A DNA stretch of 64,000 bases from IMG/VR virus record IMGVR_UViG_3300019360_000147, positions 1 through 64,000 of that record. The stretch is one strand, 5' to 3'. Numbering within the stretch: position 1 is the stretch's first letter; every line of letters starts with the position of its first letter. The position numbers and the translations under genes were made by a program. Below the pieces are notes generated by a model, which did no database searches, had not been told where the DNA came from, and saw only the letters and a list, made by a program, of their open reading frames with translations. The DNA is from a virus. Shown one piece after another: positions 1 to 64,000 of the stretch.

Positions 1-2
1 AG

Positions 3-671
3 GCCTACGTGAGGCCGGTCTTGGAGGATCTCGCCTCGGGCAAGGGGCGCCTGCTGAAGGTGTCCTTTCTCTTTGAGCGGCCTGGCCGCAAAGTCTTCGC
101 CTTGGTGTGCTACGAGCGAACGCTGATGATCCCGGTGCCAGGAGATCGGGAGGCGACCCTCGGTCCGCTGGAGGTGGATGGGTCGCTGTACCTCCGGGCC
201 ACGCTGGAGAATGGACGGCCCTTCGTGGAAAATTACGCGGAGCGCATCCTGCGCTGGCTCCAGATGAAGCAGCATTTTGCAGGGCTGCACAAGCGCCTGC
301 GACTGCAACGGCGCCAGAGCGGGTCCGGGTGGAGGCAGAGATATCGGCGGGATCTGCTGCGCGTGGGATCGTTCGAGGCCTGGGCGCATGGCAGACTCCA
401 GGAATTGTCGGCCGACGTAGTGGAGACATGCCGGCGCCTCGGGATCGGGAAGCTGGCGGTCGGGCCGATGGAATTCGGCGAGTTGCCCATGGCGAAGCTG
501 ATCGGGATGCTGACCTACAAATGCGAGGAGGCTGGAATCAGCCTGGTCCGGTTCGATCCGGTCCAGCCGACGACGGAGCGGGCTATCGAGGCGCCAATTC
601 GCAAGCGGGGCCGGAAACTCGCCAAGGCCCGGCAAGCCCTCTCGGATCTGCGGGATGTGATCCAGCCGTAA
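3..671 (+). CDS. TnpB/Cas12-like RuvC-fold protein, apparently nuclease-dead, 5' partial
   Basis: The reading frame is open through the left window edge, so the N-terminus is missing; the GTG at 9 is probably internal. The visible 220 residues follow the C-terminal topology of TnpB/Cas12 nucleases: a strand ending ATLGPLEVDG where RuvC-I should be, a long Arg/Lys-rich bridge-like helix, a strand KLAVGPMEFGEL where RuvC-II should be, then LIGMLTYKCEEAGISLVRFDP, which resembles the conserved LxYKAEEAGI..V..DP segment. The RuvC-I Asp and RuvC-II Glu positions appear replaced (Leu and Gly in my alignment), and the protein ends without the CxxC zinc ribbon or the RuvC-III Asp. A CRISPR array lies 182 bp downstream on the same strand. 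By analogy with TldR and Cas12m I infer an RNA-guided binder rather than a cutter. The family call is by pattern only. Confidence 0.6.
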   Translation, partial: AYVRPVLEDLASGKGRLLKVSFLFERPGRKVFALVCYERTLMIPVPGDREATLGPLEVDGSLYLRATLENGRPFVENYAERILRWLQMKQHFAGLHKRLRLQRRQSGSGWRQRYRRDLLRVGSFEAWAHGRLQELSADVVETCRRLGIGKLAVGPMEFGELPMAKLIGMLTYKCEEAGISLVRFDPVQPTTERAIEAPIRKRGRKLAKARQALSDLRDVIQP

Positions 672-853
672 ATGCCGCGAACCCCGAGAGGCCAGTTCAG
701 GCCCAGGAGATTCGCGGCAGGCGGAGAGGCCACGGAAACCACGAATTACAGAGAGGAGGCGATAGGCAGGCAGGTGGGAGATTGTGTCGGAACGTCCGGT
801 TCGCGGAAAGATGGGTGTGGGGCATCAGAATTCCAGCGATTGCGAGAGGGTGA
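672..853 (+). other. CRISPR leader / possible guide-scaffold RNA region with a degenerate repeat
   Basis: This stretch separates the effector stop from the first full repeat. Positions 821-846 look like a shortened repeat: GGCATCAGAATTCCAG followed by CGATTGCGAG, sharing the repeat's first four bases, an AATTCC/AATCC core and its last nine bases. A seven-base gap then precedes repeat 1. Positions 784-791 (GTGTCGGA) match the reverse complement of the repeat and could be a weak anti-repeat. No convincing gene is seen; frames running through it continue into the array and are artefacts. It probably acts as a leader, and a tracrRNA-like transcript is possible. Confidence 0.4.
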
Positions 854-1381
854 GGCACAATCGAATCCGACACTCAGAGGGGATTGCGAGAGGTGCGCGC
901 ATGACCGAGCGGATCCTCCCGCACGGCACAATCGAATCCGACACTCAGAGGGGATTGCGAGCATGATCCCTTGGCACGGATGTTCCCTCCCCCGCGGCAC
1001 AATCGAATCCGACACTCAGAGGGGATTGCGAGCATGACAAGGATGGAAACAAGCTGTACGCGTTCCAGGCACAATCGAATCCGACACTCAGAGGGGATTG
1101 CGAGCGCACCCCCCTCATCAGGAATCACCTCCCTTCCCGGCACAATCGAATCCGAAACTCAGAGGGGATTGCGAGCGCTACGCGTGGGCATATGGCAATC
1201 GCGTTTCAGGCACAATCGAATCCGAAACTCAGAGGGGATTGCGAGTTGTCGTGGTACAGCGTGTAGCTGGCGATGTTCCCGGCACAATCGAATCCGAAAC
1301 TCAGAGGGGATTGCGAGAGAGCAGGCTGTGAACTAGCCGCTCGGCTTTCGGCACAAGCGAATCCGAAACTCAGAGGGGATT
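854..1381 (+). CRISPR. CRISPR array 1: 8 repeats, 7 spacers
   Basis: Repeats of 37 bp start at 854, 925, 996, 1068, 1139, 1209, 1281 and 1350. They begin GGCACAATCGAATCCG and end GGGGATTGCGAG. Spacers are 34, 34, 35, 34, 33, 35 and 32 bp and are mutually unrelated. Repeats 1-4 read GACAC at positions 16-20 and repeats 5-8 read GAAAC. The last repeat has a T-to-G change (CACAAGCG) and loses its final five bases, which suggests a leader on the left and transcription rightward. AATCC at repeat positions 11-15 can pair with GGATT at 28-32. The ATTGCGAG end resembles the 3' handle of many CRISPR repeats. The array sits directly behind the RuvC-fold gene, with no adaptation genes in the window. Confidence 0.95.
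1033..1067 (+). CRISPR. Spacer 3, matching a gene inside this window
   Basis: This 35-bp spacer equals positions 50886-50920 except for its third base (T here, C there). The target lies on the same strand in a structural-region gene. Confidence 0.95.
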
Positions 1382-1399
1382 TCTGATCAGAAAGGAGAG
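1380..1399 (+). promoter_or_regulatory. Palindrome plus Shine-Dalgarno fused to the terminal CRISPR repeat
   Basis: The last repeat runs into the perfect 14-bp palindrome TTTCTGATCAGAAA (1380-1393), which overlaps the strong ribosome binding site AAAGGAGAG (1391-1399) of the ATG at 1405. The same junction occurs at the end of both mini-arrays. The palindrome could form a hairpin that controls ribosome access or marks the end of the pre-crRNA. Confidence 0.7.
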
Positions 1400-1404
1400 A
1401 TGAC

Positions 1405-1758
1405 ATGACTGCCCACACATTCGATAGCCGGCTGAAGGAACAGGCGCTGTTGGGGCTGGAGGTGACTGACCGCATCTTGCGCGGCGAGGACGTCTCCAAC
1501 CTCCAGGGCCGGACGGCGATTTCGATCGTCGGCGCGGAGTTGAAGAATCAGAGCAACGAGAATGGCCGGGTGTCCCGAATCATCAGCCTGGCCAAGCTCG
1601 GCGTGACCGATGCTGCCGTGCGGCAAACCATTGCGGAGGCGGCACTGAAGGTATTGCTGCCCAATGTCCAACTGTCTCGGCTTGCCGGGGGCCCGCCCCC
1701 GCCCAAGGCCCTGAAGGGCAAGGCGAAGGGGAAAGTAGCCGAAGCAGGCGCGTCATGA
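1405..1758 (+). CDS. Hypothetical small phage protein
   Basis: 117 residues, start fixed by AAAGGAGAG six bases upstream. The first 90 residues look like a soluble alpha-helical domain with no motif I recognise. The tail is Pro-rich and then Ala/Lys-rich, as in many small phage DNA- or structure-associated proteins. Its ribosome binding site is built into the end of CRISPR array 1, so array and gene are probably on one transcript. The stop overlaps the next start (ATGA). Function unknown. Confidence 0.75.
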   Translation: MTAHTFDSRLKEQALLGLEVTDRILRGEDVSNLQGRTAISIVGAELKNQSNENGRVSRIISLAKLGVTDAAVRQTIAEAALKVLLPNVQLSRLAGGPPPPKALKGKAKGKVAEAGAS

Positions 1759-2168
1759 AACGCATTGGTGGGGGTGTCCTGCTCGTCATGCTCTTGGCGG
1801 GCTGTGCCGCGAATGCCAGTCGGCATGTGATGGCCTACCCAGCACGGGGGCAGAGCCTTGAGCAGCTCGCTCAGGACAAGTACCAGTGCGAGGGATGGGC
1901 GAATCAGGAGGCGGCGGCCGATCCACTGGCGGGGGCTGCAACTGGAGCCATCGGCGGGGGGGTACTCGGAGCCGGAGCCGGGGCAGTCTTAGGAGCGATC
2001 GCTGGAGCGTTTCTCGGGCAAGCCGGAGAGGGCGCAGCCATCGGGGCCGCCCTCGGCGGGGCGACGGGCGGAATGTCCGGGGCGGCGGGAGGAGCCACGT
2101 CGGAACGACAACGCTACCTGAACGCTTACAGCGTCTGCATGGCGGGTCGGGGGTATTCGGTGCGGTAA
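1755..2168 (+). CDS. Glycine-zipper lipoprotein
   Basis: 137 residues. The N-terminus is a lipoprotein signal peptide with lipobox LAGC (Cys at about residue 17), so the product should be lipidated and exported. Residues 55-115 are a glycine-zipper segment of repeated GxxxG/GAxxG, able to insert in or pack against membranes. Three further cysteines flank it. Glycine-zipper lipoproteins occur in Gram-negative outer membranes. In a phage this could be a lysogenic-conversion or superinfection-exclusion protein, which is inference. Overlaps the upstream gene by four bases. Confidence 0.8.
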   Translation: MKRIGGGVLLVMLLAGCAANASRHVMAYPARGQSLEQLAQDKYQCEGWANQEAAADPLAGAATGAIGGGVLGAGAGAVLGAIAGAFLGQAGEGAAIGAALGGATGGMSGAAGGATSERQRYLNAYSVCMAGRGYSVR

Positions 2169-2189
2169 GGCTAAGGAGGGAGGGGGAAG

Positions 2190-2417
2190 ATGCCGAAGAT
2201 TGAATCTCTTGAGCCCGCGTGGAAGCCAAGGCGGTACTGGATGGTGCATTGCCCGGAGGGACTTCCACCGAAGAAGATGCACGAGACGGGTACGGATGCC
2301 CACGAGGAAGCGATCCGACTGGCTGAGAAAGAACCCGGCAAGGTCTTTAGCGTGCTGGAAGTCATTGAAAGTTACTGGCAACGGCCACAAGTGCAATCCG
2401 TGAACTGGCGGGAATGA
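2190..2417 (+). CDS. Hypothetical small protein
   Basis: 75 residues behind a GGAGGGAGGGGG-rich ribosome binding site. Compact, mixed charge, with no transmembrane segment or recognisable motif; the sequence (KPRRYWMVHCPEG, HEEAIRLAEKEPGKVFSVLEV) suggests a small alpha/beta fold. Its TGA overlaps the ATG of the next micro-gene, so it is translationally coupled to the glycan operon. Confidence 0.65.
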   Translation: MPKIESLEPAWKPRRYWMVHCPEGLPPKKMHETGTDAHEEAIRLAEKEPGKVFSVLEVIESYWQRPQVQSVNWRE

Positions 2418-2503
2418 AGCGCGAAGAGGCGATTGCGATATTCCGCAAACTGTATCTCCAGAGATTGGAGGAGGCCGGTTCGGCTTGGAATGGCGAGACC
2501 TAA
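2414..2503 (+). CDS. 29-residue coupling peptide
   Basis: A short frame starting in an ATGA overlap with the previous gene and ending past the start of the next one (2490). The product begins MKREEAIAIFRKLYLQRLEEAG and looks like one amphipathic helix. It fills an otherwise empty gap and keeps stop-start coupling unbroken, which is the main support for it. Function unknown. Confidence 0.5.
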   Translation: MKREEAIAIFRKLYLQRLEEAGSAWNGET

Positions 2504-3602
2504 GGTTCTGCTGATCTCTCCTCTGAGAGGAGCGGTCTCAGGGATCGAATCGGCGACGAGGATGATCCTCGACAGCCCGTTGGTGATCCACTGGGAGATC
2601 AGCCATCTCGATGCCTGGACCTCGCGGGCGAACCGTGAACGGGGCTGGCTGAGCTGGGGGAGCCTGCGGCGGTTCACGAAACTACTGTGGGTCGTGCGAC
2701 AGGCCGTGCGGGAAGTCAAGCCGCAGGTGGCGTGGATTCCGATGGCGAGCAATCGCCTGGGCTTCCTCAAGTTCGCGATGCTGGCAACGGTGGTCGGTGT
2801 CCCCGTGATCGGGAAGTATGGGGGGGACGCCTTCGCCACTTTCTACGCAACGCAGGCTGGTCCGGTGCGGGATCTGATCCGCACCGTCCTTCGCCGCTGC
2901 GCTGCGGTTCTCGTCGAAGCCGAATGTCTGATGCCCCAGTTCTACAGCCTCGTCCCCAGTTACAATGTTCGCTGGGCCCACCTCGGCCTCGACCCCGGCG
3001 CGTCTCCGCTCCAGCACCGGTCTCGACCCGCCAGGAATGTCCTCTTCATCGGCCACATCTCCCGGGCCAAGGGGGCCGTTGATTTGCTCGCCGCCATGCC
3101 TGCCGTCAGCAAAGCCATCCCCGGAGCCCGGCTTGTTCTCCTGGGGGAACACCTGCGGCGGGAGCGGAGCCTCGTGCATCTCCACGACCGGGACGCCGGC
3201 TGGCAGGCGGTCAAAGCGAGACCCGCGAACGTGGAAGCCCCTGGGATCCTGACCGGTCCGGCGAAGCGGCATGCGCTGGCGGAGGCGGATGTGTTCTGTC
3301 TGCCGTCGGCGTCGGAGGGGTTCCCTGTGGCGGTGTTGGAAGCGATGGCGGCGGGACTTCCGCTCGTGACCACGACTGCGGGAGCCATGGGCGAGGTCCT
3401 GAAGGACGGGGTGAATGTTCGCTTCGTGCCGTATGGAAACCCTGGGCGACTCGCCGAGGTGCTGAGCGACCTGCTGTCGCACGCGGGACGGTATGCCCGA
3501 CAGCGAATGGCAGCAGAGAATCGGCGGGCGGTGGAGGAAAGGTTCACGCTGGAATGCTTTGCGGAGGGAGTCCGGAAGGCCCTCGCGGATGTCGTGCGAT
3601 GA
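2490..3602 (+). CDS. Glycosyltransferase family 4
   Basis: 370 residues from the ATG at 2490; an earlier in-frame start at 2433 would add 19 residues that do not belong to the fold. GT-B layout: N-terminal MARPKVLLISPL strand, a glycine hinge, and a C-terminal nucleotide-sugar half with VLFIGHISRAKGAVDLL, ADVFCLPSASEGFPVAVLEAMAAGLP (the E-x7-E signature) and a closing helix. It should transfer a sugar from a nucleotide donor in a polysaccharide or glycolipid pathway. First of a long run of glycan genes; its stop overlaps the next start. Confidence 0.88.
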   Translation: MARPKVLLISPLRGAVSGIESATRMILDSPLVIHWEISHLDAWTSRANRERGWLSWGSLRRFTKLLWVVRQAVREVKPQVAWIPMASNRLGFLKFAMLATVVGVPVIGKYGGDAFATFYATQAGPVRDLIRTVLRRCAAVLVEAECLMPQFYSLVPSYNVRWAHLGLDPGASPLQHRSRPARNVLFIGHISRAKGAVDLLAAMPAVSKAIPGARLVLLGEHLRRERSLVHLHDRDAGWQAVKARPANVEAPGILTGPAKRHALAEADVFCLPSASEGFPVAVLEAMAAGLPLVTTTAGAMGEVLKDGVNVRFVPYGNPGRLAEVLSDLLSHAGRYARQRMAAENRRAVEERFTLECFAEGVRKALADVVR

Positions 3603-4297
3603 TTGCCTGGGTGCTTGGCGTCCCGATCTCGCGGCTCTCTGTGGATTCGACGCTCGGGTGTCTGACTGGATGGGTACGGGAGATGACGAGTCCCTGCGTC
3701 GTGAATCTCGTGAACGCCCACTCGGTCGTCGAGGCGCACAGGAACTCGGAACACATGCGGGCACTTCGCTGGTCACACATCAACCTCGCCGACGGCTGGC
3801 CGGTTGCTCGCATGGCCCGGGCGCCACGGATCGCAGGGGCTGATCTGATGCTCGCGGTCGCCCGGCATCCGGACCTGGGAAAGATGCGGCATGTGTTGCT
3901 GGGGGGATTCGGGGTGGCGTACACGGCGGCGATGCGGCAGTGCGTAGACGCGGCAGGGCACAGTCCGCTGAATCTGCGGTCGCCGGCTATTCCAGCCGCG
4001 GCTCCCGAGAGCAGCCTCCTCGAAATGGCGAACGGCCAACAGTGCGACATCCTCTGGGTCTCCCTCGGGTGCCCCAAGCAGGAAATCTGGATGCACGAGA
4101 ACCGGGACAAGCTGAAGGCCAAGGTCGTCATCGGCGTGGGGGCGGCATTCGATTTCCTCGCGGGGCGGGTTCGACGAGCTCCGGTCTGGGTGCAGCGGAT
4201 CGGACTGGAGTGGGCGTGGAGGATCTGGGCAGACCCGCAGCGGTGGCGTCGGCAGATCAGTGCCGTGATTGGGTTCGCCCGGTTGCTGCTTCGGTAG
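3599..4297 (+). CDS. WecG/TagA/CpsF-family glycosyltransferase (GT26)
   Basis: 232 residues, start in the ATGA overlap. Family hallmarks are present in order: VLGVPIS near the N-terminus, NLVNAHSVVEA, LADGWPVARMAR, LLGG, LGCPKQEIWMHEN, and GVGAAFDFLAGRVRRAPVW near the C-terminus. The family (WecG, TagA) transfers N-acetylmannosamine or a related sugar onto a polyprenyl-linked GlcNAc at the inner membrane. It sits beside a polyprenyl-phosphate sugar transferase, consistent with early steps of a lipid-linked glycan. Donor specificity cannot be read. Confidence 0.88.
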   Translation: MIAWVLGVPISRLSVDSTLGCLTGWVREMTSPCVVNLVNAHSVVEAHRNSEHMRALRWSHINLADGWPVARMARAPRIAGADLMLAVARHPDLGKMRHVLLGGFGVAYTAAMRQCVDAAGHSPLNLRSPAIPAAAPESSLLEMANGQQCDILWVSLGCPKQEIWMHENRDKLKAKVVIGVGAAFDFLAGRVRRAPVWVQRIGLEWAWRIWADPQRWRRQISAVIGFARLLLR

Positions 4298-4903
4298 ATG
4301 GGCTGGCGCGTGTTCGACATCGTCGCCGGTCTGGTCGGCCTGATCATCTTCGCCCCGATCATCGCCCTGTGCGCGATCGCGACCGTGCTGGATTCCGGAC
4401 TGCCGCCGTTCAACGGGTCATGGAGGCTGGGGAAACATGGCACGCCCTTTCGGTGTTGGAAAATCCGGACGCTGAGGAATGACCACGAAGCCGTTCTTGC
4501 CAGACATCTTGCGACGTGCCCAGAAGCGCAGAAAGAGTGGGAGAGGTACGCGAAACTCAGTCACGATCCCCGTGTCACGCGAATCGGCGGATTCTTCCGC
4601 ACAACATCTCTCGACGAGATGCCGCAACTGTGGAATATCCTCCAAGGGAAGATGGCCGTCTTCGGCCCGCGGCCTTTCCTCTGTCGAGAGAGGACCCTGC
4701 TTGGAGTGTGGGCAGATGATTTGGCTGCGGTGCTCCCCGGCGTCATCTCCTACTACACCGCCCACGGCCGGAGCCGATTGCCCGTGGAACGGCGAATCAG
4801 GCTCGATGCGAAATTCGCGAGGCGGATGGCAAAGCCGGGCGTGAAGTGGCACGCACTGGTGCGGACGGTGAGGCGGTTGATCGACCGAAAGGGAGCCGTG
4901 TAA
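4298..4903 (+). CDS. Bacterial sugar transferase (polyprenyl-phosphate initiating glycosyltransferase)
   Basis: 201 residues, the short core form of the WbaP/WcaJ/PglC family. An N-terminal re-entrant membrane helix ([19 protein letters not shown]) is followed by KIRTLRND, then [26 protein letters not shown] and MAVFGPRP, the classic family motifs. It should move a sugar-1-phosphate from a nucleotide sugar to undecaprenyl phosphate, priming O-antigen, capsule or glycoprotein oligosaccharide. Directly abuts the WecG-type gene, so the phage encodes both a priming and a following step. Confidence 0.9.
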
Positions 4904-5202
4904 TGGAGACCCCGCTCGATTTCTATGCCGACGGGTTCCAAGTGATCACGACGGCGTACGGGTGCAGCCTGAGCTTGGTGCGATCGTTGCCCGGGCCGCC
5001 CCGAATGGGCAAGACGCAAGAGGGCGAGGTGCTGGCCATCGCCCGCATGAGCCTGGAGCACCTGAAGTTGCTGATCTTTACCCTGCATCGGCAGCTCAGT
5101 CAGCACGAGCGGGAGCACGGGGTCGCGGTGGATGTGCCGCAGACCGCGCTGAACGGGATGCAGATCGGGCGGGAGGATTGGGAGAAGTTCTGGAGGGGAT
5201 GA
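4903..5202 (+). CDS. Hypothetical protein, DUF3467-like
   Basis: 99 residues, start overlapping the TAA of the previous gene. Pattern DGFQVITTAYGCSLSLVRS...ARMSLEHLKLLIFTLHRQLSQHE resembles small DUF3467-type domains (a short beta meander followed by a helix that begins SPxHAK). Similarity is weak and judged by eye. The neighbours are glycosyltransferases, and its stop overlaps the next start. Confidence 0.6.
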   Translation: METPLDFYADGFQVITTAYGCSLSLVRSLPGPPRMGKTQEGEVLAIARMSLEHLKLLIFTLHRQLSQHEREHGVAVDVPQTALNGMQIGREDWEKFWRG

Positions 5203-6134
5203 TGCGCGTGTTGTTGCTCATTGACAAGGCCGACTGGTCCTACCAGCAAATTGCCGAGGCTCTCGTTAAGCAGAATACGGATCGGAGTCTGGAATTGGAA
5301 ATCCTTGCCCTGAAAGGCCACACCAGATTGTTCCGATCAAAATATCTGGAGTATGATCGGACGCTTATATTCGGGCATCAGTTGCTGTCTATGATTCCCC
5401 CCCTTACCCGGTTCGTTATGAACGACGGGGATTGCCTCATTGGAATCCATAGTCATCATTCGTGGGATCCAGATCTCCGCACTACACCGGATGAAGATAT
5501 CGAGCCCCCAAGTCAACTCATCAGCACATTGAGAGGCTTTCGTGCCGTCAACTGCGTCTCGCAGCGGCTGTTCAATTTGTTCGCCGGTAGGGGACTCAAT
5601 CTATATCTCACCCCAAACGGCGTTGACTGCGACCGCTTCAAGCCGACGCAGCCGCTTTCGACCGAGGGACCACTGCGAGTTGGTGTGGCCTATACGCCGA
5701 AGCATGACAAACGCAAGGGGGTGGAGGAGTTCATTCGGCCCGCCTGTGAGAAGGTCGGGGCAATCCTCGTCGAGGCGAAGGCCCGGAGCGAGCAGCATGT
5801 GCGGCCGGAGGATATGCCCGCGTGGCACAATTCCTACGACGTGTATGTATGTGCATCCAGCTCGGAGGGATTTTCACTCGCGGTCCTCGAGGCCGCAGCC
5901 TGCGGGCGCCCGGTGATCTCGACGCGGGTGGGAGGGAGTACCGAGTTGATGAGACGCGTACATGATGGGTGTCTCGTAGACAGAACGTCCGATGCGATCG
6001 CAGAAGCACTCGTCCTATACCGAGATGATCGAATTCGGCTCGCCATGGATGGACTGAGCATACGAAGGCTTGTAGAGGAAGATTGGTCCTGGAAGCGGCG
6101 AGCAGTGGCATGGTTGGACTTCATGAGGAGCTAG
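5199..6134 (+). CDS. Glycosyltransferase (GT4-like)
   Basis: 311 residues; ATGATG at 5199/5202 gives two possible starts. N-terminal Rossmann half MMRVLLLIDKADWS; C-terminal half contains LYLTPNGVDCDRFKP, DVYVCASSSEGFSLAVLEAAACGRPVIST (E-x7-E) and VGGSTELM, the usual GT4 donor-binding features. Base composition in 5330-5640 is slightly more AT-rich than its neighbours. It likely adds a sugar to the same glycan as its neighbours. Confidence 0.87.
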   Translation: MMRVLLLIDKADWSYQQIAEALVKQNTDRSLELEILALKGHTRLFRSKYLEYDRTLIFGHQLLSMIPPLTRFVMNDGDCLIGIHSHHSWDPDLRTTPDEDIEPPSQLISTLRGFRAVNCVSQRLFNLFAGRGLNLYLTPNGVDCDRFKPTQPLSTEGPLRVGVAYTPKHDKRKGVEEFIRPACEKVGAILVEAKARSEQHVRPEDMPAWHNSYDVYVCASSSEGFSLAVLEAAACGRPVISTRVGGSTELMRRVHDGCLVDRTSDAIAEALVLYRDDRIRLAMDGLSIRRLVEEDWSWKRRAVAWLDFMRS

Positions 6135-6138
6135 GATT

Positions 6139-6327
6139 ATGGAGGCCTGCAAGATTTGCGTGGAGCCGTGTACGGCCTGCGGGATGGATCCGCATGATCC
6201 CCGGTGTGGGATCTGCGGGATGCTGCACCAAGAGCCTGTGAGCCACGCCGGGGTGGCGTATTCGACCTGTGTGCGGTGTGGGAGGAGAGTATCGTCGCAG
6301 CGGCTGTTGACGTCCTCCCCGGACTGA
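6139..6327 (+). CDS. Cysteine-rich zinc-ribbon-like small protein, tail contributed by the mini-array leader
   Basis: 62 residues with cysteines spaced in pairs (CKIC, CTAC, CGIC, CVRC), suggesting one or two zinc ribbons. The last seven codons and the TGA lie inside the 56-bp leader shared by the two mini-arrays (6307-6362). The native C-terminus was therefore probably replaced when that element arrived. A similar Cys4 micro-protein is at 13655. Function unknown. Confidence 0.55.
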   Translation: MEACKICVEPCTACGMDPHDPRCGICGMLHQEPVSHAGVAYSTCVRCGRRVSSQRLLTSSPD

Positions 6328-6362
6328 AGTCCGGGGCGTCCGCGCCCATGGAGAATCTGTGC
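6307..6362 (+). repeat. Mini-array leader, copy 1 (56 bp)
   Basis: Identical to 10489-10544. Starts TTGACGTCCTCCCC and ends GAATCTGTGC, directly before the first repeat. Contains a 9-bp hairpin at 6317-6336 (CCCCGGACT-GA-AGTCCGGGG), extended by GACG/CGTC outside. Such a hairpin is typical of IS200/IS605-family ends and also of small RNA structures. Confidence 0.85.
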
Positions 6363-6464
6363 GGCACAAGCGAATCCGAAACTCAGAGGGGATTGCGAGG
6401 CGCACGACCTCCGACTACATCCGCAAGCTCGCGGCACAATCGAACCCGAAGCTCAGAGGGGATT
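6363..6464 (+). CRISPR. CRISPR mini-array 2: 2 repeats, 1 spacer
   Basis: One full 37-bp repeat (6363-6399), one 33-bp spacer (6400-6432) and a terminal repeat (6433-6464) truncated at the same base as in array 1. The full repeat has CACAAGCG; the terminal repeat has CGAACCCGAAGC, both drifted from the consensus. It is embedded between glycan-module genes on the same strand. The spacer could be read as coding sequence (DYIRKLA) but no match was found in this window. Confidence 0.9.
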
Positions 6465-6481
6465 TCTGATCAGAAAGGAGA
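6463..6481 (+). promoter_or_regulatory. Terminal palindrome and Shine-Dalgarno-like site of mini-array 2
   Basis: Same TTTCTGATCAGAAA palindrome (6463-6476) running into AAAGGAGAG as in array 1. Here no start codon follows within range, because a second hairpin intervenes before the next gene. Confidence 0.7.
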
Positions 6482-6490
6482 GGTCAACTA

Positions 6491-6510
6491 CCCCGCGCTA
6501 AAGTGCGGGG
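6491..6510 (+). repeat. Hairpin CCCCGCGC-TAAA-GTGCGGGG
   Basis: Eight-pair stem with one G-U pair and a TAAA loop, 14 bases before a T5 run. It could be a poor terminator, but its form and its pairing with the GACTGAAGTC hairpin at 6317 look like the right-end hairpin of an IS200/IS605-type element. It is absent from mini-array 3. Confidence 0.55.
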
Positions 6511-6535
6511 TCTCTTGGCCGACTTTTTAGGAACT

Positions 6536-7180
6536 ATGAATCGACTCTGGTTTGACCTCGCCTTTCGCCGACGCGTGCGGGGGGAGATTCGGCGCTTGGG
6601 CCCGTGGTACCAACAGATTCAACTGCTGCCTGGCCTCTTTACCCGCCCGTGGAATCAGGCGACGATTGGGGAGTTGATTCACGCGGAACGGGGCGGACCG
6701 AAATTCCGAAGATTCCTGCTCCCAATGATCAAGCCGTATCTGCACGGGGGGACGGTTTTTGAGCTCGGCTGCAATGGCGCACAAATGCTCGTCTGCTGCC
6801 TGCGGCACGGAGCGGCCGAGGCATGGGGCGTCGAACCGGATGAGCGGTATCGCAAACAGGCCTGCCTAGTTCGGCAGTGCTTGGGCCTGCAACGACAATT
6901 GACGATCAGCAACCGGCCTCCGCTTGGTAAGAGTGTCGACATCGGTCTCATGTGTGCTGTTCTCCGGCATGTCGATCCCCTGGAGAGGGTGGGCGTGCTG
7001 CAGTCGATGGGTGAGTTCTGCAAGCGAGTGCTCATCAACGGCAATGGCTTATCGGACGCACCAGACGGGGATAGCATTGACTCGATTCTGCGGGATGTGC
7101 ACCGAACGAATCTGGTCGTTGAGGAGTTGCGATCCGAGCCGCATGTCCGCGGGCTGCGGATTCTGCTGAAGTCCCGATGA
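6536..7180 (+). CDS. Class I SAM-dependent methyltransferase-like protein
   Basis: 214 residues from ATG 6536; the earlier in-frame ATG at 6503 lies inside the hairpin region. A glycine-rich motif I is seen as VFELGCNGAQML, followed by WGVEPDERY (motif II acidic position) and later DIGLMCAVLRHVDPLERV, the post-motif used by FkbM/ubiE-like enzymes. It may methylate a sugar in the glycan module. The stop overlaps the next start. Confidence 0.65.
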   Translation: MNRLWFDLAFRRRVRGEIRRLGPWYQQIQLLPGLFTRPWNQATIGELIHAERGGPKFRRFLLPMIKPYLHGGTVFELGCNGAQMLVCCLRHGAAEAWGVEPDERYRKQACLVRQCLGLQRQLTISNRPPLGKSVDIGLMCAVLRHVDPLERVGVLQSMGEFCKRVLINGNGLSDAPDGDSIDSILRDVHRTNLVVEELRSEPHVRGLRILLKSR

Positions 7181-7869
7181 TTCGTGAGATGCCCCTGGAG
7201 CGGCTGCTCAGCAAGGCGTTTCTGCGGCCGTGGCAGTTGAGTGAGTGTCACGCGGCACAATTGATCCTCGCTGGCCACACCGGCCTCGGCGGGACCCGGT
7301 TCGCCCACTTGCGGCTCGGTCTCCTGACGTGGGAGTCGCCTCACTGTGGGGAACTGCCGAAGGGCCTCGATGCCCCACTGCAGTACTGGGTGACTCCATG
7401 GCAGAGCAAGTTCCGTCGGCCGCTCAGCGTGGTGCAACGCGTCGAGCGGCGCCTGCGGTTCCGTCGGACGGTCTCCGACTTCCGCAAGTTGGTCCGCGTC
7501 ATGGACTGGAAGGGGTGGGTGGGGCCAGCGGTGCCGGGGATACTGCTGGTCGGCGGGGGATGGAAGGAAGTGGCAGGACCGAGGCAGGGCGATCCTGATC
7601 TTGTGCCGGAGTCGGCTGGCCGAGAGATTCCATTCAATCGGGATTCCTCCAGCGAATTATTTCTCCATACGGATGGCAACCGGAGAATTGGCATCGCAGC
7701 CGCAGTCGGAATTTTGAGAGTGCCGGTCAAGATCACCCCCCTGCTTACATTCGACTGGCAGGGGACGAGGGCGGCAGGGACGGGGCGATTCAGTGAGGGG
7801 GATACGCGGCGGATCTGGGAGCATGTGTGGGAACGCGTACTCCCCGACTATCGCAGGTCGGCACCATGA
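7177..7869 (+). CDS. Hypothetical protein in glycan module
   Basis: 230 residues, start in an ATGA overlap. No clear catalytic motif; sequence is Trp/Arg-rich with several GWxG segments. It looks soluble. It sits between two methyltransferase-like genes and is translationally coupled to both. I do not recognise the family. Confidence 0.7.
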   Translation: MIREMPLERLLSKAFLRPWQLSECHAAQLILAGHTGLGGTRFAHLRLGLLTWESPHCGELPKGLDAPLQYWVTPWQSKFRRPLSVVQRVERRLRFRRTVSDFRKLVRVMDWKGWVGPAVPGILLVGGGWKEVAGPRQGDPDLVPESAGREIPFNRDSSSELFLHTDGNRRIGIAAAVGILRVPVKITPLLTFDWQGTRAAGTGRFSEGDTRRIWEHVWERVLPDYRRSAP

Positions 7870-8630
7870 AGCTGACTGTGCGGCAGAAGATCGTGCGCAG
7901 ACTGGCCCGGATCAAGACACGGATGGCATATCAGTGGGAACGACCGACGCATTGTTGGTGCGGCGGGGAATTGTTCAGGGATATGAACAGCCTCGACCCA
8001 TCCGTATCGGCCTGTTCGGTATGCTGGACGCGGGCACTGCGCCACAGACTTACCGAAGCATCGTATGCTCGCTGGTACGCGAGCGGGGACTACCGGCGGT
8101 ATGTAATGGGAACGAGCGGCGTGGCCATCGGACAGGTGATGAAGGAAATACGTCGGGCGGCCGCTGCCGTAAAGTTCCTCGGTGATCACGGGGTCGCCAT
8201 TCGCGGCACTTGGGTTCTCGATGTCGGATCCGGTGCTGGCGGTTGGTTGCTCGTGGCGAAACTTTTCGGTGCATGTCGGGTGGTGGGCGTGGATGTCGAT
8301 GATCGTTCACGGGCGGTTCCGTCTGAGTTCGGTCTCTCGGTACTCAAGGCCAGGCCTCAGGACGGTTTGTGGGACCGGATAATCTGTAGTCACATCATAG
8401 AGCACATCATACACCCGGTGGAATTCTTGAAGGACGTGCGTTCGGTCCTCGGCAGGAACGGGTGCCTCTACATCGAAACGCCAGCGTGGGGGCCGAAGGC
8501 GGAAGTGAAATTGCCGCATCCGTTTTACTACAGCCCCGACTCGTTGCGGCTCTTGGCGACGCGGGCGGGATTGGAAGTGGTGGCCATGACGGATGGAATT
8601 CAGGCGGTGCTGCGGAGGCTGAGCAGCTAA
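7866..8630 (+). CDS. Class I SAM-dependent methyltransferase
   Basis: 254 residues from ATG 7866 (overlap with the previous stop). The N-terminal part has a zinc-ribbon-like CWCGG...CSVCW. It is followed by a Methyltransf_23/11 core: VLDVGSGAGGWLL (motif I), VVGVDVDDRS (motif II), DRIICSHIIEHIIHPVEFLKDVRSVL (motif IV/V) and GCLYIETPAWG. This type often methylates sugars during glycan assembly. Confidence 0.85.
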   Translation: MKLTVRQKIVRRLARIKTRMAYQWERPTHCWCGGELFRDMNSLDPSVSACSVCWTRALRHRLTEASYARWYASGDYRRYVMGTSGVAIGQVMKEIRRAAAAVKFLGDHGVAIRGTWVLDVGSGAGGWLLVAKLFGACRVVGVDVDDRSRAVPSEFGLSVLKARPQDGLWDRIICSHIIEHIIHPVEFLKDVRSVLGRNGCLYIETPAWGPKAEVKLPHPFYYSPDSLRLLATRAGLEVVAMTDGIQAVLRRLSS

Positions 8631-8639
8631 CAGACAGTA

Positions 8640-9608
8640 ATGAAGAGAATTTGCTATCTGACAGATTCATTGTCGTGGATCCAAGCCCAGCGGGCCAAGG
8701 ACCTCCAGCCGTATCTTCCGGAGTACGCACTCATCCCGATGCTCCCGACTGATGCCCTTCGATACGCCCCGATCATCTTGGCCTATTACGACGCGGTATG
8801 GTTCGCCTCTTGGCGAATCATACTGGCAGAACCGAGGCTCATGGACGCATTGAATCTGTCTGCCTGCATGGCATCCGTGACCAGCCACTACCACATCGGC
8901 GGTGGCCTCAAGCCGGAGACGTGCTTTCGGAAGGGGACTGATCCCGACCAGGAATTCACCAAGGCCATCGAGGTGCTGACACGCTTCCGGCTCGTCACAT
9001 GCAACTCGAAGATTCTGTACGACCTCCTTTCGCCCCATCTGCCGGAGCTCGTGCTGGCGCAGAATGGGGTCGATGCGGAGTTCTTTCACCCATCAGCCGA
9101 GGGGCATCACTGGTTCGACAGACGTGTCATCTTCCCCTCCGTTGGCTGGGTGGGGAAGGACAAGGGGGCCAAGAATCTGGCGATATTCATGGAGGCGTAC
9201 CGGAAAATCGACGGGCCCTGGCCCCTGTTTCCCATGGTCGTTCCCAAGAAGCGGGGCGGGCCAGTGAAGACGCGGGGGGGGATGCGGAACTTCTACTGGC
9301 AGACGGATTTCCTCGCCTGTACGAGCTGGCACGAAGGCACGCCGAATCCGGCGCTGGAGGCTGCGGCATGTGGTCTACCAATTATCACCACAAGGGTAGG
9401 CAACATGCCAGAGTTCGTGACCGAAGGCGGTACCGGCTGGTTTATCGAACCGACAGCCGAGAGCCTGATCGCCTGCATAGAGCGGTTGAAGGAGATCACG
9501 CCTGAACAATACCGCCGCATGTCTCAGGCCATTCGGACCGAGATCGAAATGCACTGGACCTGGTCGAAGCGGGCCGTGGCGTATCGGAAGGCACTGGAGA
9601 CGCTATGA
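8640..9608 (+). CDS. Glycosyltransferase family 4
   Basis: 322 residues. GT-B layout: N-terminal KRICYLTDSLSW, hinge at about residue 160 (VLAQNGVDAEFFHP), donor half with SVGWVGKDKGAKNL, DFLACTSWHEGTPNPALEAAACGLPIITTRVGNMPEFV, close to the E-x7-E signature. Closest in architecture to the gene at 5199. Ends four bases into the next gene. Confidence 0.88.
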   Translation: MKRICYLTDSLSWIQAQRAKDLQPYLPEYALIPMLPTDALRYAPIILAYYDAVWFASWRIILAEPRLMDALNLSACMASVTSHYHIGGGLKPETCFRKGTDPDQEFTKAIEVLTRFRLVTCNSKILYDLLSPHLPELVLAQNGVDAEFFHPSAEGHHWFDRRVIFPSVGWVGKDKGAKNLAIFMEAYRKIDGPWPLFPMVVPKKRGGPVKTRGGMRNFYWQTDFLACTSWHEGTPNPALEAAACGLPIITTRVGNMPEFVTEGGTGWFIEPTAESLIACIERLKEITPEQYRRMSQAIRTEIEMHWTWSKRAVAYRKALETL

Positions 9609-10432
9609 TCCCCCCCCAGAACGTCTCCGAGGCCGTCTACCGCCGGGAGGTGGCGAAGCGGATCGGCCTATGTCGGCGGATCATCGCAGAGGACTGGATG
9701 CGTTTCCGTCCACTGATTCGGCTTGTCGTGCTGAGTTGCAAGCGCCCCAAGGAATTGGCGAGGCTCATGGATGGCTTGGTGCATATGCCATCGAACGAGC
9801 CGAAGATCTTTGCAACCCTGCTGGTTGATAACGGCTCAGGCGAAGCAGTGAGGCGCATCGCCGAGTCCTACGGATTCTTTGGTGATATGATCCTGCATGA
9901 GGCGAATATTGGTATGGGGGCGGCGCTCAATGGCGCACTCAGCAGTTTCCCGGCTGAGTTCATTCTCTTCATCGAGGACGATTTGGTTCTGGAGCGTCCG
10001 GGATTCCTGAGGGGCTGCTTGGACATCTTTCGCGAGTTCCAAGAGATCGGCCTCATCAAGCTCAAGCGCAAGGACGCCTGGGACGAGAAGCCCTACCGGC
10101 GCATCGGCCCCATGCAAACCACGACCACGGGCGTTCGGTTCCATCCGTGGCTGCCGTCCCCCCGGGGGTCCTTCCGGTGGGGCCAGCGCCCGTGGTATCC
10201 AGTCGGAGTGCACAACGTATGGAGCCTCGGACCGGTGATGTTCCGCTGGTGTGCGTGGAAAGAGGCCGGACCGATCCAGACTGGGCAGGGCAGGGGACAG
10301 GCCGTGGCGGCGGAGGAGGTGTACGCCCGCACATTCAATCAGCGGTGGCTGGCGGCGAGACCTGTTGATATTCAGCCGTTCTCGCAACCGGAGACGTTAG
10401 AGAGTCCGGGGTTCAGGGATGAGATCGCATAG
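9605..10432 (+). CDS. Glycosyltransferase family 2
   Basis: 275 residues. GT-A fold: RLVVLSCKRPKELARLMDGL, LVDNGSGEAVRRIAESY (DNxS donor motif), ANIGMGAALNGALSSF, and the metal-binding FILFIEDDLVLE (ED-D replaces the usual DxD). A short N-terminal helical extension precedes the catalytic core. Last gene before mini-array 3. Confidence 0.88.
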   Translation: MIPPQNVSEAVYRREVAKRIGLCRRIIAEDWMRFRPLIRLVVLSCKRPKELARLMDGLVHMPSNEPKIFATLLVDNGSGEAVRRIAESYGFFGDMILHEANIGMGAALNGALSSFPAEFILFIEDDLVLERPGFLRGCLDIFREFQEIGLIKLKRKDAWDEKPYRRIGPMQTTTTGVRFHPWLPSPRGSFRWGQRPWYPVGVHNVWSLGPVMFRWCAWKEAGPIQTGQGRGQAVAAEEVYARTFNQRWLAARPVDIQPFSQPETLESPGFRDEIA

Positions 10433-10488
10433 GGCCAAGCGCATGGCGCAGAGCGGCGAATCTGCGGTGGCGGTAGAGAAGATAGAGA

Positions 10489-10544
10489 TTGACGTCCTCC
10501 CCGGACTGAAGTCCGGGGCGTCCGCGCCCATGGAGAATCTGTGC
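10489..10544 (+). repeat. Mini-array leader, copy 2 (56 bp)
   Basis: Exact copy of 6307-6362 with the hairpin at 10499-10518. The flanking upstream sequence is unrelated to that of copy 1, so the identity is confined to the leader and repeat unit. Confidence 0.85.
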
Positions 10545-10719
10545 GGCACAATCGAGTCCGAAACTCAGAGGGGATTGCGAGCCAACCGGACCGTCTGCCC
10601 AGCCCCGCACGATCGGGCACAATCGAATCCGAAACTCAGAGGGGATTGCGAGTTGACGTAGCGTGAGAGGTTCCCAACCAGGGTTGTGGCACAATCGAAT
10701 CCGAAACTCAGAGGGGATT
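10545..10719 (+). CRISPR. CRISPR mini-array 3: 3 repeats, 2 spacers
   Basis: Repeats at 10545-10581 (CGAGTCCG variant), 10616-10652 and 10688-10719 (truncated terminal copy). Spacers are 10582-10615 (34 bp) and 10653-10687 (35 bp). All use the GAAAC variant found in the distal half of array 1. No strong match to either spacer was found in the window. Confidence 0.92.
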
Positions 10720-10738
10720 TCTGATCAGAAAGGAGAGA
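10718..10738 (+). promoter_or_regulatory. Terminal palindrome and Shine-Dalgarno of mini-array 3
   Basis: TTTCTGATCAGAAA at 10718-10731 runs into AAGGAGAGAGGAG, upstream of the ATG at 10753. The palindrome-plus-ribosome-site module is thus conserved at all three arrays and feeds a gene in two of them. Confidence 0.7.
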
Positions 10739-10752
10739 GGAGACGAACCGCG

Positions 10753-11532
10753 ATGCGTCCTGACATCACGATCTGCATCCTCTCTGCCGTCGAGCCGCCG
10801 TTGCCAGAATGCGTGGAGGCAGTCCGAAAGATCCTGGCCTCGGACTCACGGATCGGAGGGATCATCTCCGTCACGGATGTATTCCCGATGTCAGCGGCCT
10901 TCAACGCGATGATCGAGCGGTGCCCGTCCCGCTTCATCGTCCAAGTGGACGGGGATGTGGTCCTCGAACCGTGGGCGGTTGAGCGGCTGTACAATTTCAT
11001 CCACTGGACACCACTGGTGTACATGGCCTGGGGGCAGTTGTGGGAATCCTATGACGACGGCCTGCGGGCCGGTGGATCGGTACGGATCTGGCGCAGATGG
11101 CCCGTGAAACTGTTCCGGTTTCGCGACGAGCGGTGCGTGGATCGGGGACTGCATTCGCGGATCAGACTGACGGGGATGCGTCGGGTCCAGGTCGAGGCGG
11201 GGTGGAAGTTTGGGACACACTACCCGCGGCAAACTCCCTTTGCCATATTCAGTAAGTCCCGTGGCGATGCGATGAAGTGGCGGGTGCTCGGCCGGAGCGA
11301 TCTGATCAGGGCCCACCACACGCAGTTCCCGCCTGGGCTGTCTCTCGACGCCCTGGGCCGCCTGTCGGGATTGCAGGCGCCGCAGGATGAGGTGTGGCGG
11401 TCGAAGGATGCTCGGAAGGACTGGCACGAATTCCTGCGGATCGGAGGGCGGTATGCGGGCAGTCAAGGCCAAGCGGCTGCGCAAGCAGGTGTACGGCGAT
11501 TTCAGTCAGCGGGAGCGAAAATATTACCGTGA
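10753..11532 (+). CDS. Glycosyltransferase, GT-A (family 2-like)
   Basis: 259 residues from ATG 10753, whose ribosome binding site belongs to the end of mini-array 3. The core has DITICILSAVEPP, a SVTDVFPMSAAFNAMIE segment in place of the NxG helix, and FIVQVDGDVVLEPWAVE with a DGD metal motif. The last 80 bases overlap the next small gene. Confidence 0.75.
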   Translation: MRPDITICILSAVEPPLPECVEAVRKILASDSRIGGIISVTDVFPMSAAFNAMIERCPSRFIVQVDGDVVLEPWAVERLYNFIHWTPLVYMAWGQLWESYDDGLRAGGSVRIWRRWPVKLFRFRDERCVDRGLHSRIRLTGMRRVQVEAGWKFGTHYPRQTPFAIFSKSRGDAMKWRVLGRSDLIRAHHTQFPPGLSLDALGRLSGLQAPQDEVWRSKDARKDWHEFLRIGGRYAGSQGQAAAQAGVRRFQSAGAKILP

Positions 11533-11596
11533 GGTCGGCGGGGTCATCCGCAACATGGGGAGGCGGGCGGAGTATCAGGAGCTGAAGCGGCGGTGA
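11453..11596 (+). CDS. Small basic phage protein
   Basis: 47 residues, very Arg/Lys-rich (KAKRLRKQVYGDFSQRERKYYRE...RAEYQELKRR). The pattern KRLRKxVYGDxSxRxRxY is one I associate with small proteins in phage genomes. Overlaps the end of the previous gene by 80 bp and ends in a GTGA overlap with the next, which supports translation. Confidence 0.6.
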   Translation: MRAVKAKRLRKQVYGDFSQRERKYYREVGGVIRNMGRRAEYQELKRR

Positions 11597-12693
11597 GAAT
11601 CCTGTTTTCGGCGAGCCATCTTTTGCACTGGAGACCTCTGATTCCCGTGGCAATCGAACTCTCCCACCGCGGCCACCAGATCACGGTGCAGACGACACGG
11701 CCCAACTGGCTGGGGATGCCCACGTACCAGATGGACTGGCGGCCGACGAACGTCACGGGGATCAACAAGGCGAGTCTGGCGTGGCTGGCGGGGAAGATCG
11801 GGTACGGGGAGGAGTGGCAGGCGGTGCAGGATTGGATCGTTTATGAGCGATGGTTTGTCCCTGAGGAGCAGGACGCAGCCGTAGCGACGACGAAGGACAT
11901 GCGCTTCCTGCGGGACATGGGTTTGCGGATCAATGGCTACATGACAACCTACGCCGTGGGCTACCAGCACTTCCCGGCCGTGATCACAGTCGGGGACTCT
12001 GCGTGGACAGACAAATTGCTCAGCGTCAACCCACCTCCACTGATGCCCGAGGCGTTCACCGAAACCCACCCTTTCGGTGCTGCACACGGGTTCGGCGGCC
12101 TTCCGCTAAGCGATCGGGTCACTCCCTGCGGCTTCCCGCATCTTGACAAGGTTCGGATAGATTGTGGGTCACGAATGAACGCCGTTTTGATCCAGCATCC
12201 CGGGGGACACCGAGGCATCGACGGGCACGCCTGGCTAGCGAACATCTGCAAGACGCTCGACTTCGCGGGATTGCGCGTCTATGTCTGCCCGCACTTCATT
12301 CCCGGTCGTGGGTACGATGCTGGCAACCTCGGCACAGCACTGGCCAGCCATGGGGGGCTCCAAGCGCATATGATCCGGAATTGGTGGGAGGTCGCTGGCG
12401 ACTGCGACCTGATACTCACCGCTGGCTCCTCCGCCGCCTACGAGCTGTGGTCGGTCGGGCTGACGAATGTGTTTATCCTTGGGTACGTCGGCGGGAAACG
12501 CCATGAGAAGTTTGGCCTGTTCCAGGACCTGATGATCGAGTCACCGGAGGCACTGCGGAAGCTACTGCGAGGCCTGCCTGGATCTGCCCAAGCGACTGGG
12601 GCACTGACGAAGGACGTCATGGCCGCCTATCGCAGCCTCCACACCGGCCAGGGGGCGAAGACGGCGGCGGATGTGATGGAGGGCAAACGTTGA
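11593..12693 (+). CDS. Glycosyltransferase GT-B, MGT/GT1- or MurG-like
   Basis: 366 residues, GTG start overlapping the previous stop. N-terminus MRILFSASHLLHWRPLIPVAIELSHRGHQITV is the acceptor-half opening of GT1/GT28 enzymes. The C-terminal half has NAVLIQHPGGHRG, and CDLILTAGSSAAYELWSVGLTNVFILG, equivalent to the donor-site HGG..S..E region. Probably acts on the same glycan. Confidence 0.78.
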   Translation: MRILFSASHLLHWRPLIPVAIELSHRGHQITVQTTRPNWLGMPTYQMDWRPTNVTGINKASLAWLAGKIGYGEEWQAVQDWIVYERWFVPEEQDAAVATTKDMRFLRDMGLRINGYMTTYAVGYQHFPAVITVGDSAWTDKLLSVNPPPLMPEAFTETHPFGAAHGFGGLPLSDRVTPCGFPHLDKVRIDCGSRMNAVLIQHPGGHRGIDGHAWLANICKTLDFAGLRVYVCPHFIPGRGYDAGNLGTALASHGGLQAHMIRNWWEVAGDCDLILTAGSSAAYELWSVGLTNVFILGYVGGKRHEKFGLFQDLMIESPEALRKLLRGLPGSAQATGALTKDVMAAYRSLHTGQGAKTAADVMEGKR

Positions 12694-13673
12694 TAGACTG
12701 GAAGGATGCATCGGTCTTGGTGGTGGGTGGTGCTGGGATGCTCGGAGAGCCCCTTGTGCACTTGCTGCGTGACCGGGGTGCCACGGTCACGGTGTTCGAT
12801 TGCCTCATTCGCGCCGGGCGATTCCCGTTTGAATGGCAGCCGCCAGAAAGAGTGCGGCTTGTCCGGGGGTCTGCGACGAGCTGGGAGGCCCTGCTGCCGC
12901 ATGTGCACGGCAGCCGGGTCGTCTTCAATCTGGCCGCGAATCTTGGCGGCATCGTCCACAATCTCGAACGGCCGGTCGAGATGTTCCTGGACAACCTTGC
13001 GATCAAGCTCGGCATGTACCGGGCTCTGTGCGAAGCGTCCGGGGTGGAGACATGCGTGGACGCAAGTACCGCCTGCGTCTATTCGGCTGAGGCCGTGGTG
13101 CCCACGCCGGAGTCAGAGGTGCTGCCAGACCGCGGCCCCTGGTCCCCGGAGCGCAGCAACTTCGGCTATGGGATCGCGAAGCTCTGCGGGGAGTTCCTGA
13201 CGCACTACCTCCCGGACAGAGTGCGAACGATCACGGTCCGGTTCTCGAACTGCTACGGCCCTCATGACTTTTTCGGGGCAGGCTGCCACGTCATCCCGGC
13301 CCTGATCCAGCGGATTGCCTCCGGCGAAGATCCGCTGATGCTGTGGGGCGGGGGGAGTCAGAGCCGGACCTTCCTCTACAGCGAGGATGCGGCGTTGGCC
13401 CTGATCGAGTTGGCCGAACGAGCCCCGACGAAGACGATCTGCAATGTCGGTGTGGCCGAAGAGGTCACGATTACCCGACTGGCCCGGATGATCGCGGACA
13501 GTCTTGGCGTCACCCTGACGCTGCACGAGGATCACAGCAAGCCGCGGGGATACTGGAGGCGGGCGCCAGATTTGCGGACGGCAGAGGGACTGGGGCTGAG
13601 TTGCACGAAGGATTGGGTACGCTTGGAGGACGGGATCGGACGCACGGTGGCGTGGTGGAAAGCCCAGCGGTAA
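12690..13673 (+). CDS. NAD-dependent sugar epimerase/dehydratase
   Basis: 327 residues, TTG start in an overlap. Extended SDR: VLVVGGAGMLGEPLV (GxxGxxG at about residue 12), NLAANLGG, catalytic DASTACVYS and YGIAK (YxxxK at about residue 158), RFSNCYGPHD, and a C-terminal substrate domain. Family members epimerise or dehydrate NDP-sugars. Supplies a modified donor for the surrounding transferases. Confidence 0.9.
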   Translation: MIDWKDASVLVVGGAGMLGEPLVHLLRDRGATVTVFDCLIRAGRFPFEWQPPERVRLVRGSATSWEALLPHVHGSRVVFNLAANLGGIVHNLERPVEMFLDNLAIKLGMYRALCEASGVETCVDASTACVYSAEAVVPTPESEVLPDRGPWSPERSNFGYGIAKLCGEFLTHYLPDRVRTITVRFSNCYGPHDFFGAGCHVIPALIQRIASGEDPLMLWGGGSQSRTFLYSEDAALALIELAERAPTKTICNVGVAEEVTITRLARMIADSLGVTLTLHEDHSKPRGYWRRAPDLRTAEGLGLSCTKDWVRLEDGIGRTVAWWKAQR

Positions 13674-13822
13674 AGCGTAAGCCTGTCCGACTGGCCTGCC
13701 AGAAATGTCAGCGGACGGTGAGCCGGGAGTGGGCACGAGATCGGGGCTGGTGCCCCTGGTGCTATGCGGACGCCCCATATGATCTGCGACAGATTCGCCA
13801 GGCGCAGAGTCCGAGGCGCTGA
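13655..13822 (+). CDS. Zinc-ribbon micro-protein
   Basis: About 55 residues from GTG 13655 (GTG 13652 also possible). CQKC and CPWC form a Cys4 zinc ribbon embedded in a basic sequence. Overlaps the end of the epimerase by 19 bases. Likely nucleic-acid binding, function unknown. Confidence 0.5.
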   Translation: MESPAVKRKPVRLACQKCQRTVSREWARDRGWCPWCYADAPYDLRQIRQAQSPRR

Positions 13823-13847
13823 GCGAGCAGAAAGGAGGTGGTACCGA

Positions 13848-13895
13848 GTGGCGAAGAAACCGAAGAAGAAGGGCAAGGGTCCGAAGCAACCGTAG
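13848..13895 (+). CDS. 15-residue Lys-rich micro-peptide
   Basis: GTG start behind the strong ribosome binding site AAAGGAGGTGG. Product MAKKPKKKGKGPKQP. A similar KKKGKG tail ends the micro-gene at 54731, suggesting a class of basic phage peptides. Confidence 0.4.
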   Translation: MAKKPKKKGKGPKQP

Positions 13896-13942
13896 TGGTC
13901 TGTCGGCCTCAAGACCTCTCCCTTGGGGCCGGGACTTGTGAT

Positions 13943-14662
13943 ATGATTGATTGCCTCGTGATGATCCCGGCAAAGGGCACCAGTCGGGGGCTACCTGGGA
14001 AGAATCTGCACGCACTGGCAGGTCGCCCGTTGGTCTCGTGGACGATCCAACAAGCCCTCGCCGCCGACATCGGGCCTGTCGTCGTGGTTACGGATGACAG
14101 GGACATCGCTGGAATCTCTGATGGGCTCGGCACTACGGTCTACGAAGAACCTGCCGAGATCGCTGAGGGCAGCGTCTCAATGGAATCTGTGATGTCGTGG
14201 TTCCTCGGCCAGTGCCGGGAGCGGTCGGGACACATGCCAGATTTCCTCATGGTCCTTCAGCCTACGAGCCCCCTCAAGCTCGCCAGCCATGTGCGGGACG
14301 CGGCCGCGATCGCCAAGACTGGTGCCTTCGACAGCGTGTTCTCGGCGGTTCCATCGGCTCATTGTTCGTGGCGGTATCAGGGGACGGACCTCTTGGGGGA
14401 GTGGCCGCAGGATTTGAAAGCAAAGTCGCGGCAGCGTATGCTTCGCCAGCACGCAGGCAGGCAGGTGACGGAGAATGGGGCGATCTACGCGGTGAGGACG
14501 GAGCGATTTTTGGTCGAGGAGACACGGTTCTGTGGGCGGGTGTATGCGTACGAGATGCCCCTCTGGACCGCGACCGAGATCGACGGGTCGGAGGAGTTGG
14601 CGATTGTGGAGTTGATCATGCGGGCACGATTGCAGTTGGGCTCAGACGGAGTCCGAACCTGA
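13943..14662 (+). CDS. neuA: NeuA-like CMP-nonulosonate cytidylyltransferase
   Basis: 239 residues from ATG 13943. The opening MIDCLVMIPAKGTSRGLPGKNLHALAGRPLV is the CTP-binding signature of acylneuraminate cytidylyltransferases. Then VVVTDDRDIA, DFLMVLQPTSPLK (QPTSPLR motif) and NGAIYAV. It should activate a nonulosonic acid (sialic, legionaminic or pseudaminic type) as the CMP-sugar. It is coupled to NeuB directly downstream. Specific sugar unknown. Confidence 0.87.
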   Translation: MIDCLVMIPAKGTSRGLPGKNLHALAGRPLVSWTIQQALAADIGPVVVVTDDRDIAGISDGLGTTVYEEPAEIAEGSVSMESVMSWFLGQCRERSGHMPDFLMVLQPTSPLKLASHVRDAAAIAKTGAFDSVFSAVPSAHCSWRYQGTDLLGEWPQDLKAKSRQRMLRQHAGRQVTENGAIYAVRTERFLVEETRFCGRVYAYEMPLWTATEIDGSEELAIVELIMRARLQLGSDGVRT

Positions 14663-15555
14663 CCCCCATCACTATCGGCGGCATCCCTATCGGCGACGGG
14701 CATCCGTGTCGAATTGTCGCTGAGATCGGGACAAATCACCAAGGGGATCTTGACCTCGCCAAGTGGCTGATCAAGATGGCGAAGGATGTTGGTGCCGATC
14801 TGGTCAAGGGGCAAAAACGCACACCGGAGCTGGCGGTACCAAAAGACGAATGGAACGAGCCGCGGGACACGCCGTGGGGATACCAACTATCGAAACTCGA
14901 GTATCGCCGGCGGGTCGAGTTCGACGAGAGTCAGTGGGCCGAACTGCTCAGATTCGCAGCCGAAGTTGGCATTCCGCTGTTTGCCAGCGTCTGGGACGTG
15001 CCGTCCCTGGAGTGCATGGAACGGCTGGGATCTCCGTGTCACAAGATCCCGTCGGCGAGGCTGCAGGATAGGAACCTCCTTCTGGCTGCCGGATCGTATG
15101 ACCGCCCGCTGGTTCTCAGCACGGGCATGAGTACGTTTGGAGACGTGAGCCGAGCCGTAGCATGGGCGGCGTCCCCAGCCCAAGCAGACCGACGAAGCCT
15201 GCGTCTAATCCTCCTGCAGGCGACGAGTGCATATCCCGCCAAGGCCGAGGAATCGAACTTGCGGGTCATGCGATACTACCGAGAGTCTTTTGCCTGCCCC
15301 GTGGGTTTCAGCTCCCATAAGATCGGGATCGCGACCTGCCTCTTGGCCGTGGCAGTCGGAGCGAATCTGATTGAGCGGCACATTACTTTTTCGCGGGAGG
15401 CCAAGGGATCGGATCATCGAATGAGCAGCACGAGTCAGGACCTGACGCGGCTGGTGCAGGAGGTCCGGTATGCGGAGGCGTGCCTTGGGGACGGACTGAA
15501 AAAGGCGGAAGCAAGTGAACTTGCAGAGGCGAAGAGGTTGCGGGGGGCGGCATGA
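14659..15555 (+). CDS. neuB: NeuB-like nonulosonic acid synthase
   Basis: About 298 residues. The only in-frame start near the upstream stop is CTG 14659, forming a CTGA overlap; the start is therefore uncertain. NeuB features: CRIVAEIGTNHQGDLDLAKWLI, LVKGQKRTPE, PLFASVWDVPS, KIPSARLQD, PLVLSTGMS, LLQATSAYPA and VGFSSHKIG..., then ERHITF. It condenses phosphoenolpyruvate with an N-acyl hexosamine to a nonulosonic acid. The C-terminal antifreeze-like (SAF) domain of typical NeuB is absent, giving a shorter protein than usual. Confidence 0.87.
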   Translation: MTPITIGGIPIGDGHPCRIVAEIGTNHQGDLDLAKWLIKMAKDVGADLVKGQKRTPELAVPKDEWNEPRDTPWGYQLSKLEYRRRVEFDESQWAELLRFAAEVGIPLFASVWDVPSLECMERLGSPCHKIPSARLQDRNLLLAAGSYDRPLVLSTGMSTFGDVSRAVAWAASPAQADRRSLRLILLQATSAYPAKAEESNLRVMRYYRESFACPVGFSSHKIGIATCLLAVAVGANLIERHITFSREAKGSDHRMSSTSQDLTRLVQEVRYAEACLGDGLKKAEASELAEAKRLRGAA

Positions 15556-17282
15556 CCGCACAAGCCCACATCGACGCCTTGAAGCGGGAACGGGCTGGAC
15601 CCTTGTCTGCCTGGGGAACACCTGAGCGGGATCTGACGTGGCGGGCCCTCCGTCGGCAGTGGCACAAGCTGACGTGGGTGATGGCGATGGCCTTCACCTC
15701 CTCCGGGTTGGAGCTCCTGCGCATGGGGCTGCTGCTGGCTTTTCTGGGCTCGGCGCCCTTCCGCATCGCGCAGTGGATTCCTCGGGTGGCGCTGGAGACC
15801 GGACCACTCCTCACCGCCCTAGTGTGCGTGTCCGTGGCTGCGGCCGGACTGGACTGGTGGCGTCGGCATGTGGCTCTGCTGGTCCAGCGGGATTTCACCG
15901 AGCGCTTGCGAGCGGACGTCTGTCTGGCCATGCTGCACCGGCCGCTCGACTGGTTCACAGCCAACCCGGCCGGGCACGCCTCGTATCTGCTCAATGGCCA
16001 AGTCGGGCGGTTCTCGACGCTGGTCCCGATGGCATCGGATGGGGTGGCGGCCATTCTCCAGGGGCTGGCCGTAATCGCCCTGATGCTGTGGATGTCGGTT
16101 CCGCTGACCGTGCTGGCACTGACTGGCTCAGCGATCCTGTGGCTCTCCGTGCATCCGCTGCAACGGCGCATCCGGACGCTCAGCGTCGAGGTCTCGGTGG
16201 AAAGCGGCAAGACGGCGGCCAAGGCGGAGGAGTGCGCCTACGCCATCAAGCTCATCAAATCCTGCCGGACGGAGGCATTTGAGCGAGATCGGTACGCCGT
16301 CATGGCCCGGGCATTGGCCGAGAAGCAGGTGCGGCTGTCGGATCTGCGGAATGCGGCAGGGGGCATCACGCTGATCGGGTTCGTGGGAATCTTGGTCGGG
16401 GCCGTCTGGGCGGCACCGAATGGGACGATCCTCGCCGGCTTCGGCGTCCTGCTCCTGCGCCTGTACCCCTGCTTGACCAAACTCCTCGAAGCGAGGACGG
16501 CACTGGCGACGATGTCGGGGCATCTGGCGGCGGTGGCGGAGTTCCTGGATTCACCCACACCTCCCGGTGCTCCAAATTGGCAGGGTCGGGACGGGCTGTC
16601 TACAGATCGGATCCCACATGGCGGCATCTCCACAAGGGCCTTGGATGCCTTCTATACACCTGACAAGCCAGTGCTCGACGGGATTACTCTACAGATTCCC
16701 CGAGGACAGGCAACGGCGTTGGTCGGGTTGACGGGGTCTGGGAAGACCACGCTTCTAGATATTTTGGCAGGGATACGACCATCGCAACGGGGGGCTGTGG
16801 CAACACCAAATCCCATCGGCTACGTGACGCAGGAGCCGATTGTTCTGGCGGGTACACTCGCCGAGAACGGACTGTACGGAGCGTTCCGCAAGGCATCGGA
16901 TACCGTGCTTGGCAAGACAGCCAGCAACATTGGGATGAGGTTGGGCGATTCTCTCGCATCCAGAGGTGCGAATCTCTCGGGAGGTCAACGACAACTCGTC
17001 GCCCTTGGCCGTGTGGTGTGGCAAGGACCGGACGTATATCTCCTGGATGAACCGACGAGCGCCATGGACGCAGAAATCGAAGACCTGTCGATGGACATCA
17101 TCCTGGGAATGGCGAGGACAGCCATTGTTCTCATGGCCACACACAAGCTCTCCCTCGCTGCCCGCTTTGATCGCATCCTGGTCCTGCACCATGGGAAGAT
17201 TGTCCAGGATGGGACGCATGAGGAGTTGGTGAAGGAGGATGGGTTGTATCAACGGCTGTGGAAGTTACAGGAGATCACATGA
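15552..17282 (+). CDS. ABC transporter, fused membrane and ATPase domains (MsbA/flippase-like)
   Basis: 576 residues. About six transmembrane segments in residues 1-310, then an ATPase domain: Walker A GLTGSGKTT near 391, signature LSGGQRQ near 474, Walker B VYLLDEPTS near 495 and an H-loop MATHK. Architecture matches MsbA/PglK-type exporters that flip lipid-linked glycans across the inner membrane. Following NeuA/NeuB it is likely the flippase of this module. A complete ABC exporter is very unusual cargo for a phage. Confidence 0.9.
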   Translation: MTAQAHIDALKRERAGPLSAWGTPERDLTWRALRRQWHKLTWVMAMAFTSSGLELLRMGLLLAFLGSAPFRIAQWIPRVALETGPLLTALVCVSVAAAGLDWWRRHVALLVQRDFTERLRADVCLAMLHRPLDWFTANPAGHASYLLNGQVGRFSTLVPMASDGVAAILQGLAVIALMLWMSVPLTVLALTGSAILWLSVHPLQRRIRTLSVEVSVESGKTAAKAEECAYAIKLIKSCRTEAFERDRYAVMARALAEKQVRLSDLRNAAGGITLIGFVGILVGAVWAAPNGTILAGFGVLLLRLYPCLTKLLEARTALATMSGHLAAVAEFLDSPTPPGAPNWQGRDGLSTDRIPHGGISTRALDAFYTPDKPVLDGITLQIPRGQATALVGLTGSGKTTLLDILAGIRPSQRGAVATPNPIGYVTQEPIVLAGTLAENGLYGAFRKASDTVLGKTASNIGMRLGDSLASRGANLSGGQRQLVALGRVVWQGPDVYLLDEPTSAMDAEIEDLSMDIILGMARTAIVLMATHKLSLAARFDRILVLHHGKIVQDGTHEELVKEDGLYQRLWKLQEIT

Positions 17283-17611
17283 CGTTTCTTTTCGACGTGG
17301 ACGGCACGATCTGCAGCACCGACGGGACCGACTACGGCGGTGCCACGCCGATCCCCGAGATGGTGGACATCATCCGCGACTTGTATGGCGCGGGGCATAC
17401 GATCTACTTCATCACTGGGCGGGGCTTCATGGGGGGTGTCCACAAGGCGGAGACAATGCGACGGCGGACGCGGAAGCAGTTGGACGAATGGGGGGTGCCC
17501 TACCACGGGGTGTACAGCAAGCCCGCCGCGGACCTTGCGGTTGACGATACGGGCGTGAGTGCGGCAGACTTCAGGCTGCTCGTCCGGCTTCTGGGCAAGG
17601 AGCCAGTGTGA
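17279..17611 (+). CDS. HAD-superfamily phosphatase, polynucleotide-kinase-phosphatase-like
   Basis: 110 residues, ATG in overlap with the ABC gene. HAD motif I FLFDVDGTI (DxDGT), motif II as YFITGRG, and a shortened C-terminal part with LAVDDTG as motif IV. The small size and the TGR motif resemble HAD domains common in phages and also sugar-phosphate phosphatases such as KdsC-type enzymes. In this context a sugar phosphatase is reasonable. Confidence 0.75.
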   Translation: MTFLFDVDGTICSTDGTDYGGATPIPEMVDIIRDLYGAGHTIYFITGRGFMGGVHKAETMRRRTRKQLDEWGVPYHGVYSKPAADLAVDDTGVSAADFRLLVRLLGKEPV

Positions 17612-18315
17612 TCGAACGCCTGATACGCCTCTTCAGGCCCAAGAAGATTCTGCGACCGCACCTGCACCCTCCAGACTACATCGGGCGACATGCGGGCCTT
17701 CCCTTTCTTGTGCTTGGGAGTGGCCCATCCATTCAGACCCACCGTGGCATTATCGATGCGTTCGTCCAGGATCGGAATCCCGTCGTACTGACGGCGAACG
17801 TGCCGCATCCTGTCTGGGGCCCGGCCATGAACCGAACCCAATACGTCGGCTTCACGAATCGGCGACGGCTGGGGCAAGCCCGAATCTTTCCGTCGCTTCA
17901 GGACACGCCTTGCCTGATCGGCCCCCATATCCGCAGCCGCCATATCTGGATGCGTTCGTGGGAGCGGATGCCGTTCGTGGATGATTCCGACGCCCCGTTC
18001 GATATCGTGGACGGGGTTGTCCAGTGCAGTTGCCATGAGTGTGGGTGGTTGCTCGTGGCCGTGGCCTGGATTATGGGATCGAGCGAGATCTGGATGGCGG
18101 GCGTGGACGGGTACAGTCGCGAGAAGGCGAACCACTTCTACGAGCAAGAGGACTACAGCATCAATCGTTCGTTGGCCAGACAGGCACGGATACAGTCCGA
18201 GCTGCTGCCGCAGATGCGACGGTGCTTTGAGAGTGCCCAGGTTCGGGGTCCATTCTTCCTCACGCCAACGCTCTATGGCCCGGTGGAGGCAGACGATGCG
18301 CGAGTGCCAGGCTGA
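17608..18315 (+). CDS. DUF115-like (Maf/MptE-type) protein
   Basis: 235 residues. Opens with LPFLVLGSGPSIQTHRGII, a Rossmann-like strand and GxGPSL loop typical of DUF115 proteins, then VLTANVPHP, TQYVGFTNR and EIWMAGVDGY, the usual (G)xDGx end motif. DUF115 includes Maf enzymes that attach nonulosonic acids to flagellin Ser/Thr. It is embedded between NeuB/NeuA and KdsB. A related domain occurs at 40271. Confidence 0.65.
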   Translation: MIERLIRLFRPKKILRPHLHPPDYIGRHAGLPFLVLGSGPSIQTHRGIIDAFVQDRNPVVLTANVPHPVWGPAMNRTQYVGFTNRRRLGQARIFPSLQDTPCLIGPHIRSRHIWMRSWERMPFVDDSDAPFDIVDGVVQCSCHECGWLLVAVAWIMGSSEIWMAGVDGYSREKANHFYEQEDYSINRSLARQARIQSELLPQMRRCFESAQVRGPFFLTPTLYGPVEADDARVPG

Positions 18316-19048
18316 CGCATGCGATTGGGAAAGGGCCAGGACCCTCGGCATTATCCCCGCCCGCTGGGGCAGTACCCGGTTCCCCGGCAAGGTCCTCGCC
18401 GACATCGGGGGAAAGCCAATGCTCTGGCACGTGTATCAGCGGTGCTTGGAAGCGAAATGCCTCCATGAGATCATGGTCGCGAGCGACGACGGGCGGGTCA
18501 TGGAGGCCTGCCGCGAACTGGAGATTCCCGCAGTCTTGACCTCACAGACTCATCGCGACTGCATTGATCGTGTGGCCGAGGTGGCGAGACGGGAGCCAGC
18601 GGCCTTGTATGTCTGTATCCAAGGCGATGAGCCGTGTATCTCCCCGGAAGCCATCCGGCGTGTGAAAGCAGTTGGTTTGACCGAATCGCTGCCCGTCTGC
18701 GGTTGTGCGGTCATCACCGATCCTGCCGATCTCGTGGACGTGACGGTCCCCAAGGTCGTCCTGGGATCGGGGGACAGGGCGATCTACCTCTCCCGCAGTC
18801 CGGTCCCCTATCTGCACTCTCGGTCAGTGCCCTACCGGAGTCAGGTGTGTGTGTACGCCTTTCATGCCGACGATCTCCTGTGGTTCGCCAACACCCCGGC
18901 GGGTCCGCTGGAGCAGGCCGAGCGTATCGGCCTCCTGCGATTCTTAGAGCACCACGTCCCGGTCAAGATGGTGGACGTGCCAGCCTCGCCGGTCGCGGTG
19001 GATACCATGGCGGATCTGGAACGGGCACGGGAGATTTTGAAGACGTGA
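18296..19048 (+). CDS. kdsB: CMP-Kdo synthetase (3-deoxy-manno-octulosonate cytidylyltransferase)
   Basis: 250 residues from ATG 18296, overlapping the previous gene by 20 bp. KdsB signatures: LGIIPARWGSTRFPGKVLADI, MLWHVYQR, VASDDGRV, DRVAEVARR and YVCIQGDEPCISPEAI. It activates Kdo as CMP-Kdo, normally for lipid A-Kdo or Kdo-linked capsule. Length matches the family. It implies a Gram-negative host and provides a second CMP-activated ulosonic acid in the same module. Confidence 0.92.
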   Translation: MRECQADACDWERARTLGIIPARWGSTRFPGKVLADIGGKPMLWHVYQRCLEAKCLHEIMVASDDGRVMEACRELEIPAVLTSQTHRDCIDRVAEVARREPAALYVCIQGDEPCISPEAIRRVKAVGLTESLPVCGCAVITDPADLVDVTVPKVVLGSGDRAIYLSRSPVPYLHSRSVPYRSQVCVYAFHADDLLWFANTPAGPLEQAERIGLLRFLEHHVPVKMVDVPASPVAVDTMADLERAREILKT

Positions 19049-19785
19049 TCCCGTTGCGTCGATTGACCCGCGAAGCCGCTCGCTGCGTCCTCGCTGGCCC
19101 GTCTCTTGGCAGTATGGGGCGCCGGCTGGCGTTCGCTCCGCTCAGACTGTGGCTGACGAACCCAAGACTGGCCTTGCTGTTCGTGGCGGTTCGACCGTAC
19201 ACGATGCTGCCGTATGCCCGGCTGAGCAAGTTGGCAGAGCTCGCAGACGAGTGCAATCGCAACGGGATTCCTGGAGCGTTTGTCCAGTGCGGGGTGTGGA
19301 AGGGGGGCAGTGCAGCCGTGCTGGTGGCTCTGGCCAACGGCCGACCCGTCGAGTTATTCGACACGTTTGCTGGTTGTCCAGCGCCTGAGCCGAAAGATAT
19401 CTCCGTCCACGACCGGCCCGGTCACGCCGGTGAGGCTGCGGCTGGGATGGAGTTCATCCTCCGCGTATTGGACAGGCTGGGCCTGAACGATCCCACGGTG
19501 CGGGTTTATCCTGGCCTGATCGAAAGAACCGTCCCGTTGGCGAAGGAGGGCATCGACCGAGTCGCCCTGCTACACCTTGATTGCGACTGGTACTCCGCTA
19601 CACGAACTGCCATGGAGGAGTTGTATCCCCGACTGGAGCACGGGGGATACGTCTTTGCCGACGACGCGGGATATTGGCCATCATCCCTAGAGGGAATCGA
19701 ACAGTATTTCCTGATGCGGGCAAGTGATGTACCACCACTGACCTGGGTGGACCATACGGGAGCATATTGGCGAAAGACCGAGTAA
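19045..19785 (+). CDS. TylF/MycF-like O-methyltransferase
   Basis: 246 residues, GTG start in overlap. Macrocin-O-methyltransferase-like core: FVQCGVWKGGSAAVLV (motif I), ELFDTFAGCP, VALLHLDCDWYSATRTAMEELYPRLEHGGYVFADD. This family methylates sugar hydroxyls and is frequent in O-antigen loci. A second family member is at 41713, sharing the GVWKGG/GVWRGG motif. Confidence 0.87.
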   Translation: MIPLRRLTREAARCVLAGPSLGSMGRRLAFAPLRLWLTNPRLALLFVAVRPYTMLPYARLSKLAELADECNRNGIPGAFVQCGVWKGGSAAVLVALANGRPVELFDTFAGCPAPEPKDISVHDRPGHAGEAAAGMEFILRVLDRLGLNDPTVRVYPGLIERTVPLAKEGIDRVALLHLDCDWYSATRTAMEELYPRLEHGGYVFADDAGYWPSSLEGIEQYFLMRASDVPPLTWVDHTGAYWRKTE

Positions 19786-19803
19786 TCCGGTTCCGCCTGC
19801 GCT

Positions 19804-20358
19804 GTGCTGGGAACGGATCCCCGTACTATACCGTCAGGCGAAAAGAGGACGACCACGGGCCAGGGGATCCTCTCGGCGTGTACGACAGATTTGAGGCGGT
19901 TGCTGGCCTTCCGCCGCAAGGTCCGGGCTGCTGGCCTGCGGATCGTCGGACCGGACTGGACGCCCATCGAGGCCATACGCATTCCTCGCCCCGATGCGTG
20001 GTTCGCGGGCCAGAGCGAGTCCCCGTGGCGGACCGTGTTTGATACCCCGCATTACAAGTTGCTGACGGTGCAGCATGGGACGTGGTGGAACCTGCGTGAA
20101 ACAGATTACTGGGCGTGGCAGCGGTCGATTCGTGGACTGGATCACTCGCGGCCGGACGACTGGATAGCGGCGATGGCGGAGCGACTGAAACGCTTGCAAT
20201 CTTCGATCCATGGTGAGGGCTATCGGCTGCGGTCGGTGGCGGACCGGATCGCGGTCATGGAGGGTGGCACGCTGTGGGACGGCGGGCATCGGCTGGCGTG
20301 TTTGGCGGCTGAGGGATGGGTGCTGGTGCCGGTGGTGGTGGTGCGGTCGAATGACTAA
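19804..20358 (+). CDS. Hypothetical protein with ParB-like DGxHR motif
   Basis: About 184 residues from GTG 19804; the first 30 residues look poorly coding, so the start may lie later. The C-terminus has IAVMEGGTLWDGGHRLACLAAEGWVLVPVVVV, the DGxHR-A-xxxG...VPV pattern of the ParB/sulfiredoxin fold. The protein at 24254 has the same motif. A DNA-binding, nuclease or kinase-like role is possible. Confidence 0.6.
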   Translation: MLGTDPRTIPSGEKRTTTGQGILSACTTDLRRLLAFRRKVRAAGLRIVGPDWTPIEAIRIPRPDAWFAGQSESPWRTVFDTPHYKLLTVQHGTWWNLRETDYWAWQRSIRGLDHSRPDDWIAAMAERLKRLQSSIHGEGYRLRSVADRIAVMEGGTLWDGGHRLACLAAEGWVLVPVVVVRSND

Positions 20359-20364
20359 ACCGCA

Positions 20365-21828
20365 ATGAAAGTCCTTTTTGTGTTACCGCAGGTCGGTGCC
20401 GCCGTGCCAAGTTACCATGCCATCTCCATTCTTTCTGCCGTGGCAAAAGCGAACGGCCACGAGACCGCCTTGCTGGAGATGCCGGAGATGCGGCTGCAGG
20501 CTGTGGCCGAGGCGATTGCACAGCACGATCCCGCCGTGGTCGCGATTACGTCGGTGACACAACAGATCCCGTATAGCACGCACATCATCGCCCACGTCAA
20601 GCAAAAGTTCCCGCGCATCTACACGGTGTTAGGAGGGACCCATGCCATCGTCAGACCTCACGTCATTGACGACATTGCTGGACTGGATGCTCTGGCCACG
20701 AACGAATCAGAAGGTCCACTTGTTGATCTCTTATCGGCGCTCGACGCGGGGCGGACCCCGACTGACATTCCGAACTTTGCCTTTCGGGTAGGCGGACAAG
20801 TGCTTCGCCCTGTCCGGACGTACTCCTGCACGGAAGAGGAAATGACCTCGTTGCCGTTCGAGGATCGAGAGCTGTTCCCCCGGTGGAGAAACACGCCCAA
20901 AGGGCTGCCGCTGGAGTCGCTGGGCATCCGGCCAAGGTTCTGGATCAGCCGCGGGTGCATGTACCGTTGTGCCTTCTGCAGCCTCCCAACCCTTCGGGCC
21001 CAGTACCCCGTCAAGAACTTCGTCCGCTACCCCACGGCTGAGCGCGCGATCGCTGAGATCGAATCCGTAGCCGACCGCTGGACCTTCGGGACCTATCTCA
21101 TAGACGACGACGTCTTCCTGCACCGTCCGAAGTGGGTGGTCGAGGAGTGGGCAGCGAAATACCCGGACAGGCTGAAGCATCTCCGGTACGAGGTCCAGGT
21201 GCGGGTGGAGGCCGCGACCGAGGACGGCATCCGGGCCTTGAAGGACACCGGATGCAGCCTTGCCAAGTTCGGGCTGGAGAGCGGGGACTTCGCCTACCGG
21301 AAGCATGTCTATGATCGGAACGTGACGGACGAGCGGATCCTGGACGTGTTCGAGATGTGCCGGAAGCACGGGCTGAAGGCGCACACGTTCAATATCCTCG
21401 CCGGCCCCGATGAGACCCGGCGCCAGGTGTGGAGGACGGTGCGGATGAACCAGCGCCTCAAGCCGGATCGCTGCCAGATTTCGATTTTTGCCCCCTACCC
21501 AGGCACACCGCTTGGGGACAAGATGGCGCGGGAGGGGCGGGTGCTGAAGCACGTCAATAACTACTTCGAGGAATCGCCATTGGATTTGCGGACGATGAAA
21601 CCGTGGGAGGTCAAGCTGTACTTTCGCTTCTTCCGGCTGGCTGTCTATCTCGCCTACTCCCCCCGCCGAGCCTGGTCCGAGCTCGTCGGCCTTGTGAAGT
21701 GGCTGCGGGACAAGATCAGACGGCGGCGGACGCGGTACGACCTGGAGGCGGAAAGCACGCGGGTCGGGGGAGGTGCGGTGATCCTGCAAGGGGACGCACC
21801 GGTGCTCAACCAGCCGTGGACTCCATGA
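20365..21828 (+). CDS. B12-binding-domain radical SAM protein
   Basis: 487 residues. N-terminal Rossmann-like domain (MKVLFVLPQVGAAVPSYH...VLGGTHAIV) lacks the DxHxxG cobalamin-ligand motif. The radical SAM cluster motif RGCMYRCAFC (CxxxCxxC at about residues 198-205) is followed by DDDVF, GLESGD and NILAGPDETRRQVW. Typical of enzymes that methylate or rearrange unactivated carbons, often in lipid or sugar tailoring. Substrate unknown. Confidence 0.9.
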   Translation: MKVLFVLPQVGAAVPSYHAISILSAVAKANGHETALLEMPEMRLQAVAEAIAQHDPAVVAITSVTQQIPYSTHIIAHVKQKFPRIYTVLGGTHAIVRPHVIDDIAGLDALATNESEGPLVDLLSALDAGRTPTDIPNFAFRVGGQVLRPVRTYSCTEEEMTSLPFEDRELFPRWRNTPKGLPLESLGIRPRFWISRGCMYRCAFCSLPTLRAQYPVKNFVRYPTAERAIAEIESVADRWTFGTYLIDDDVFLHRPKWVVEEWAAKYPDRLKHLRYEVQVRVEAATEDGIRALKDTGCSLAKFGLESGDFAYRKHVYDRNVTDERILDVFEMCRKHGLKAHTFNILAGPDETRRQVWRTVRMNQRLKPDRCQISIFAPYPGTPLGDKMAREGRVLKHVNNYFEESPLDLRTMKPWEVKLYFRFFRLAVYLAYSPRRAWSELVGLVKWLRDKIRRRRTRYDLEAESTRVGGGAVILQGDAPVLNQPWTP

Positions 21829-22418
21829 ATCCCCATCTCCACTACTCCCGCGATACCAGCCAGGAGGGCCAGTTCGACCCGGCCATGCCCTGGTTTGGCC
21901 GCGTGGCTCCGCTTCTGACTTCGCTCCCTCCATGCACCGTGGCCCTGGATGTGGGTTGCAACAGCGGGGGGTTGGGAGAACGTCTGACCGCTCACGGCTG
22001 CTCGGTGGTTGGGGTAGACCTTGCCATGCAATTCCTCCCCCGTGCCGTCAAGAAAGGCTACGTGGGTGCAATCCAGGCCGATGCCCAGGCGCTTCCCTTT
22101 CGAGACGGCAGCTTCCCCGTGGTCATCCTGTCGGAGATCCTGGAGCATGTCCCGGATGCCGAGCGGTGCGTGGCGGAAGCGGCCCGGGTCCTGATGCCGC
22201 ACGGGTGGCTACTCGGGGACGTCCCGACGTGGTTCGGGCGGTGGGGGCTGCGGAGCTTGCGTGGGCACAAGTGGCACGTACGAACCCTCTCCGAACGCAG
22301 ATTGCGGGCATTGTTAGGGGCGCATCTTGAGGTGGCCCACGTGTCGTACAGGCGGGCGTCATTGACTGCGGGGTACCTCCTGCCCCAGTGGGTGCACTTC
22401 AAGGCCACGAAGCGATGA
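21825..22418 (+). CDS. Class I SAM-dependent methyltransferase
   Basis: 197 residues, ATGA overlap. Methyltransf_11 core: VALDVGCNSGGLGERL, VVGVDLAMQFL, IQADAQALPFRDGSFPVVILSEILEHVPDAERCVAEAARVLMPHGWLL. Motifs are complete, so it should be active. Its probable substrate is a small molecule or sugar in the module. Confidence 0.9.
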   Translation: MNPHLHYSRDTSQEGQFDPAMPWFGRVAPLLTSLPPCTVALDVGCNSGGLGERLTAHGCSVVGVDLAMQFLPRAVKKGYVGAIQADAQALPFRDGSFPVVILSEILEHVPDAERCVAEAARVLMPHGWLLGDVPTWFGRWGLRSLRGHKWHVRTLSERRLRALLGAHLEVAHVSYRRASLTAGYLLPQWVHFKATKR

Positions 22419-23038
22419 CGACCGTGGGTCGTGCTGCCAAACGCTGGACCGGCAAAGAGCTGGCCCGGGGAGTCGATCGCTACCGCCGATACCTCGCCCT
22501 GTTCGGACTGACCGAGGACAGTTTCAAATACCAGACCGTTTGCCACGTGGGGTGCGGCCCCCTTGGTGGCGTCCTCTCCGTCCTCCGCGGTGTGCACTCC
22601 GCCTACCGGGTTGACCGCGATGTGGATATCTACCGCGGGATGGGGTGCTGCCCCGACTGCGGGATCGTTCGAGACCTGCACCACTTCCGCATCCTCACAC
22701 GGGAGGCGCCGCTCCTTCCGATCCATCGGCGGACCGGCCGCTCGCCCGTTCCGTCGGAGAGTTGTGATGCCGTGTTCTGTCTTGGGGACATCAACGATAC
22801 GCCGTGGCTCGTCACCCTCGAACATGAGTTGCGGCGGATCTGCAAGGCGGGCGGGCGGCTGTATTTGTGGTGGCGGGTCGCGGACGGCAATGCTCCGGGC
22901 GTCCGGTCGGAGCGCGTTCGGCGGATCTTTAAAGACAGCCGGTGGATGTGGGGCACGGTCAGTCAGGGAGCCGATCTGCCGAACCTGTTCCCGGCCGTGA
23001 AAGCGATGTGGACGGTGTTGACGCGGGTCAGGGAGTAA
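22415..23038 (+). CDS. Methyltransferase-like protein
   Basis: 207 residues, ATGA overlap. Degenerate Rossmann methyltransferase: VCHVGCGPLGGVLSVL for motif I, then an inserted CCPDCG segment and SCDAVFCLGDIND...LRRICKAGGRLYLWWRVA. May be inactive or use an unusual substrate. Last gene before the tnpB insertion. Confidence 0.7.
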   Translation: MTTVGRAAKRWTGKELARGVDRYRRYLALFGLTEDSFKYQTVCHVGCGPLGGVLSVLRGVHSAYRVDRDVDIYRGMGCCPDCGIVRDLHHFRILTREAPLLPIHRRTGRSPVPSESCDAVFCLGDINDTPWLVTLEHELRRICKAGGRLYLWWRVADGNAPGVRSERVRRIFKDSRWMWGTVSQGADLPNLFPAVKAMWTVLTRVRE

Positions 23039-23065
23039 ACACGGTAGGAGGGTTGTGAGCAGTTG

Positions 23066-24232
23066 ATGGAAAAGTTGAAAGCCTACAAGACCGAGCTTGA
23101 CCCCAACAACGTCCAGCGAACCTTGCTGGCAAAACATGCTGGCGCTGCGCGGTTCGCCTGGAACTGGGCGCTCGGTCGCCGTATCGAGGAATACAAACCC
23201 ACAGGCAAGTCAAGTAATGTCATCGAGCAGCATCGGCAGTTGAACGCGCTGAAATCGACCGAGTTCCCCTGGATGTACGAGGTCAGCAAGTGTGCCCCGC
23301 AAGAAGCACTGCGAGACTTGGACAAGGCGTTCAGGAACTTCTTTGCGAAGCGAGCCAAGTATCCAAGGTTCAAGAGCAAGAAGCGTGGCCTGGGCGGGTT
23401 TCGCCTGACAGGCAGCATCACCATCGAAGCAGATAGGATCAAGTTGCCTCGCCTTGGCTGGTTGCGCCTGAAGGAATCGGGATACCTGCCGACAGACGCC
23501 AAAATCAACAGCGTCACTGTCAAAGAACGGGCGGGGCGCTGGTTTGTTAGCGTCCAGGTTGAGGAGCGGTTTGCCGTCACCGAAAACCAAGGTCCGGCAA
23601 TCGGCCTTGATCTGGGCCTGAAGTCGTTCGTGGTTGGTTCTGATGGATCGTCTCTTGAATCGCCGAAGCCTCTCCTGCGATCGCTCAGGCGATTGCAGAG
23701 GTTAGCCAGGCAACACTCTCGAAAACAGAAAGGATCAATGAATCGTCGCAAGTCGGCGAAGCGACTTGCCACACTGCACTACCGGATCAGCTGCCAACGC
23801 GCTGACTTCATCCATAAGGCCACAAGTGAACTGGCAAAAACCAAGTCAGTTATCGTGGTTGAGGATTTGAATGTCGGCGGGATGCTCAAGAATCGCTGCC
23901 TTGCTAGGCCCATCGGCGATGCTGGATGGTCTGAGTTCGTCAGGCAGCTTGAGTACAAGTCGGCGTGGAATGGCGGTAGCGTGGTCAAAGCTGGCAGGTT
24001 CTACCCGTCCACGAAAACATGTTCGGCTTGTGGCATGATCAAGGACGAAATGCCATTGTCCGTGAGGACATATTGTTGCGGCGGTTGCGGGCTAGTCATC
24101 GACCGGGACGTGAACGCCGCAAGGAACCTTGTGAGACTGAGTACCGTCAGTTCGACGGGATTTCAAGCCTGTGGAGATTCGCCGTTGGGCGGGTCCGCGA
24201 AGCAGGAACCGAGCGTCATGAACAATGAGTAA
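23066..24232 (+). CDS. tnpB: TnpB RNA-guided nuclease (IS200/IS605 family)
   Basis: 388 residues from ATG 23066. Full-length with all active-site positions: RuvC-I Asp in GLDLGLKS (about 181), RuvC-II Glu in VVEDLNVGG (about 266), zinc ribbon CSACG...CGGCG (320-339), and RuvC-III Asp in DRDVNAARN (348). N-terminal helix-turn-helix opening KAYKTELDPNNVQ. No tnpA is nearby. The sequence between the stop and 24253 (GAGTAAGTTTCGGAGAACGG) resembles the end of an IS605-type omega-RNA/right end, so a guide would be taken from just downstream. Confidence 0.93.
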   Translation: MEKLKAYKTELDPNNVQRTLLAKHAGAARFAWNWALGRRIEEYKPTGKSSNVIEQHRQLNALKSTEFPWMYEVSKCAPQEALRDLDKAFRNFFAKRAKYPRFKSKKRGLGGFRLTGSITIEADRIKLPRLGWLRLKESGYLPTDAKINSVTVKERAGRWFVSVQVEERFAVTENQGPAIGLDLGLKSFVVGSDGSSLESPKPLLRSLRRLQRLARQHSRKQKGSMNRRKSAKRLATLHYRISCQRADFIHKATSELAKTKSVIVVEDLNVGGMLKNRCLARPIGDAGWSEFVRQLEYKSAWNGGSVVKAGRFYPSTKTCSACGMIKDEMPLSVRTYCCGGCGLVIDRDVNAARNLVRLSTVSSTGFQACGDSPLGGSAKQEPSVMNNE

Positions 24233-24253
24233 GTTTCGGAGAACGGCGAGTCC
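24120..24253 (+). ncRNA. Possible omega-RNA / right end of the tnpB element
   Basis: In this family the guide RNA scaffold overlaps the 3' end of tnpB and ends at the element boundary. The boundary here appears to be about 24250 by resemblance only. No hairpin was computed. Confidence 0.35.
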
Positions 24254-24745
24254 ATGATCTACGTCGGCGTCGAGAACAGCCCGGTCAAGGTCCGTATTGC
24301 GACTCGGGCACCAGCCAGGACCCTCTCCGTGGATCCCGCCGATCTCGCCTGGGACTGTCAGCGGCATATCGAGTTCCTGCTGGATGCGGAGAGGCACCTG
24401 AAGGACGGGTGGAAGGAAGCGTGGATGATCCGGACTGCCTACGCGGGCTGGATGCTGCAAGCGGGGAGGACGCACGGGGCGGTGCTGGCCCGGTGTCGGC
24501 GATTCTTGGAGCGGGTGGCGGAGATCCGGTTGCATGGTTTGGATGGACCCTGGGCGGTGGTGACGGTGGACGGAATACGGCTGGACGGGTCGCATCGGGC
24601 GGCGATTGCGGTGGTGCTTGGAGAGGACGCGGTGCCTGTGGCCGAGGTGCCGTACCTGGATGACGACGCGCGGTGGCGTCGGGAAGCGGTGGCGTATCGG
24701 GCCAAGAGGATTCGGGACGGGAGTGCGGCGGGAGCGAACCCGTGA
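24254..24745 (+). CDS. Hypothetical protein with ParB-like DGxHR motif
   Basis: 163 residues. Contains VTVDGIRLDGSHRAAIAVVLGEDAVPVAEVPY, the same DGxHR-A-xxxG-xxxVPV arrangement as the protein at 19804. N-terminal IYVGVENSPVKVRIATRAP may be a beta domain. Coupled by GTGA to a helix-turn-helix gene, suggesting a DNA-related role. Confidence 0.6.
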   Translation: MIYVGVENSPVKVRIATRAPARTLSVDPADLAWDCQRHIEFLLDAERHLKDGWKEAWMIRTAYAGWMLQAGRTHGAVLARCRRFLERVAEIRLHGLDGPWAVVTVDGIRLDGSHRAAIAVVLGEDAVPVAEVPYLDDDARWRREAVAYRAKRIRDGSAAGANP

Positions 24746-24987
24746 CATCGGGCGTTGAGCACCTCCCGATGACGCTGAAGGAATTGGCCACGAAATTGGG
24801 GTGGTCGCAGCGGAGGGTGCAGTATTGGCGGGGATTGGGCCTGCCGTTCCATCGGATCGGCGAGCGGAGCATTATCTACTTTCTGGATGAGGTGACGACA
24901 TGGTTACGGACGATGCCGGGAGCCGTCCGATGCGATCCCCCCGGCCGACGGGGAAGCACCTCCCGGAGAAGCGGAAAGGGTTCATGA
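24742..24987 (+). CDS. Helix-turn-helix (MerR/excisionase-type) DNA-binding protein
   Basis: 81 residues from GTG 24742. MTLKELATKLGWSQRRVQYWRGLGLPFHRIG...IIYFLDEVTTWLR is a winged-helix excisionase pattern: an LSxxELAxxLGVSxxTVxxW helix-turn-helix, then a xGxxxxFxxxEVxxWL wing. It could be an excisionase or a small regulator of the phage control region. Confidence 0.78.
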   Translation: MTSGVEHLPMTLKELATKLGWSQRRVQYWRGLGLPFHRIGERSIIYFLDEVTTWLRTMPGAVRCDPPGRRGSTSRRSGKGS

Positions 24988-25241
24988 TCTACCTGCCGCC
25001 CAGCCTCCATGCCAAACTGAAACTGGAGGCAATCAAGCGGGCAGTCTCCATGTCGGAGGTGGCCTCGACGGCCGTGGCACAGCTCCTCGCCGACGATACG
25101 GCGGCAGGGGTGACGGTCATCGCCTCGACGCCGGAACCGTTCGTTGGGAGATTTGGCGGGGAGCACCACACGCCAAAAGCGGCGGACCCGGTGCCGGAAT
25201 CCCAGCCGGCAGCTGGGCCCGTGACCTACGAAGTCGAGTAG
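24900..25241 (+). CDS. Ribbon-helix-helix-like DNA-binding protein
   Basis: 113 residues from ATG 24900 (24930 also possible), overlapping the previous gene by 88 bp in another frame. KGFMIYLPPSLHAKLKLEAIKRAVSMSEVASTAVAQLLAD fits the ribbon-helix-helix fold of Arc/CopG repressors. An unstructured Pro-rich tail follows. Together with the upstream gene it makes a pair of likely regulators. Confidence 0.65.
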   Translation: MVTDDAGSRPMRSPRPTGKHLPEKRKGFMIYLPPSLHAKLKLEAIKRAVSMSEVASTAVAQLLADDTAAGVTVIASTPEPFVGRFGGEHHTPKAADPVPESQPAAGPVTYEVE

Positions 25242-25569
25242 GTTAGTACCCTCGGTGAATCTCGATGAGGATGCCGATGACGAGGATGGACAGGACAGTA
25301 GCGTAGATTTTTGGTCATTTTTGAGGGGCGAGTTACGGTCAAAAAGGGAAAAAGGCCCTCCCGGGAGGGCAGGAGGGCGGCTGGAGAGGGCCGGGGATCA
25401 GGCTGAGCCGGCTCGGGCGTCGGGGGCGAGGAGAAGAAGATCCGACAGAAGGTTGCGAAGCCGCTCGGTCACTGCGGGAGAAAAACATTCTGCTTTCGTG
25501 GTGGTGGAGTCCCGGAAGAGAAAGGCGTACCCGCCTTGGGGGAGAGAGGCTGCGCATCGGAGGGAAGGG
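25242..25569. other. Gap with possible leftward gene remnant
   Basis: No confident gene. On the minus strand, a frame ending at 25398 reads GGYAFLFRDSTTTKAECFSP...ERLRNLLSDLLLLAPDA, strongly protein-like and stopping 28 bases before the leftward terminator. It has no ATG/GTG/TTG start, so it may be a degraded gene. Confidence 0.35.
25334..25370 (-). terminator. Intrinsic terminator for leftward transcription
   Basis: Perfect 16-bp palindrome GCCCTCCCGGGAGGGC at 25355-25370. Read on the minus strand it is followed by CTTTTTCCCTTTTT, the form of a strong intrinsic terminator. On the plus strand no T run follows. It implies a leftward transcript entering from the region 25400-26500. Confidence 0.65.
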
Positions 25570-25725
25570 ATGGAGTCCCAAGAATTCCAGCCGGGGCGGC
25601 CGAGGGGCCTACCCCCCAGGGGGGTGGTCTTTCAGATTCCGACCAGTCGGCCGCGGCTCGGCCGGGCGATCGCCGCCCACATCATCCTGGGCCTGACTGG
25701 CGACCAGGACGGCGACCAGACTTAA
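25570..25725 (+). CDS. Hypothetical small protein
   Basis: 51 residues behind GGAGGGAAGGG. Begins MESQEFQPGRPRGLPPRGVVFQIPTSRPRLG and ends HIILGLTGDQDGDQT. Competes with a leftward frame (25609-25818) over the same DNA; neither is certain. Confidence 0.35.
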   Translation: MESQEFQPGRPRGLPPRGVVFQIPTSRPRLGRAIAAHIILGLTGDQDGDQT

Positions 25726-25826
25726 CGACCCCTCGTAACCTACTATCAACACACGGTCTCCATTACCGTGAATTCGACTGCCTGTCGAATACCACAGATT
25801 GTGCCTCGCGCTGTACATTTTTCAAA

Positions 25827-26066
25827 TCAGAAGGCCAGACTCACAATCCATCTGAGTTTCTGATTCGCCGGAGCTGCCGGCGGATTGAACCCGCACCAGT
25901 CGCACGACAGCACGATTCGACCCACCCCGCTCAACGCCGGTTCCGACGCTATCACCTGAGGCGTGCCGACCCCGTTCAACGCAGCCGCGCATGGCCGCAC
26001 ACTGGCACACACAACTACACCCGCTTCAACCTCTTTCAACGTGGACACCCTGGGGCTTACTTCCAC
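25827..26066 (-). CDS. Possible leftward small protein
   Basis: 79 residues with a GTG start at 26066. Contains an in-frame imperfect repeat, AALNGVGTPQVIAS and PALSGVGRIVLS, then CDWCGFNPP. Third positions are GC-rich on this strand and the leftward terminator at 25334 fits. Function unknown; the coding call is tentative. Confidence 0.4.
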   Translation of the reverse strand: MEVSPRVSTLKEVEAGVVVCASVRPCAAALNGVGTPQVIASEPALSGVGRIVLSCDWCGFNPPAAPANQKLRWIVSLAF

Positions 26067-26540
26067 CGGATACTCTTACTCTCTCAGACGTACTTCGAGT
26101 CACTACAATCAAATCGGGTACTGTGTGCTGTATCGAGTACTTGGGACTTCAATCCGTCTCCGAGTACTCTATCCGATAGGTCGTACACTATACGTCCTAC
26201 TACAGAGTACTTCGGACTCGGACGCTAACGCGCGCGCGAGGCTTGCCATTGGCAATGTCTGCGATCCGCGAGGGGGCGACGTATTGGTATACTTTACCGT
26301 ACAAGATTGCACAAATAACTGTGCAAAAGTATTGTCATGTATCCAAAAATATTGTGCACTGTGTTTTCGCTGGCTTGGCGGATCTCCTACAGACAAAGTG
26401 CATGATTTACAGGGCAAGAGACATGGAGCAAAATACTACACGATAGTAATATCAGCCCTTTACGCCCTCAGCACCAATATTGCGCCGACAACGGTGCACT
26501 AATGAACGCCGTAGAAACAGATGACTAAAGAGGGGAAACC
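26067..26540. promoter_or_regulatory. Operator-rich control region upstream of the 26541 gene set
   Basis: About 470 bp of lower GC without a convincing gene. Three GAGTACT-type sites at 26135, 26162 and 26205 carry the AGTACT palindrome or close variants. An exact inverted repeat TTGCACA-N6-TGTGCAA (26307-26326) overlaps a promoter-like TTGCAC-N17-TATTGT (26307-26335). Further GTGCAC/GTGCA motifs occur at about 26354 and 26490. The layout looks like a phage switch region. A frame at 25963-26502 has no coding character. Confidence 0.5.
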
Positions 26541-26867
26541 ATGAAAACCTATTGGAGCAGCTCGGTAGCAGTAAATGGGCAGGTAAAGTGCCCAACCAGG
26601 GATGTGGATCTACCAAGGGCGCTTGGTAAGTCCATCAAAAGTGCCATTTACTATCTGGCCATCTATCCCAATGCAAGCATTACCATTGAAGAGACGAGAG
26701 AGCAGTGCTCGCTGTGCTGGAATGCTGGCACGGTGAAGGCCGGCAAGAACGGCCTCCGCGGAGGCCGTTGCCCAGAATGCAAGGGCAAGGGCGCAACTGG
26801 GAGGGTTGGGTCCATCCCGGTCTGCCTATCAGACGATTCAAAGTTACAGATCATCCAGACGGCATAA
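26541..26867 (+). CDS. Small protein with DnaJ-type zinc finger
   Basis: 108 residues, start supported by AGAGGGGAAACC before ATG. CSLCWNAG...CPECKGKG resembles a half DnaJ zinc-finger (CxxCxGxG). The N-terminal part is mixed alpha/beta. First gene after the control region, so probably early-expressed. The DNA is less GC-rich than downstream genes. Confidence 0.7.
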   Translation: MKTYWSSSVAVNGQVKCPTRDVDLPRALGKSIKSAIYYLAIYPNASITIEETREQCSLCWNAGTVKAGKNGLRGGRCPECKGKGATGRVGSIPVCLSDDSKLQIIQTA

Positions 26868-26958
26868 CGTCCTAAACCCCAGTCTGTGTCCGGCGGCAGG
26901 ACAATAGAGAAGCGGCATATTGGGATGTGCCACGGACAGCAGAAGGAAGGGGGGAGCC

Positions 26959-27543
26959 ATGTACCGATTAAATACCTCCGAAAAACGATTAGCCGCTCGA
27001 TGGGTGCCGGAGGGCTATACGGTCAGCCTCGAATATCCGAGCGTGAATGCCGTCATTCATGCTGGCCAGACGCCCCGAGGGATCCTCGCGCTTGCCTATC
27101 GCGGGACCGCAAGTCGGCCTTCTTGGCACCTGTCGTTCCGGAGCCCTCAAGCATTCACGGATTACGCAGCCCAGTGGCTATCCAACCTTGAGGCGTGGCA
27201 CGCCCGCAAGGTGGCAGACCGAGCAGAGCGCAAGGTAGGCCACACTCTCAAGGTGGGAAATGTCCTAGTGAGTACCTGGGGATATGACCAGACCAATGTT
27301 GATTTTTACGAAGTCATCGCCGTGCGCGGCAAAGTCGTTGATCTGCAAGAGATCGGGCAACACGCTACTGCCCAACGTGGACCGGCTGGCGATCTTGTGA
27401 TCCCGATACGCGGAGGTCGAGGGAAAATCCTGAAAGGCAAAAGGCCCACGCCAGACAACTACATCCGGATTAACAGTTACTCACACGCCCATCCGTGGAA
27501 TGGGAAGCAGATGTATCAGACAGACCCAATGTTCGGACACTGA
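26959..27543 (+). CDS. Conserved phage/plasmid hypothetical protein
   Basis: 194 residues from ATG 26959 behind AAGGAAGGGGGG. Central ...VGNVLVSTWGYDQTNVDFYEVIAVRGKVVDLQEI is a block I recognise from uncharacterised proteins on plasmids and phages. C-terminus YIRINSYSHAHPWNGKQMYQTD. Function unknown, likely accessory. Confidence 0.75.
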   Translation: MYRLNTSEKRLAARWVPEGYTVSLEYPSVNAVIHAGQTPRGILALAYRGTASRPSWHLSFRSPQAFTDYAAQWLSNLEAWHARKVADRAERKVGHTLKVGNVLVSTWGYDQTNVDFYEVIAVRGKVVDLQEIGQHATAQRGPAGDLVIPIRGGRGKILKGKRPTPDNYIRINSYSHAHPWNGKQMYQTDPMFGH

Positions 27544-27633
27544 TGAGGCGCAGGGAATCATCTCCATCGGTTCCCAGGCCGGTTCCCGGGACGGGGCCTG
27601 GCGCCCGGAGCAGCCAGGGGACAGGATCGGCCA

Positions 27634-27681
27634 ATGAGCACCCCAGAGACTCCCGCCAGTATCACCATTACCCGGGACTAA
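27634..27681 (+). CDS. Possible 15-residue micro-gene
   Basis: MSTPETPASITITRD, ending 10 bases before the start of the next gene, within a 148-bp gap that otherwise shows nothing. It might couple translation. Weak support. Confidence 0.25.
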   Translation: MSTPETPASITITRD

Positions 27682-27691
27682 GGAGGGCACC

Positions 27692-28405
27692 ATGGCCAAA
27701 TACGACGTCGAGCATAGTTGCGGACACACCAGCGTGCAGCAGCTCTATGGCCCGGGCAAGGACCGCGAGAGCCGGATCGAGTGGCTGAGCGGGCGGCCCT
27801 GCGTGGATTGCTGGAAGGCCGCCAAGCGGGCCGAGGACGCGATCAAGCCCATCCGCGTTACCGCCGCTACCAACGGCCTGGACAAGGATGAGCAGGGCAA
27901 CATCCTGGCCGAGATCTATCTCACGGGCGGGACGGAGCCGCACAAGGACCGCATCAAGGCTTTGGGCTACTCGTGGGGCGAGGTGCGGGGAGGCGTGCTC
28001 AATTTCCTGTCCACAGCCTCCGCGCAGTGGGCGTGGATCAAGCGCCTGCCACTCCTCAGCTTGGGCGAGCGGGCGCCGGCGCTCCTCGCCGAGATCCGGG
28101 CCATCGACCCGCGAGCGGAGGGCCGGGTGGAGATCAATCTCTTGGACATCGAAATGGCCCGCAAGAGTTTGGCGGATCGCGAGGCACGGGTGGCGGCCAA
28201 CCCCAAGCCCGAGCGGCCGCCTTGGTACGCCACGCTGATGGCTGGCCCGGACGCGCGGTGGAATGGCAAGATCTACGGGAAGGAGCAGTACGGCTACCGG
28301 ATCTATATCAGCAACGTCGAGCATCGGATCACCAAGGATCAGGCAGCCGAGCTCACAGCCTACAACGAGGCCCGGCTGGCCCACAAGGCGGCCAAGACCG
28401 CCTGA
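27692..28405 (+). CDS. Conserved hypothetical accessory protein
   Basis: 237 residues; ribosome binding site AAGGAGGGC. N-terminal CGH...CVDCW suggests a zinc-binding segment recognising the protein's opening motif AKYDVEHSCGH. The centre (ALGYSWGEVRGGVLNFLS..WAWIKRL) and C-terminus (YGYRIYISNVEHRITKDQAAELTAYN) look like a compact domain. Seems typical of plasmid/phage accessory genes. Function unknown. Confidence 0.75.
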   Translation: MAKYDVEHSCGHTSVQQLYGPGKDRESRIEWLSGRPCVDCWKAAKRAEDAIKPIRVTAATNGLDKDEQGNILAEIYLTGGTEPHKDRIKALGYSWGEVRGGVLNFLSTASAQWAWIKRLPLLSLGERAPALLAEIRAIDPRAEGRVEINLLDIEMARKSLADREARVAANPKPERPPWYATLMAGPDARWNGKIYGKEQYGYRIYISNVEHRITKDQAAELTAYNEARLAHKAAKTA

Positions 28406-28417
28406 CAGGAGGACGCT

Positions 28418-28813
28418 ATGCAACCAATTGCGATAACCCGGGGGAAGGACATCCTCGCGCATCACACCACGGATTCTCCGCACTCGCATTATGGCCAGAC
28501 GGTCTGGCAGGTCGAGGACTCCGACCCGGCCCGGGGCCCGGCCATGTGGACCCAGGGCGAGCACGTGCAGCCCCTGACGATCCTCGGTGTGGTTGGCGGC
28601 TGGCTCATCGCCCGCCAACGCGACGGTCTCCTGTGTGGTATCCTGTGGAGCGATGGATCGTACTATGCCAACGTGATCGAGGCGCGCCGCACCCAGCGCC
28701 CCACCAAGCGGGCGACGCTGGCCACCCTGCGCTCTGCGCGCTACCAGGTGCGCGGGACCGTTGCCGCGGCCGCCTTTGACGCGGACAGCCCCTTGGGCTG
28801 TCTCCTCGCATGA
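28418..28813 (+). CDS. Hypothetical accessory protein
   Basis: 131 residues behind ACAGGAGGAC. Pattern of alternating beta strands (WQVEDSDPARGPAMWTQGEHVQPLTILGVVGGWLIARQRDG) ending CLLA. No known motif. Overlaps the next gene start by four bases. Confidence 0.7.
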   Translation: MQPIAITRGKDILAHHTTDSPHSHYGQTVWQVEDSDPARGPAMWTQGEHVQPLTILGVVGGWLIARQRDGLLCGILWSDGSYYANVIEARRTQRPTKRATLATLRSARYQVRGTVAAAAFDADSPLGCLLA

Positions 28814-29133
28814 CGCCCCGCCTTGTCCGCACAGACTTCGCCGTGAGCGGGCGCTGTGCTCGCTACTGGCTCCGCAGCGCCGCCGGCTCCGAGGCCGCCA
28901 TAGCCGTGGCGGAGGATGGCACCGTGGCCGGGCTGGATTTAGCGGCCGCCATACGAGACACAGGCTATGGCCCTTGGACCGTGATTCGCCGCGACGGTCA
29001 GGCCGTCCGGTATCTCGGTGTTATTGACCGCAGCGTCATCAGCCAGTCGGGGGCACGGCTCTGCGACCTGGACCGACCGCACGGGATGCGGTTTCAACTG
29101 CTGGGCCAGGTCGTGCCAACCAGGGAGGCGTGA
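28810..29133 (+). CDS. Hypothetical accessory protein
   Basis: 107 residues, ATGA overlap upstream, two bases before the integrase GTG. Beta-rich, with AVSGRCARYWLRSAAGSEAAIAVAEDG. May influence integration by position only. Confidence 0.65.
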   Translation: MTPRLVRTDFAVSGRCARYWLRSAAGSEAAIAVAEDGTVAGLDLAAAIRDTGYGPWTVIRRDGQAVRYLGVIDRSVISQSGARLCDLDRPHGMRFQLLGQVVPTREA

Positions 29134-29134
29134 C

Positions 29135-30172
29135 GTGAGGGGCGTCTTTCAGAAGGCCGGGAAGGGCGGGACCTGGTGGATTCGCTGGACCTGCCCCAAG
29201 GGACATCGGCACGAGGAAAAGGTCGGGCCGAAGGCTGCCGCAGTTCGCCTGGTCGAACGGCGCCGAGTGGCCGCGAAGCTCGACGCGTTCTGTCTGACCG
29301 AGCACCGGACTCGTGACGTTCCCCCCCTCTTCGGCGCGGCGACCAGGGACTACCTCGCCTGGGCAGCCCGGGACCGCCCCCGCTCCGTCCGATTCCGCCA
29401 GTCTGTCCTGGCCGCTGTCCTGCCAGTATTGGGCCCGCGCTCCGTCCCGGACATCACCGCACCCATGATCGAGCACTATCTGGCCGCCCGGCAGCACGCA
29501 GGGGCCACAGGCGCCACGACCAACCGGGATCGGGCGGTCCTCTCCCACCTCTTCGGCCAGCTCGTAGCCAAGGGCATCCTCCGAACGAACCCCGTCGCCC
29601 GCGTCCCGCGCCGACGAGAAGCACCCGAGGAACCCCGGCCCCTGACTCATGACGCAGAGGCCAGGCTGCTCATGGCCCTGGACCCCCTCGAGACGTCCAT
29701 CGCCCAACTGGCCCTCAACACCGGACTCAGGCTGGGAGAGATCACGGCCCAGGCCTGGCGGGACGTGGACTGGGAGGCCAGGGCACTGACCGTCACGGCC
29801 CCCAAAAGCGGCCAGCGGGAGGTGATTCACCTCAATCGCGTGTCCTGGGACCTCCTCGCCCGTCTCCCAAAGGACGGTTCGACGCTGTTTCCAACACTGC
29901 GGGCCGACTTCTCCCGGGTGTTTGCCCGAAAGGCCCGGTCAGTCAACCTTGACGTGACGTTCCACTGCCTGCGGGATACGTTCATCTCCAGACTGGCCCC
30001 GCATGTCTCGGGGCCAGTGCTGATGCAACTGGCGAGGCACCGGGATTTCCGGACGACGAGACGGTATTTGAAGGTGGATGGTCAGCACTTACGGGAGGCC
30101 ATCGAAAAACTTGTGGAGGCAGACTATGATGGATCAAACGCTGGCCGACTTGTGCCGACCCGACTGGACTGA
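29135..30172 (+). CDS. int: Tyrosine recombinase / phage integrase
   Basis: 345 residues from GTG 29135. N-terminal Arm-type and core-binding regions (residues 1-150), then a catalytic domain with the Arg of TGLRLGE (about 198), HCLRD (HxxR about 277), His of LARHRDF (about 301) and Tyr of TTRRYLK (about 310). All catalytic positions are present. It should insert the phage at an attachment site, and attP may lie just downstream. This makes the phage temperate. Confidence 0.93.
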   Translation: MRGVFQKAGKGGTWWIRWTCPKGHRHEEKVGPKAAAVRLVERRRVAAKLDAFCLTEHRTRDVPPLFGAATRDYLAWAARDRPRSVRFRQSVLAAVLPVLGPRSVPDITAPMIEHYLAARQHAGATGATTNRDRAVLSHLFGQLVAKGILRTNPVARVPRRREAPEEPRPLTHDAEARLLMALDPLETSIAQLALNTGLRLGEITAQAWRDVDWEARALTVTAPKSGQREVIHLNRVSWDLLARLPKDGSTLFPTLRADFSRVFARKARSVNLDVTFHCLRDTFISRLAPHVSGPVLMQLARHRDFRTTRRYLKVDGQHLREAIEKLVEADYDGSNAGRLVPTRLD

Positions 30173-30466
30173 GACGGAGGAATCTTCGGGGCGAGAAGGA
30201 GGACGATGATGAGCATGCAGCCAGCGCAGGTTGCAGAATCTCCATCCGCATTCGGATCCACTTCCCATCCTCCCGAGCACCAGATCCGCCTGCCCCCGTG
30301 GGCCAGAGATCAGGCGAACGCCGCCTTCCGGTCTCAGGATGGTGCGGTGCACGAGCAGGCTGGTGAGATCCCGGAAGGCATCGGCGGCGGCCGAACCGCC
30401 AGCCTTGTAGGCCTCCGTGAGCCTACGGGCTTCCGCAAGGAGGGCGTCGCGTTCAGGCAGGGACAA
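30134..30466 (-). CDS. Leftward small protein, second gene of a divergent unit
   Basis: About 110 residues from TTG 30466. SLPERDALLAEARRLTEAYKAGGSAAADAFRDLTSLLVHRTILR is convincingly protein-like; the C-terminal part after about 65 residues is less so and overlaps the end of the integrase gene by 39 bp. Its start overlaps the stop of the preceding leftward gene. Possibly a lysogeny-associated gene. Confidence 0.5.
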   Translation of the reverse strand: MSLPERDALLAEARRLTEAYKAGGSAAADAFRDLTSLLVHRTILRPEGGVRLISGPRGQADLVLGRMGSGSECGWRFCNLRWLHAHHRPPSRPEDSSVSVQSGRHKSASV

Positions 30467-30659
30467 AGAGCGGATCGCTCTCGGCGAGCAGGCTGGCGAG
30501 CGCGAGGAGATCCGCGACCGCACCGGGGTCTTCCAGGCGCCCCGAGCGGTAGGCCTGGACCAGGTCGCGGGCGGAGATATGCAGTCGGCGCTGTGCGCCC
30601 CGCTCAAGGCGCCGCGCAATGTCATCCCGGGTCAACTGGAGGATGCCGTTCTCTTCCAT
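30453..30659 (-). CDS. Leftward small protein, first gene of a divergent unit
   Basis: 68 residues from ATG 30659: ENGILQLTRDDIARRLERGAQRRLHISARDLVQAYRSGRLEDPGAVADLLALASLLAESDP, an all-helical domain. A GTG at 30764 would place the start inside the promoter, so 30659 is preferred. It is one of the few minus-strand genes and lies next to int, the usual position of immunity functions. Confidence 0.55.
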   Translation of the reverse strand: MEENGILQLTRDDIARRLERGAQRRLHISARDLVQAYRSGRLEDPGAVADLLALASLLAESDPLFVPA

Positions 30660-30742
30660 GGCTGGAACCCACTTCGGGGAGGGGACGCACCCCTCACGCC
30701 ATACCACCCCCCCATTCGGAAATTGGGGGATTTCTAGGGGGA

Positions 30743-30772
30743 ACGATAGAACCCCAGGCTTCACGGTGTCAA
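30743..30772 (-). promoter_or_regulatory. Sigma70-like promoter for the leftward unit
   Basis: Minus-strand TTGACA at 30772-30767 and TATCGT at 30748-30743, spaced 18 bases. The -35 is perfect and the -10 matches four of six. Transcription would begin near 30736 and read the gene at 30659. Confidence 0.55.
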
Positions 30773-31057
30773 GGGATTTCTCTCAATAGAACCCTCTCCC
30801 CGGCCTAGCGCGACGGCGCGAAAAGCGGTTCCCACACCGCTTGGGACTCCCACTGCCTGAAATTCCTGCACGAAACGTCACCAATCTGCGCCTCACCGGT
30901 CTCCAGTGTCCGAAATTGCATCACAGTGTCTGAAATGACATGACCGATTCCAACACACCCGCTTGACATCTGCCTACGGATTGAGCAAGGTGCGCCCGTG
31001 TGGAGTCCTGTCTGTCCTGACCCGCAACGGGTGGGGGATGTGACGTAGGAGAGCCCT
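30773..31057. promoter_or_regulatory. Divergent intergenic region with tandem operator-like repeats
   Basis: Between the leftward unit and the rightward late genes. Two 18-20 bp direct repeats, CAGTGTCCGAAATTGCAT (30904) and CAGTGTCTGAAATGACAT (30924), are spaced exactly 20 bp, as expected of a cooperative operator. A plus-strand TTGACA occurs at 30963 but no good -10 follows. No gene is seen. An attP core could lie anywhere from 30172 to here. Confidence 0.45.
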
Positions 31058-31375
31058 ATGCCGTATGAAATCCTGATCGGGCACCCGCTGATCCTGGTCG
31101 CGAAGGGGAGCCTCACCGTGGGGAACGCCGCCATCGGCATTCCTGCCAGCGACCTCGACAAAGCCATGGGCGGGGATATGGAAGTGCTGCTCGGGGTGGA
31201 GACGGATCAGGTCCGGCTGAGTCCGGATGGGGTGGCGGCCACGACGACCGACATGTTGTTCGATGTCGGGGATAAGCTCCGTCTGGCCGGGCCAACGCTC
31301 TGTCGACAGATGACCATGATTCGGGTCACCGGGAACGCCACCGTCCGCTACTGGGTGTTTGGGAAGGCGATCTGA
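31058..31375 (+). CDS. Hypothetical small virion or accessory protein
   Basis: 105 residues, beta-rich (ILIGHPLILVAKGSLTVGNAAIGIPASDL...MTMIRVTGNATVRYWVFG). Resembles small surface beta domains found beside phage packaging genes. First gene of the rightward late block; its stop overlaps the next start. Confidence 0.7.
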   Translation: MPYEILIGHPLILVAKGSLTVGNAAIGIPASDLDKAMGGDMEVLLGVETDQVRLSPDGVAATTTDMLFDVGDKLRLAGPTLCRQMTMIRVTGNATVRYWVFGKAI

Positions 31376-31506
31376 TGCAGAGTGACTTACGTCGCCGGTC
31401 CTGGATCGGGAGACTGCTCGACATCCCACGACTGTTCTGGACTCATCGGAAGCTGGGTCTGCCGGTGGGTCCGGCAATTCGGCTTGCCCTGCAAATCCTT
31501 CGATAG
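31375..31506 (+). CDS. Small basic phage protein
   Basis: 43 residues, TGATG overlap with the previous gene. Ends HRKLGLPVGPAIRLALQIL, an amphipathic LGLxxxxAxRLA helix that recurs in small phage proteins near terminase genes. Function unknown. Confidence 0.5.
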   Translation: MQSDLRRRSWIGRLLDIPRLFWTHRKLGLPVGPAIRLALQILR

Positions 31507-31518
31507 GGAGGGTTCCAC

Positions 31519-32121
31519 GTGAAACCGGTGCGGGCGTGGCACGTCGTGGGACTGCTGGCGGTCGCGTTCCTGGCGGGCCTGGGGGCGCGGGAGGTGGCCT
31601 CGCAGGTGTCGGTGGCGGCCTCCAGGCTGATCCTAGCCTACGTGCGGATCACGGGCGGCTCGGCCCTGTTGGCGCAGGAGGGGCTGTTCCTGCCGGCGGC
31701 CGGGCGGCTCGGGTTCGCCGTTGGGGGCACGAGCCAGTGGGAGATCGACCAGAGCGGCGACCTCGTGACCACGGCCGATAACACCGAGAATATCGGGAAC
31801 ATCGCGGGGCTGCGTCCGGCGAACGCGTACTTCGGGACCGCGGTGGCGGTCGGGAATGACCCGGCCAGCGCAGGAAGTTTCCGAATTGCCAGCGGGGGCA
31901 GTCTCCAGGCCCGGAACGGGACTGGCTCCGGCAACATCGTTTTGCTCCAGACGGACCTCGCCGACACCCTCATCATTGGCAGCGGCTCGCAGCTCACCAT
32001 CAGCGTGGCCAGCGCCAGTCCGCCCGTCGAGACCGGCATACGACTCCTCTGCGTCAGCGCGACCACGGGAAAAATTTTCTTTGGCCGCACCTTCAGCGCC
32101 GTGGGCGGGTGCGGGTCATGA
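31519..32121 (+). CDS. Exported beta-rich protein (fiber or surface decoration)
   Basis: 200 residues. N-terminal signal or anchor segment VGLLAVAFLAGLGAREVASQ, then repeats of the kind seen in tail-fiber and trimeric surface proteins (GRLGFAVGGTSQWEIDQSGDLVTTADNTENIGN, GLRPANAYFGTAVAVGND). Two cysteines near the C-terminus. Similar repeated content appears in the protein at 57479. Confidence 0.65.
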   Translation: MKPVRAWHVVGLLAVAFLAGLGAREVASQVSVAASRLILAYVRITGGSALLAQEGLFLPAAGRLGFAVGGTSQWEIDQSGDLVTTADNTENIGNIAGLRPANAYFGTAVAVGNDPASAGSFRIASGGSLQARNGTGSGNIVLLQTDLADTLIIGSGSQLTISVASASPPVETGIRLLCVSATTGKIFFGRTFSAVGGCGS

Positions 32122-32294
32122 GGGGCCATCCGAAGACGGTCGGCCGCACGGAGGTCCCGCTCTTCCGCCGCGCGGACATGCAGGACGTCTCTACCCGCGG
32201 GCGCCCACGCGGTGACGCCCGGTTCACCCGCATCGGGACCGCCAAGCGGCTGGCTCGGGCCTGGCCGGAATGGGAGGCAGGAGGGACCCCATGA
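32118..32294 (+). CDS. Small basic protein upstream of terminase
   Basis: 58 residues, ATGA overlaps on both sides. Arg-rich (TRGRPRGDARFTRIGTAKRLARAW), likely disordered or DNA-contacting. Support is mainly the tight coupling. Confidence 0.5.
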   Translation: MRGHPKTVGRTEVPLFRRADMQDVSTRGRPRGDARFTRIGTAKRLARAWPEWEAGGTP

Positions 32295-32863
32295 CCGATC
32301 TCCCGAAGGACGCCCTGGCCCCCGCCGATGCCCCCTGGCCGAGCAATCCCGCGTTCACGCGGAAGGAGGCCGGGGCGGCACGGGCGGCGGGGGGGGGCCC
32401 CATGACTGCCGAGATGGCGGAATTGGCGGCGGCCGCGACGAAACTGGGTGTGCCTCCCGAGGAGGCCTTCCGGCGTCTCGGCTACTCGGCGCGCGGGGCC
32501 AAGCAGGCGGTGCGCCACGAGCTCTTCAAAATGGCCTTTCTCCGTCTCTGCGAAGAGCACGGCTACACCAGCGGCGCGGTGGCGAAGCAGATGGTCGCGG
32601 GGCTTGGGGCCGACTACGTCGAGGTGGCGAAGCACGAGGGCAGCATCACCGACGAGAAGGCCTTCGCGGACCATCGAACGCGGCTCCAGTACGTGGACCG
32701 CTTCTTGGACCTGGAAGGCTTACGGACTCCGCAGGGGCGCCGGGAGCGTCCGGAGGAGTCCGATGCCCGGCCCATCCTGAACGTGCAAGCGGGCGGGAAC
32801 ATTCAGTTGGTGTATTTTGGAGAGGCGATTGAACCCAGTACAGACAGCGATCCCCCGCGATAG
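32291..32863 (+). CDS. Terminase small subunit candidate
   Basis: 190 residues. Position directly before the large subunit and an N-terminal helical domain (MAELAAAATKLGVPPEEAFRRLGYSARGAKQAVRHELFK) resembling the helix-turn-helix of small terminases. C-terminus ends with a short beta tail. Would recognise the packaging site. Family not recognised from sequence alone. Confidence 0.6.
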   Translation: MTDLPKDALAPADAPWPSNPAFTRKEAGAARAAGGGPMTAEMAELAAAATKLGVPPEEAFRRLGYSARGAKQAVRHELFKMAFLRLCEEHGYTSGAVAKQMVAGLGADYVEVAKHEGSITDEKAFADHRTRLQYVDRFLDLEGLRTPQGRRERPEESDARPILNVQAGGNIQLVYFGEAIEPSTDSDPPR

Positions 32864-32917
32864 GCTCCCGCAATTCGCCGAGACCTGCTGGAGCCACGGA
32901 GCTCGCGGACTCGGCTG

Positions 32918-34582
32918 GTGGCCGTGGATGGCCGAAGGATGCTCCTGACGCAGGCCGCTTCGAGTAAGTGGGCGACCAACCGGCCCGGTCCGACCGCCCA
33001 GCGCATTCTCCAGTGCCGGAAGCGGGTCATTGGCGTCGAGGGACCCGTCGGCACGGGCAAGTCCAGCATCTTCAGCCAGTATATCGCCGCCCATACGGCC
33101 GAGGCCCCGGGGGCGATCTGGATCGTCATCCGCCGCACCTACCGCATGCTCCGCGATAACACCGTGCCCACGTGGATGCAGTGGTTCCCCGACGGCTCGG
33201 CCGGCCGCTGGAGCGAGGCCACCGAGACCTTCTTCCTCGATTGCCGGTTCATGGGGAGATCCCTGAAAGGCGAGGTGCGGTTTCGGAGTGCCGAGCGTCC
33301 GGAGGACATTGATAAGTTCATGGGTGGGGAGTACGCGGGAGCAGTCCTTGAAGAGGTGACGGGGACCTACCAAGAGTCCGGCGGGCTCAAGGAGGACGTG
33401 TTCACCGGACTGGGCATGCGCCTGCGGCAGTCGGGAATCCCGTGGGCGTGCGAGGTCTGTCGGCGGCTGCTGCCGACCGGACTGATCCCGACGGATCCCG
33501 ACATGGAGTACACCGACTGCCCTGCGTGCGGGGCCAGCCGCCGCGTCCGGACACGCTATCACCTCGTCCTCGTCTTCAACCCGCCGACCCCCGGCCACTG
33601 GGTGGACAAAGAGTTCCCGCTGCCAGAGCGGGAGACGGAGAGTTCCGCCCACTTCCGCATCGGGCGCCGGGAGAACGCCCACAACCTGCCTCCTGGCTAC
33701 TACCAGGCCATCGCGACGCAGTTCAAGCTCAAGGGAGATTGGGCGGCCCGGTACCTGGACGGGGAGCGGGTGCCGATCGGGCGGGCCACGTCCATCTTCG
33801 ACACCGAAGCGATCTACAAAGCGCTGGAGGAGTGGGTGCGGGAGCCGCTCTACTGCTGCACGCTGAAGCGGGACGAGCGCGGGAAGATTGTCCCAGACAA
33901 GACCGCGAATGGGCCGATCCGCGTCTGGGAGCCGCCCAAGCCGCCCGACGAAGAGCAGTATGTGATGGGGTCCGACTCCGCGGAGGGGTTGGACGAGGGG
34001 GATCCCTCCTGCGCCTACGTCCAGTCCCGGCTGACCGGCAATATCGTGGCCGAGATCCACGGGCATTTTGTCCCGCGGCGGTTCGCGAAGGAACAGGCCA
34101 TGGTCGGATGGTGGTACAACGACGCCCTGATCTGCCCGGAGGTCGAGCCGTCGGCAGCGGGGCGATCAGCGTGCGACGCGCTGGAAAACCTCGGCTACGT
34201 GAACCTGTACCTCCAGCGGAAGGAGCAGCAGATCGGGGATCCGGTCGTGAAGCGGTACGGGTTGCCGATGACCCGGACGAACAAGAGCCGGACCGTGGGC
34301 AAAGCGCGCGAGGTCGTCGAGGAGCGGCAACTGAAGTCGCCTGTGCGGGAGTTCTGGCTGGAGTTGCTGAACTTCGTCAAGCATCCCGATGGCCGGATGG
34401 CCGCTGACATCGGGCTCAAAGACGATCGCGTCATGGCGTATCTGTGTACCTTGGAGGCGTATGACCGCGCGGGCCCGTGGAAGCCGAAGCCGAAAATCGG
34501 GCCCGCCCCGGATTGGATGGGGAAACTGCTCGGGTCCTATGCCGGTGGAGCTGCGGGGGACCGGGCGTGGATGGGAAATTGA
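32918..34582 (+). CDS. terL: Terminase large subunit
   Basis: 554 residues, GTG start. ATPase: Walker A GPVGTGKSS (about 42), Walker B YAGAVLEEVTG (about 141). A CEVC...CPAC zinc-binding insert occurs at about 175-205. Nuclease: MGSDSAEGLDEGDPS (about 351) and LKDDRVM (about 503) supply acidic metal ligands. It cuts concatemers and drives DNA into the prohead. Confidence 0.92.
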   Translation: MAVDGRRMLLTQAASSKWATNRPGPTAQRILQCRKRVIGVEGPVGTGKSSIFSQYIAAHTAEAPGAIWIVIRRTYRMLRDNTVPTWMQWFPDGSAGRWSEATETFFLDCRFMGRSLKGEVRFRSAERPEDIDKFMGGEYAGAVLEEVTGTYQESGGLKEDVFTGLGMRLRQSGIPWACEVCRRLLPTGLIPTDPDMEYTDCPACGASRRVRTRYHLVLVFNPPTPGHWVDKEFPLPERETESSAHFRIGRRENAHNLPPGYYQAIATQFKLKGDWAARYLDGERVPIGRATSIFDTEAIYKALEEWVREPLYCCTLKRDERGKIVPDKTANGPIRVWEPPKPPDEEQYVMGSDSAEGLDEGDPSCAYVQSRLTGNIVAEIHGHFVPRRFAKEQAMVGWWYNDALICPEVEPSAAGRSACDALENLGYVNLYLQRKEQQIGDPVVKRYGLPMTRTNKSRTVGKAREVVEERQLKSPVREFWLELLNFVKHPDGRMAADIGLKDDRVMAYLCTLEAYDRAGPWKPKPKIGPAPDWMGKLLGSYAGGAAGDRAWMGN

Positions 34583-34641
34583 CGCGCAGGGCGCCGCGCA
34601 CGGAGCGCCAGGCGCACAGGGTGCAGCCCGCAGAGGGAAGA

Positions 34642-35490
34642 GTGCCGATTGCAGCGGGGCGGCTCTCCCAGCTCGCGGACCGGCCCGCCGTGTTTTGCAA
34701 CGTCTGCGCATCGCCGTGGCCGTCCATCCGATCCACGGCGCGGCATCAGGTCCAGAAGCATGGCTGGCGGAAGGCCGCTCTGGCGGGCGCCGCGATCCTC
34801 CTTCCTCTCATGGTCGGCCCTCTCTCCGAGGCGGCCGCCCCCACGGTCTCGCCAGCGAGCGTGACCTTCGCCCGCACGGTCGGCGGGCCCAACCCGCCCG
34901 CCCAGACGGTGCAGGTCACGGTCGCCCCGGCCCAGGCGTGGAAGATTTGCGACGGCATGCCGTGGGCGGACACCAGCATGCCCGGCGGCAGCGGGGCGAG
35001 CTGCCCGGCGGGCCAAGGCGGCTGGCAGCGGACCGGAGCCGGCTCGATCACGGTCACGCCGAACGCGACGATGGCGGGCCTCGCCGCCGGCACGTACCAG
35101 GAGACGATCACCCTGACCGCGGGCCCGGACGTGGTCCCGATCACGGTGACGGTCACCGTCAGCGCGGGGGCCAGACCGTCCGGTGGCGCGACGGGGCTGG
35201 GGATCTCGTTCCTCGCCGATCCCGTGGCCGGGCAGCCGGTCACGGTCCTGTGGAATGCGGCCACGGCCTACACCGACGGCAGTCCGCTGGCCAATCCAAC
35301 CTACCTCGTGGAGCGGAGCGAGCCGCCCGGAGCCTATCAGGAGCGCGTCCGGGACATCGCGGCCCTGACCTGGACCGACGGGGCGGTCATCACCGGCCGC
35401 CAGTATTGTTACCGGGCATTCACCCGGGATCCCGCGGGGCTCCAGTCGGCCCCGAGCAACGAGGCCTGTACAACTGCGGAGGTGCCATGA
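34642..35490 (+). CDS. Secreted protein with BACON-like and fibronectin type III domains
   Basis: About 282 residues from GTG 34642 (starts at 34567, 34621 and 34690 are also in frame). A hydrophobic export segment WRKAALAGAAILLPLMVGPL is followed by a BACON-like Ig domain (PTVSPASVTFARTVGGPNPPAQ...GTYQETITLTAGPDVVPITVTV) and a fibronectin III domain (LWNAATAYTDG..TYLVERSE...YCYRAFTRD). Such domains bind carbohydrate surfaces. Next gene has a second fibronectin III domain. Confidence 0.72.
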   Translation: MPIAAGRLSQLADRPAVFCNVCASPWPSIRSTARHQVQKHGWRKAALAGAAILLPLMVGPLSEAAAPTVSPASVTFARTVGGPNPPAQTVQVTVAPAQAWKICDGMPWADTSMPGGSGASCPAGQGGWQRTGAGSITVTPNATMAGLAAGTYQETITLTAGPDVVPITVTVTVSAGARPSGGATGLGISFLADPVAGQPVTVLWNAATAYTDGSPLANPTYLVERSEPPGAYQERVRDIAALTWTDGAVITGRQYCYRAFTRDPAGLQSAPSNEACTTAEVP

Positions 35491-35843
35491 GACGAGCAAG
35501 GATCATCCTCGGCGTTCTGCTGGCTGCCAGCTTCCTGCTGCCCGCTGCCAGCTTCGCCCTCCAGGCGACCCTGAGCTGGACCGACGGGGCGACGGGGGAA
35601 GACGGCTACCGGGTCGAGCGGCGGGACGGGCCGGACACTGCGCCCTGGGTGAGCCAGGGCACCGTGGCGTCGGGCGTCACGGCGTTCAATCAGGCGGGCC
35701 TGGCCCTCGGGACGCGCTATTGCTACCGGGTCGTTGCCTTTAATGCCTTCGGCGACACGACGACTGCCCCCCCCGAAGGGTGCGGGACGCCGGATCGGCC
35801 CCAGGGCGGCGCCACGAATCTGACGATTATCCTGGCGCCATAG
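35487..35843 (+). CDS. Exported fibronectin type III protein
   Basis: 118 residues. Signal peptide RRARIILGVLLAASFLLPAASFA, then one fibronectin III domain (LQATLSWTDGATGEDGYRVERRD...YCYRVVAFNAFGDTTT). Related to the C-terminal domain of the upstream gene (shared YCYR), suggesting duplication. Confidence 0.75.
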   Translation: MRRARIILGVLLAASFLLPAASFALQATLSWTDGATGEDGYRVERRDGPDTAPWVSQGTVASGVTAFNQAGLALGTRYCYRVVAFNAFGDTTTAPPEGCGTPDRPQGGATNLTIILAP

Positions 35844-35850
35844 AGGTTCC

Positions 35851-35958
35851 ATGCCCACGCGCACGACACTCGCTACTCCAGCGATCAGGCAACTCGTCGT
35901 TGAAGGCGGCATCCCGGCATTGCCGACGAATCTGAGGATTGTGCCATGGCTACCCTGA
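35851..35958 (+). CDS. 35-residue hypothetical peptide
   Basis: Starts after a weak AGGTTCC site and ends inside the next gene start region. Composition is ordinary with no motif. It fills a short gap; coding status is unsure. Confidence 0.35.
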   Translation: MPTRTTLATPAIRQLVVEGGIPALPTNLRIVPWLP

Positions 35959-36311
35959 TAGGCCGGACACGCGTTGCTCCGGATGTCCCGCTCGAAACCG
36001 CACCAGTCCTGATCGAAGGTCTGCGGGAGTTTCGGGTGCGCCTGAATCCGAATGTGATTGATTTTGACGACCCCGATCTGCGAATCACGGTGAGTATATG
36101 GCTCAGTACTGATGCGGGTGTGACCTGGGGGTACGAGACTCTTGCCACGATTGTAGGCGGGGCGCGAGGCAAGGACGGTAATTTCCCGTTCGTAGGCGTT
36201 GGTTTTATCAGTCCTGCCGGAGAAATCCCATTTCCCGCAGGCACGTTAGCCAGGGTGCGATATCAACATAATCTCTCCAAGCGCATCGGACTAGATTCGG
36301 AGACGCGGTAG
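35946..36311 (+). CDS. Hypothetical beta-rich protein
   Basis: 121 residues, start inside the preceding micro-frame. LREFRVRLNPNVIDFDDPDLRITVSIWLSTDAGVTWGYETLATI looks like a jelly-roll or receptor-binding domain. Abuts the next gene exactly. Base composition is more AT-rich than the flanking terminase genes. Confidence 0.7.
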   Translation: MATLIGRTRVAPDVPLETAPVLIEGLREFRVRLNPNVIDFDDPDLRITVSIWLSTDAGVTWGYETLATIVGGARGKDGNFPFVGVGFISPAGEIPFPAGTLARVRYQHNLSKRIGLDSETR

Positions 36312-37007
36312 ATGGCCCTCGCGTATGACCAGCAAACTGTGCAGGCCCGTTCAGCGGGCGTGGACAGTCTCCAACAAACCACTGGCCAGGCGGTGGACGC
36401 GGGCGACTTGGTGGTGGTATGCGTCTCAACCTGGTTTGCAAACGGAACGCCTGGTACGTGGGTCGTCACCGACGACGCTTCGCAGACATATACTGAGGCC
36501 ATTGATACTAGCAATCAGGCCCAGCAAGGCCAAGTAGCTATCTTCTATAAGGAGAATCACCCCGGCGGCACCATCAAGGTTACAGTTAATCCAGATGGTA
36601 GCAGCGCAGACATTGACTTCACAGTCAGCGAAGTGAGCGGGGCTGCCACATCGGGGGCGCTGGATAAAACGGCAGCGAATTCGAGTGCTGGCACTTCGGT
36701 TGCGACCGGGGTACTTTCGCAGGCTAACGAAATTATCTTCGGTATATATACTCACCAGGGTGCGACAAGTACCCTCAGTCCTGACACGGCCGGTGGCTAC
36801 ACAGAGATTGGCGAGAACGAAAATAACGCCGGAGGTCAGTGTTATAACGCCCAGTATAAAATCGTGGCCAGCACGGCGTCTGACACGGCAGACTGGACGG
36901 GTCCGAGTGGCGAGTGCTGTGTTGCCACATTCAAAGAAGCGGCGGCGGGGGCGGCGGCGAAGGCGCATCCGGCATTGCTGGCCGGGCCGGCGGCGTGGTG
37001 CCCGTGA
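36312..37007 (+). CDS. Beta-sandwich virion protein
   Basis: 231 residues. Strand pattern (DLVVVCVSTWFANGTPGTWVVTDD...YTEAIDTSNQAQQGQVAIFYKENHPGG) is like phage decoration or fiber head domains. Two vicinal cysteines near the end and an Ala-rich tail. Lower GC than neighbours. Confidence 0.65.
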   Translation: MALAYDQQTVQARSAGVDSLQQTTGQAVDAGDLVVVCVSTWFANGTPGTWVVTDDASQTYTEAIDTSNQAQQGQVAIFYKENHPGGTIKVTVNPDGSSADIDFTVSEVSGAATSGALDKTAANSSAGTSVATGVLSQANEIIFGIYTHQGATSTLSPDTAGGYTEIGENENNAGGQCYNAQYKIVASTASDTADWTGPSGECCVATFKEAAAGAAAKAHPALLAGPAAWCP

Positions 37008-37041
37008 TCTGACGGAGCCTAGCGACGAACGAGGACCATGA

Positions 37042-39198
37042 ATGACCGCAGAGATCACCCCAGGCAAGCCGACGGTGCAAGACGAGGGGACGCCGCTCGG
37101 AGCCTTCGACAAGATCAATTTTGTCGGGGCGGGGGTCGCGGTCTCGGTGACGGGCGATCTGGCGACGGTCAGCGTCGGCGGGGGCGGTGGGGGCAGCGTC
37201 ACGAGTCAGCAGTTCTCTGCCTTGAGCCAGGCCGTGTCGGTCCTCTCGCAGCAGGTCTCGGTATTGTCGCAGGGCATTTCGGTCGTCTCCCAAGCGCTCT
37301 CAAACGAGATCAGCAACCGAGCATCCGCCGACAACGTTCTCAGCCAGGCCATCTCGGTCATTTCGCAGCAAGTCAGTGTGCTTTCCCAGGCCCACTCGGC
37401 CTTGTCCCAGGCCGTGTCGGTCCTCTCGCAGACGGTCTCAGTGCATTCTCAGCGGTTCAGTACCTTGGCCGGCGGGGGCGCTTCGACCTACCTCATGAAA
37501 TCGGGGGCGACCGACTTCGATTGGAAGTGGGTCTCGATTACGACCGGCGGGGCGGCTTCGGCGGATGTGACGTCCCAACACCTTTCCGTTTTCTCCCAAG
37601 CGATTTCGGTCCTCTCCCAGAGCCATTCGGCCTTGAGCCAGCAGGTGTCGGCACTCTCCTCGCAAGTCTCCGTCGTCTCCGTGGCGGTCACCTCGGTCGA
37701 TGCCCGCGTGGATGCGGTTTCGCAGCAGGTGTCCGTCCTTTCGCAAGCCCACTCCGTGCTGTCGCAGGCGGTGTCGGTGCTCTCCCAGGCACATTCAGTC
37801 CTCTCGCAACGCATGAGTACGCTCGCAGGCGGCGGGGCGTCGACCTATCTGATGAAGTCTGGGGCCACGGATTACGACTGGAAGTGGGTCTCGATCACCG
37901 CGGGAGGAGCCGCGTCTGCGGACGTGACCTCGCAGCATATCAGCGTCCTGAGCCAGGCGATTTCCGTGCTCTCGCAGGGGCTGTCCGTCGTCAGCACTGC
38001 GGCCAGTGCGGCGGATGCCCACGCCGCCGTGGCCTCGGCGGCCGCGACCAGTGCCGATGCGCACGCCGCTGCCGCTTCGGCAGCGGCTACCTCGGTGGAT
38101 GCCAGGCTCGACACCGTGTCTCAACAGGTGTCTGTCCTCAGTCAAGCGCACTCGGTCCTTTCCCAAGCGGTCTCGGTCCTGTCACAGGGCCACTCCGCCC
38201 TCAGCCAGCAAGTGTCAGCGCTTTCCACCCAGGTGTCGGTCGTGTCGGTCGCCGTCACGTCTGTGGACACCCGGGTCAATACCGTGTCGCAACAAGTCTC
38301 CGTGCTGAGTCAGGCACACTCGGTCCTCTCGCAGGCCGTCTCCGTCCTCAGTCAGGGGCATTCCGCACTCTCGCAGCAGGTCTCGGCGTTATCCACTCAG
38401 GTTTCAGTGGTCTCGGTGGCGGTGACGTCCGTCGATACCAGAGTCAACACCGTATCTCAGCAGGTGAGCGTGCTCTCGCAGGCCGTCTCCGTCCTCAGTC
38501 AGGCGCATTCGGTCCTCAGTCAGGCGCATTCAGCCCTTTCCCAGCAAGTCTCTGCCTTGTCGAGTCAGGTGTCGGTCGTGTCGGTGGCCGTGACCTCGGT
38601 CGACACGCGGGTGAATACGGTCTCGCAGGCCGCCTCAGTGCTGAGTCAAGCCGTTTCAGTGCTCTCCCAGGCCGTCAGCGTTCTCTCGCAGGCGGTGTCG
38701 GTGCTTTCCAACAAGGTTTCGACCCTCCAGGCACCCACGATCAACGTCGTGGGCGGGATCCAGACCATTTCGACGGCCACATTGACCACGGTCAGCGCCC
38801 TGAGTCTGTCCGTCAGTGCCGGCGGGACCTACGAAATGTACGCAACGCTCCTGTACACGCTATCGGCGAATGCCGCGCCCATCCGCCTGGGCCTGAACTT
38901 CCCCGCAATGACCCGGATCGCCGGGCAGATCAAAGGGTGGGTCTCCGCGAACGCCCAGGGGGGCGGATTCCTCTCGACACAGTCCGAGCAGGTGATGTTT
39001 ACGGGGGATTCCGCTTCGGGATCCACGCTGTACTCCGCCGCGGGCGGGAATTCGGCCGATGTAATGCTGGCGGGGTACTACGCGTTGATGAAAGCCAGTG
39101 CGGGCGGGACCATTCATATCCTGGCGGCTGGCAGCACGACCGTAGGGGCCATTCACATCCAGCCGAGCTCGTTTATCAAGCTGTTCCAAATCGCCTGA
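37042..39198 (+). CDS. Serine-rich heptad-repeat tail fiber
   Basis: 718 residues. N-terminal domain (1-55) then about 500 residues of near-perfect 7-residue repeats SVLSQAV/SVLSQQV, with Val and Leu in a/d positions, giving a long trimeric coiled coil. Two matching segments, STLAGGGASTYLMKSGAT (near 140 and 260), interrupt it and look like fiber knobs. An Ala-rich ADAHAAxASAAATS segment follows, and a C-terminal globular domain occurs from about 570. Ser makes up roughly two of every seven residues. A second frame (37038-39221) also lacks stops because of the repeated codons, but its product has no fold-like features. Confidence 0.82.
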   Translation: MTAEITPGKPTVQDEGTPLGAFDKINFVGAGVAVSVTGDLATVSVGGGGGGSVTSQQFSALSQAVSVLSQQVSVLSQGISVVSQALSNEISNRASADNVLSQAISVISQQVSVLSQAHSALSQAVSVLSQTVSVHSQRFSTLAGGGASTYLMKSGATDFDWKWVSITTGGAASADVTSQHLSVFSQAISVLSQSHSALSQQVSALSSQVSVVSVAVTSVDARVDAVSQQVSVLSQAHSVLSQAVSVLSQAHSVLSQRMSTLAGGGASTYLMKSGATDYDWKWVSITAGGAASADVTSQHISVLSQAISVLSQGLSVVSTAASAADAHAAVASAAATSADAHAAAASAAATSVDARLDTVSQQVSVLSQAHSVLSQAVSVLSQGHSALSQQVSALSTQVSVVSVAVTSVDTRVNTVSQQVSVLSQAHSVLSQAVSVLSQGHSALSQQVSALSTQVSVVSVAVTSVDTRVNTVSQQVSVLSQAVSVLSQAHSVLSQAHSALSQQVSALSSQVSVVSVAVTSVDTRVNTVSQAASVLSQAVSVLSQAVSVLSQAVSVLSNKVSTLQAPTINVVGGIQTISTATLTTVSALSLSVSAGGTYEMYATLLYTLSANAAPIRLGLNFPAMTRIAGQIKGWVSANAQGGGFLSTQSEQVMFTGDSASGSTLYSAAGGNSADVMLAGYYALMKASAGGTIHILAAGSTTVGAIHIQPSSFIKLFQIA

Positions 39199-39238
39199 GG
39201 CGCGGCGCACAGCGCGCATAGCGCAGCGCGGAAGAGCA

Positions 39239-40270
39239 ATGCCAGGAATCAGCCACCAATTCTCAATCGTGTCGGCGTGGGTCAAGGGACTCAGCCAGAC
39301 CGTGTCGGCGGTGAGTGCTGGCTACGTCAGCTCAGACGCTCGGGTGGATGCCCTCTCGGCGGCGATCTCCGTCCTCTCGCAGCAGATTTCGGTGCTCTCG
39401 CAGCAGGTGTCCGTCCTGTCCTCCCAGCCGCCGGGCAGCGGGAGCGTGACCAGTACGGAACTCTCGGCCGTGAGCGCCCAGGCGGCGTCGGCGATAAACG
39501 TCGTCAGCCAAGCCGTCTCCGTCCTGAGTCAGCAGGTTTCGACCCTGTCGCAAGCGGTGAGCGTGGTCAGCCAAGCGGTGTCGGTCCTCAGTCAAGCCGT
39601 CTCCGCCCTCTCTAGTCAAGTCAGTACGGTCTCGGGGAATGTCACCTCGGTGGAGGTCCATGCCTCGACGGCCTCGGCAGCCGCCACGTCGGCCGATGCC
39701 CATGCGGCCGCCGCGTCGGCGGCCGCGACCTCCGTGGACGCCCGGCTGAACTCCGTGGTCTCGACATTCCTCTCGGCCACGGGGCAGGTCGTTCCTCAGA
39801 TCCGGTCCCGCGGGAACGTGGTGTCGGTCATCTCGGCTGGGACCCTCGTGGATATCGCCAGTCTCAGTGTCTCGGTGGCCGGCGGCGATGCGATCTACAA
39901 GATCGACGGGGCCGTGGCCTTCGAGAAAGCGACCAGCGGCGGGTGTGCCTTCGGCATTTCCACGCCCGCGTTGGGGGCTGGCGGCAGTTACGTGGAAATG
40001 GCGGTGGCAGTGCTGGTTCAGCAGGCCGGGGCCATCGGCGCCGCAGCGACGTATGCCTGGGGTCGCGTCGCCCTCAGCGCGATCGCGGCCGCGAATACTG
40101 CGGTCGTCTCGGCGTCCGTCCTGAACATCAACGCCTTACGCTTCATGCACTTCGAGGGGATGCTGGCGGTCAGCACGGCGGGCACGGTGCAGATCATGGG
40201 GAAGGGCAGCGTCGCGGGGGATTCGCTGAGCGTCCGGGGCGGATACATCCGGGCGTACCGGATTGGGTAG
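39239..40270 (+). CDS. Second heptad-repeat fiber, shorter
   Basis: 343 residues. Same SQAVSVLSQ heptads and ADAHAAAASAAATSVDARL segment as the upstream fiber, followed by a different C-terminal beta domain (residues 180-343) with GDAIYKIDGAVAFEKATSGG. A duplication of fiber architecture with a divergent tip, suggesting two receptor-binding specificities. Confidence 0.8.
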   Translation: MPGISHQFSIVSAWVKGLSQTVSAVSAGYVSSDARVDALSAAISVLSQQISVLSQQVSVLSSQPPGSGSVTSTELSAVSAQAASAINVVSQAVSVLSQQVSTLSQAVSVVSQAVSVLSQAVSALSSQVSTVSGNVTSVEVHASTASAAATSADAHAAAASAAATSVDARLNSVVSTFLSATGQVVPQIRSRGNVVSVISAGTLVDIASLSVSVAGGDAIYKIDGAVAFEKATSGGCAFGISTPALGAGGSYVEMAVAVLVQQAGAIGAAATYAWGRVALSAIAAANTAVVSASVLNINALRFMHFEGMLAVSTAGTVQIMGKGSVAGDSLSVRGGYIRAYRIG

Positions 40271-41713
40271 GTGGGCGAGATCAGGACACTCGATCCGAAC
40301 GCGAAGCAGGAGGTCCAGTATTGTATCAGTTTATGGATTCGCGACCTCCAGATAAAAGCCAACACCGCCAGGATCAAGGGCCGGATCGAAGCGCACCAAG
40401 AGAAGCGTCCTGACCCCATTGCGGTGGTGTGTTTCGGTCCCTCGCTGAACGACACGTGGGAGCAGATTCGAGGCTTCAAGTACATCATCACCTGCTCGGG
40501 TGCCCACAAGTTTCTCATTGAGAGGGGCGTGATACCGACGATGCACTCGGATGTCGATCCCCGGGCACACAAAGTGCTGCTCATGGGGCCGCCGCATCCG
40601 GAGGTGGAGTATTTGATCGCCAGCACGTGTCACCCAAAATTGCTCGATCATCTGGAGGCGGGACTGCCGCCGGAGGTGTTCCGAAAGCACGTGAAGCTGT
40701 GGCATGTGTTCGATAGCAAGGGGGATGCGATACGGACGCTCCCGCATGGGGAATGGGCGTTAACCGGCGGGTGCTCGGCCGGGCTGCGGGCTATGACGAT
40801 CGCTCGGTTCCTCGGCTTCACGCAGCAGCACATTTTTGGTATGGACGGCGGGGCGGGGGCCTCTGGACTGCATGCGGCGGAGCATCCCAATCAGGCGAAG
40901 GAGCAGTTCACCTGCGAGTACGAGGGCAAGACCTACTACACGAACCCGGCGTTTCTCGAGGCGGCCCGGCAGACGTTCCATGAGTTGGATCAGATGCCGG
41001 ATGTCGTTGCCCGGTTCTACGGCGAAGGTCTCGTGCAGGAGATGGCCAAGCGGTACGTGCCGAAGCCCGTCGGCAAGGGGAAGCCGGTCATCGGGTTTAG
41101 CAAGCCGGAACTTATCAGCGAGGAGTACCGGAAGCTGAATGCCCAACTGCACCAGGAGAATCTGGCCTACGGCGTCGGGGCGCAGCGGCATGTGCAGACG
41201 GTGTTGAAATTGGCGGAGGCACTGAAGACGAAAAGTATCTTGGATTACGGAGCGGGCAAGTGCCTTCTTGGCAAGGGGATTCCTTGGCAGATCGCGGAGT
41301 ATGATCCCGCGATCCCCGGCAAGGAAGAGTCCCCGAAGCCGGCGGACATCGTGGCTTGTCTGCAAGTTCTTGAGCATGTTGAACCCGACAAGCTCCTGTA
41401 CGTGTTAGACGATCTCAAGCGGTGCGTCTTGCAGGTCGGGTACTTCATCATCGATACGGGACCGGCGCAGAAAAAGTACGCCAACGGCCAAAACACGCAT
41501 CTGATCCAGAAGGACAAGGCCTGGTGGACGAAGCGGCTGAAGAAGTTCTTCACGGTCGGGAGCGTGATGGAGCTCCCGATCGGTCCCGCTCCCCCCAATG
41601 GAGGACCGGACAAGCGGTTCACGGAACTGCACGTCGTCGTCGGGCCGAAGCAGGGGCAGGCCGTGTCGAAGCGGGCGCTCCGAACAAGCGTTGCGACGGT
41701 GCAGGTGGCGTGA
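40271..41713 (+). CDS. DUF115-like plus methyltransferase two-domain protein
   Basis: 480 residues, GTG start one base after the fiber stop. Residues 45-270: AVVCFGPSLNDTWEQIRGF, ITCSGAHKFLIERGVIPTMHSDVDPR, and IFGMDGG form a DUF115/Maf-type domain. Residues 300-460: SILDYGAGKCLL, ADIVACLQVLEHVEPDKLLYVLDDLKRC are methyltransferase motifs. Fusion of a Maf-like glycosyltransferase domain to a methyltransferase, directly after two Ser-rich fibers, suggests glycan decoration of the fibers. Confidence 0.75.
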   Translation: MGEIRTLDPNAKQEVQYCISLWIRDLQIKANTARIKGRIEAHQEKRPDPIAVVCFGPSLNDTWEQIRGFKYIITCSGAHKFLIERGVIPTMHSDVDPRAHKVLLMGPPHPEVEYLIASTCHPKLLDHLEAGLPPEVFRKHVKLWHVFDSKGDAIRTLPHGEWALTGGCSAGLRAMTIARFLGFTQQHIFGMDGGAGASGLHAAEHPNQAKEQFTCEYEGKTYYTNPAFLEAARQTFHELDQMPDVVARFYGEGLVQEMAKRYVPKPVGKGKPVIGFSKPELISEEYRKLNAQLHQENLAYGVGAQRHVQTVLKLAEALKTKSILDYGAGKCLLGKGIPWQIAEYDPAIPGKEESPKPADIVACLQVLEHVEPDKLLYVLDDLKRCVLQVGYFIIDTGPAQKKYANGQNTHLIQKDKAWWTKRLKKFFTVGSVMELPIGPAPPNGGPDKRFTELHVVVGPKQGQAVSKRALRTSVATVQVA

Positions 41714-42483
41714 TGAATTCCCCACGCCCCATCGGCCGGAGCACGAACGGAGCGGGAGGCGACTACCTCGAACTGTTGAAGCACGTTCTCATGGGGACGT
41801 TGTTCGCCGAGGATGAGGCCACGCGATCTCTTCTGCTGGATGGATGGCCACTCGCGCCGCGCAAACTGCCCTATGCCTTCACCCTTGTTGGGCAGCGACG
41901 GCTGGACAGTTTGCAGGAGCAAATCGAGTCCATCATCCAGGAAGCGATTCCTGGGGATCTGATCGAGGCGGGCGTGTGGAGGGGGGGCGCCTGTATCTTC
42001 ATGCGCGGAGTCCTGAGAGTCCTTGGGGATGACACGCGACGTGTCATCGTCGCCGATTCATTCCAGGGATTGCCACGCCCGGACGTTGCCACCTACCCCA
42101 CGGATGCAGGCGACGCCCATTACCTGCGGTCGGAACTCTGCGTCGATCAGCAGGCCGTCACCACGAACTTCAGCCGGTTCGGGCTCCTGGATGACCGGGT
42201 GGAATTTGTGCCGGGGTGGTTTCGGGACACGCTGCCAGGTCTGCGGGGGCGCCAATGGAGTCTGGTGCGGCTGGACGGGGACATGTACGAGTCCACGATC
42301 TTGGGCCTTCGGCATCTGTATCCTCACCTCTCGCCGGGCGGCTATCTGATTTCCGATGACTACGGGGATCCGGGAAAGGTTCTCCAGGCCAAGAAGGCGG
42401 TGGACGATTACCGAGCGGAGCAGGGAATCACTGAAAAAATGAACTGGATCGACGGGCGGGCAATTTACTGGAGAAAGGCTTGA
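41713..42483 (+). CDS. TylF/MycF-like O-methyltransferase
   Basis: 256 residues, TGATG overlap. LIEAGVWRGGACIFMRGVL (motif I), VIVADSFQGLPRP, VEFVPGWFRDTLPGL and LVRLDGDMYESTILGLRHLYPHLSPGGYLISDDYG. Family complete and close in form to 19045. Sits in the second glycan block. Confidence 0.87.
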   Translation: MNSPRPIGRSTNGAGGDYLELLKHVLMGTLFAEDEATRSLLLDGWPLAPRKLPYAFTLVGQRRLDSLQEQIESIIQEAIPGDLIEAGVWRGGACIFMRGVLRVLGDDTRRVIVADSFQGLPRPDVATYPTDAGDAHYLRSELCVDQQAVTTNFSRFGLLDDRVEFVPGWFRDTLPGLRGRQWSLVRLDGDMYESTILGLRHLYPHLSPGGYLISDDYGDPGKVLQAKKAVDDYRAEQGITEKMNWIDGRAIYWRKA

Positions 42484-43385
42484 TGACGGTCCAGTTTCTC
42501 GCCCGATGGACGCGGGATATCGCCAGCAGCCGCATTCGGGCCTGGCATGTCGTGGAGGCCTGGAACCATCCCGACGTGGCCTGCGCGAAACTGTGGGAGT
42601 CGCTGCGGTACCAGTCAGGCATCCGGCCGGATGTGCTGGTGCTGCAGAAGCCGAAGATGAAAATTCTCCACCCGGAGACCCTGGGGGTCCTGAAGTCTCA
42701 GGTGGGACGCTTGATCTGCGACTTCTGCGATCCAGACTGGTGCCTGGCCAGCGATGAGTACTTTCGAGGATTTGCCAGCCACATGAATGCCTTCGTGGTC
42801 AGCAACCGGGGTCTCCAGGCGGGGCTTGAGGAGGACTGGGGCATCAAATCTACGGTGATTGAAGACCGAATGCCTCCGCCGATGACCGTCAAGGCGCATG
42901 GGCCAGTTGCTCTCCCTACGTTGGTCTGGTACGGGCAGAACGCGAACCGGGAGATTTGTTTGGCTTCCGGTGCTCTGTCTGTGACGAGGCTCCGTGCGAA
43001 CCGAGTGCCATTCCGACTCCGCGTCATCGACAACGGCGACGGCCCGCAGTCCGAAAGCCGCGATCTCGGATTGGGAGATCTGATCGAGTACCGGGCGTGG
43101 TCGCTCCCCACATTCGAGAGGGATGTCCTAGAGTGCGATATCGCCCTGCTTCCCCCCCATCCTGGTCGCTGGGGGACGATGAAGAGCAACAACAAACGCC
43201 TCACGGCCTCATGGCTTGGGCTTCCGACTGCGGACGGGCAGGACTACGACGAGTTGAAGCGGCTCCTGACCGATGTCGAGTATCGGGCGACCCGTGGTCA
43301 CGAGGCCCGGGAGTGGGCTGAGCGGGAAGGGCATATCGACCAGTCCGTCCAGCAGTGGAAGAACCTCCTCGGGTGGACACCGTGA
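42483..43385 (+). CDS. Glycosyltransferase-like protein
   Basis: 300 residues, ATG 42483. N-terminus TVQFLARWTRDIASSRIRAWHVVEAW is the pattern of GT4-like transferases that act on nascent fibers or glycans. C-terminal half has LVWYGQNANREICLASGAL, LIEYRAWSLPTFERDVLECDIALLPPHPG. Substrate unknown. Confidence 0.65.
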   Translation: MTVQFLARWTRDIASSRIRAWHVVEAWNHPDVACAKLWESLRYQSGIRPDVLVLQKPKMKILHPETLGVLKSQVGRLICDFCDPDWCLASDEYFRGFASHMNAFVVSNRGLQAGLEEDWGIKSTVIEDRMPPPMTVKAHGPVALPTLVWYGQNANREICLASGALSVTRLRANRVPFRLRVIDNGDGPQSESRDLGLGDLIEYRAWSLPTFERDVLECDIALLPPHPGRWGTMKSNNKRLTASWLGLPTADGQDYDELKRLLTDVEYRATRGHEAREWAEREGHIDQSVQQWKNLLGWTP

Positions 43386-44104
43386 AGGGTGCGTGGCCTA
43401 TGTCTGAGATGTTTCGGGTCTTCGTAGGGTTCGATAGCCGAGAGCCGATCGCGTATCACGTCCTCAGCCACTCCATTCTTCGCCGGGCCTCGATTCCGAT
43501 CGCCATCACGCCCCTGGTCCAGCCCGCACTCCGAGCGGCCGGGATCTACACGCGCGAGCGGGGCCCGACGGAATCCACGGAGTTCTCGATGACGCGGTTC
43601 CTGGTCCCGTATCTCTGCGGCTATCAGGGGATCGCGCTCTTTCTGGATTGCGACATGCTCTGTCGGGTAGACCTCGCCGAGCTGCAAGCCGTCTACGGCG
43701 GGCATTCCCGCGTTTGCCCCCCGGAGGCCGTCTGGGTCTGCCAGCACGACTACGTCCCGAGGGGCGACACGAAGTTTCTGGGCCAGGTCCAGACGCGCTA
43801 CCCGCGCAAAAACTGGTCCTCGGTCATCGTCTTCAACACCGAGCGCTGCCGGGCACTCTCGCCGGGCTACGTGCACAGCGCCTCGGGCCTGGAACTGCAC
43901 CGCTTCCTCTGGCTGAAGGACGAGGACATCGGGTCCCTGCCGCTGGCGTGGAATAATCTTGTTGACGAAAACGGACAAGATTCTACCATAAGTCCGAAGA
44001 TGCTCCATTGGACCAACGGAGGCCCCTGGTTCAAGGAAACCGCGAATTGCAGTTACGCCGACGAGTGGCGGGAAGAGTATCGCGCCATGAGGGGAGGCAC
44101 CTAA
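43382..44104 (+). CDS. Glycosyltransferase GT-A (family 8-like)
   Basis: 240 residues from GTG 43382 (ATG 43400 possible). RVFVGFDSREPIAYHVLSHSILRRAS, then TRFLVPYLCGYQGIALFLDCDMLCRVDLAEL (DCD metal motif) and a final LHWTNGGPWF. This is the layout of GT8-like phage-borne transferases. End overlaps the next ATG. Confidence 0.8.
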   Translation: MKGAWPMSEMFRVFVGFDSREPIAYHVLSHSILRRASIPIAITPLVQPALRAAGIYTRERGPTESTEFSMTRFLVPYLCGYQGIALFLDCDMLCRVDLAELQAVYGGHSRVCPPEAVWVCQHDYVPRGDTKFLGQVQTRYPRKNWSSVIVFNTERCRALSPGYVHSASGLELHRFLWLKDEDIGSLPLAWNNLVDENGQDSTISPKMLHWTNGGPWFKETANCSYADEWREEYRAMRGGT

Positions 44105-44691
44105 TGGGACCGACGGTGCGGAAGTTCTACGACGAGATGCAGCGGCAGATGGACGGCCACGCCGCCCTAGAGGCCGAAGTCGCGGATCTGGTACAGCAGC
44201 GGGCGAACCTCCGAAGGTTCATGGACATCGATGCCGAGAAGGCGGAACTGGCCAGGCTCCAGCAGGAGAAGGCGGGGATTCTGGCTGAGGCGGAGGCCGA
44301 GCGGGAGCGGATGCTCGGGCAAGCCCGGTCCGATGCCGACAGCATCCGTCTCAAGGCGACGGAGATCGCCGAGCAGGTCGCTGGAGGCATTCTGGGACGG
44401 GCCAATGCAGAGGCCGAGACCGTCCGGGCGGAGTCCCGGGCTCTCGTGGTCGCCGCGCAAGGGGATGCCAGCCGGCTCGTGGCAGCCGCACAGGGACAGG
44501 CGCGGCAACTGATGCGCGATGCGGAAGTGGCCACTGCCACTGTGGCCAAGGCTCTCGAGGATGCCGGGAGTACCACGCTCTCGCTCGCCGAACGGGAGAA
44601 AGCGGTGGCGATCCGAGAGAAGGCGTTGGCTGAGGCCGAGCGGACCTTCCAGCAGCGCAAGGATGCCCTGGCGGCGTCCCTGGCACGGTAA
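44104..44691 (+). CDS. Coiled-coil protein
   Basis: 195 residues, TAATG overlap. Almost entirely charged helical heptads (AEAERERMLGQARSDADSIRLKATEIAEQV), like V-ATPase subunit E or phage rod proteins. Probably structural or a chaperone for the following virion genes. Confidence 0.7.
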   Translation: MGPTVRKFYDEMQRQMDGHAALEAEVADLVQQRANLRRFMDIDAEKAELARLQQEKAGILAEAEAERERMLGQARSDADSIRLKATEIAEQVAGGILGRANAEAETVRAESRALVVAAQGDASRLVAAAQGQARQLMRDAEVATATVAKALEDAGSTTLSLAEREKAVAIREKALAEAERTFQQRKDALAASLAR

Positions 44692-44694
44692 CCG

Positions 44695-45018
44695 ATGGCC
44701 AAGAGGGGACTCCAGGAGGCTCTCCGGCTGGCGACACCGGAGGCCAGGGTGGTCGGGGCGGATGTCGCGGTCATCGACCTCCATCTCAGCTTGCAGCCGA
44801 AACCGGTTCTGCACATCGGGTACGCCGTGGGAACGGTGGATGCGGACGGGGCGGTGACGGCGGCCGTGGTTCGGATGCTCGCCCTGCCGCTGGAGGATGT
44901 CGCGGTCAGGCACGCGGGCATTGACGCGAAACTGTCTGCGGCGGTGGCCGATCTGGTCCAGGCCGCCTACGATCTGTTGGTCGCCGAGGGGGCCGTTGGG
45001 ACGGGGATACGAAACTAG
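44695..45018 (+). CDS. Hypothetical small virion-associated protein
   Basis: 107 residues. Beta-rich core (LHLSLQPKPVLHIGYAVGTVDADGAV) with a C-terminal helix LVQAAYDLLVAEGAVGTG. No known motif. Confidence 0.65.
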   Translation: MAKRGLQEALRLATPEARVVGADVAVIDLHLSLQPKPVLHIGYAVGTVDADGAVTAAVVRMLALPLEDVAVRHAGIDAKLSAAVADLVQAAYDLLVAEGAVGTGIRN

Positions 45019-45028
45019 GGGAGACACC

Positions 45029-45163
45029 ATGGCGCACAAGGGCATGAAGGGGAGCAAAAAGTCGGCATACGCCAAGGGGGAGAAGATGCCGATGGAGTAT
45101 GGAAAGGGCATGGCCTCCGGGATGAAGCCGATGCCCATGATGAAGGGCGGGAAGGGGAAGTAG
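45029..45163 (+). CDS. Lys/Met-rich small protein
   Basis: 44 residues, ribosome binding site AGGGGAG. AHKGMKGSKKSAYAKGEKMPMEYGKG and tail MMKGGKGK. Similar Lys/Gly-rich peptides occur elsewhere here (13848, 54731). Perhaps packaged or DNA-binding. Confidence 0.6.
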   Translation: MAHKGMKGSKKSAYAKGEKMPMEYGKGMASGMKPMPMMKGGKGK

Positions 45164-45227
45164 GCAGTCGGCGATTCGACAACTGAACGACCCAACCGTT
45201 CGGCTGATCACCGGACGGTCCGCAAGG

Positions 45228-45279
45228 AAACAGAGGCCCAGGAACCGTAGCTACGGGCGGTTGCTGGGCTTTCTGTTTT
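45228..45279 (+). terminator. Intrinsic terminator between accessory block and portal
   Basis: AAACAGAGGCCCAG (45228-45241) pairs with CTGGGCTTTCTGTTT (45264-45278), enclosing a second small palindrome CCGTAGCTACGG. Ends in a T run. It separates the glycan/fiber block from the capsid genes. Confidence 0.65.
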
Positions 45280-45298
45280 GGGCTCCTGGAGCAACGCA

Positions 45299-47521
45299 GT
45301 GGCCGACACGCAGGTTCTCGAGCAGGACGTTTCCTACGAATCCAGGCAGCCGGCTGGTGCCGTGGAGGAGCAGCAGGACCTTCGCGTGCCGGATGATCGT
45401 GCTTCGTGGGCGATCGGACTCATCTACGAGTGGGAGAACGGGAAGGGCAAGGAGCTGCGGGAACGCGCCAAGAAGATGTTCAAGTATTACAACGGGGACC
45501 AGTGGGATCCGACGGTGCGGTCCAAGATGGAGTCCTCGGACGATCCCCGGCCCGTGATGACGTTCAACGAGATCCGGCCAAAGATCGACATCCTGTCGGG
45601 CGAGGAGCGACGGAATCGCGAGGACTGGGTCGCCAAGCCGCGGGAGGGGTCCGATGAGGAGGAGGCCCAGATCCGCACGGCCCTGCTCAAGTACAAGCGG
45701 GACCAGAACACGCTGGCGGTGGAGGAAAGCCGGGCGTTCGAGGAGGGCATTATCGGGGGGTATGCCGGCGTGGCCTGTGACCTCGTGGCCGATCCCGAGG
45801 GCGGGGCGCCGTTGATCCATGTCGAGGCGCGGGACTGGTCCGAGTTCCGGTGGGATCTGACCAGCCGCAAGCCCGATATGACGGACGCACACTGGATGGC
45901 CTTGTCCGTCATGGCCAGTCCCGACCGGCTGTCCGAACTCTTTCCAAACTGGTCGGTCGAGATCAACGGCGAGTATGCGAGCCTTTGTCACGACCCCCTG
46001 ATCGAGGAAGCGGATATCGGCGAGCGCATCGGCGTGACCCGCTATCTCGATGGCCGGATGCGGAAGACCCTCTTCGATACGAAGGAGAAGAAGATCCGCA
46101 CGATCCAGTTCTACTACCGGACGATGCGGAAGCGGGAGTACCTGACGATCCAGGGTCCGCAGGGCCTCGTGGAGCGGGAGGTTCCGGAGGGCGACAACAA
46201 AGAGTTGCGGGCACTGGCCGATCAACTTCTCCTGACGGGACGCGCCCAGCGGAAGATTGTGGCCGAGAAGGCGATCCGGGGCCTTTTGATCGTCGGGCGG
46301 CGGACGCTGGCGCAATGGTGGTCGCCGTTCGACGGGCAGGATGCCTTCGGGACACCCTACTTTCCCCTGCATCTCTGGAAGGCCTCGGACACCGATGGCT
46401 ACATCATGGGCCTGGTCGAGTCCTTGGTAAGTCCGCAGGATGAGGTGAACAAGCGCTGGACGATGATGGTCGAAAACTACCTCAAGACGGCGCGCTCCGG
46501 CGGGTTGTACGAGGAGAACGCGTTCGAGAACGAGGCGGAGGCGAAGCGGAAGTGGGGATCTCCCGGCTACTGGGCGAAAGTCCGTCAAAACGCCATCAGT
46601 CAGCAACGGATCAAGGAGCACACGGCGAAGCCCCCAGACACGGCCCTGATGATGCTGTTCCAGGCCGCCGAGGCCAGCGTGGACCGGATCAGCAACATGG
46701 ACAAGGGCCGAATGGGGATGCTGAGCCGGGAGGAGAGCGGGGTCGCGATCCGGACGCGAGCGGTCCAGTCTGCGCTGGTCCAGGTCAAGGCGTTCGACAA
46801 CTTCCGGAACTTCCAACTCCGACTGGGGCGATTCCTGAATGCCAATCTGCATCTGGAGTTCCCGGTGCGACGCACGATACGCCTCGTGATGCCGACCGGG
46901 GACACGAAGTCGGTCGTGCTGAACGAAGTCGTCCGGACGCAGACGGGGGCGACCCGGATCGCGAACAACACGCGGTCGGCTGGCCTCTACGACATCATCA
47001 TGGATCTGACGCCTGGCAACGCGACCTTCCGGGAAATGCAGGCGCAGAACCTGGGGAATCTGATCGGGCAGATCGGGCCGCCCATGAAGGAGTTGCCGTG
47101 GTTCCTGCCGGCCTACGCGGCCCTGTTGAAGGGACAGATTAAGATGATCGACGGGCTGCCGAATCGGGACGAGATCATCAAGGCCCTGGACGCGGCCACG
47201 CAGGCCGTCGCCCAGGGCGGTCCTGGGGCCCCCGGCCAGCCCCCGCCCCCGCCCGAGCCGAAGGTTTCCATTGCCCTCAAGGGCGACCTCTCGCCCGAGA
47301 CGGCCGCAGACCTTGCGGATGGTCGGTTAGACAGCCAGCCGATCCCCGCACAGCCTGAGCCGCCCACTGGAGCATCCACCACGGTCCGCCCAAGTGTTCC
47401 GCGGGCCGTGCCCAGGCCTGCGCCTCCGGGACCCCCGGGGGGGCTACCCTTCACCCCGGCCGCACTGACGGTGCCGCGCGCCGGGCCAGTCGGGACACCG
47501 AACATCATGGGAGGTCCCTGA
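45299..47521 (+). CDS. Portal protein (P22-like)
   Basis: 740 residues from GTG 45299, which has GGAG nine bases upstream (TTG 45278 is also in frame). Early WENGKGKELRERAKKMFKYYNGDQWDP and RPVMTFNEIRPKIDILSGEERRNREDW are typical of podovirus portals, followed by a wing/stem region and a disordered Pro/Ala-rich C-terminus from about 650. Forms the dodecameric DNA gate. Length fits the P22-like family. Confidence 0.88.
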   Translation: MADTQVLEQDVSYESRQPAGAVEEQQDLRVPDDRASWAIGLIYEWENGKGKELRERAKKMFKYYNGDQWDPTVRSKMESSDDPRPVMTFNEIRPKIDILSGEERRNREDWVAKPREGSDEEEAQIRTALLKYKRDQNTLAVEESRAFEEGIIGGYAGVACDLVADPEGGAPLIHVEARDWSEFRWDLTSRKPDMTDAHWMALSVMASPDRLSELFPNWSVEINGEYASLCHDPLIEEADIGERIGVTRYLDGRMRKTLFDTKEKKIRTIQFYYRTMRKREYLTIQGPQGLVEREVPEGDNKELRALADQLLLTGRAQRKIVAEKAIRGLLIVGRRTLAQWWSPFDGQDAFGTPYFPLHLWKASDTDGYIMGLVESLVSPQDEVNKRWTMMVENYLKTARSGGLYEENAFENEAEAKRKWGSPGYWAKVRQNAISQQRIKEHTAKPPDTALMMLFQAAEASVDRISNMDKGRMGMLSREESGVAIRTRAVQSALVQVKAFDNFRNFQLRLGRFLNANLHLEFPVRRTIRLVMPTGDTKSVVLNEVVRTQTGATRIANNTRSAGLYDIIMDLTPGNATFREMQAQNLGNLIGQIGPPMKELPWFLPAYAALLKGQIKMIDGLPNRDEIIKALDAATQAVAQGGPGAPGQPPPPPEPKVSIALKGDLSPETAADLADGRLDSQPIPAQPEPPTGASTTVRPSVPRAVPRPAPPGPPGGLPFTPAALTVPRAGPVGTPNIMGGP

Positions 47522-47721
47522 TGGCGAGACGAGGACCGAAAGGATCGAGCCGGTCCGACTACGGGCCGATGCCGAGTGAGGCCAAGTTGCAGGCAGCGGG
47601 AAGCGAGATGAAGCAAAACCCGCCAAGCATCTTGGCGAGTACGCGGAGGAAATTCGGGGCCGAGCGGGCACTCGCTCAAGAGCGGGCAATCCTGTTTTCC
47701 AAAGCCAGGCGGGCAAAATGA
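47521..47721 (+). CDS. Small basic virion-associated protein
   Basis: 66 residues, start in overlap. ARRGPKGSSRSDYGPMPSEAKLQ, Lys/Arg-rich helix at the end. Unknown function, position typical of small head genes. Confidence 0.6.
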   Translation: MARRGPKGSSRSDYGPMPSEAKLQAAGSEMKQNPPSILASTRRKFGAERALAQERAILFSKARRAK

Positions 47722-48317
47722 CTGATCCGTGGTCCGGTTATGATTCGCTGATGCCGAGCGAACACGATCTCGGCCAGGACTGGCGGAAGCAGCCGGTCCT
47801 GCCGCCCATGCACGCCGGACTGATCCTGCCCTATGACTACAGCCCCGGCAGGCAGCCGTCGGCCGCACGGTTGGATCTTACGGACGGGATGGTGGCCGAG
47901 GCCGTGGACATCCTCAAGGACGGGGGGGCGGTGGCCTTTCGCATGCTGCTGGGCTACGAGGACGCCTGCGGATGCATTCATACCTTCAACTGCTCCCACG
48001 ACGATATCCGTCATGCCGTGGAAACGGCCATCGCCCGACTGTCGCGGGCGGCGCGAACGAGGCTGGTCCTCGTAGCGGAGCCGGGCAAGTCCGATGGCAT
48101 CATCCTCGACGACAAGGACGGTCGCGATATTCCCGACGTGCGGTTCTGGGTGGCCGCAGGGGCGCAATGCGACCGCTGTAGCAACCGCGTCTGCTCCTGC
48201 CCCCCGAACGAGGCAGAGGTGCACGCGATCACGATCCGAGACTCCTTGCGATCGGATCGGTCGGCGACGGCCGCCGAGAATGGCCGGCACGCTGGATCAC
48301 CGGGCGAGAGCAGGTGA
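47718..48317 (+). CDS. Hypothetical structural-region protein
   Basis: 199 residues, ATGA overlap. Contains CGCIHTFNC and CDRCSNRVCSC, possible zinc sites. No recognised motif. Between portal and scaffold, so possibly head maturation. Confidence 0.6.
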   Translation: MTDPWSGYDSLMPSEHDLGQDWRKQPVLPPMHAGLILPYDYSPGRQPSAARLDLTDGMVAEAVDILKDGGAVAFRMLLGYEDACGCIHTFNCSHDDIRHAVETAIARLSRAARTRLVLVAEPGKSDGIILDDKDGRDIPDVRFWVAAGAQCDRCSNRVCSCPPNEAEVHAITIRDSLRSDRSATAAENGRHAGSPGESR

Positions 48318-48402
48318 TGACCCTTCCGCAGGGCACGCGGGCGCTTACGCTGAGCGGATCAGCGGCCGCAGTCCGGGCGAGATACGGACACATGAGGTCG
48401 TC

Positions 48403-49260
48403 ATGCCGCAAGAGCCAGTGACACTGACCCCAGAGCAAGAAGCGGTCCAAGCCGAGGTCAAGAAACTCGGATTGGTCGAGGGAACGATCATCATCGGTGA
48501 AGGGGAGGACGCAGCTCCCGCCACACCAGCCGCTCCAGTCGCTCCGGCGGCACCGGCCGCCCCCGCAGCGCCAGCAGGTCCGGCGGCTGCGGCTCCTGCT
48601 GCCCCGGCAACTCCGACGGAGGGGGAGCCGGGGACCCTGAAGGAGTGGGCCCAGCGGGAGAAGGAGCGGGCGGATTCGGAGCGGACGCGGGCCGAAGGGT
48701 TGGAGGCGGAGAACAAGCGTCTCCGGGTTGCCCTTGGAACTCCGTCCGGACCAGCGCCGACAGAGGCTGAGGGGAATGCCCGCAAGTGGATGCTGGATAT
48801 TCTGACCTCCGGTGGCCTGCTTGCCGAGGCCTTTGAGAAGTTGCCGGAGGAATCGCTGGATAAGCATCCCTCCCTGCGGAAGCGGGACGTGGCGATCTAC
48901 CTCACCCGGGATGACGTCGCCCAAACCCAGTTCTTGGGCCGTTTCGAGCCGAAGCAGCGTCCAGTGGTCCAGAAGCGCATCCTGCCCATCCTGCAAACGC
49001 AGCGGCAGCAGTCCGGGTATCGAGAAACGTACGACGATCTGTACGACCGCTACGCGCAGGGAGTTCGGGAGCAGGCCGAGTTGGTCGGGTTGGTGGTGAG
49101 TGAGCCGAACGCCCCAGCGGCCCAACCGCCGGGGCAGCCAGCCGCGCCTGCTGGGCCGATTCCCCCGAGCCTGTCCGGGGTCCGGGGTGGGGGATCGCCG
49201 GGGACCCCAAGTGCAGAACCGTTGAGTATCGAGGACGCCCGCGTTCTCGGTCTGGCGTAA
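48403..49260 (+). CDS. Scaffold-like protein
   Basis: 285 residues from ATG 48403. Low-complexity Ala/Pro stretch (residues 46-75), coiled-coil LKEWAQREKERADSERTRAEGLEAENKRL, then a helical C-terminal part and a Pro/Gly tail. Charged, helical, directly before the capsid gene: the standard features of a scaffolding protein. Confidence 0.7.
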   Translation: MPQEPVTLTPEQEAVQAEVKKLGLVEGTIIIGEGEDAAPATPAAPVAPAAPAAPAAPAGPAAAAPAAPATPTEGEPGTLKEWAQREKERADSERTRAEGLEAENKRLRVALGTPSGPAPTEAEGNARKWMLDILTSGGLLAEAFEKLPEESLDKHPSLRKRDVAIYLTRDDVAQTQFLGRFEPKQRPVVQKRILPILQTQRQQSGYRETYDDLYDRYAQGVREQAELVGLVVSEPNAPAAQPPGQPAAPAGPIPPSLSGVRGGGSPGTPSAEPLSIEDARVLGLA

Positions 49261-49290
49261 TCCGGCCGGGACGGGCAGAAGGAGAATTCA

Positions 49291-50283
49291 ATGGCTGACA
49301 CCACAGTCGCGACGGGTGATGCCGTCGCGGTCAAGCGATGGGATCCCAAGTTCATCAGGCAGGCGAGCAAGAAGATCTTTTTCGCCGCCATGACGGGCAA
49401 GGATGAGAACAACATCGTCCAGAGCAAGCTCGACCTGACCAAGGGGCCGGGGGATCGGATCACGATGCCGCTCTTCCCGCGGTTCTCCGGGGCCGGCGTA
49501 CAGGGCGATGTGGACATTGAGGGGAATGAGGAGGCGATTACGCCGCAGAGTGACAACGTGTCCATCGACTTCTACGCCCAGGCCTTCCGGGTCAGCGGGC
49601 TGATGACGGAGCAGAGAAGCCCCGACGATCTCCGGCGGGCGGCGCGGGAGCAGTTGTCGATCTGGCTGGGGGAGAAGGTGGACCAGCTTGGCTTCGATGC
49701 CATCGAGTCGAGCCCGACTCTGATCTATTCCGAGAACTCGGACACGCTGGTCAAGTCCGGCCCGACCACCTCGATCGTGGCCGCTGATCTGATCGAGCCG
49801 CACATGGCGAGCTTCCTGCGCCATGCCGCGAACACCCAGAGTCCCAAGATCAAGTGCATCAAGCAGGGCGGGCGGGATGTGTTCGTGCTCCTGATGCACC
49901 CGCACTGTGCCTACGACATGAAGAATGACAGCACCTGGCAGAACTTCCACCGGGACGCGGACGTGCGCGACGCCAAGGACAACTACCTGTTCAAGGCCGG
50001 GATGGGGACGATCGACGACGTCCTGCTGTATGAGCATGAGAACGTCGCCGTCGCGACCACCTGGGGGGCGGGGGCGGTCTATGGGGCGCGGAACAAGTTC
50101 ATGGGGGCGCAGGCTATGGCGCTCGCGTGGGCGCGGTTCCCGTTCCTGGTGGAGAAGCGTTTCCAGTATGGCACGAAGTGGGGGGCCATGGTGGGGGCGG
50201 TGCTCGGGTTCCGGAAGCTTGTTTACGATAGCAAGGACTTTGGGCTGGCCGAATTGAGGACAGCACGAACGAATCTAAACTGA
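49291..50283 (+). CDS. Major capsid protein (N4-gp56 / DUF4043-like)
   Basis: 330 residues behind AAGGAGAATTC. KRWDPKFIRQASKKIFFAAMTGKDENNIVQSKLDLTKGPGDRITMPLF and QAFRVSGLMTEQRSPDDLRRAAREQLSIWL match the N4 gp56-family layout. HK97-like fold expected. Positioned after scaffold, as usual. Confidence 0.82.
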   Translation: MADTTVATGDAVAVKRWDPKFIRQASKKIFFAAMTGKDENNIVQSKLDLTKGPGDRITMPLFPRFSGAGVQGDVDIEGNEEAITPQSDNVSIDFYAQAFRVSGLMTEQRSPDDLRRAAREQLSIWLGEKVDQLGFDAIESSPTLIYSENSDTLVKSGPTTSIVAADLIEPHMASFLRHAANTQSPKIKCIKQGGRDVFVLLMHPHCAYDMKNDSTWQNFHRDADVRDAKDNYLFKAGMGTIDDVLLYEHENVAVATTWGAGAVYGARNKFMGAQAMALAWARFPFLVEKRFQYGTKWGAMVGAVLGFRKLVYDSKDFGLAELRTARTNLN

Positions 50284-50342
50284 GTTAACTCCATGAGAAT
50301 AAAGTCGTTCCAGGGGTTAATTCTGACTTGAAGGAGGAGGAC

Positions 50343-51047
50343 ATGCCAACGGAGGAGAAAGCGCGGCAACCTTCCACAGCGGCAACGGCGGTGGCGGACC
50401 CGCCGCCGTCAGATAGGAAACTGGTTCAAGTCGACGCCGATGTCTGGGCGGAGATCGTCCGAAGGCAGGGGGCCATGGAGCGGATGCTGGAGCAGATCCA
50501 GGCCGAGCGTGCCGCCGGTGGTCCGACGCCGAACATCATCAGACCGCCCGTCGTCGCCAAGACCATGCCGCCGAACTACGTGGTCTGGCTGGGAACTGAG
50601 CCCCGCTCGGGCGATTTGTATCTGGGGGCCAAGGGCACGGTCACCACGGTCAACTCCGAGGAGACGACCGTGATGACGGACGGGGACGGCCACGGCAAGC
50701 CGCGGACGATCCGGGGGCAGCTCTGTGCGTTCCGGACGACCGAGTACTCGGATTCGGGGATGAAAAGCATCGATTTCATCCGCCGATGCCCCTCGGGGCA
50801 CAAGTATGCCGGTCGGCTGTTCGCGGAGTTGGACTGTCCGGAGCATGCGGCGTACCTGCATCTGATCGCGCCGGACGGCAAAGGGCACGACAAGGATGGA
50901 AACAAGCTGTACGCGTTCCACCTCATCGGGGACTGGATTCCCAAGTACCAGAACCTGGTGCGGTTCCGCATGAACGCGCGGAAAGCCGCCGAGGTGGATG
51001 TGGACTTTGTCGCCTCGGATGGCGTGGAGATGCCGTTCGAGGAGTAG
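50343..51047 (+). CDS. Structural-region protein targeted by CRISPR spacer 3
   Basis: 234 residues behind the strong GAAGGAGGAGG site. N-terminal disordered part with a coiled coil (AEIVRRQGAMERMLEQIQAERA), then a beta domain (PNYVVWLGTEPRSGDLYLGAKGTVTTV...) of unknown type. Positions 50886-50920, coding GHDKDGNKLYAFH, match spacer 3 with one difference. Likely head decoration or completion. Confidence 0.72.
   Translation: MPTEEKARQPSTAATAVADPPPSDRKLVQVDADVWAEIVRRQGAMERMLEQIQAERAAGGPTPNIIRPPVVAKTMPPNYVVWLGTEPRSGDLYLGAKGTVTTVNSEETTVMTDGDGHGKPRTIRGQLCAFRTTEYSDSGMKSIDFIRRCPSGHKYAGRLFAELDCPEHAAYLHLIAPDGKGHDKDGNKLYAFHLIGDWIPKYQNLVRFRMNARKAAEVDVDFVASDGVEMPFEE
50886..50920 (+). other. Protospacer-like match to CRISPR spacer 3
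   Basis: 34 of 35 bases identical to 1033-1067; the difference is at spacer base 3 (C here). Upstream flank AAGGG, downstream flank CCTCATC on this strand. In a type V-like effector read from the left, the mismatch would be in the seed. Confidence 0.95.
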
Positions 51048-51102
51048 CCCTGATGGAGTAGGCGCAGCCGCCACTCCACAGGGCGGGACAGGGAGGAGAC
51101 AC

Positions 51103-51333
51103 ATGGGATACATGCCAGACTTTGAAGGCGAGGAGGCCAAGACCCTGAAGGAGGGGGACGGCGGGATCGTCGGTCCCGCCGGCCAGAAGGTGAAAAGTGC
51201 TGCCGCACCGGGCACGGAGCAGATCGCAGCCTGGGGCGGGTTTAGGGGTGGCGAGGAGTTGGTCGACCAGACCGAACCTCAGGCCCTGTCCACCAAAGAG
51301 ACGGGAGCCCAAGGGGACGAGGCTGGGTCCTAG
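51103..51333 (+). CDS. Hypothetical small acidic protein
   Basis: 76 residues from ATG 51103 behind GGGAGGAGAC. Acidic, Gly-rich, likely disordered. Role unknown. Confidence 0.6.
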   Translation: MGYMPDFEGEEAKTLKEGDGGIVGPAGQKVKSAAAPGTEQIAAWGGFRGGEELVDQTEPQALSTKETGAQGDEAGS

Positions 51334-51382
51334 CCCAGTCAGAGCGCGCGGCAATGGGTGCCGGGCACACAAAGGAGAGACG

Positions 51383-52303
51383 ATGAAGCGAATCCTGACG
51401 CTGATCTTCGCCGTGGCGTTCGCGTGGGCACTCACTGCCCCGGCGGATGCCGGCTACTACTTCTTCCAGGTCCGCGACGAGCAGGGGCGGTCCGTCACGT
51501 CCGGCTTCAAGTGCCACGTGTACACCCTGGCCTCTCGGACGCAGGACGCGGTGTTTACCGACACCAACTACGGCACGGCCAAGACGAATCCGGTCAATCC
51601 GGACAGCAACGGCGTGTGCACGTTCGCCACAAGCGCCTCGACGGTGGACGTGCTGGTCTACGCCGATAGCGGGAATGCCCGGGGGGCTGTGGCCCGCGTG
51701 GTGGGGCTGACGGACAAGGACCACACGGTCATCCTCGACACGCAGAAGACGGAAAAGCAGATTCGATTCTACTTCGATGCCAACATCTCGCGAGGGGCCG
51801 AGACGGATACGGGGATCGACCTCCCGCTCGGGGCCGTCGTGTACGATGTGTGGGTTGAGGTGGCGACCGGATTCGCCCTGAGTTCCGTGTCTGTGGGACT
51901 GCTCTCGACCGAGGCCTCGGGCGTGACCAACGGCTTCTGTAACTCCCAAGGCATTGATCAGACGTGGGGGACAGCCGCCAACCTCCCCGATCCGGCGTTC
52001 TTCCGGTGTGAGGCAAGTCGAACAACCCGCCCAGCCGTGGAGGGCATGCTGGGGAGCGAAGGGTTCATCTACAGCAGCAACACGCGCGGTCGACTGCTGG
52101 CGTCCTTCGTGCGCGGGCAGACGACCTTCCCGCTGGCACCCCTTGTGACCGTCACATCCCAGGGGCGGTACACCGAGTTTCCGCATCTGGTTCGGCCTGG
52201 CGCGGCAGGGAGTATTGTGTATCAGACGAACGACCGGCACACGACCAGTCAAGGTGCGGCGGGATGGGTGACGATTTTTTACCGCGCCCTGAGGAACAAG
52301 TAG
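51383..52303 (+). CDS. Exported virion/surface protein
   Basis: 306 residues behind AAAGGAGAG. Signal peptide KRILTLIFAVAFAWALTAPADA. Mature part is beta-rich with four cysteines. Export by a phage structural-region protein is unusual, and similar signal peptides occur at 35487 and 57479. Confidence 0.72.
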   Translation: MKRILTLIFAVAFAWALTAPADAGYYFFQVRDEQGRSVTSGFKCHVYTLASRTQDAVFTDTNYGTAKTNPVNPDSNGVCTFATSASTVDVLVYADSGNARGAVARVVGLTDKDHTVILDTQKTEKQIRFYFDANISRGAETDTGIDLPLGAVVYDVWVEVATGFALSSVSVGLLSTEASGVTNGFCNSQGIDQTWGTAANLPDPAFFRCEASRTTRPAVEGMLGSEGFIYSSNTRGRLLASFVRGQTTFPLAPLVTVTSQGRYTEFPHLVRPGAAGSIVYQTNDRHTTSQGAAGWVTIFYRALRNK

Positions 52304-52324
52304 AACGGGCAGTACGGTCAACTC

Positions 52325-53686
52325 ATGAAAGGGTCCGGGTGGAAATTCGCGATCGGGGCCGGGACGGCGTTTCTGCTCGTCTCGGCCCCGATCTCCCGGC
52401 CGCTGTGGCCGCAGTTTGCGGGCATCGTTCAGTCCAGCCGGGACGTGATGGCGGTCTGGTTCGCTTTGGGCGGTAGCCTTGCCATCGGGGCACTGGCCTG
52501 GCGAGTTTCCCCAGCCGTCACCTGGCTGGTCGGCGCCTATGCCCTGAGCGGTCTCGCCTACGGCTTTCAGGGACTCAGCATGATGAATCTCCAGTCCCTG
52601 CTGTGGGGGACGGCTCTGCTGGCCCTGCTCACGTATGCGTGGCCCGAGCACAAAGGGATCATTTTGTGGGCGTTGACGGCGGCGCTGACTGTCCACGTGG
52701 CCGTCGCCCTCAGCCAGTACTTTGTCGAGAACTACGGGTGGCCGACGCCAGCCGGCTTGGTATACCGCGACCCCTTTTTCATGACGGCCAAGGTCGTCCA
52801 CGAGGTCGAAGGGCTCGCCTCGCACTACTCCCTCTTGGGGGGCCTTTTGGCCGTGGCCATGCCGCTGCTGTATCTCAGACTCGGCTGGCCCGTCTGGGTG
52901 GCCACGCCCGCAGTCATCCTGGCGCTGCAGCACCGATCGAGCATGCTGGCGGCCGGTCTGGCCGCCTTCCTCATGATTCCTGGGAGGCGGAAGTGGCATG
53001 CGGCGTGGATCGGGGCCATTCTGACTGGTCTCGTCGTGGTCATCCGCGGGGCGTTCTCGGATTTTGCGGGTCCGTCCCTGACAGCCTGGACCAGCACCCG
53101 AATCGACGTGTGGGTCATCACCCTCGCCAAGGCCCTCCAGAAGCCCTGGCTGGGCTGGTCCCCGGGATCCTTTTACCTCTGGAAGCCGACCTTTATCACG
53201 CCGCCAGCTAAGGCCGGTCTCACCTTCATTCAGGCCCACAACGAGTTCCTCCAGCTCTTTTTCGAGGTCGGGGTGATCGGCTTCGCGGCCGTCCTGATCT
53301 ACTTCATTCACACGGGCTGGCGACTCAAGCGGGCGCGGCCGTGGACGCGGGAATTGCGGTGCGCCGTAGCGTCGGCGGCGGCCTTTGCCCTGATCGCGTT
53401 CGTGAGTTTCCCCTTGCGCATCGGCGTAACGGCGGTGGGGGCACTGCTCACGCTGGCGGCGTTGCACGGAGAACTGCTGGAGATCGAGGACACGCGGAAG
53501 GCAGCGGACGCAGTAGCACGGAGGGCCCATGAGGGTGGTCATCTGCCTCTCGTACGGCGTAAGCGTCGCCGACTGGCACCGCCAGGGGATTCTGGCCAGG
53601 GAAACGGCGGGGTATCGGAAACTGCCCGGACTGGTGATGCTGCTGGCACCCGATCTGGAGCAGAGCGCACACCGCATGGCACATAG
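52325..53686 (+). CDS. O-antigen ligase/polymerase-like membrane protein (Wzy_C)
   Basis: 453 residues with about ten hydrophobic segments in residues 10-390. The Wzy_C signature is at about 305: LTFIQAHNEFLQLFFEVGVIGF (HNxFLQxxxExGxxG). The family polymerises or ligates O-antigen in the inner membrane. The last 50 residues are overlapped by the next gene in another frame and look non-native, as if the original stop was lost. Confidence 0.87.
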   Translation: MKGSGWKFAIGAGTAFLLVSAPISRPLWPQFAGIVQSSRDVMAVWFALGGSLAIGALAWRVSPAVTWLVGAYALSGLAYGFQGLSMMNLQSLLWGTALLALLTYAWPEHKGIILWALTAALTVHVAVALSQYFVENYGWPTPAGLVYRDPFFMTAKVVHEVEGLASHYSLLGGLLAVAMPLLYLRLGWPVWVATPAVILALQHRSSMLAAGLAAFLMIPGRRKWHAAWIGAILTGLVVVIRGAFSDFAGPSLTAWTSTRIDVWVITLAKALQKPWLGWSPGSFYLWKPTFITPPAKAGLTFIQAHNEFLQLFFEVGVIGFAAVLIYFIHTGWRLKRARPWTRELRCAVASAAAFALIAFVSFPLRIGVTAVGALLTLAALHGELLEIEDTRKAADAVARRAHEGGHLPLVRRKRRRLAPPGDSGQGNGGVSETARTGDAAGTRSGAERTPHGT

Positions 53687-54035
53687 CGTCGAGCCGTTGC
53701 GGATTCTGGCTCGCCCCGCCTGGTGTCCGATGACGCTCTACAGCCTGGTCGGGCCGTTGATCCATTGGAGGAGCTTAACTGGACTGGACGAGGTGCGGAT
53801 GCACAACGGGCCAGCAGCCTGGACAGCAGTCATTACCCGCATCCTCTTCGGTAAGCGCTTCGTGGCGCGCTTTGGCTTCATCTGGTCCTGGGACATGATC
53901 CGACGGGGGGTGCCGCTGTGGAAGGTGTTGCCCGTGCTGGCCTCGGAGTGGCTTGCGTGTCGGCTGGCGGATCGGATCGAGGTGTCGGCGGCTTCGCAGG
54001 CGGCGTATCTGCGGGCAGTACACGGAGTGGTCTGA
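53529..54035 (+). CDS. N-terminal half of a glycosyltransferase, probably truncated
   Basis: 168 residues. Opening MRVVICLSYGVSVADWHRQGILARETAGYRK and RMHNGPAAWTAVITRILFGKRFVARFGFIWSW are the acceptor half of a GT4-like enzyme, but the donor half is absent and the frame stops. Overlaps the end of the O-antigen polymerase gene by 158 bp. Likely a remnant. Confidence 0.65.
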   Translation: MRVVICLSYGVSVADWHRQGILARETAGYRKLPGLVMLLAPDLEQSAHRMAHSVEPLRILARPAWCPMTLYSLVGPLIHWRSLTGLDEVRMHNGPAAWTAVITRILFGKRFVARFGFIWSWDMIRRGVPLWKVLPVLASEWLACRLADRIEVSAASQAAYLRAVHGVV

Positions 54036-54079
54036 CGCACAGTGCACAGCGCAGAGGGCAAAACAAAGGAGGGGACTCC

Positions 54080-54463
54080 ATGAGTGTGACGGGGAAGTTG
54101 CAGGGGATTTCCGCACGGGGGTACAGACTGCGGTGGTCGGTGGACCACACGCCTGAGCCGGACTACGACACTCTGACGCTGGCCCTCATCGATGCCGGGG
54201 GATCGGTCGTCCTCTCGAACAGCCAGCGGGTCAAGGCCCGAGGCGCCGTGGTGACGAAGGAGAGCGAGGAGGCGCAGAAGAATGCACTGATCACCTGGGC
54301 GGAGGAAGTCACGCGCTCACCGATTCAGCCGCCGCCGAACCCCACGGATGACGCACCGACTCCAGAGCCTGAGCCGATCGCCGCGCCGGAGCCGGTGGCG
54401 GCCCGCCCTGTGGGCCCGGTCCCGCAATCAGGTTTACAGGAGAGCGAGGTGGCCGATGGCTAA
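54080..54463 (+). CDS. Small structural-region protein
   Basis: 127 residues behind AAAGGAGGGG. Beta domain in the first 70 residues (GYRLRWSVDHTPEPDYDTLTLALIDAGGS), then a Pro/Ala-rich tail. Unknown role. Confidence 0.65.
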   Translation: MSVTGKLQGISARGYRLRWSVDHTPEPDYDTLTLALIDAGGSVVLSNSQRVKARGAVVTKESEEAQKNALITWAEEVTRSPIQPPPNPTDDAPTPEPEPIAAPEPVAARPVGPVPQSGLQESEVADG

Positions 54464-54695
54464 GACATCGGTGAAGCCATCCCCAACGTCTGGCCCACTG
54501 CGCCCCAAGCCGACGATTCGGTTTGATCTCGGTGAAGGGCTCCCGTCGCGCCTGCCAGCCGTGAATTCCGAGGTCACGCTGACGGTCAAAGGAACCCTCG
54601 TGAAGATCGCGGCGAAGGACGCGGACTTCAACGAGTACGCCACGATCACCGTGCGGCCGAGCAGTGTGGTCGTGAACGACGGCAAGAAGAAGTGA
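54456..54695 (+). CDS. Small beta-barrel structural-region protein
   Basis: 79 residues, overlapping the previous gene. PTIRFDLGEGLPSRLPAVNSEVTLTVKGTLVKIAAKDADFNEYATITV resembles small head-decoration or tail-joint domains seen in such phages. Confidence 0.6.
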   Translation: MAKTSVKPSPTSGPLRPKPTIRFDLGEGLPSRLPAVNSEVTLTVKGTLVKIAAKDADFNEYATITVRPSSVVVNDGKKK

Positions 54696-54730
54696 CCACA
54701 GACCACTGACCACGGACGACAGGAGAGCCC

Positions 54731-54811
54731 ATGGCTGACACCACGATCCCGGCGGGGAGTCCAATGACGCCGGTCCGATGGCCGACGAAGAAGAAGGGGA
54801 AGGGGCGATAG
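54731..54811 (+). CDS. 26-residue Lys-rich micro-protein
   Basis: ATG 54731 behind AGGAGAGC. Ends PTKKKGKGR, like the micro-protein at 13848. Its stop is directly followed by the next gene's ATG. Confidence 0.4.
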   Translation: MADTTIPAGSPMTPVRWPTKKKGKGR

Positions 54812-55231
54812 ATGCCGTTCGGGTTCACGCCTCCGACTCCGGCCCCGACGCCAGAGGAGTTTGAGGCCATGCGTCGGAGCCTCGGAGGCGGTCTCCTCGA
54901 CATAATTCCCGCGACCGCCCCCTACGCCACGGCCCTCTTCGGACCCCCGGAGACGAGAATGGCCGGACCGAGCACGATCAGCCGTGTTGGGCCCGTTGTG
55001 AGGTTACCGGAGATTCTGCAGCGCCTTTTCGGGAGTGCCATGCGGCCCAAGGCTACGCCGCCTCAACTGACGGGTCTGACGAGACCATGGCCCGGTGTGT
55101 ATCGGGGGGCAGTAGAGCAGGGACGAATGCAACCGAAGTCCTTCGCCAATCCCCTGACGTTCGAGATGCCGCCGATTTCTGATGCTGAGCGCGCGGCCCT
55201 GTTGAGGAGCCTCGGCATGACGGGACCGTAG
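54812..55231 (+). CDS. Hypothetical structural-region protein
   Basis: 139 residues. Pro-rich N-terminus, then a helical part and a conserved-looking end ISDAERAALLRSLG. Sits one base before the adaptor. Unknown function. Confidence 0.65.
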   Translation: MPFGFTPPTPAPTPEEFEAMRRSLGGGLLDIIPATAPYATALFGPPETRMAGPSTISRVGPVVRLPEILQRLFGSAMRPKATPPQLTGLTRPWPGVYRGAVEQGRMQPKSFANPLTFEMPPISDAERAALLRSLGMTGP

Positions 55232-55894
55232 ATGGGCCTCTTGACCGCAACCCTTATCATCGACCAGGCCATGCAGGCGGCGGGAAATACGCGCATCCAA
55301 GCGTGGTCCCTGGTCCAGCTCAACACGATTCTGCGGGAGGTCTATCGGCGCCGGGAGTGGCCCTTCACCGTCATCAACGTCGAGACGCTGTCCACGACGG
55401 CCAGTCAGGCGTATACAGACTACTCCGGGTTGACCCTGACCCTCTGGAAGCCGACGGTGATTCAGATCCGGTCTGGCACGAGCCTGTTCCCCGTCACGCC
55501 GCGCAAGGGCGGACTCTCGGCCTATTTCGCGGACACCAGCCGATTGGCGGGGACGGGCAGACCGAGCAAGTACGTCTTGGACCGCCGGAATTCGCGCATC
55601 TACTGGGCGGACAGCATTCCGACGGCGGCGGAGACGATCTCGCTAACGTACATGGTCGCCGTAGCGGATGTGGCCCTTGGTGGGACGCCCGACCTCGTCA
55701 CCCACACGAAGAACGGGGAGCAGTACCTGATCGCCAGGCTGACGATGGAGATTAAGAGTCTGTACATGGGGGAAATCACGGAAGGGTCTGCGATTGCGAC
55801 GCTCGTCCGAGAGAAAGAGGGCGCACTCCTCGACGAGCGGTTCGATGACTCGGACGCGGCGACAGAGATTCCGGACAATGTGAGGTACACCTGA
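55232..55894 (+). CDS. Head-tail adaptor (P22 gp4-like tail accessory factor)
   Basis: 220 residues. LLTATLIIDQAMQAAGNTRIQAWSLVQLNTILREVYRRREWPF is the helical opening of podovirus adaptor proteins that bind under the portal. Beta segment and a C-terminal helix follow. Position after capsid genes and before the tail fits. Confidence 0.72.
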   Translation: MGLLTATLIIDQAMQAAGNTRIQAWSLVQLNTILREVYRRREWPFTVINVETLSTTASQAYTDYSGLTLTLWKPTVIQIRSGTSLFPVTPRKGGLSAYFADTSRLAGTGRPSKYVLDRRNSRIYWADSIPTAAETISLTYMVAVADVALGGTPDLVTHTKNGEQYLIARLTMEIKSLYMGEITEGSAIATLVREKEGALLDERFDDSDAATEIPDNVRYT

Positions 55895-57468
55895 TGCCGC
55901 CAGCCAGACCGCTGGAAATCGCCGACGCCTTCCGCGGCGTGAGTCATTTGGGGGATCAGCAGTCCATCTCCCGGCGACAGCTCTGGCAGGCGCAGAACTT
56001 CTGGGCCCCGGGGCGCGGTGTGGCAGAGACCCGGCTGGGTGCCGCCCGCTTCAACAGCAGTGAGGTGTCGGGGGGCAAGGGCCGGAACATCGCCCGGTAT
56101 TACCCGGCAGGCGGGACTGCTCGCAAGATCGTTGCCTTCAATTTGGCTGGCGGGGACAAACTCTACTACGGGACGGACGCGACGGGGGCCTTGACCGAGA
56201 TCACCGGGGCCACGGCCCTCAGTGCAAACAAGCAGTGGCTCTTCAGCCAGTTCTCCGGGAACTTTTACGGCGGGAATGCGACGGAGGCCATCCAAAAAAG
56301 CACCAATGGGACGACGCGGGCCAACATCGGCGGAAGTCCTGCCCCGCCTGTGGCGTATCCGGGTCCGGTCTATCGGTCGCGGCTGACCTTCTTCGGCAAC
56401 CCTAGCTTCCCGAAGCGGTGGTACTACACGGACACGTTCACCGAGAACGTCCCCGCCGACAACTACGTCACCATCGAGCATCCTGAGGACATCAGCGCGG
56501 GAGCCGTCTATGGACGCGACGACGATCAGGGGGTGTTTGGGGACCTCGCCATCTTCACCCCCAGCAGTACCTGGATCGTGCGCGGAGACTTCAAGGATAT
56601 CGGGGGCGGGTATAGGCTGGACCGGGCCACGGATCGGCTGGGGTGCCCCTCGCCCCTGACCTTGGTGGACACGCCCTACGGATTATTTGGACTCGGCTAC
56701 GACGCCACGACGGACTTCGTCGCGTTTATGATCCCGGTGGGATACGGGCGGCCGGTGGTGGTCTCAGACGCCATTCGCAACTTGGAGACCATGCCGCGGG
56801 CCTCCCGCAACCTGGCCAGTGCGGTTTACATAGACGGCTGGGTGCGGATCGCGTTCGCACCCTCCGGGCAGACGGTCCCCACGAAGGAGTGGTGGGCGGA
56901 TCTGCGGGGCTACAGTTCCAACAAGCCCGACTTCGGCATTGAGTGGTGGGGGCCGATGACGGGCCGGAACATCGGGGCCATGATGGTGCAGAGCGAGGGC
57001 AGCGATGCCAACGAACTGATCGCGGTGGATGCGAATGCGGGGTACGTGAATACGCTGGATCCGGCGGATACGTGGAAGGATTTCGGGACCGCGTACACGG
57101 CTGTCCTGGAGACGAAATCCCTCGACGGCGGCAACCCCCTCTACGCCAAGACCTTCGCGGGCTTCATGGTGGGGGCGAAGCCGACGGCGGATGAGAATGT
57201 GGCCGTGCGGGTCCTGCTGGATGATGCGATTGCCATTGCCACCGAAACCCTTCCCATGGTCACCAGTTCCCCGCTGGTCGGAGAGGCGACGGTCGTGGGT
57301 GATGACACGATCGTGGGCGGCCCGAGATTTGCCGAGTATCTGCAATTCCTCGGCAGTCCGCTCTTTGGGCATCGGGTCAGCTTGGAGTTGACCTACGGTG
57401 GCGGGAATCAATTGTCCGTCCGGAGAATGAGTGCAATCGGCAGCGTGTCGAGACGCCTGCGGATCTAA
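55894..57468 (+). CDS. Tail tube/nozzle beta-propeller protein (P22 gp10-like)
   Basis: 524 residues, one-base overlap. Repeated blade-like units (LYYGTDATGALTEITGATALSAN, NFYGGNATEAIQKSTNGTTRANIGG, LTLVDTPYGLFGLGYDATT). The N-terminal QQSISRRQLWQAQNFWAPGRG matches adaptors of P22-like tails. Stabilises packaged DNA. Confidence 0.75.
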   Translation: MPPARPLEIADAFRGVSHLGDQQSISRRQLWQAQNFWAPGRGVAETRLGAARFNSSEVSGGKGRNIARYYPAGGTARKIVAFNLAGGDKLYYGTDATGALTEITGATALSANKQWLFSQFSGNFYGGNATEAIQKSTNGTTRANIGGSPAPPVAYPGPVYRSRLTFFGNPSFPKRWYYTDTFTENVPADNYVTIEHPEDISAGAVYGRDDDQGVFGDLAIFTPSSTWIVRGDFKDIGGGYRLDRATDRLGCPSPLTLVDTPYGLFGLGYDATTDFVAFMIPVGYGRPVVVSDAIRNLETMPRASRNLASAVYIDGWVRIAFAPSGQTVPTKEWWADLRGYSSNKPDFGIEWWGPMTGRNIGAMMVQSEGSDANELIAVDANAGYVNTLDPADTWKDFGTAYTAVLETKSLDGGNPLYAKTFAGFMVGAKPTADENVAVRVLLDDAIAIATETLPMVTSSPLVGEATVVGDDTIVGGPRFAEYLQFLGSPLFGHRVSLELTYGGGNQLSVRRMSAIGSVSRRLRI

Positions 57469-57478
57469 GGAGAGATTC

Positions 57479-58690
57479 ATGCAAAGATTTCTTGCCGCCC
57501 TTCTCAGCCTTCTCTTGGTCCTTTCGTCACTGACTGCCTTCGCAGACTCTTTGTCGATCACGGCATGGCAGACGGGGGACGCCCTCAATAGCACAAATTT
57601 GAACGCCCGCATGAACAGCATCAGCACCTGGGCCAACGGCCTAGTGGCAAATGACAACATCAAATCCACCGCCGCCATCGTCGGCAGCAAACTCGATCTC
57701 ACCTCCGGCACGGGACGTATCTCTCACACGACGTCCGTTACTGATGATGCTCCAGTGTTCACCAGTGCCCAGACCTGGAACGATGCCGCTGAAGTATTCT
57801 CGGCCTGGCGGCTGACGGTCACGAACACGAACTCTGCCTCCACCTCACGGCTTATTGATCTGCGCGTGGGCAGCACGATCATTGCCAGTATCTCCCGCAC
57901 GGGGCAATTCAGCCTGAATCCTCAGAATTTCTCCTCTGGGCCGACGACGATGATGGATGGGGCGTGGTTCAATGTGGCCAGCGCCACGATGACGGACAAT
58001 ATCACCGCTGCCTCTGGCACCGCACCGATGTTCATCGCGTACGCCTTCCAGCGCCCCGCCGTGGCTGCCGCGAATTCCTCAGTCACGACGACCAACGCCG
58101 CCACCGTCTTCATCGCCAGCGCCCCGGTGGCTGGCGACAACATGACCCTGACGAATCGTTACGCGCTGTGGGCGGCGGATGGTAGCTTCCGTTTTGGCGC
58201 CGGTCCCCATGCCATCGGCGGGGCGACGAATCCCACCGCGCAGCTTCTCTTGACAGGCTCATATACGCCTTCGTCGAGCGTTGATGCGGCAGGTATTGTT
58301 TTGACCAGTACCCTCACTCCCGGCGCCGTGAACCTGAATGCCCGTGGAGTGCTAATTCAAGCGACGTTCAATAAACTCGGGAGCGGTACTCACACGATCT
58401 TTGCGGGCGTTCAGGTTGACGCTCCTACGGTTGGCGCTGGTGCAGCAACGCTAACGAATGCAGCAACGGTGTACATCACGGGCGCCCCCACCGCCGCGAC
58501 GAACAACTATGCGCTGTGGGTGGAGGGGGGCGACGTGCGTTGGGGTGCGCCGCTTGTCGCTCTCGGCGGCGGTGCCGCTCCAACCTTCGGCACGATCGGT
58601 GGCTCCGGACCCGCAACGGGGGCTCAGAACTCATGGATGCGTATAATCGACTCGACCGGGGCCACCTTCTGGGTGCCCGCGTGGAAATGA
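57479..58690 (+). CDS. Exported fiber/surface protein
   Basis: 403 residues behind AAGGAGAGATTC. Signal peptide QRFLAALLSLLLVLSSLTAFA, then beta repeats (NAATVFIASAPVAGDNMTLTNRYALWAADGS and NAATVYITGAPTAATNNYALWVEGGD), typical of tail-fiber tips. A signal peptide on a virion protein is unexpected. Confidence 0.75.
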   Translation: MQRFLAALLSLLLVLSSLTAFADSLSITAWQTGDALNSTNLNARMNSISTWANGLVANDNIKSTAAIVGSKLDLTSGTGRISHTTSVTDDAPVFTSAQTWNDAAEVFSAWRLTVTNTNSASTSRLIDLRVGSTIIASISRTGQFSLNPQNFSSGPTTMMDGAWFNVASATMTDNITAASGTAPMFIAYAFQRPAVAAANSSVTTTNAATVFIASAPVAGDNMTLTNRYALWAADGSFRFGAGPHAIGGATNPTAQLLLTGSYTPSSSVDAAGIVLTSTLTPGAVNLNARGVLIQATFNKLGSGTHTIFAGVQVDAPTVGAGAATLTNAATVYITGAPTAATNNYALWVEGGDVRWGAPLVALGGGAAPTFGTIGGSGPATGAQNSWMRIIDSTGATFWVPAWK

Positions 58691-58811
58691 CATGGCGAAG
58701 CCTGATCTCCCCTCGGAAAGGGGCAAGCGGCACGAGTTGTTCCTAAGCGAGGTAAACCGATGGGGCGGGAAATAGTTTCTACGTCCCAGCTATGAATGCG
58801 TCGTGGTAGTT

Positions 58812-59261
58812 ATGCGCGACCTCACGTGGTATCAGCCCTGGCCCTGGCCGGTCTATGACGAGCCGGAAGACGCCCCGGACGGCTGGCCCGGCTTCCTGGC
58901 GGCACACCAGCATGAGGAGATCGCCGTCGCCCACTGGGACATCGCCAAAGCGCAGCAGGCGGGTGTGTGGTCGGAGGGCCTGCCCAACCTCGCCGTACTC
59001 CTGTTCAATTGGTATCCGGCCTGCAGCGCCGTGCCTGTCTTGTTTCGATGGGCCTATGTGCCGTTCAAGACGCTGGAGTACCGGTTACGCTACTCAAAGC
59101 GCGATGTGCCGTGTTACTTGACACTCTGGCGTTTGGATCGAGCAGCCAGTGACGACGAGTACGGATACCACTACTGGCCCAGCCGTTTTTGGAACGCGTG
59201 GTCGTTTTTTTTCTTCAAGGTGCTGTTATGGCCAAGAGCCACTGGACGAGCGTTCTTCTAA
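58812..59261 (+). CDS. Hypothetical protein, Trp/Tyr-rich
   Basis: 149 residues from ATG 58812. WYQPWPWPVYDEPEDAPDGWPG at the N-terminus and a hydrophobic C-terminus WNAWSFFFFKVLLWP that may touch the membrane. Could relate to lysis; unknown. Confidence 0.5.
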   Translation: MRDLTWYQPWPWPVYDEPEDAPDGWPGFLAAHQHEEIAVAHWDIAKAQQAGVWSEGLPNLAVLLFNWYPACSAVPVLFRWAYVPFKTLEYRLRYSKRDVPCYLTLWRLDRAASDDEYGYHYWPSRFWNAWSFFFFKVLLWPRATGRAFF

Positions 59262-59530
59262 TCACAGGGATAGGGGTCTGGGCATTCCCGCCCCTGGCAG
59301 AGTCCCAAGACGCACTGGGGGCCTGTCAGGACCAACTCCGGGGCGTGCGGGTGTACGCCGAACGCCTAGCGAAATCCAAGCAGGCAGATGATCTGGACGC
59401 GGCGCAGGTGATTGCGAACCTCATCAAACAGATTGAGAGCCTTCAGGCCGAGATGCAGCGGATAAAGGCGAAGCCACCAGAGAGTCCTACGGTTCCGAAA
59501 GTCGCCCCACAGGGCGGGGAGACACACTGA
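59228..59530 (+). CDS. Exported coiled-coil protein, spanin-like candidate
   Basis: 100 residues from ATG 59228, overlapping the previous gene by 34 bp. N-terminal hydrophobic VLLITGIGVWAFPPLAES, then LAKSKQADDLDAAQVIANLIKQIESLQAEMQRI, a membrane-anchored coiled coil like an inner-membrane spanin. Spanins often overlap a neighbouring frame. No clear outer partner. Confidence 0.45.
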   Translation: MAKSHWTSVLLITGIGVWAFPPLAESQDALGACQDQLRGVRVYAERLAKSKQADDLDAAQVIANLIKQIESLQAEMQRIKAKPPESPTVPKVAPQGGETH

Positions 59531-61197
59531 TGGCCATTGACCTCACCGGCATCTTCCAAGGCGGCCCCGGCGCGAAGGGCGAGGATTTCTACAAACAGTT
59601 CCCCTTCCTCAGGCCTCCGGCTCCCCCGGAGGAGTCGCTGATGCGGTACGCGACCGCCCCAAAGCCCACGCAGCCTCCGACCCTTCCCATGACGCAGAAT
59701 GCGCAGGGAGTCTGGGAGCCGACCGGGCCCGCACCGACCACGGGGGCAGACCTCTCCGGACTGGCCCCGCTGCGGCAGGCAAGTCGGCAGACCCTAGCGA
59801 ATGCCTACGATCCGGGCGGGGGGGTGGACCAGCAGGCCCTCCAAGATCTCATCAATCGGCAACTCTGGGGGACGGGGGAATCTGCGGGTGTGTACTCCGG
59901 CATGGCCAGCCGCGGCCTGAACGAGTTACAGCCCGAGACCCAGTACGCCACGAGCAGGGTCGTCAAGGATTCTCTCCAGCAGCTCGCCGATCAGTACGCC
60001 GCCCGCCAGCGGGCCGCGATCGAGACCGGCCGTACGACGGAGATGACCGAGCCGAACTTCCGATTGACCGAGGCCGGCGTGACGGGGGCATATGGGGGGC
60101 AGCCGACGTTGGAGAATCTCCTCGGCACCCGGGCCCTCGACATCCGGGGTGAGGAAGCGGCGACGCGGTCAAAGCAGCTTGAGGAGGAGTTGAGTTTCCG
60201 GCGGCAGGCGCTGCTCGGGTCGATGATCGGGGGATTGGCCGAGCGGAGCGGACTCCTGGATCTGATATTTGGCGGCCGTGCTGGCACGGCAGGCGGGGGA
60301 CTGTTGGGAACGGCAACCGGTGCTGCGACACGGGGGCTATTGCCGCAGGCCGTGCGATGGATCGGGGAACAGCTTGGATTTGGCAGCGATATTGCGGCGT
60401 ATACCCCGCAGCAGCGGGCCATCATCGACTCCATGACCCGGCAGGATGCCATGGTGGAATCGATGAACATGGGTCAAGGCGGGGGCGGGGGCGGTGGTGC
60501 TGGCGGGGCGGTTGGCGGGGCGGCCAGTGGAGTCGGAGCCGCAAATACCGTCAGCGGTATGGCGGGCGGGCCGACGATCCAAGGTCTGTTGGCTGGCGTC
60601 GGGGCCTTAACTCCAGGGGGTGTCGGAGCAGCCGCGCCATCTATCGAGGCCGGGTTGGTTGAGATGTTGGGGCCGGAGCTGGCCGCCGAATTGGGGTATG
60701 GGGCTGGAGCCACTGCTGGCGGCGCAGCGGGCGGCGCTGCTGGCGGCGGTGGCGCGGGGGCCGGTGCAGCTGGCGCAACTCCGCTCGCCGCTTGGGCGCT
60801 TCCGGTTGCGGCGATTGGCTTGCCGGTGGCAGCTGGTCTAAGTGCCGGCTACGCGAACAAGAAACTTATGGGTGCGGAGTATGGAGCAAAGATGGCGTTC
60901 CAGGGTCAAATGGCCAAGAATCCACAAATCGGGCAAACCCTCTTAGCGAACTTCCAAGATGAGGTGAACAGGGCCATCGCAGCCGACGTGGACGTGTATC
61001 CCGGCGATGTGATGACTCGGGCGATCCAGCGGACCGGCATTCCCACGACGAATGACGTTTATACGGCTGGAATCAGTCAGGTACTAACGGGTGAACAGCC
61101 ATACGCGCAAGTGTGGGCACAACTTCATGATTGGCTACGGCAGAAAGCTTACTCGATTTACGCCAATCCAGCCTGGGATATGGACCTCGGGAAGTAG
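59530..61197 (+). CDS. Ejection/internal virion protein candidate
   Basis: 555 residues. Gly/Ala-rich membrane-active middle (residues 310-440, GGGGGGGAGGAVGGAAS and ALPVAAIGLPVAAGLSAGYANKK). N-terminal Pro-rich and helical parts, C-terminal soluble domain. Typical of podovirus ejection proteins that form a channel through the host envelope. Confidence 0.65.
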   Translation: MAIDLTGIFQGGPGAKGEDFYKQFPFLRPPAPPEESLMRYATAPKPTQPPTLPMTQNAQGVWEPTGPAPTTGADLSGLAPLRQASRQTLANAYDPGGGVDQQALQDLINRQLWGTGESAGVYSGMASRGLNELQPETQYATSRVVKDSLQQLADQYAARQRAAIETGRTTEMTEPNFRLTEAGVTGAYGGQPTLENLLGTRALDIRGEEAATRSKQLEEELSFRRQALLGSMIGGLAERSGLLDLIFGGRAGTAGGGLLGTATGAATRGLLPQAVRWIGEQLGFGSDIAAYTPQQRAIIDSMTRQDAMVESMNMGQGGGGGGGAGGAVGGAASGVGAANTVSGMAGGPTIQGLLAGVGALTPGGVGAAAPSIEAGLVEMLGPELAAELGYGAGATAGGAAGGAAGGGGAGAGAAGATPLAAWALPVAAIGLPVAAGLSAGYANKKLMGAEYGAKMAFQGQMAKNPQIGQTLLANFQDEVNRAIAADVDVYPGDVMTRAIQRTGIPTTNDVYTAGISQVLTGEQPYAQVWAQLHDWLRQKAYSIYANPAWDMDLGK

Positions 61198-61313
61198 TTG
61201 CGGCCGATGTTGTAAGCGGGGGGGCGGGCTGACTGCGGAAGAGTTAACACGATGGGGGGACATGTAGGGTCTGGTGTTCTGACCGAGGGCGAAAAGACGA
61301 TTCGGAGAGTGCG

Positions 61314-62525
61314 ATGGCCAATTTCCTGAACGTCGGGATTCCCTCAGCTATCTTGGCGGCCGTCGGGTCGGCACCCGAGCAACGGGAGCGGGCGGACCGA
61401 CTCGCCCAACTCGAGGCTCAGCGGCAATACCAGGCCGAACGGCTCGGACTGGATCGGGAGACGCTGGCGGAGACGCGCCGGCAGCACGATCTGCAGTACG
61501 GACCGAGCACGATCAACGTCCCCGGCGTCGGGGAGATCACCGGGCCACGCTGGGCCATCCCCTCCCTGATTCAAGCGGCGTCTGCTCGGGAGCGGGAGGT
61601 GAGTCCGACGGAACTCGGGGCACTGGCGACCATCCGGGAGCGCATCGTGAATCCCCAGGTGGGCGGCATGGTGGATCTTCCCCAAGACATCAGACTACCG
61701 CGGACCTCGGTGGAGAAGCTCTTCACGGAGGCGGGGGCGCAGCGGAAAGAGGTCGATCTTGCCGCCGCCAAGCAGAAGCAGGGACTCGCGAATGCACGGT
61801 ACCGGCAGGCATACTCTCTCGGGATCGCTCAGGGAATTCCCCATCCGGTCGCCGATGCGATGGCAATCGAGACCGCGACGAAGGAATTCGGCGTGGCACC
61901 TGAGCGTGAGGCCTTTGCAACGGAGCCAAGGGAGGGGCGGCAACCCACCGAGGCGAGTCTTGCGTTCGATGCGGCTCGCGGAGATCCCGCCAAGGCCCTG
62001 GACATTCTCAAAAAGCAAAAGCGGGAGGTCGGACGGAGTAAGGTGGATCTGGCTCTTGAGGTGGCTGGCGGAGATCCCGCCAAGGCCATCGCCATCCTGG
62101 ACCGGGATGAACAGCGGGAGCGTGACTCCGCGTGGGCAAAGGCCAGCACTATCCTCACGCAGGCCCGGAACATACGATCCATGGAGCAGGGCCGATTCGG
62201 CAAGATCATCATGGATCCGGTCGAGGAGGAGAACGTGATCAGTCGCATCGCCAATCAACTGGCGGTGGGGACGCGCGATCCACTGGTCCAGGACATTGTT
62301 CGGACAATGATGGGGGGGCTTGGCGGGGGTGTCCAACCCCCTGGGGCACAGCCGCCCGTGGCTCCTCCAACTCAACCGCGTCCCGCGCCGGCCGTGCGGC
62401 CACCGGCACCAGCCGGGGCACCCGAGACGCTTAGTCGACGTGACACACGGTACAGCAAACTCCAGGGTCGTGGACTGTCCGACCAGCAGATCGAGACACA
62501 ATTCGGGGTGAGGATCGTTCCATAG
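61314..62525 (+). CDS. Ejection/internal virion protein candidate
   Basis: 403 residues. Helical, charged (EQRERADRLAQLEAQRQYQAERLGLDRETLAETRRQHDLQYG). Contains two copies of DxxxGDPAKAxxIL (AARGDPAKALDIL, VAGGDPAKAIAIL), an internal duplication. Pro-rich region near the end. Directly before the polyvalent protein. Confidence 0.65.
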   Translation: MANFLNVGIPSAILAAVGSAPEQRERADRLAQLEAQRQYQAERLGLDRETLAETRRQHDLQYGPSTINVPGVGEITGPRWAIPSLIQAASAREREVSPTELGALATIRERIVNPQVGGMVDLPQDIRLPRTSVEKLFTEAGAQRKEVDLAAAKQKQGLANARYRQAYSLGIAQGIPHPVADAMAIETATKEFGVAPEREAFATEPREGRQPTEASLAFDAARGDPAKALDILKKQKREVGRSKVDLALEVAGGDPAKAIAILDRDEQRERDSAWAKASTILTQARNIRSMEQGRFGKIIMDPVEEENVISRIANQLAVGTRDPLVQDIVRTMMGGLGGGVQPPGAQPPVAPPTQPRPAPAVRPPAPAGAPETLSRRDTRYSKLQGRGLSDQQIETQFGVRIVP

Positions 62526-64000
62526 ATGGGGCTCGCTGAGATCGACAACTTTCTGAGTGCTGACACGCCACGCGCCGGAGGACTGGCGGCGATCGACGAC
62601 TATCTGGAACAGCCACCTGCCTCCTCAACCTGGCGCGATCGCATGTTCAAGACCGGGCAGGAGACGCTGGCGGATCCGAACGCGACGACCGGGGAGCGGT
62701 TCTTGGCGGGGGTGACGACCGGGATGCGGTCCGTGCCAAGTCCGTTCCGTCCCCTTCCAGGGCCACAGGCGACGCTTGAAGAGATCCAACAGGATCCGCT
62801 TCCGACCCGGATCGCCGAAGTGCCGATGCTGCCATTTTCGATGGCGTTTTCCGGGGTCACGCGTGGGCTGGAAGAGGCCGGGGTCATCAGCCGGGAGACC
62901 ACGGAGAATCTGGCGAAAATCCCCGTGGCGCTCGCCCCGATGTTCATGGCGCCGCCTCCACGGCCAGCACGATCCATCCCACCCCTGCGGGCGAAGCAGG
63001 CTATGACTGAGGCTCCACCGATCGTCCGACCGATTCCAGAGCCTGGGGGGCCACCGATGCAACCGGTGGAGCCCCCCGTTGCCCCCCGTGCCAGACCGAT
63101 GGGTCCTGTCCCGGAGCCGACCGTGACCCTGGGGAGTTTGGGCGGGGGCCTGCAAGATATCGCTGGCTACCTGCCTGAGTCAGTCCGGAATCTGCCTGCG
63201 ACCTATTGGAAGGAGGTCCAGAAGGGCTTGGATTACATCTCCGCCAAGACGCCGAGTGTCCTCCCGATCGTCCGACCGATTCCAGAGCCTGGGGGGCCAC
63301 CGATGCAACCGGTGGAGCCCCCCGTTGCCCCCCGTGCCAGACCGATGGGTCCTGTCCCGGAGCCGTTGACCACCGTCGCCCCGGAACTCGCTATGCCGGA
63401 GGTCATCCGCCGGGCGATTGAACCGACCCGTCCAGCGAAACTGCCTGCGGTCGGGATCGGGGATGTGCAGGAAGTCCGGTTCGACGCCAAACAGGAGAAG
63501 GCCAAGATCGCCGGGTACCGGGCGGGGGCGGAGGAGCCGATTCCAGTACCGAGAGCCGAGAGCCGAGAGCCGAGCAAGATGGAGGGAGCGGCCCGGGAGC
63601 CATTCTTCGGGGAGGTGGACCGACTGGCGGCGGAAGAGGCTGGGCTCTTCCGGCGGGAGCCCGTGGGTGCGCCTATGCGCGTCGAGACGCCAGAAGGGGC
63701 TCGGGCGGTCACCGCCATGGATCCACGCCTTATGAAGGTTTTGGGGGGGAACCTCTATTCGGGCGACCTTGGCGTTGTGGCCGTGAAAGAGATGCTGCAG
63801 AACGCCACGGACAGTCTGCGCGCCCTGGAGAAGCCCGGCACTGGAACCGTCCGGGCGTCGGTGGACTCCGTTAAGCGGACGATTACGGTCACGGATACTG
63901 GGGCGGGCATGACGCCGGAGGTGGCGACCAGGGAATTGGTGGATATCGGGGGATCGTCAAAGGCCGAAGGCTCGGCCGGGGGATTTGGAATCGCCAAGGT
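62526..64000 (+). CDS. Polyvalent-type ejected protein with GHKL ATPase domain, 3' partial
   Basis: Starts ATG 62526, one base after the previous stop, and runs off the right edge. Residues 1-400 are Pro/Ala-rich and carry a 34-residue unit twice (from a 102-bp DNA repeat). At about 420-485 are the GHKL boxes: VVAVKEMLQNATDSLRA (N box), TVTDTGAGMTPE (G1) and GGSSKAEGSAGGFGIAKV (G2), as in Hsp90/MutL/gyrase B. Such enzyme domains fused to huge linkers are known from phage polyvalent proteins injected with the DNA. Confidence 0.78.
   Translation, partial: MGLAEIDNFLSADTPRAGGLAAIDDYLEQPPASSTWRDRMFKTGQETLADPNATTGERFLAGVTTGMRSVPSPFRPLPGPQATLEEIQQDPLPTRIAEVPMLPFSMAFSGVTRGLEEAGVISRETTENLAKIPVALAPMFMAPPPRPARSIPPLRAKQAMTEAPPIVRPIPEPGGPPMQPVEPPVAPRARPMGPVPEPTVTLGSLGGGLQDIAGYLPESVRNLPATYWKEVQKGLDYISAKTPSVLPIVRPIPEPGGPPMQPVEPPVAPRARPMGPVPEPLTTVAPELAMPEVIRRAIEPTRPAKLPAVGIGDVQEVRFDAKQEKAKIAGYRAGAEEPIPVPRAESREPSKMEGAAREPFFGEVDRLAAEEAGLFRREPVGAPMRVETPEGARAVTAMDPRLMKVLGGNLYSGDLGVVAVKEMLQNATDSLRALEKPGTGTVRASVDSVKRTITVTDTGAGMTPEVATRELVDIGGSSKAEGSAGGFGIAK
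63018..63119 (+). repeat. 102-bp in-frame direct repeat, copy 1
   Basis: Exact copy of 63264-63365, offset 246 bp (82 codons), encoding the Pro-rich RPIPEPGGPPMQPVEPP unit. Confidence 0.9.
63264..63365 (+). repeat. 102-bp in-frame direct repeat, copy 2
   Basis: Identical to 63018-63119. The repeat could change copy number and so vary linker length. Confidence 0.9.

What the first reader, a model, noticed from the sequence alone, without database searches (positions are those of the whole stretch)
1033..1067. Spacer 3 matches this phage's own structural gene, 34/35, with the mismatch in the likely seed
1033-1067 equals 50886-50920 except at spacer base 3. Either the spacer targets a related phage and this copy escapes by a seed mismatch, or it allows controlled binding of the phage's own late gene. 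Flanks are AAGGG upstream and CCTCATC downstream.
Basis: seen in the sequence. Interest (0 to 1): 0.93.

Follow-up and report, generated by a model that had tools for sequence, protein, structure and literature searches.

The report
Dead Cas12-like phage array targets phage gene
An uncultivated virus of bacteria carries small CRISPR-like arrays next to a gene for a Cas12-like protein that has lost its DNA-cutting parts, and one array guide matches the virus's own gene beside its capsid gene at all but one silent base, which looks like a weapon against close relatives that its owner escapes.

Summary
The match is real. Spacer 1033-1067 equals 50886-50920 at 34 of 35 bases; about 1e-12 such matches are expected by chance. 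The difference (T/C, spacer base 3) is silent, CAT/CAC, in an ORF directly downstream of the major capsid gene. The other nine spacers match nothing in the contig.

A homologue occurs in a second, unrelated 76.6-kb phage, also inactivated and also beside a repeat-guide array. This is therefore a phage-borne, nuclease-dead, probably RNA-guided module.

Best reading: guides block transcription of related phages' genes, and the owner's copy differs silently in the seed. Published parallels: archaeal viral mini-arrays whose own loci carry point mutations (PMC6858448), huge-phage spacers against other phages' structural genes and a 'dCas14' (PMC7162821), and TldR's 6-nt seed (PMC13418256). Self-regulation is not excluded, but the relative's guides do not match its own contig, and a silent mismatch could have been removed at no protein cost. 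No exact target was found in any collection, and no PAM could be derived.

The parts
3..671 (+). Nuclease-dead Cas12f/TnpB-like protein, C-terminal 222 aa (5' part beyond the contig start)
   Evidence: guided_TnpB E 1.5e-4; phrog_506 5.7e-4; homologue L017 E 2e-21; AF2 model pLDDT 69.6, Foldseek top 19 all Cas12f, best E 4.7e-7; catalytic residues absent
672..853 (+). Intergenic leader between effector gene and array; possible tracrRNA region (not demonstrated)
   Evidence: position only; anti-repeat pairing no better than shuffles
854..1386 (+). Main CRISPR-like array: eight 37-nt repeats (the last degenerate at its 3' end), seven spacers of 32-35 nt
1033..1067 (+). Spacer 3, the self-matching guide
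   Evidence: 34/35 to 50886-50920
6363..6469 (+). Mini-array 2: two repeats, one spacer (6400-6432)
10545..10724 (+). Mini-array 3: three repeats, two spacers (10582-10615, 10653-10687)
6307..6362 (+). Leader of mini-array 2 with a CCCCGGACTGAAGTCCGGGG hairpin, IS200/IS605-like
   Evidence: identical to 10489-10544; similar hairpin at tnpB/tnpA loci of plasmids
10489..10544 (+). Leader of mini-array 3, same hairpin
50343..51047 (+). Gene holding the matching site (234 aa, no known family), directly downstream of the major capsid gene
50886..50920 (+). Self protospacer; the guide has the coding-strand sequence, so it would pair with the template strand
49291..50283 (+). Major capsid protein gene
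   Evidence: phrog_334 E 3e-54, PF13252 E 3e-38

Best explanation
The phage carries an RNA-guided DNA-binding module made of a nuclease-dead Cas12f/TnpB-like protein and three CRISPR-like arrays. Repeat-spacer transcripts arm the dead protein, which binds matching DNA of competing phages and blocks transcription without cutting. Spacer 3 is aimed at the gene next to the capsid gene in a close relative. The carrier's own copy has a silent base change at guide position 3, inside the expected seed, which spares it. Shown: the arrays, the match and the silent mismatch, the Cas12f-like fold, the lost catalytic residues, and the recurrence of the module in an unrelated phage. Inferred: that the dead protein uses these guides, that it represses transcription, that relatives with the exact target exist, and that the mismatch prevents binding.
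For: Effector: guided_TnpB match, Foldseek PDB top hits all Cas12f, all RuvC catalytic residues missing in window protein and L017 homologue. Effector-array pairing recurs in a phage sharing nothing else detectable. No Cas1. Silent T/C mismatch at guide position 3. No self matches for the other nine spacers or for the 11 guides of the homologous array. Published precedents: PMC6858448 (own orthologous loci mutated to avoid self-targeting), PMC7162821 (phage spacers against structural genes of other phages; dCas14), PMC11013384 (Cas12m protects by binding rather than cutting), PMC13418256 (6-nt TldR seed).
Against: No relative with an exact protospacer was found. A single self match cannot separate escape from drift: a mismatch falls in the first six bases by chance in about 6 of 35 cases. 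No PAM, tracrRNA or promoter was demonstrated. The N-terminal half of the effector is not in the contig. No spacer-acquisition gene (Cas1) was found, so the origin of the spacers is unexplained.
Confidence: 0.5

Rival explanations
1. Self-regulation: the dead effector with guide 3 binds the phage's own gene next to the capsid gene and tunes its expression, the mismatch weakening but not abolishing binding.
For: 34/35 match to the phage's own head-region gene. The guide would pair with the template strand. Dead TnpB relatives (TldR) act as RNA-guided repressors, and their repression was retained with naturally occurring guide-target mismatches (PMC13418256).
Against: The mismatch is silent and inside the seed, so a perfect match would be free if binding were selected. 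The target is inside the gene, about 540 bases from the start, not at a promoter. No other spacer and no guide of the homologous system self-matches.
Confidence: 0.18
2. The arrays are served by a host Cas system, as in archaeal viral mini-arrays, and the dead TnpB-like protein is a bystander or does something else.
For: Viral mini-arrays normally carry the host's repeats and use the host's Cas proteins (PMC11656645). The two mini-arrays lie away from the effector gene.
Against: The repeat was found in no genome of the GTDB collection apart from one chance hit inside a coding gene. The dead effector sits directly upstream of the main array, and its homologue is again beside an array.
Confidence: 0.14
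3. A worn-out self-match: the spacer came by accident from this phage lineage, and the guide or target has since drifted, with no present function.
For: One silent change in 35 bases fits neutral drift. The last repeat of each array is degenerate.
Against: The repeats are almost identical, and the module is kept in two unrelated phages, which suggests upkeep.
Confidence: 0.15

Closest known systems
Viral mini-CRISPR arrays of SPV1/SPV2 (Medvedeva et al. 2019, PMC6858448)
   Same: Virus-borne short arrays; spacers against close relatives; the carrier's own orthologous site carries a point mutation.
   Different: Those arrays use the host's Cas system; here a dead Cas12f-like gene adjoins the array. 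Exact targets in relatives are shown there, not here.
TldR, TnpB-like nuclease-dead repressors, phage-encoded (PMC13418256)
   Same: TnpB-derived, catalytic residues lost, phage-encoded; 6-nt seed at the 5' end of the guide.
   Different: TldR loci are described with their own gRNA gene; here the guides are in multi-spacer arrays, and the protein stops before the zinc-finger/RuvC-III region.
Phage-encoded Cas14 (Cas12f) lacking a catalytic residue ('dCas14') and type V systems of huge phages (PMC7162821)
   Same: Phage-borne Cas12f-like effector predicted to repress rather than cut; compact arrays; acquisition genes mostly absent.
   Different: Those are phages mostly over 200 kb. Here the phages are about 75 kb, all catalytic residues plus the C-terminal region are gone, and similarity to solved Cas12f structures is seen only at fold level.
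Cas12m (subtype V-M; PMC11013384)
   Same: Naturally non-cutting Cas12 with an array, silencing mobile elements by binding.
   Different: No detectable sequence relationship to the window protein in the searches made; the loss of C-terminal motifs here is far more drastic.

Membership tests
CRISPR array | Near-identical direct repeats separated by unique spacers of similar length | tested here: met
   37-nt repeats, spacers 32-35 nt, ten unique spacers
CRISPR array | Spacer with a protospacer in mobile DNA | tested here: met
   Spacer 3 to 50886-50920, 34/35; the other nine have no match found
Cas12f/TnpB superfamily | RuvC-like fold with recognisable TnpB/Cas12f sequence | tested here: met
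   NCBIfam guided_TnpB E 1.5e-4 but below its curated cut-off; Foldseek E 4.7e-7 to Cas12f; model only moderately confident
Cas12f (subtype V-F) nuclease | Intact RuvC catalytic residues and zinc-finger/RuvC-III region | tested here: not met
   RuvC-I D, RuvC-II E (canonical and alternative position) and the RuvC-III region absent in window protein and L017 homologue
TldR (TnpB-like nuclease-dead repressor) | TnpB-derived protein with inactivated RuvC | tested here: met
TldR (TnpB-like nuclease-dead repressor) | Single gRNA adjacent to the gene, guide matching a promoter-region target | tested here: not met
   Guides lie in arrays; the one match is inside a coding region
TldR (TnpB-like nuclease-dead repressor) | RNA-guided transcriptional repression | not testable with these tools
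   needs experiment
Virus-borne mini-array for interviral conflict | Exact protospacer in a related virus | tested here: inconclusive
   No related virus in the collections
Virus-borne mini-array for interviral conflict | Own orthologous site mutated | tested here: met
   Silent T/C at guide position 3
Subtype V-M (Cas12m) | Cas12m effector homology | tested here: inconclusive
   No Cas12m hit among PDB structural matches listed; PADLOC 2023 models gave none

The most novel reading that the evidence does not exclude
A previously undescribed family of phage-borne, C-terminally truncated, nuclease-dead Cas12f/TnpB-like proteins works with multi-guide arrays as a programmable transcription silencer against competing phages. 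The carrier protects itself by silent seed mutations, or, less likely, uses the weakened match to tune its own head gene.
Probability: 0.35. Interest if true: 0.8.

Novelty: new variant of a known kind. Interest (0 to 1): 0.66.

Why it matters
If right, phages of ordinary size (about 75 kb) carry a non-cutting, multi-guide silencing system built from TnpB, bridging single-guide TldRs and CRISPR arrays. The one-base silent seed difference gives a direct test of how a phage aims such a system at close relatives without hitting itself.

Tried and rejected
Assembly or common-sequence artefact: the repeat and spacers were found nowhere else, and the Armatimonadota hit is a chance match in a coding gene. 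L011 and L012 were chance pattern matches, not arrays. Antisense RNA: with rightward transcription the guide has the same sense as the mRNA, so it cannot pair with it. tracrRNA anti-repeat at 672-853: pairing energy not better than shuffles (65 and 47 of 300 reach it). Rfam: no family found. Adaptation genes: no Cas1; no TnpA. Homologous small gene next to both arrays (1405-1758 and L017 4660-4983): similarity not significant. Single-sequence searches for the effector and the capsid protein in viral contigs found nothing; only the two-sequence alignment with a Bacteroides phage TnpB (L016) reached L017. A further search with the window/L017 alignment found only L017 itself, and L017's protein has no match in phage or plasmid records.

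Full report
Observation. The window is bases 1-64000 of a 73,725-bp IMG/VR virus record. It holds three arrays of the same 37-nt repeat on the + strand: 854-1386 with seven spacers, 6363-6469 with one, and 10545-10724 with two. Spacer 3 (1033-1067) matches 50886-50920 at 34 of 35 bases; such a match is expected about 1.5e-12 times by chance over all spacers and both strands. The single difference is T in the spacer against C in the gene at spacer base 3. It is codon position 3 of a His codon (CAT/CAC) in ORF 50343-51047, so it is silent. No other spacer matches the rest of the contig above chance.

Target. ORF 50343-51047 (234 aa) lies directly behind the major capsid gene 49291-50283. It has no match in Pfam, NCBIfam or PHROGs, in phage records, or in IMG/VR. 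'Structural gene' is therefore an inference from position. The portal is P22-like, and the phage has no near relative in the collections searched.

The neighbour of the array. ORF 3-671 is open at the contig start. It matches guided_TnpB (E 1.5e-4), the PHROG transposase family 506 and, weakly, Pfam Cas12f1-like_TNB. A two-sequence alignment with a Bacteroides phage TnpB (A2) reached a clear homologue, L017, in IMGVR_UViG_3300046710_000151 (76,583 bp): 29% identity over residues 10-216, E 2e-21. The AlphaFold2 model of the window fragment (pLDDT 69.6, pTM 0.61) has the 19 best PDB matches all to Cas12f, best E 4.7e-7, probability 1.00; TM-scores are modest (0.39-0.49 by query length), so the superposition is loose. 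Alignments with active TnpBs show that the RuvC-I Asp, the RuvC-II Glu (both the canonical and the alternative position) and the whole zinc-finger/RuvC-III region are lost in both the window protein and L017. The protein is therefore predicted to bind but not to cut.

Recurrence of the module. In L017 the dead protein (ORF 3323-4654) is followed by a small gene and by a repeat array with the conserved core GGAAGGAACTGAAGG, 11 units at 4992-5607 with variable stretches of 36-59 nt between cores. That phage has an HK97-like head set (terminase phrog_15, portal phrog_21, protease phrog_53, capsid phrog_29) and shares no other detectable protein with the window phage (tblastn E below 1e-4). The module thus appears in two unrelated phages with different repeats. 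The L017 guides do not match their own contig above chance. Neither record has Cas1.

Mechanism. The likely chain is: array transcripts are processed, guide RNAs bind the dead Cas12f-like protein, the complex binds a matching phage gene, and transcription is blocked. Shown here: the anatomy, the fold, the catalytic loss and the recurrence. Inferred: guide binding, repression and the identity of the victims. The array lies in the direction of the operon and its last repeat is the degenerate one, so rightward transcription is likely. The guide then has the coding-strand sequence and would pair with the template strand.

Why inter-phage targeting is preferred. A silent seed difference is what costless escape looks like; if self-binding were useful, the same silent site could be matched for free. 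TldR, a related dead TnpB, has a measured 6-nt seed (PMC13418256), and position 3 is inside it. In archaeal portogloboviruses the loci orthologous to the targets carry point mutations or deletions in the array-bearing virus (PMC6858448). Huge-phage spacers target structural genes of other phages, and one phage Cas14 lacks a catalytic residue and is proposed to repress (PMC7162821). Cas12m protects by binding (PMC11013384). The argument is not conclusive: with one mismatch, the seed is hit by chance in about 6 of 35 cases, and no exact target or PAM was found.

What could not be done. The genome collection allowed one scan, which gave only a chance hit. The 5' half of the effector gene lies outside the contig, and the contig ends do not overlap.

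Noticed in passing
window 1033-1349 (3' ends of spacers 3-7): Five of ten spacers carry TTYC in their last seven bases (P about 2e-6 against the contig background; the motif was chosen after seeing it), as if the acquisition or the repeat boundary favoured this end.
   Followed up: partly
window 6307-6362, 10489-10544 and 6483-6515: The two mini-arrays share an identical leader with an IS200/IS605-like hairpin found at tnpB/tnpA loci of plasmids, and mini-array 2 is followed by another such hairpin, so mini-arrays may have moved with, or been built from, TnpB element ends.
   Followed up: partly
window 1378-1399, 6461-6482, 10716-10737: All three arrays end in the same GATTTCTGATCAGAAAGGAGAG, a palindrome fused to a ribosome-binding-site-like stretch upstream of the next gene.
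   Followed up: partly
window 23063-24232 and contig 69491-70591 (minus strand, L009): Two further TnpB genes with catalytic motifs apparently intact lie in the same phage, with no TnpA in the contig.
   Followed up: partly
window 37207-39730: Two proteins made of many 21-nt (7-residue) repeats of the S-V-L-S-Q type, probably fibre or tail-like.
   Followed up: no
window 2433-31000: A long run of genes that look by eye like glycosyltransferases, methyltransferases and sugar-metabolism genes on the + strand, in which the mini-arrays are embedded (not tested by family search).
   Followed up: no
L016:772-1947, L018:3200-4381, L019:3167-4345, L020:620-1798: Phage TnpBs of the IGYNKEWKQ/NNQNFV/YKCE/EESYTS clade, the closest active-looking relatives of the dead family.
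   Followed up: partly
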